Origin: a virus
Strand: one strand, 5' to 3'
Length of the DNA stretch: 27,108 bases
IMG/VR virus record: IMGVR_UViG_3300032287_004611
Location: 1 to 27,108 of that record
Shown: positions 1 through 27,108 of the stretch, piece by piece
Layout of the letters: each line of letters begins with the position of its first letter
Numbering within the stretch: the stretch's first letter is position 1
Made by a program: the position numbers and the translations under genes
The notes under the pieces: model-generated
Database searches by the model: none
Seen by the model: only the letters and a program-made list of their open reading frames with translations
Told to the model about the DNA's origin: nothing

Positions 1-2
1 AC

Positions 3-557
3 ATAGAGGATTTTTTAACGACCGAAGAATGTCTGTCAATCATAGAATTAGGGGAGTCATCGGATTTAATTCAGATGAAGTCATCACTTGTTGTTAATGG
101 AAAAGTGATGGCAGAAAATGTTGAATATACAGGAAATAAAAGAATGGGGACATATTTTATCGATGAACTGTTAATCCTACCGATCATAAAAAATTTAAGT
201 GACAAAATTGTAAATCTTTCGAATGAATTGAATCCTTATAAAGGAATAGTGTATAAAGGAGTACCAAAATATTCATTTAATAGATATGGCATTGGGGATT
301 TTTTAGATTGGCATCCAGATAGTCACGAAATTGCAAACGGTGCAACAATCACTTACATCGTTCAATTAAATGAAGAATACGAAAACGGAGAGGTCCAGTA
401 TTTAATAAACGATGTTGAACATTCAGTACCTAAAAAGAAAGGCAGTGTTTTTATCTTTGATTCAAATATTGTACATTCTGTGAAAGAGATAACGAAAGGA
501 ACTAGATATTCAATAAATGTGTGGCCTTCTAAGGAGATTAAAAAAACATTACTATAA
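3..557 (+). CDS. 2OG-Fe(II) oxygenase (prolyl 4-hydroxylase-like), 5' partial
   Basis: The frame is open from the left edge, so the true start lies outside the window. An ATG at 75 exists, but the codons before it read IEDFLTTEECLSIIEL, the typical N-terminal stretch of P4H-like oxygenases, so 75 is an internal methionine. Counting from that Met, the Fe(II) ligands are H80-x-D82 and H134, and R144 in GTRYSINVW is the likely 2-oxoglutarate anchor. The family hydroxylates protein or small-molecule substrates; the substrate here is unknown. It is the first visible member of the + strand modification cassette. Its TAA overlaps the ATG of the next gene (TAATG), which implies translational coupling. 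The C-terminus is KKTLL, part of a motif shared across the cassette. Confidence 0.85.
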   Translation: MEDFLTTEECLSIIELGESSDLIQMKSSLVVNGKVMAENVEYTGNKRMGTYFIDELLILPIIKNLSDKIVNLSNELNPYKGIVYKGVPKYSFNRYGIGDFLDWHPDSHEIANGATITYIVQLNEEYENGEVQYLINDVEHSVPKKKGSVFIFDSNIVHSVKEITKGTRYSINVWPSKEIKKTLL

Positions 558-1348
558 TGCTAGTAGATAATAAATTTTTCTATTTAAGTTTACCTAGGTG
601 CGCATCAACATCATTCCATTATTCCTGCTTGGTTAACGGGATAGATGCTCAAACATATAATGGGGAATGGGAGAAATCAAATGCAGGTATCGATTTTAAA
701 TCAGTAGACAAATTGAAGTTGATGGATTACATCTATCATGGACATGAATCGATCATAGAGCTGCAATCTAAATTCGGAAACGGTTATCCAGTGATTTCAG
801 TAAGAAGACAGAGGCATGAAAGATTTTATTCCTTCTATAAGCACATTCTATTCGATTTTAAAAGACTTGGCTTTATTAGATTCTATGATGCATTTTCTAA
901 ATTATCCCTTGATGAGCTATTCTTTTTTACTAGAGAAGATATTACAAACAAAAAACAAAGATGGAACATCATCTGTGATTACTTGATCGACAGAGAACTA
1001 TTGGAAGAAAGGGTAGATATATCAGTAACATCAAAATTCAGAAAATCAGAGGAAGAATATTTTAAGAGGGACAAAAAGGGATATGTGGTTAATATGATAG
1101 ATATATTGCTGACGCCAATTTCTTTTTGGACAAACAACGACCCCAATATAATTTGGTTTGATTTCGAAGAGCTAGAAAAATTGGAGAACTGGGTTTCTGA
1201 CAAGATAGGGAAGCCGTTCCGATTACATCCAGTAAATTCGAGTAAACACATGGACTGTAAAATAGCTCTGGATGATAATTTTAGGAAAAGGTATGACAAA
1301 ATATATGATTATTATGACTTTCCAAAGAATAACAAGACCCTGATATGA
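557..1348 (+). CDS. Sulfotransferase-like P-loop protein
   Basis: 263 aa. The N-terminus has a beta-strand followed by LPRCASTS (residues 12-19), the 5'-phosphosulfate-binding loop of sulfotransferases. VISVRRQRHERFYSF (about 79-93) matches the 3'-phosphate-binding strand and helix, with the expected Arg and Ser. Family knowledge: transfer of sulfate from PAPS to a sugar, peptide or small molecule. The acceptor cannot be told. Start and stop are both coupled: TAATG with the upstream oxygenase and ATGA with the downstream zinc ribbon. The C-terminus is NNKTLI. The overlapping 106-aa minus-strand frame is a shadow. Confidence 0.75.
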   Translation: MLVDNKFFYLSLPRCASTSFHYSCLVNGIDAQTYNGEWEKSNAGIDFKSVDKLKLMDYIYHGHESIIELQSKFGNGYPVISVRRQRHERFYSFYKHILFDFKRLGFIRFYDAFSKLSLDELFFFTREDITNKKQRWNIICDYLIDRELLEERVDISVTSKFRKSEEEYFKRDKKGYVVNMIDILLTPISFWTNNDPNIIWFDFEELEKLENWVSDKIGKPFRLHPVNSSKHMDCKIALDDNFRKRYDKIYDYYDFPKNNKTLI

Positions 1349-1632
1349 TCGATTACAAAGAAATATTTGAAGCTTGGAAGGCGTCGTTTAAGCCTAATCA
1401 GCAACAGGAGGAATTAGCACAAAAAAGACTTAATGTATGTCTAGGATGTGATCAAAGAAGAGAGGCATTAAAGGGTGTTAAATGGTCAGCGTATTGCAGC
1501 GATTGTGGATGTCCAATAAATAAAAAAATCTTCTCTAAACATTATAATCCATGCACAAAAGGGTATTGGGAGGAGGTTGACTCTGAATATATGAAGCCAT
1601 CTCCGGGAAAAAATACCAACACTATAATTTAA
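1345..1632 (+). CDS. Small Cys-rich zinc-ribbon-like protein
   Basis: 95 aa with C32-x2-C35, C51-x2-C54-x-C56-P and C70, a pattern suited to one or two Zn sites or an Fe-S site. The N-terminal 30 residues look helical (EIFEAWKASF). I recognise no enzyme domain. It overlaps the sulfotransferase-like gene by 4 nt (ATGA), so it belongs to the same transcript and may be an accessory or adaptor protein. The C-terminus NTNTII again finishes in two branched hydrophobics. Function unknown. Confidence 0.75.
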   Translation: MIDYKEIFEAWKASFKPNQQQEELAQKRLNVCLGCDQRREALKGVKWSAYCSDCGCPINKKIFSKHYNPCTKGYWEEVDSEYMKPSPGKNTNTII

Positions 1633-1642
1633 GGTATATACA

Positions 1643-1649
1643 ATAAATA
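1643..1649 (+). promoter_or_regulatory. ATAAATA box ahead of the ATP-grasp-Hint gene
   Basis: The 26-nt gap between the zinc-ribbon gene and the ATG at 1659 is one of the few real gaps in the cassette. It contains ATAAATA, the core of the T4-type late promoter TATAAATA, 9 nt before the start. Promoter function is inferred from similarity only. Confidence 0.35.
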
Positions 1650-1658
1650 AAAAAAATC

Positions 1659-3149
1659 ATGAAAGCAACGATAATTGGCAGCGATTTGCTACAAAGCGGG
1701 GACTCTGTTAAATTTTTAGAAATAAATACCAACACCACGATTTATAATCAGGGTGCAGATTTATTAGACTATACTCAATTATTTGACGTATTAAATAATA
1801 ACAATATCACAGAATTCCATTTTATCTGGACAGAAGGGGATGCTTATAAGCCTCTCATGGAGCAATATAGATTTAAAAAAATTCTGGAGGAAAAATGTTT
1901 AGAAAATAATATTTCATTCGCGGAATATCCTGTACCTGTTGGATCTGTGACAGTTCCTTATATAGAGGATCAGCCTTATAAATTCATTCTGAGACAAGCA
2001 TTTGATACTACAGCTTTAGTTGACGAGACATACTGCGCAGATAAATTCGAATTCTTCTCCTTGATGGAGGGATCTTCATACATACCCGGAACTTATTTTG
2101 CTTCGGATAATCTAAATTTAGACTCTTTGGAATCAGTAGAGTATGAGAGAACCACAAATCCTAACACATTAATAAAAGCTAGAAGACCTAATTATAATGT
2201 TTTGGATTATCCTGCATTATATAGAATATCAAATTCAACTGAACTACAAGAACTTAAAAATTCAGCGGATCAGAATCATCTAGTTCAGGAATTCATTTTC
2301 TCCGAGGATAATTTAGTGGAAGGAAGATATTCAATAATAAGAAGTATAGACATTATATACGGCTCGAATTTGGATGTTATTAATATGGGTGGATATACAC
2401 AATCCACTATCATTCCGCTTACGTTTGCTGATGATGAGGTATTACCAGGAACTAACAAATTAAATCAGAAAAGTAGATACAAGTACATAACGAAGGAAAT
2501 AGGGAACTTCGCTAAAAATGATTATCACACTGACGACGACAGCGCGATACTAAGCTACGATGGAACACTGACAGATATTGACACCATTCAATTAGGAGAT
2601 TATGTTCGTTCTATCGATTATGTTGATTTTAATGATAATCACGCAGCAAAATTCGAGGAGGAAAAAATAGAAACCTTTGGATGGGACAGCACAATGGAAA
2701 GAGCCAATGAAACATTAGTTCAAACCCAAACTGCTTTACAGTGGATGATTTCTTCCCTGGTTGATACAATCTACATAAGAATAACCCTAGCAGACGGAAG
2801 ATCCTGGACGGACTCACCATCTGCGACATATTTTATAGAGGAGAAGGATTCGACTGCAACAAAATTTGAAAGCGTAAATAAAATGTACATCGGAGATAAA
2901 TTGGTAGTAACAGATTCCACTACAGCATCTTTAACTACGATTGCTATTACTGGTTTGGAAATGGAGCACGCTCAAAAAACTATTTACACCTTAGATTTTG
3001 AGCCATCCGATCTATTCTTGGTCGATTTTGGAGATGGAGATTTTGGGGTAATGCACAATAGCTGCTGGTGTCCTTGGAACTATTGCGGGCACTGGTGCAA
3101 TAGCAATTATTGTCCTGGGTGCGGTGACACCCCCGCACCTAAGCTTTAA
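1659..3149 (+). CDS. ATP-grasp-like protein fused to a Hint (intein-like) domain with Cys-rich C-terminal tail
   Basis: 496 aa in three parts. Residues 1-285 look ATP-grasp-like: LIKARR (171-176) would carry the ATP-binding Lys and HLVQEFI (207-213) resembles the hinge strand. Residues 295-467 look like a Hint domain: S295-AILSYDGT, then DTIQLGDYVRS (block A), a block-B-like ITLADGRSWT (375-384), a YIGDKL turn (410-415), and a C-terminal TIYTLDF...GVMHN ending in H466-N467 before S468, the usual C-terminal splice junction. The tail (468-496) has Cys at 469, 471, 476, 480, 485 and 488, with three Trp. Two oddities: Ser instead of Cys at the N-terminal junction, and no His at the block-B TxxH position (T384-D-S-P387). 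Cleavage or splicing chemistry is therefore plausible but may be altered. ATP-grasp assignment is moderate; Hint assignment is stronger. Confidence 0.7.
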   Translation: MKATIIGSDLLQSGDSVKFLEINTNTTIYNQGADLLDYTQLFDVLNNNNITEFHFIWTEGDAYKPLMEQYRFKKILEEKCLENNISFAEYPVPVGSVTVPYIEDQPYKFILRQAFDTTALVDETYCADKFEFFSLMEGSSYIPGTYFASDNLNLDSLESVEYERTTNPNTLIKARRPNYNVLDYPALYRISNSTELQELKNSADQNHLVQEFIFSEDNLVEGRYSIIRSIDIIYGSNLDVINMGGYTQSTIIPLTFADDEVLPGTNKLNQKSRYKYITKEIGNFAKNDYHTDDDSAILSYDGTLTDIDTIQLGDYVRSIDYVDFNDNHAAKFEEEKIETFGWDSTMERANETLVQTQTALQWMISSLVDTIYIRITLADGRSWTDSPSATYFIEEKDSTATKFESVNKMYIGDKLVVTDSTTASLTTIAITGLEMEHAQKTIYTLDFEPSDLFLVDFGDGDFGVMHNSCWCPWNYCGHWCNSNYCPGCGDTPAPKL

Positions 3150-3168
3150 AAAATAATTAAAAAATACA

Positions 3169-3309
3169 ATGGCAAAGAAAGAAAGAATCGAAAGACCGGC
3201 TCAGACCATCAAAGCAATTATTGCTCCAGTCTCAGCAGATTTGAAAACAAAAATGGCAACAGCATTCCAAGCAGTTGTTACTGCTATAAAAAATAAGCAT
3301 CTGGGATAA
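3169..3309 (+). CDS. 46-aa Ala/Lys-rich peptide
   Basis: A short ORF starting MAKKERIERP and ending KNKHLG, 19 nt after the ATP-grasp-Hint stop and 4 nt before the SGNH gene, in an otherwise gene-packed operon. The N-terminus is charged. The rest (about 13-43) is Ala/Val/Ile-rich with periodic Lys and could form an amphipathic helix. There are no Cys residues. It could be a small virion peptide, a substrate for the neighbouring enzymes, or a regulator. The A-rich leader before the ATG fits Bacteroidota-type initiation. Function unknown. Confidence 0.6.
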   Translation: MAKKERIERPAQTIKAIIAPVSADLKTKMATAFQAVVTAIKNKHLG

Positions 3310-3313
3310 TCCT

Positions 3314-4135
3314 ATGAAATTATTCGCTTACGGCGATAGCTGGACAGAAGGAGTAGGCGGAAATTCAGAGGAGGAAAAAACTACCGAGATACCAGAGGAA
3401 AGAACTGTCATAAGACACAAATATTGCTGGCCTAAGCAACTATCGGAATTACTTGGATGTGATTTTCAAAATGACGGGGTAGGGGCTTTCTCTAATAATG
3501 CAATATTTAATGCCATTTGCTATAAACTAAAAAACAATCTTATCAAACAAGAGGATCTCGTTGTAGTGATGTGGTCTTCATCTCTAAGAGATTCTCTACC
3601 ATTTTTTCCTGGAGATCATAGCTTTTCTATCTGGGGCGAAAGATACAAAAGCAAAAAGCATTTGTACAAATATATTTTCGATGGGGGAAACAATCTAAAT
3701 CCTGATTATGGAAGGATAGAAAAGGATTTTAAGGACTATTACATTACTAATCTATTCACAGATACCTATCACGATATAATCAATCAGAATTACATTCTGT
3801 ACCTGCAATTTGTACTTAAAAATCTAGGAATAAGATATGTTTTTTGCGATGCTTTTGACCCTATGATCAGAAAGGATATTGTTGCTGAGGTAGATAAAAC
3901 TGAATTAATAGAAAATAAAAATTACTGGGGGTATAGGGAAAAAACATTTGCAGATTTCTTAATTAATTTAAAGAGAAAGGATGTCTGGGAAGATGGAAAT
4001 TATTGGACGGATTCAACCGCAGGAAAACATCCAAGCGGATCGGGATATAAAATAATAGCAGAAGAATTGTATAGGTTTATCTCTGATAATAATCTGCTAG
4101 AACAGACTAGAATAAAAAGTTCATATTTAATATGA
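3314..4135 (+). CDS. SGNH/GDSL-like hydrolase
   Basis: 273 aa. Block I is MKLFAYGDSWTEG, with nucleophile S9 in G-D-S-W. The C-terminal block has D233 and H239 in DSTAGKHPSGSGY, matching the D..H-P-x-G-x-x signature. VVVMWSSSLRDS (83-94) could supply block III. The family contains esterases and acetyl-esterases, including carbohydrate deacetylases and acyltransferases. In this context an O-acyl modification or removal on a glycan is a reasonable guess. The C-terminus is IKSSYLI. The stop overlaps the next start (ATGA at 4132-4135). Confidence 0.8.
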   Translation: MKLFAYGDSWTEGVGGNSEEEKTTEIPEERTVIRHKYCWPKQLSELLGCDFQNDGVGAFSNNAIFNAICYKLKNNLIKQEDLVVVMWSSSLRDSLPFFPGDHSFSIWGERYKSKKHLYKYIFDGGNNLNPDYGRIEKDFKDYYITNLFTDTYHDIINQNYILYLQFVLKNLGIRYVFCDAFDPMIRKDIVAEVDKTELIENKNYWGYREKTFADFLINLKRKDVWEDGNYWTDSTAGKHPSGSGYKIIAEELYRFISDNNLLEQTRIKSSYLI

Positions 4136-4698
4136 ATTATAACATAAACAATAATTTTTGTTCAGCCGACGAAGCTAAAGAGATCATTAATTTTTGTCTT
4201 GAGCACGGAGAGCCTTTTTCTTACAAGCCAACAGAATCTTGGGATTGTAGAAGAATTTATGACCCAGCATTTAAAGAAAAAATATTCAACAGTTTAAACT
4301 CCAAATACAAAAATGGGGATTTTAAGCTATGGTTTGATTACAGCACATTCGTCCCAAAAAATTTTAATATCAGTTTAACAGCATATTACGATGGGAGATA
4401 TCTTAACTTACATAAAGATAAATCTAGTGAGCTGACAACCGTAATAGTCTTGTCAGAAGGATTCGAGGGCGGCCAATTTTCTCTATCCGAAATGGAAAAT
4501 CCTCCCTTTCATTTTGAAAGTCTGGAAGGTCTATCCCTATTTGATTTAAAATTAGGTGACAGCATATCATTTAACGGATCTTCCACTTACCACGGGGTAC
4601 TCCCTGTTATCAAAGGAACTAGATATGCTCTAAATATATGGATGACTGAAACAGATTTTGACTATCCCAAAATTAAAGTTAATAAGACCTTGTTATGA
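4132..4698 (+). CDS. 2OG-Fe(II) oxygenase (second copy)
   Basis: 188 aa. Fe ligands H94-K-D96 and H154, 2OG anchor R164 in the GTRYALNIW strand. The double-stranded beta-helix strands are readable (TTVIVLSEGFEGGQFSL, 102-118). The N-terminal NNNFCSADEAKEIINF is the usual helix start of the family. It is a diverged paralog of the oxygenase at the left edge, since both carry K-G-T-R-Y-x-x-N-x-W, and it ends NKTLL. ATGA overlaps occur at both ends. Substrate unknown. Confidence 0.85.
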   Translation: MNYNINNNFCSADEAKEIINFCLEHGEPFSYKPTESWDCRRIYDPAFKEKIFNSLNSKYKNGDFKLWFDYSTFVPKNFNISLTAYYDGRYLNLHKDKSSELTTVIVLSEGFEGGQFSLSEMENPPFHFESLEGLSLFDLKLGDSISFNGSSTYHGVLPVIKGTRYALNIWMTETDFDYPKIKVNKTLL

Positions 4699-5219
4699 GT
4701 ATTTTAATAGTAGCTTTACCTAGAACTGGGTCGACAGAATTGGGCAGATCTTTATCAGTTCAGAAAAAGTATCAGTATGGATTTGAAGTTTTTAATCCAG
4801 CAGCAAATCTTCCAGAGCCGTTAGATTTTAAAAGGATGGTGGTCAAAACAATAATTTTTCACAAGCCTAAAAACGTGGAAGAAAGGGACAGATTAGATTG
4901 GATTATTGATCTGTCTAAAAAATTTGAAGAAGTTATCCTTCTCTCAAGAAGAGATCTTATAGCATGCGCAGAAAGTTGGGCTTACTTAATTTATAAGGGG
5001 CAGGAAAAAGACTTTAAATCTATAGACCCATATATGTGGGAAAAAACACCTAATTATGATTCAGAATATGAATCAATTAAGAAATGGAACAAAGAGATAC
5101 AGTATCTGTCAGAAAGTCTAAAAATTCCTATCACTTATTATGAAGATATTTACAATTTGAATCACCCTGGCAGATTAAGAAAAGGGGATCTAAATAATTT
5201 TGAAAAGAAAATAATCTAG
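4695..5219 (+). CDS. Sulfotransferase-like P-loop protein (second copy)
   Basis: 174 aa, short for a sulfotransferase. LPRTGSTELG (8-17) is the PAPS 5'-phosphosulfate loop. VILLSRRDLIACAESW (80-95) is the 3'-phosphate-binding region with R85 and S94. The C-terminal third of typical sulfotransferases is reduced, so the acceptor site may be minimal. It starts within the stop of the preceding oxygenase (ATGA) and abuts the next gene (TAG then ATG). Two oxygenase-sulfotransferase pairs now lie in the same order in this cassette, which suggests pairwise function or duplication. The C-terminus is FEKKII. Confidence 0.75.
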   Translation: MSILIVALPRTGSTELGRSLSVQKKYQYGFEVFNPAANLPEPLDFKRMVVKTIIFHKPKNVEERDRLDWIIDLSKKFEEVILLSRRDLIACAESWAYLIYKGQEKDFKSIDPYMWEKTPNYDSEYESIKKWNKEIQYLSESLKIPITYYEDIYNLNHPGRLRKGDLNNFEKKII

Positions 5220-6470
5220 ATGAAAATATACATCCATCATTTTTATCAAAAATCTTTGTTTTATAAGATTGCTCACAACACAGAGGGTAGATCGTATAAG
5301 ATAGAAAATGGAGGGGGAAGTGTTTTATGTAGATATCGAGATATCGATATTGAGATTATTTTTAAACAAGAAATCACATTTGAAGAAGATGGGTATCATC
5401 TTCTGGACTACTTTACTGCATTTTTTAACGAAACCAACGACCCTAAGATTGGAACTATTATTCACGATAAAAAATATATGGAGGGAGAAACCCAGCAGGT
5501 CTTAAATACTTTTCTAGATTTACTAAGGGATTGTCCAGCTAATCAAAAATGGATAATAACGTATTTCAGAACAGAAAAAATACTACAAACAAAGGATATA
5601 AATTACTTTGACGAAAAATGGTCAGAAATAGAATCCATCATAAGGAAATTAAAGGGCCATCACATTGTTACTGATAATATCTTCCTGAATGATGCGATAG
5701 AATCTCAATATCCTAATTTCTATTATTCTTTTACAAACATCATCTTTCAATGGAATCAAAATTGGTCGGTTAGATGGTATTATGAGTTTAAACAAATATA
5801 TGATAAATTGAATTTTGATTATGATCTCATGTATAGCATAAAAAACCATAAAATAAACAGGGTTGAGATCATTAATGAGCTAAGCAAATTGAAGGATAGC
5901 AGGATATTACTTCAACGCAGTGATGCATTACAAAACGAGGACTATCTAAATAACTCAGGTATTATTCCGCACATAAAAATAAATTCGATCATAGGAAATA
6001 AAGACTTTGACGACATAAGCTACATAGAAAACCATAAGGGATACATGGATGTATTTTTTAGGGTTTTACCAAAAGCAAAAATGCAAATATTATGCGAAAG
6101 CTGGTCTTGGAGTAGCAAGGATTTTAAATCCCAGTATCTTTCTGAAAAAACTATTGGACTTATTCTAGCAGGAATTCCTTTTATCTCTACCCACGAGTAT
6201 CCTTTGGCAATAATAGAAAAGGTTCTTCAAGTGCCTTCTCATCCTTTTTATGAATCTTCAAAAAAATGTAAAGCAAACGGAAAAATGTTTGCCAAATTTG
6301 TTAGCGAATTTCTTAACAATTTCCAGGAGAACTATAAACTATGCAAAGAATGGTCAGATTTGGTACATCATAAATTGATGCACAAAATAGAGGAAGAAAA
6401 TTCTTTACTTGATATGATAATAAATGGTGGATTAAAAGAAGAATTTGTGATAAAAAAATCATTAATATAA
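5220..6470 (+). CDS. Putative glycosyltransferase (exostosin/fucosyltransferase-like C-terminal motif)
   Basis: 416 aa. Most of the protein is unfamiliar. LSEKTIGLILAGIPFIS (307-323) closely resembles the nucleotide-sugar-binding SEKxxxxxxxGxPFI motif of GT10/exostosin-like enzymes. ESWSWSSKDF just before it could be the preceding donor-site loop. The length suits a two-Rossmann GT-B fold. The N-terminal MKIYIHHFYQKS could be the first beta-strand. It ends VIKKSLI. The TAATG overlap with the methyltransferase indicates coupling. The family call is by motif and not certain. Confidence 0.5.
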   Translation: MKIYIHHFYQKSLFYKIAHNTEGRSYKIENGGGSVLCRYRDIDIEIIFKQEITFEEDGYHLLDYFTAFFNETNDPKIGTIIHDKKYMEGETQQVLNTFLDLLRDCPANQKWIITYFRTEKILQTKDINYFDEKWSEIESIIRKLKGHHIVTDNIFLNDAIESQYPNFYYSFTNIIFQWNQNWSVRWYYEFKQIYDKLNFDYDLMYSIKNHKINRVEIINELSKLKDSRILLQRSDALQNEDYLNNSGIIPHIKINSIIGNKDFDDISYIENHKGYMDVFFRVLPKAKMQILCESWSWSSKDFKSQYLSEKTIGLILAGIPFISTHEYPLAIIEKVLQVPSHPFYESSKKCKANGKMFAKFVSEFLNNFQENYKLCKEWSDLVHHKLMHKIEEENSLLDMIINGGLKEEFVIKKSLI

Positions 6471-7069
6471 TGGTAGAGTCCCATTGCATTTATAATAATT
6501 TAGTTACAGAGCAAACATCATACTGTGTAAGCACCTTACTGCCAAACTTTTTAAATGATGTTAGACCGGATAATATAGTAGAAATAGGTACTGCATGCGG
6601 GGGATTGACACACTTTTTGTCTGATATATGTCCGTATAGTAAAATTATAACGGTGGAAACCAAAGATTTTTATTCATATAATTTTAAAGAAAATGTCCAA
6701 AGTATAATACATGATAGTAATTCGGAGGAATTAATAAGAAACACGATGTCTCCATTTATACAATCAAACGGAAGAACAATTGTTTTTTGCGACGGAGGTA
6801 ATAAAATTACTGATTTTATAAATTACGCACCACTAATTAAAAGAGGTGATTACATATGTGTTCACGATTATTGTAAGGATAGAAATATTTTTATAAATGA
6901 ATATTACAACAAAATTTGGAATTATTGCAGATTAGTAGAATCTGACCTATCCGGAATTTGCGATGAATATGGATTAATTGACACCTATGATGAACTTCAA
7001 AGGGGTATGTGGAGGGTTAAAATAAAAGAATCGGACAAAACAAAAATTAAATCAAGGTCTTTAATATAG
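6470..7069 (+). CDS. SAM-dependent methyltransferase-like protein (CmcI-like)
   Basis: 199 aa. NIVEIGTACGG (35-45) is the SAM-binding motif I. IITVETKDF (59-67) is the motif II acidic strand. TIVFCDGGNK (103-112) followed by DYICVHDY (127-134) matches the CmcI / Methyltransf_24 pattern with a metal-compatible D-G-G and H-D. Family members O-methylate sugars and related small molecules. It is coupled to the preceding GT-like gene (TAATG) and abuts the next gene (TAG ATG). The C-terminus is KSRSLI. The methyl acceptor is unknown; a sugar would fit the neighbours. Confidence 0.7.
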   Translation: MVESHCIYNNLVTEQTSYCVSTLLPNFLNDVRPDNIVEIGTACGGLTHFLSDICPYSKIITVETKDFYSYNFKENVQSIIHDSNSEELIRNTMSPFIQSNGRTIVFCDGGNKITDFINYAPLIKRGDYICVHDYCKDRNIFINEYYNKIWNYCRLVESDLSGICDEYGLIDTYDELQRGMWRVKIKESDKTKIKSRSLI

Positions 7070-7762
7070 ATGGAAATAGTATTTACATATTTACCAATCA
7101 GACTTAAAGAAGTTACAGAAATTTATTTGAGCCATTCTATAAAAAAACTGAATGAGCAGAGTATAGTTCCTTTGATCTATTCCGATTCAGATTATTTTAT
7201 TGGGAGGGGAATGAAATATGAGTGGATAGAATTCAATATAGAGGAAAGATATAAAAGAAACAACTTATGGTCATATCCTAAGCTTAAAGTTTTATCATCA
7301 ATCTCATTTCCCTTTATTCATTTAGACAACGATCTGATTGTAAATGATTTTAATAAACTAAACAGTATCATAGAACCAAAAAAATTAAATTTGTGCTATA
7401 AACACGAACTAACAAAGGGACAGATCAACGACTTTACCGAATTGTATAAAATGTATTCTAATAATCCCCTCGATTTTAAAGATCTAAATAACACATCTAT
7501 AATAGCTTCTAATAATTATACAGACGTGAATAAAACATATCAGGAGGTTTTAGAAGTGATAGATTTAAACTACGATTTTTTTACAAAAAGGTACAATAAT
7601 ATACCTCCGATAACTCTGAACCAACAACACTTAAACAGATATTTTAAAGATATAAATTATTTATTTAGGGGGAATCCTTCTTTTATGGATCTTGAGTCTA
7701 ATGGCGTATGCCATATCGATGAAAAAAATCTTCCTAGATTTTTAATAAAGGATCTGATATAA
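7070..7762 (+). CDS. GT-A-type glycosyltransferase-like protein
   Basis: 230 aa. NNLWSYPKLKVL followed by FPFIHLDNDLIV (80-91) is the arrangement seen in phage and bacterial GT-like proteins where D86-N-D88 is the DxD metal/nucleotide-sugar motif. LNQQHLNRYF, about 100 residues later, is a typical late motif of such proteins. It is the last gene of the + strand cassette and converges on the minus-strand block 4 nt after its stop. No convincing terminator is seen there. It ends FLIKDLI, keeping the cassette's C-terminal pattern. Confidence 0.6.
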   Translation: MEIVFTYLPIRLKEVTEIYLSHSIKKLNEQSIVPLIYSDSDYFIGRGMKYEWIEFNIEERYKRNNLWSYPKLKVLSSISFPFIHLDNDLIVNDFNKLNSIIEPKKLNLCYKHELTKGQINDFTELYKMYSNNPLDFKDLNNTSIIASNNYTDVNKTYQEVLEVIDLNYDFFTKRYNNIPPITLNQQHLNRYFKDINYLFRGNPSFMDLESNGVCHIDEKNLPRFLIKDLI

Positions 7763-7766
7763 GGGT

Positions 7767-14335: not shown

Positions 14336-15034
14336 TCAGCGGAACATATCCTTCCATTTTTCGATAAAAATTCCCTGACTCCCTGATGTTGCATGGTACA
14401 TTTCAAGCTCAGATAAAACAATTGGTCCTGTTTTACCGATATTCTTATCGTGATGTTCCACTATAGAGGAAGAAACCAAACAGTGAGGTAAATGGTTTGC
14501 GTGTAGGGTTAATGCGTAATCGTTATCGGAAAACCAGTGAGTAAATCTTTCGTCAAGATCCCCTATGATTTCATAAATGCTTCTTCTCTGAAATATACAC
14601 CATCCTGAGATATGTTTTCTTATTTGATTTCCAATATGATATCCACTATTTTCTTGAATTCCATAAAGAGGTTGTGTTTTTGGACACAATGGGGAAAATG
14701 ATGAAATTTCAGGATGTCTTCTCGCAAAGGTTAAAATTTCAGAAGCCCAATTTTTACCAAAGATTAGGTCGTTGTTGCATAAACAAACATATTCACTAGA
14801 TCCGAGTTTTCTTCCATAATTCATAAACTTATGATACCCGTATGGTTTAGGGGGATCATATGTTTTTGTGTTTGGATATTCATCCCAAGATACTCCTTCC
14901 TGGGATTCTAAAACTATAACATTGAATATTTCTTTAGCGCTGTCCTCCGATTCAAAAAGAGATTTCAAGCAATCCTCTGTTTGTTTTTTTAGAATCTCGT
15001 TTGCAGAATAACTAAGAATAATTATATCGATCAT
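14336..15034 (-). CDS. Family 2-like glycosyltransferase
   Basis: 232 aa. The N-terminal IDIIILSYSANE is the first GT-A strand. KFMNYGRKLGSSEYVCLCNNDL (69-90) carries the N-N-D version of the DxD nucleotide-sugar/metal motif. SGWCIFQRRSIYEIIGDLDERF is the usual acceptor-side block, and HWFSDNDYAL contains the late acidic motif (D-N-D). The protein covers the catalytic domain only, without membrane segments. It starts in the stop of the PD-(D/E)XK-like gene (ATGA, 15031-15034), so the two are translationally coupled. Donor and acceptor are unknown. Confidence 0.8.
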   Translation of the reverse strand: MIDIIILSYSANEILKKQTEDCLKSLFESEDSAKEIFNVIVLESQEGVSWDEYPNTKTYDPPKPYGYHKFMNYGRKLGSSEYVCLCNNDLIFGKNWASEILTFARRHPEISSFSPLCPKTQPLYGIQENSGYHIGNQIRKHISGWCIFQRRSIYEIIGDLDERFTHWFSDNDYALTLHANHLPHCLVSSSIVEHHDKNIGKTGPIVLSELEMYHATSGSQGIFIEKWKDMFR

Positions 15035-15771
15035 TTTTTCTTACTTCTTATTGTCTTGATGGATCTTAAATCTCCCGATTGGCAGTAGTATAAATCTTCC
15101 TGTAATTCTCTCTTTCCGTTTCCGATATATGACCCTTTAGGGATATGCATATCAGTAGAAATTATTTTTAAAAAATCCTCTAGTTTAATATATCCTGCGA
15201 TGTCCATTCTGAAATTGACATTTTCTAATTTTTGCTTTAGTGTCTCGATCCCAGGATCTGTATTTCCTCCTATCTCTAAAATATCTAGAGTTGGTTTCAT
15301 TCTACAAAGAAAGAAAGCATCATATGTTATTGGGTTTCCATCATTTCCATGAATATATCTTCCCATGGAATCATAGTCACTCTTTTTAAGCATCAATAAA
15401 TTTCCGAATGAAAAAGTGGATTTTATTTGAAATTTCATTTTACCTAAATCAAGATCCCCGTCGTCCCATTCTCCTTTTTTCTTAATTTTCATATCAGGTC
15501 GGGAGGGTTGATATCCCTCTCTTAAAAAGAATTCATAGAGTGCAAACTCTCCAAATTTTCCAAGTGTTGAATTCTTAAAAATTGTTGATTTGTCTCTACC
15601 ATCACCTCTAAAGTGGCCCTCCCCCCAACAGGACTCGTGGGAAAATTCTACTATTTCTTTCGTGTATTTATTTAAGTCTATTTTTAATGGACTATAGTCT
15701 CGAGTAGATGTTGAGAAAAAGCGATTTTCCTTTTCTCTTAATCTTCTAAAACTTACTTCTTCTTGTACCAA
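15031..15771 (-). CDS. PD-(D/E)XK-like nuclease, TTG start
   Basis: 246 aa. LGKFGEFALYEFFLREGYQPS (70-90) supplies the N-terminal helix with E75. DDGDLDLG (103-110) provides the catalytic Asp and KFQIKSTFSFG (113-123) the Q-x-K, the arrangement of restriction-endonuclease-like nucleases. The frame has no ATG near its beginning and an in-frame TAA two codons upstream of the TTG at 15771, so TTG (MVQEEVSF) is the best start. A TTTTATATTTG promoter element lies 27 nt upstream. Its 3' end is coupled to the GT2 gene. It could act on host DNA, on glucosylated competitor DNA, or in phage DNA processing. Confidence 0.65.
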   Translation of the reverse strand: MVQEEVSFRRLREKENRFFSTSTRDYSPLKIDLNKYTKEIVEFSHESCWGEGHFRGDGRDKSTIFKNSTLGKFGEFALYEFFLREGYQPSRPDMKIKKKGEWDDGDLDLGKMKFQIKSTFSFGNLLMLKKSDYDSMGRYIHGNDGNPITYDAFFLCRMKPTLDILEIGGNTDPGIETLKQKLENVNFRMDIAGYIKLEDFLKIISTDMHIPKGSYIGNGKRELQEDLYYCQSGDLRSIKTIRSKKK

Positions 15772-15798
15772 AAATTAATATTTTACATTTTATACTAA

Positions 15799-15809
15799 CA
15801 AATATAAAA
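15799..15809 (-). promoter_or_regulatory. TTTTATATTTG promoter element upstream of the nuclease-like gene
   Basis: An exact copy of the 11-mer seen at the ncRNA and at 23822-23832. It contains the Bacteroidota -7 consensus TAnnTTTG. No obvious -33 TTTG is seen at standard spacing (TTTC is present about 20 nt upstream). It sits in the 64-nt gap between two minus-strand genes. Confidence 0.55.
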
Positions 15810-15835
15810 TAATTTCTCGGCTATTTGAAATGAAA

Positions 15836-16480
15836 TTATGTATTCTCTTCGTCGATCTCCCCGTCCTCGTGGAATACTATACCGTTTGACTCTATGGCAT
15901 TAATTACGCCGTCGTTTGTAAATTGATCATCATAAGAATCTGATGCATTAGTAAGGACCCAATCTATATGGGATTCGAATTTTTTTTCTGCGGATTCAAA
16001 ATACTCTTCTATTTCGCCGACAGATTCTGAGCCAAATTTCTCTATCATTGATTCTTCGTCGTCTATTTCAAATTCTATAGTGGTATTTCCATACCTTCCC
16101 GAATCCTTGAATGAATAATATATAAACTTTCTGAATCTATTAGGAATACCAAGCCATCTTAAAAATAGATTATCGTTGGTAACATCCAAAGCATCTGCAC
16201 AGTGTATGTAATAATTGGGATCATCCTTCCCGACCAGCGAAATATTCTTTCTGGTGTTTCCAATCATTAGATTACCACCGTTATTTAAAATATAATCCGG
16301 TCCAAATAATTCCATCATTTCAGTTTGAGCTGGCTCGAAAAGGGCATCGTCATCTATTACCCAGCTCATATCAGAGGACCAATTACCATTATACATCTCA
16401 GATCTTACCCTTTCAATAGCATTTTTTTGTGCTTTGTCAGAAAGATTATCGAACTCGTAATATTCAAAAAGATGTCTCAT
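15836..16480 (-). CDS. Hypothetical phage protein (FDNLSDKAQ-type N-terminus)
   Basis: 214 aa, acidic. YYEFDNLSDKAQKNAIERVR (7-26) is a motif often seen at the start of phage hypotheticals (F-x-x-L-S-x-x-A-x-x-x-A-I). The central region is aromatic-rich and the C-terminal half is strongly acidic (EIDDEESMIEKFGSES). The very N-terminus, MRHLFEYYEF, also resembles the tag series but lacks a clear L/I-x-E. No catalytic motif. Its ATG overlaps the TAA of the upstream small gene (TAATG), so translation is coupled. Confidence 0.65.
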   Translation of the reverse strand: MRHLFEYYEFDNLSDKAQKNAIERVRSEMYNGNWSSDMSWVIDDDALFEPAQTEMMELFGPDYILNNGGNLMIGNTRKNISLVGKDDPNYYIHCADALDVTNDNLFLRWLGIPNRFRKFIYYSFKDSGRYGNTTIEFEIDDEESMIEKFGSESVGEIEEYFESAEKKFESHIDWVLTNASDSYDDQFTNDGVINAIESNGIVFHEDGEIDEENT

Positions 16481-16734
16481 TAATAGTTAACTGGATAATT
16501 TCCTCCGTGATATGTTCTCTGAATGACGTTCCATTGTTTCAAAGAGGTCTTTCCGCCTTTCTTTTCGATCGAGTCTAGAACCTTAAACACATAATCAACC
16601 TCTCTAGCGGGTCTTAGTCTAAAAACCTGTCTGTAATGCTGGATTTGTCCAGGATTTAAGATCTTATACTCCTTAGGATTATAATTTGGATTGAATGGCT
16701 GTTCAAAATTTTCGTATATCTGTAGATGCTTCAT
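16480..16734 (-). CDS. Tagged small protein
   Basis: 84 aa from the ATG at 16734 (MKHLQIYENFEQPFN). The upstream in-frame ATG at 16758 would overlap the previous gene and place the ATATATAG box inside the coding region, so it is not preferred. The N-terminus fits the basic-aromatic tag, without a clean cleavage site. The rest is basic and Gln/Tyr/Arg-rich (ILNPGQIQHYRQVFRLRPAR). It could be a small nucleic-acid-binding protein, but no family is recognised. It is coupled to the 214-aa gene (TAATG). Confidence 0.6.
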   Translation of the reverse strand: MKHLQIYENFEQPFNPNYNPKEYKILNPGQIQHYRQVFRLRPAREVDYVFKVLDSIEKKGGKTSLKQWNVIQRTYHGGNYPVNY

Positions 16735-16738
16735 AGTT

Positions 16739-16746
16739 CTATATAT
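16739..16746 (-). promoter_or_regulatory. ATATATAG box 4 nt before a tagged gene
   Basis: The minus strand reads AAATATATAGAACTATG. It matches 7 of 8 bases of the recurrent box and overlaps the stop region of the 102-aa gene. Confidence 0.3.
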
Positions 16747-17047
16747 TTCTAGACACAATAGATAAAGCCTTTTTTATCTCGGAACATGTTTCATAATCCT
16801 CTATTTCTATCATTCCTTCCAGGCATTTATTAAGAGCTTTTTCCCATTGATCCCGCGAAACCGAAAAAACCTTATTTTCATCTCCTACCTGAACCTCGAA
16901 TAAATCCACTTCCTCCAACCCCTTAGCTATTCCATAAAAAATCCCTCTTACGATTTCATAAATCATTTCGGGATCCTTGACCTCCATTATAGCATCAATT
17001 GGGGTTTCTTCCTCCCCTTTATTAAATCTTCTGATCATCCTTGCCAT
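16739..17047 (-). CDS. Hypothetical protein
   Basis: 102 aa. It starts MARMIRRFNKGEEE, then looks entirely helical (ELIYEIVRGI-like stretch at 29-43, then RDQWEKALNKCLEGMIEIED). Acidic apart from the first ten residues. No motif recognised. It is 10 nt after the HAD-like gene's stop, probably in the same transcript. ATAAATA lies 18 nt before the ATG (17066-17072). Confidence 0.6.
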   Translation of the reverse strand: MARMIRRFNKGEEETPIDAIMEVKDPEMIYEIVRGIFYGIAKGLEEVDLFEVQVGDENKVFSVSRDQWEKALNKCLEGMIEIEDYETCSEIKKALSIVSRNI

Positions 17048-17057
17048 CTGGTACTTA

Positions 17058-17537
17058 TCATAATGTATTTATCCCAAGACCCGATATTTCTTCCACCCTC
17101 ATAAGAGCAGATTCCCAGGTCGGGAAAGATTCACTAAAAATAGGAATCCAGATTCCTTCGAACATTCTTTGATTCGCATTGTCTTGGTCATCAATAAGAA
17201 TTCTTCCTTTTAAGAGGGATTTGTCACCACATAGAATTAATTTCTTCTGCATTTCATATCCAAAATGAGATTTAACCCATTCTGCTTTTTCTGTATAAGA
17301 GTGTGTGTTTTTAAATGAAGGTCTACTTAAAAACCAAACATCGTATTTAGATGCTAATTCATTAACTGATTGTATAGAAAGGGGAAGAGGATCTAGATTC
17401 AAAAAAAATCCTGGCTCTGACCAGGGATATTTAAACTTAACATCTTCTGAGTGAAGATTCTTATTATTCTCTCTAAATCGATGAACTGCTGAGTTCAAAT
17501 CACACACCGTTCCATCTAGGTCGATATAGATTTTCAT
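17058..17537 (-). CDS. HAD-superfamily 5'(3')-nucleotidase-like phosphatase
   Basis: 159 aa. MKIYIDLDGTVCDL has the HAD motif I nucleophile D6 and D8. FLSRPSFKN (69-77) is motif II with S71. KSLLKGRILIDDQDNANQ (106-123) gives the motif III Lys and the motif IV acidic pair D116-D117. Size and motif spacing match the small C1-capped 5'(3')-deoxyribonucleotidase (NT5C-like) group common in phages, which dephosphorylates nucleoside monophosphates. Kinship with sugar phosphatases cannot be ruled out, especially beside kdsB. The ATG follows ATAAATA by 5 nt. Confidence 0.8.
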   Translation of the reverse strand: MKIYIDLDGTVCDLNSAVHRFRENNKNLHSEDVKFKYPWSEPGFFLNLDPLPLSIQSVNELASKYDVWFLSRPSFKNTHSYTEKAEWVKSHFGYEMQKKLILCGDKSLLKGRILIDDQDNANQRMFEGIWIPIFSESFPTWESALMRVEEISGLGINTL

Positions 17538-17542
17538 AACTA

Positions 17543-17549
17543 TATTTAT
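17543..17549 (-). promoter_or_regulatory. ATAAATA box before the HAD-like gene
   Basis: The minus strand reads AGATAAATATAGTTATG, 5 nt before the ATG, in the 29-nt gap after kdsB. It resembles the T4-type late core. Confidence 0.4.
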
Positions 17550-17566
17550 CTGATTATTGATCCAAT

Positions 17567-18292
17567 TTAAGACATTTTTTCCTTAATCATTAGATCTTTG
17601 GCCCTTATTAAATCTTCTGGTGTATCGATAGCAATTGTTTCCTTGTAAGAAAGTGTGTATTTCATTCTATATCCTGCCTCCATCCATCTAATCTGTTCTA
17701 ATTGCTCAGCAGTGGATCCAGGAGAGGGATTCAACTTTGATATCTCTGCAATATCTGACTTATGAAATCCGTATATTCCAACGTGTTTAAATATGTTCTC
17801 ATTTTTTCCAAAGAAGGGAGATCTTGTAAAAGATATCACATCGTCATTTATATCAGTTATCATTTTTACCGAAGATCTGTTTAACATGTCCTCATCTTTT
17901 AATTCGGTTGCACCTGTTATTATTGTACCTCCTCTGAAGAAAATCAATTGATTTATTAGTCTGTCTAAAAAACTCGGGTCGATAAAAGGTTCGTCACCCT
18001 GGACATTTATTATGTAATCAAAATCTCCGGACATTTCTAATGCGGTGTGACATACACGGAGAGTCCCATTATCAAACTTGGGTGTCATATAACAATTCCC
18101 AAATTCGGTTACATGGTTGTATATCGATTTATCCTCTGTTGATACTATTACAGAATCTGCTACGGATTCTGTGCATTTTTCATATACCCTTCTTATCATG
18201 GATTTCCCCCCAATATCTTCCAAAGGTTTATTGGGAAATCTAGAACTGCCCATTCTAGAAGGTATGATTATGCAAATTTTTCTACCTCTCAT
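17567..18292 (-). CDS. kdsB: 3-deoxy-manno-octulosonate cytidylyltransferase (CMP-Kdo synthetase)
   Basis: 241 aa from the ATG at 18292 (MRGRKICIIIPSRMGSSRFP), which sits 2 nt after the upstream stop; the 22 earlier residues of the longer frame overlap that gene and are dropped. PSRMGSSRFPNKPL (11-24) with the following GGKSMIRRVYE is the cytidylyltransferase nucleotide-binding signature. INVQGDEPFI (95-104) is the family's catalytic QGDEP block. KHVGIYGFHK is the downstream strand. The enzyme activates Kdo with CTP for lipopolysaccharide or capsule synthesis. No Kdo synthase or transferase is visible here, so it would use host Kdo or a related acid sugar. Confidence 0.88.
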   Translation of the reverse strand: MRGRKICIIIPSRMGSSRFPNKPLEDIGGKSMIRRVYEKCTESVADSVIVSTEDKSIYNHVTEFGNCYMTPKFDNGTLRVCHTALEMSGDFDYIINVQGDEPFIDPSFLDRLINQLIFFRGGTIITGATELKDEDMLNRSSVKMITDINDDVISFTRSPFFGKNENIFKHVGIYGFHKSDIAEISKLNPSPGSTAEQLEQIRWMEAGYRMKYTLSYKETIAIDTPEDLIRAKDLMIKEKMS

Positions 18293-18294
18293 AA

Positions 18295-18699
18295 TTAATA
18301 ATGTAGATCTAAAAAGAGAATCTCTTTTCCGTCGTCCTCGTAGAGAACTGGACACCAAGCAGGATGATACTGAGAACTAGCTTCGATTATCTGCTCTTCT
18401 GTGAATTTCTTTCTCATCTCATCTTTGAAATCTGGATATTTCTCTTTGTCGTCAAATTCCCCTTTATCTAAAGCATCGTTATACGATTTCATCCAGTTTG
18501 AATGCTCTGCTTCCTTGAGATAAACCTTCCAGTCATGATCCTCGTAATAAAAATCTTCTACCCTCTGCACAACTACCAAAGCATCGTCAGGAACTTCGTG
18601 TTTTTCTATGAATTTTTTAAGAGCTCCTACCGTCATATATCCATGATTTAGATAAGACAGCAGTTCTTCCTTATTCAGCGGAGTTATTTTCTTTTCCAT
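18295..18699 (-). CDS. Hypothetical phage protein
   Basis: 134 aa, acidic. YMTVGALKKFIEKHEVPDDALV (21-42) is a motif I associate with small phage proteins of unknown function, where a helix precedes the conserved P-D-D-A. The C-terminal half has SQYHPAWCPVLYEDDGKEIL. The first 29 nt overlap the end of the upstream 77-aa gene. KdsB starts 2 nt after its stop, so the two are likely co-expressed. The plus-strand frames at 18040-18380 are shadows. Confidence 0.65.
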   Translation of the reverse strand: MEKKITPLNKEELLSYLNHGYMTVGALKKFIEKHEVPDDALVVVQRVEDFYYEDHDWKVYLKEAEHSNWMKSYNDALDKGEFDDKEKYPDFKDEMRKKFTEEQIIEASSQYHPAWCPVLYEDDGKEILFLDLHY

Positions 18700-18904
18700 C
18701 CTTTAAAATATATTTTTTACCTTCCTTAACATATCCTGAAGACAATAGGAGAATCACTATTCCTGCTTCGAAAGAAATCCTGTGACTTTTAAGATCTATT
18801 CCAGAATTTGAAGCTTCCATTAAATTACAATATCCGAATCTTTCTTTTACAAATTTGAGGGACATTGCCTTTAGATCACTCTCAGTTATCACTTCCTTTA
18901 CCAT
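18671..18904 (-). CDS. Hypothetical small protein
   Basis: 77 aa. Mostly helical N-terminus (ESDLKAMSLKFVKERFGYCNLMEAS), a short hydrophobic stretch (AGIVILLLSSGYV, about 47-59) that may be buried and not transmembrane, then a Lys-rich end. It overlaps its neighbours by 29 nt downstream and 23 nt upstream, which is long for this genome, so the start could be internal. No family recognised. Confidence 0.5.
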   Translation of the reverse strand: MVKEVITESDLKAMSLKFVKERFGYCNLMEASNSGIDLKSHRISFEAGIVILLLSSGYVKEGKKYILKDGKENNSAE

Positions 18905-19145
18905 CTAGGTATTTCATATTCTCTACCTCTTTTTTAAGGCCTTCTATAGAAGAATTTAAATTAACAATAGCACTAGAAACAGGGTTAGTTGGGCGAAGTT
19001 CATATTTCTCTTTCACCCTCTCAAGAACCTTTTCTAAATCCAGTAGTTCCTTTTTAAAATCTACCTTCTTCTTTGCTTTGTTCTCATCCTTTTGTGTTTC
19101 TGTCTTTTTTGTTGGGTTGTTCCCAGACCAAGTTAAATTATTCAT
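18882..19145 (-). CDS. Small coiled-coil protein
   Basis: 87 aa. The N-terminus is polar and Lys/Asn/Thr-rich. From about residue 28 there is a heptad-like helix (FKKELLDLEKVLERVKEKYEL), then a second helix (NSSIEGLKKEVENMKYL). A coiled-coil dimer is likely. TATAAATA, an exact T4-type late promoter core, lies 9 nt before the ATG. It begins the minus-strand series on the left side of the isolated + gene. Confidence 0.6.
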   Translation of the reverse strand: MNNLTWSGNNPTKKTETQKDENKAKKKVDFKKELLDLEKVLERVKEKYELRPTNPVSSAIVNLNSSIEGLKKEVENMKYLDGKGSDN

Positions 19146-19154
19146 CCTTACTTT

Positions 19155-19162
19155 TATTTATA
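19155..19162 (-). promoter_or_regulatory. TATAAATA late-promoter-like box (minus)
   Basis: The minus strand reads CTATATAAATAAAAG. It contains the exact T4 late -10 octamer TATAAATA in the divergent intergenic region, 9 nt before the ATG ending at 19145. Confidence 0.5.
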
Positions 19163-19190
19163 TAGACGTAGGATTCATTTTTATTTCGGG

Positions 19191-19197
19191 ATAAATA
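19191..19197 (+). promoter_or_regulatory. ATAAATA box (plus) for the lone + gene
   Basis: GGGATAAATAGAGGTATGAGG lies in the divergent gap. The box ends 5 nt before the ATG at 19203, and GAGG between box and start could also serve as a Shine-Dalgarno-like site. Confidence 0.4.
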
Positions 19198-19202
19198 GAG
19201 GT

Positions 19203-19664
19203 ATGAGGATTAAAAAATTTAAAGATTTTACCCACATCAAGGAGAACTATTACGGTTCTTATGAAGAGGACGACACAACCAAGGAGGTAGAACCCTATAA
19301 AACTGCTAAACACAAAATGTTTAAAGTAATTAAAAACTGGAAGAGTTCAGCAGCCGTATTGACCAACGTTATCACTAAAAAACTTTACTTTTTTTACTAC
19401 GAAGACAAAGATCCTTCAGATTTTTATGATTATGCCTGGCTCCCTGGTTATTATGAATGGGACGAAGACGGGAAATCATTAACCCGTAATACCGAAGCTT
19501 TCGAATTTGATGATGAGGTGGTAGAGGAGTATGTTAACGATAATACTAATTACCTTGAATACGGAGAAGGACTTGAGGATTACGAAACTGGAGAGTATGA
19601 CTTTATCCTAATCGACGAGACATTAAGGGAAGAAATAGAAAAAGTGTTTGGAAAATTTGACTAA
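19203..19664 (+). CDS. Tagged acidic protein, the only + gene in the right block
   Basis: 153 aa. The N-terminal MRIKKFKDFTHIKENYYG matches the basic-aromatic tag with I-K-E as a possible cleavage site. The body is very acidic and Tyr-rich (YFFYYEDKDPSDFYDYAWLPGYYEWDEDG; EEYVNDNTNYLEYGEGLEDYETGEYD). Strong negative charge and aromaticity are features of DNA-mimic or anti-restriction proteins; this is a suggestion only. It converges with the 133-aa gene, with one base between the stops. Confidence 0.65.
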   Translation: MRIKKFKDFTHIKENYYGSYEEDDTTKEVEPYKTAKHKMFKVIKNWKSSAAVLTNVITKKLYFFYYEDKDPSDFYDYAWLPGYYEWDEDGKSLTRNTEAFEFDDEVVEEYVNDNTNYLEYGEGLEDYETGEYDFILIDETLREEIEKVFGKFD

Positions 19665-19682
19665 TCTATTTTGATTTTAGTC
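19659..19682. terminator. Possible hairpin at convergent stops
   Basis: GACTAA (19659-19664) and TTAGTC (19677-19682) form a 6-bp inverted repeat with a 12-nt T-rich loop spanning both stop codons. The stem is weak and there is no long T-run, so termination is uncertain. Confidence 0.3.
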
Positions 19683-20067
19683 TTTCCATTTCTTTTTTGC
19701 CTTCCTCTGTAACAAAATATAAGGTTTCACCCTTTTCGTCTTCTATACAATCTAATAATTTTCTGTCGCTTAATCTCTTAATATCTGATTCTATAATAGA
19801 TCGATTAAGGATATCGCTAAATTCTTCTTCTGGAAAATCCTCCATATCTTCTCCATTAACCCAACGGGTAAGGAAAAAATCTGCAAATCTTTTAAATGTA
19901 ACTTCATAATCTGCTCCTTCTTTTTCAAAGAATTCAGCTTCTTCTAGCCCTTCTAAAAGTCTTTCGGTAACATCAGAGACCGAAGATGGGTAGGTTTCAT
20001 AGTGGATGGATCTTTTCAATTTGATTCTTACGTAATCATTATACACAAGAATCAGATTTAGTTTCAC
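19666..20067 (-). CDS. Hypothetical protein with winged-helix-like C-terminus, GTG start
   Basis: 133 aa. The start is GTG at 20067, overlapping the upstream TAG (TAGTG). The C-terminal 45 residues (ESDIKRLSDRKLLDCIED then GETLYFVTEEGKKEMERL) resemble the recognition helix and wing of MarR/PadR-like winged helices. The N-terminal two thirds are helical and acidic. It may be a transcription regulator, but no close family is recognised. Confidence 0.6.
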   Translation of the reverse strand: MKLNLILVYNDYVRIKLKRSIHYETYPSSVSDVTERLLEGLEEAEFFEKEGADYEVTFKRFADFFLTRWVNGEDMEDFPEEEFSDILNRSIIESDIKRLSDRKLLDCIEDEKGETLYFVTEEGKKEMERLKSK

Positions 20068-20312
20068 TAGACAGTGATCGATTCGGGCCCGATTATTTTA
20101 TCGATCTTTTCCAAAAATTTCTTCCTGTCTTTTTCAGATTCAAAGTCAACAGAAATCAAATGTTTTCCGTTTGACATAAAGTCTAAAGCATAGATGTCTT
20201 TATATTCTCCTGACGGGGAATCTGACATTCTTCTAAATTCTTTCTCGATCATAAAAGCAACCTGATCTAGGTTGATTCTTTTTTTTCCGTATTTAATAAA
20301 ATTAAAAGGCAT
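20067..20312 (-). CDS. Hypothetical small protein
   Basis: 81 aa. It begins MPFNFIKYGKKRINLDQVAF and continues with FMSNGKHLISVDFES and a Lys-rich helix (EKDRKKFLEKIDKIIG). The pattern resembles small beta-sheet-plus-helix proteins of about 80 aa that occur as single domains. The start is 4 nt after the upstream gene's stop and the stop overlaps the next start (TAGTG), so it is part of a coupled series. Confidence 0.6.
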   Translation of the reverse strand: MPFNFIKYGKKRINLDQVAFMIEKEFRRMSDSPSGEYKDIYALDFMSNGKHLISVDFESEKDRKKFLEKIDKIIGPESITV

Positions 20313-20316
20313 AGCT

Positions 20317-20733
20317 TTATTTTTTAGATAATAAATATTCTTCTCTCTTTTTAAAGTAGTTTAGCTTGGCAGTTTCTGGATTCTCTCCCCTTTTTATATA
20401 AATTGTGGTTTTTCTGTCGATATGAACCGCTAGCATCTCAACAGTGGGTTTGGATTCAAAAACCTTAGGTTTTCTTTTATAAACCTTAGCAGGAACCGAT
20501 AATTTTCCAACCAATGGCTTTAATATTAAGTTGTTTCTACCATCCTTCTTGTTTATTGGGTCCTTGGATAAATCCATTCTCTTAAGCTTAGATCTTATCC
20601 CTTCTATACTTCTTTCTAAAGCCTCAGAAAGCTCCTTGAATGATAATCTTTGATAATTCGCAATTAAAAAATCTTCTTTGTCCTTGGTCCATCTTTTTCC
20701 GTCCATTTTGTTTTGTTTTTTAACGGGGTCCAT
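20317..20733 (-). CDS. Myb/SANT-like DNA-binding protein
   Basis: 138 aa from 20733; a second ATG at codon 10 has the A-rich leader (AAAACAAAATGG) typical of this genome and may be the true start. KRWTKDKEDFLIANYQRLSFKELSEAL (13-39) followed by SIEGIRSKLKRMDL is a SANT/Myb-type helix-turn-helix as found in phage DNA-binding proteins. The C-terminal half is Lys/Pro-rich (PAKVYKRKPKVFESKP) and ends in a helix. A regulatory or structural DNA-binding role is likely. Confidence 0.65.
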   Translation of the reverse strand: MDPVKKQNKMDGKRWTKDKEDFLIANYQRLSFKELSEALERSIEGIRSKLKRMDLSKDPINKKDGRNNLILKPLVGKLSVPAKVYKRKPKVFESKPTVEMLAVHIDRKTTIYIKRGENPETAKLNYFKKREEYLLSKK

Positions 20734-20777
20734 CCCCTAAATCCGATGTTTACCTTGTAAATGTACGGGATTTTTCC

Positions 20778-21149
20778 CTAATTTGAAAAAAGATCCTTCC
20801 TGCACTTCTTCTTAAGGATGTCAGCTACCAGATTGGAGGAATGCTCCATAGGATGTTTATCGTATCCAGTTATCTCCAGGATTTGGTCATAGAATCTAAG
20901 ACCCTGTAAAAAATGCGTGTATTCATGTATTACAGTGTCTATAAACTCATTAAAACTCCTATGTCTGTCTGGATTAATGTAGATCTTACTGTCCTCGTCA
21001 TCCTCCTCGTAAAGTCCTTTACAATTGATTTTTCTTGAAATCGAAACGGATAATTTAGAATTGTTACGGCATTTAGATTTCCCCAAATTGTGGGAGCACC
21101 AACTTACTATGGCCCTAGCATTTCTTAGATTAATATCCGAGGTGTTCAT
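20778..21149 (-). CDS. SprT-like zinc metalloprotease-like protein
   Basis: 123 aa. FIDTVIHEYTHFLQGL (69-84) has the gluzincin H75-E76-x2-H79 motif. E102 in HPMEHSSNLVAD is positioned as the third ligand. The small single-domain form resembles SprT/WLM-type metallopeptidase-like phage proteins. It may act on host DNA-binding proteins or in virion maturation; the target is unknown. It lies 6 nt downstream of the HNH gene, in the same transcript. Confidence 0.75.
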   Translation of the reverse strand: MNTSDINLRNARAIVSWCSHNLGKSKCRNNSKLSVSISRKINCKGLYEEDDEDSKIYINPDRHRSFNEFIDTVIHEYTHFLQGLRFYDQILEITGYDKHPMEHSSNLVADILKKKCRKDLFSN

Positions 21150-21155
21150 AATTTA

Positions 21156-27108: not shown

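Follow-up and report, generated by a model that had tools for sequence, protein, structure and literature searches.

A shared C-terminal motif on unrelated modification enzymes in a gene cassette of uncultured T4-like phages

A short motif at the extreme C-terminus is shared by unrelated proteins encoded in one gene cassette of an uncultured virus (IMG/VR record IMGVR_UViG_3300032287_004611; the window is the whole stretch analysed here, positions 1 to 27,108 of that record). Two Ile/Leu residues end nine of the eleven cassette proteins as opposed to 3 of the 37 encoded elsewhere in the window, and the same counts hold for [ILV][IL] ends in operon genes and others (Fisher p = 6e-6). The tagged cassette is a feature of large T4-like phages that form a widespread group without cultured members, and we found the same cassette at more than 110 related IMG/VR loci. 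As to the role of this tag, docking onto a common partner fits the data best when set against sorting and controlled proteolysis.

The genes are listed in Table 1. All nine endings reported in the first-pass annotation are present in the sequence, which also bears out its count of nine among eleven plus-strand proteins and its remark that the codons of the ending differ from gene to gene. Only the 496-aa protein and the 46-aa peptide lack such an ending. The start of the first gene had been placed at position 75, but this is an internal ATG: the window edge truncates the gene, whose homologs have 189 aa and end with IKKTLL or IKKSLI. In this first 2OG protein of 184 residues, the PF13640 domain stops at residue 174 and leaves the tag on a tail of 10 residues; in the second cassette 2OG protein the domain stops at residue 171 of 188. 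The identities given for STa, STb, Zn95 and the 416-aa protein are based on motifs, without significant family matches.

Table 1. Cassette genes and the off-cassette 2OG gene of the window, with C-terminal endings and tag conservation among homologs
Feature	Position	Strand	Ending (tag position)	Domain or motif	Homologs with tag
2OG-Fe(II) oxygenase, 2OGa family, 5' end truncated by window	3..557	+	KKTLL (540-554)	PF13640, E=4e-13	107/108 (2OGa family)
P-loop sulfotransferase-like protein, STa	557..1348	+	NKTLI (1331-1345)	LPRCASTS; no Pfam match, assigned by motif alone	61/61 unique
95-aa Zn-ribbon-like protein, Zn95	1345..1632	+	NTII (1618-1629)	CxxC pairs	53/54 unique
Core protein, 496 aa	1659..3149	+	PAPKL, no tag	GspS-like ATP-grasp, Hint-like region, tail	
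46-aa peptide, second core gene	3169..3309	+	KHLG, no tag		0/47 unique
SGNH/GDSL-like hydrolase, SGNHa, DUF6071	3314..4135	+	SSYLI (4118-4132)	PF19547, E=3e-7	32/32 unique
2OG-Fe(II) oxygenase	4132..4698	+	NKTLL (4681-4695)	PF13640, E=9e-8	
P-loop sulfotransferase-like protein, STb	4695..5219	+	KKII (5205-5216)	LPRTGST; weak Sulfotransfer_3 match, E=0.019	54/54 unique
416-aa protein, glycosyltransferase-like by resemblance alone	5220..6470	+	KKSLI (6453-6467)	no match to any curated family	16/16 unique
Methyltransferase, RMNT_CmcI family	6470..7069	+	SRSLI (7052-7066)	PF04989, E=1.5e-5	3/3
230-aa protein, DUF6734-like, glycosyltransferase-like	7070..7762	+	IKDLI (7745-7759)	PF20508, E=0.0013, under cut-off	12/12
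2OG oxygenase homolog off-cassette, internal control	23858..24409	-	RFGKFV, no tag		

Across the related loci, 41 of which came from a search with Zn95 as the query, the consensus ending is K-x-x-K-[S/T/K]-[L/I]-[I/L]-stop. Among 113 loci, about 13 main families from at least six folds, in line with the unrelated folds noted earlier, keep it in 91-100% of their unique members; at 74 further loci, 71 of 73 radical SAM homologs are tagged. In four long contigs, where the operon was defined by strand and gaps of at most 60 nt around the core gene and by nothing else, the tag is present in 37 of 56 core-operon genes versus 51 of 952 others (p = 3e-29). The same extreme C-terminal motif is found in unrelated proteins above the background of about 5%. 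At position P-2 the family-weighted composition is 56% Ser/Thr and 20% Lys, and in several families the residues ahead of the tag are more variable than the tag itself. Tag variants within a phage show no clear co-variation (weak at -2/-3, none at -1/-4), which counts against the docking reading given below. Searches of open-licence papers did not turn up any such tag.

The ending is largely restricted to the cassette. Within the same genomes, 36 of 39 proteins inside the cassette are tagged, compared with 4 of 17 homologs outside, and tag-like endings occur in 19 of 951 off-cassette genes. A 2OG homolog that is 53% identical and encoded elsewhere in the same genome ends with RESKFKK, and the off-cassette 2OG gene of the window also lacks the tag. 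In five cultured phages (cyanophages and a pelagiphage), every Trp halogenase and 2OG homolog examined is untagged, and the closest cultured phage examined has no tag-like ending in 202 ORFs. Outside homologs thus do not generally carry the ending, nor does its frequency match the background, and both results support the first-pass interpretation. We considered common descent of the tagged proteins and rejected it, given their six or more folds and the mostly untagged same-genome paralogs outside.

The earlier proposal that selection acts on the protein holds, being supported by codon usage and by tagged genes that stand alone. An effect at the nucleotide level, in which the endings would come from translation coupling (ATGA or TAATG overlaps) or recombination seams rather than from protein function, is largely ruled out by the codon and gap tests, and we consider it extremely improbable. 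Such an effect could account for the ATA codon being over-represented at the final Ile (278 observed versus 153 expected) and for the 19 of 150 off-cassette stop/start-overlapping genes that have an [ILV][IL] end. However, codons at -5 to -3 broadly match the background, and overlap by itself explains about 13% of such endings, as opposed to the roughly 90% seen. Moreover, for 96 of the 467 tagged genes there is either no start codon within 30 nt or a convergent neighbour. In the window, Zn95 is tagged despite the gap downstream of its gene, and so is the 230-aa protein, whose gene is the last of the cassette and has a convergent neighbour and no start codon downstream. The untagged 53%-identical homolog also argues against a nucleotide origin.

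The tag follows the type of enzyme. Tagged proteins comprise Trp halogenase, 2OG oxygenases, radical SAM and SGNH proteins, and sulfotransferase-like, methyltransferase-like and glycosyltransferase-like proteins, whereas supply-type neighbours (APS kinase, nucleotidylyltransferase, DUF2061, carbamoyltransferase) lack it.

The 496-aa and 46-aa genes almost always occupy the centre of the cassette; they are adjacent in nearly all loci reaching them and tagged in none, and the homologs of the 46-aa peptide end with KHL(G/S/N)(E). The 496-aa protein consists of an ATP-grasp region (residues 1-287), a Hint-like region ending with MHN, and a Cys/Trp/Tyr-rich tail ending with PKL. Its column identity averages about 80%, and the body is conserved while the Cys/aromatic-rich tail after HN differs between phages. 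An AF2 model of the entire protein was unusable (pLDDT 38), but that of the N-terminal domain (pLDDT 77.7, pTM 0.76) predicts a GspS-type ATP-grasp fold for the first 287 residues. Foldseek matched this model to YgiC (E=2.3e-5, prob 1.00), comparison with YjfC by VIA gave a modest score (Z 8.6, 202 residues, rmsd 4.8), and the fold also matches GspS, glutathione synthetase and, more weakly, tubulin tyrosine ligase. Residues D9, E21 and N23 (D-x11-E-x-N), invariant in 50 core sequences, are in register with GspS 318/330/332 when residues 1-281 are aligned to 310-608; we take these GspS residues to be Mg ligands. At the sequence level the core protein has no match in PDB or Pfam. The Hint-like call comes from motifs alone (DG-x(n)-GD-x-V and a terminal HN), with no Hint profile detected in Pfam or NCBIfam, and since Cys1 is absent the region is at most degenerate. 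The patterns scanned revealed no bacterial relatives and tblastn no core protein in cultured phages, and a profile search of five halogenase phages, run without a positive control, was also negative. A coincidence of Trp halogenase loss with a Pro/Ser change in the tail was dropped as evidence on the substrate because the association lies mostly within one clade.

We suggest, at somewhat under even confidence, that the tag docks the enzymes on the untagged core, whose Cys/Trp/Tyr-rich tail they would modify. The cassette would then be a phage protein-modification line, in which K-x-x-K-[S/T/K]-[L/I]-[I/L]-COOH, at the very C-terminus of each enzyme, would act as a short docking peptide. One partner shared by all the enzymes may recognise this peptide, including its C-terminal carboxylate, the likeliest candidates being the ATP-grasp/Hint-like protein of 496 aa, the 46-aa peptide, or both. 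Shared docking would keep the halogenase, 2OG oxygenases, sulfotransferases, radical SAM enzyme and others near one substrate, most likely the tail of the 496-aa protein. We prefer docking because the tag is present on modifying enzymes and absent from the adjoining precursor-supply enzymes.

Of the three roles listed in the first-pass annotation, docking is thus the best fit, sorting is less likely and proteolysis is not supported. Encapsulins and microcompartments collect cargo through short C-terminal tags on unrelated enzymes, and by analogy the tag could send the enzymes to the virion, to the assembling tail or capsid, or to another phage-built compartment. One cassette is indeed followed by a large tail-fibre-like gene, and the halogenase genes of P-SSM2 and S-SRM01 are close to tail-fibre genes. 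Other cassettes do not adjoin tail genes, however, annotation of the cassette genes, several of them unidentified, recognised no shell gene, and several enzymes need O2, SAM, PAPS or FADH2, which the cytoplasm would supply more easily; we regard such sorting as rather unlikely, though a serious alternative to docking. Also unlikely in our judgement, and just as serious an alternative, is a covalent role in which the GspS-like ATP-grasp of the core would join the C-terminal carboxylate of the tag to an amine of the core, the 46-aa peptide, a polyamine or another molecule. GspS and tubulin tyrosine ligase use C-terminal carboxylates as substrates, and the fold matches, the position of the invariant D/E/N residues and the strictly terminal tag are all consistent with this, but the fold scores are modest and it would be odd to ligate enzymes permanently. 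The tag might instead be a degron for host Tsp/Prc, ClpXP or a PDZ protease, hydrophobic C-termini being a signal that many bacterial proteases recognise. Class I PDZ ligands have the form [ST]-x-hydrophobic-COOH, which P-2 resembles in part, with Ser/Thr in 56% of the weighted tags but Lys in 20%. Such a degron is nevertheless improbable: the supply enzymes and core genes of the same cassettes are spared, and the conserved Lys positions are, to our knowledge, part of no known degron. Furthermore, no phage PDZ_2 domain (PF13180) was found in the four contigs, which may be incomplete, although the control was found in 14 of 14 genomes.

Aquatic phages commonly encode halogenases, 2OG oxygenases and sulfotransferases, for most of which no substrate is known. 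The shared tag suggests which enzymes act together and offers candidates for both substrate and scaffold, so that the question can be tested with a small set of proteins. Should it prove to be a docking peptide that can be moved between proteins, the tag might also serve as a tool to build multi-enzyme complexes.

More tentatively, and with distinctly less than even confidence, docking could reflect an undescribed modular assembly line of large phages. One universal C-terminal peptide would draft any modification enzyme into an ATP-grasp/Hint-like core bearing its own Cys/Trp-rich substrate, yielding a RiPP-like or cofactor-like viral protein product. Recruitment would run opposite to that in leader-peptide systems: in RiPP clusters a leader peptide recruits the enzymes via RRE-type domains, whereas here the tag is on the enzymes. 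As in RiPP clusters, genes for putative tailoring enzymes surround a short, variable, Cys/aromatic-rich ribosomal segment; Trp halogenase, 2OG and radical SAM genes adjoin the 496-aa gene, which encodes a protein far longer than a usual RiPP precursor. Short C-terminal peptides also co-localise unrelated enzymes in encapsulin and microcompartment cargo and in peroxisomal PTS1, but the phage motif is unlike theirs and no shell or PTS1 receptor was seen in the cassette. The predicted core resembles YgiC, YjfC and GspS in the fold of residues 1-287 and the position of its D/E/N triad, and differs from GspS-type ligases in its fused Hint-like region and Cys/Trp-rich tail. T4-like marine phages, among them cyanophages and pelagiphages, also have flavin halogenases and 2OG oxygenases, including VirX1 of cyanophage Syn10 (PMC8407142); the homologs examined there are untagged, and five genomes gave no match to the 496-aa core.

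Among the closest known systems, and a precedent for the proposed modification line, is cysteine tryptophylquinone (CTQ) maturation. QhpG, an FAD enzyme with a halogenase-like fold, modifies a Trp of QhpC together with the radical SAM enzyme QhpD, and the three proteins form the QhpCDG ternary complex (PMC7876137). In both the Qhp and the LodA/LodB systems a halogenase-like FAD enzyme modifies a Cys/Trp-containing ribosomal protein, and Qhp alone adds a radical SAM enzyme, as in the phage cassette. No shared C-terminal enzyme tag has been described in either, and the phage cassette differs further in being phage-borne, in its many more enzyme types and in its strong Trp_halogenase match (PF04820, E=1e-86). 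In the phage halogenase, the GGGTAGW (GxGxxG) motif and K73, which by homology we presume to be the active-site Lys, are invariant, and the protein also matches LodB, GoxB and QhpG in NCBIfam, though below the cut-off.

All nine endings listed in the first-pass annotation could be located in the window, a 27.1-kb IMG/VR virus contig, and the two plus-strand exceptions to this shared C-terminal tag are the 496-aa protein (PAPKL) and the 46-aa peptide (KHLG). Position 75, proposed as the start of the first gene, is instead an internal ATG, the gene being truncated by the window edge. Endings of the form [ILV][IL] occur in 9/11 operon genes versus 3/37 other genes of the window (p = 6e-6), and two of these three are supplied by an adjacent, overlapping and apparently related gene pair ending in FGLI (Table).

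The contrast was extended to four related long contigs (G001, 288.7 kb; G002, 287.5 kb; G003, 159.8 kb; G007, 89.3 kb): with the operon delimited by strand and gaps alone around the core gene, and genes treated as independent, 37/56 operon genes carry it versus 51/952 outside (p = 3e-29). A score matrix, partly circular because built from the cassette, tagged 38/58 cassette genes and 19/951 others. Non-cassette homologs from the same genomes mostly lack the ending (tagged 36/39 inside versus 4/17 outside); among them, a 53%-identical 2OG protein ends in RESKFKK. Judging by terminase, the phage group is T4-like and near phages of Bacteroidota. Flavobacterium phage immuto, one of the nearest cultured relatives (55% terminase identity), has tag-like endings in 0/202 ORFs over the 150 kb examined. 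In HTVC008M, P-SSM2, S-H38, S-SCSM2R and S-SRM01, the examined genes for halogenases and 2OG proteins lack the tag. Off the cassette, a 590-aa protein that seems to fuse an NAD-dependent epimerase with a 2OG-like domain ends in IKKSLI or VKKSLI, so dispersed enzymes may also use the tag.

Searching with the 95-aa Zn-ribbon protein gave 41 same-cassette loci. Searches with the 217-aa 2OG protein, the core protein and the radical SAM protein gave 137, 133 and 212 relatives, the best 80 of each being used; loci from separate searches often share contigs and are therefore not independent. Retention (Table) was counted on unique proteins from 113 loci after clustering, genes being called with a simple ORF caller on contigs that are all metagenomic and may be incomplete. 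Of 73 homologs from the radical SAM search, 71 are tagged. Weighted by family, the consensus is rich in Lys from -7 to -4 and then has [S/T/K] at -3, Leu/Ile at -2 and Ile/Leu at -1.

Tag retention by family, and positions of other features
Feature	Position	Strand	Tag kept or ending
2OGa oxygenases			107/108
STa, sulfotransferase-like			61/61
2OGb oxygenases			53/56 (exceptions SLV or SFI)
Zn-ribbon			53/54
STb, sulfotransferase-like			54/54
Halogenases			34/34
SGNHa			32/32
Four further families			16/16, 12/12, 11/11, 14/14
Radical SAM proteins			17/18
Related gene pair	21560-22342, 22318-23004	-	FGLI (both)
590-aa protein, G003	82549-84321	-	IKKSLI
590-aa protein, G004	78137	+	VKKSLI
Tail-fibre-like gene, G003	105687-110525
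KdsB-like gene	17567-18358	-
Small proteins, similar N-terminus	9322-9654, 9679-9927, 13657-14319, 15836-16480, 16480-16758	-
Small protein, similar N-terminus	19203-19664	+

The suggestion that selection acts on the protein rather than the DNA is borne out by codons -5 to -3, which are broadly near background, and by persistence of the tag without gene overlap. Among 467 tagged genes, 96, including the window's last, either face a convergent neighbour or lack any start codon within 30 nt; of the overlapping non-cassette genes, 19/150 end in [ILV][IL]. The bias of the final Ile to ATA is expected from ATGA overlaps. In several families the tag is less variable than the residues directly before it. 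It sits on a short tail in two 2OG proteins, whose Pfam domains stop 10 and 17 residues short of the C-terminus.

Family searches matched 2OG oxygenases, an SGNH-like DUF6071 protein and a methyltransferase in the window, and a Trp halogenase (PF04820, 1e-86), radical SAM proteins, APS kinase, DUF2061 and carbamoyltransferase in the cassette. Two families are called sulfotransferase-like from P-loop motifs that Pfam does not significantly support, and the glycosyltransferase-like label of the 416-aa and 230-aa proteins comes from resemblance alone. Cassettes usually open with APS kinase, nucleotidylyltransferase and DUF2061. Tagged 2OG, halogenase, 2OG, STa and Zn-ribbon genes lead up to the two untagged core genes, which are followed by tagged SGNH, 2OG and STb genes and a set that varies. 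Supply genes are almost never tagged (nucleotidylyltransferase 0/25, DUF2061 0/28, carbamoyltransferase 0/9, APS kinase 1/22). In G003 the cassette is directly followed by a tail-fibre-like gene, Ser/Thr-rich and 1612 aa long, and by three short proteins that may be tip proteins.

The 496-aa core protein has an average column identity of 80% (24 sequences). The predicted structure of residues 1-287 (pLDDT 77.7, pTM 0.76) resembles YgiC, YjfC, GspS and glutathione synthetases (Foldseek E = 2.3e-5; VIA Z 8.6), and D9, E21 and N23, invariant in 50 sequences, align in register with GspS residues 318, 330 and 332, the Mg ligands of that enzyme. By motif, the central region resembles a degenerate Hint domain; HMM searches gave it no Hint support. 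After HN, the variable tail is typically xCWCPWxYCGxxCxSxxCxxC, and most homologs end in K plus a hydrophobic residue. Two tails are atypical, one (L158) extending far beyond the Cys-rich segment and one (L166) carrying another Cys-rich sequence in its place. The 46-aa peptide gene was called beside the core gene, downstream, at almost every locus; the simple ORF caller did not call it at a few, such as L006 and L158. Two short patterns, scanned against genomes for bacterial relatives of the core protein, found none.

The best-supported account, which we advance tentatively, is that the tag would bring modification enzymes to the core protein, whose tail they would then modify; the purpose may be virion decoration, a peptide product or an effect on the host. 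Docking to a common protein substrate is favoured mainly because the enzymes are tagged and the supply genes are not. Closest in logic is QhpC/QhpD/QhpG, in which a halogenase-like flavoenzyme and a radical SAM enzyme, in complex, modify a Cys/Trp protein (PMC7876137); the phage halogenase VirX1 can act on large aromatic substrates (PMC8407142). A sorting signal, and a covalent version in which the ATP-grasp domain would use the carboxylate of the tag, each seem less likely. Co-variation of the tag within a phage is weak, and is neutral on a conserved receptor.

Several small non-cassette proteins of the window share a similar N-terminal peptide (MKHLKTFDLINEEF, MEIKRFYDFLNEM, MENLKSYKKFILNEG, MKHLQIYENF...), which resembles the T4 capsid-targeting sequence and may be a second short-tag system. 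Halogenase-like genes were also matched in INPHARED in four Campylobacter phages and in human faecal phages MT837902 and MT835646, outside the usual marine cyanophage context. Finally, one minus-strand gene of the window resembles, by eye, 3-deoxy-manno-octulosonate cytidylyltransferase (KdsB), which suggests sugar activation for a surface glycan.
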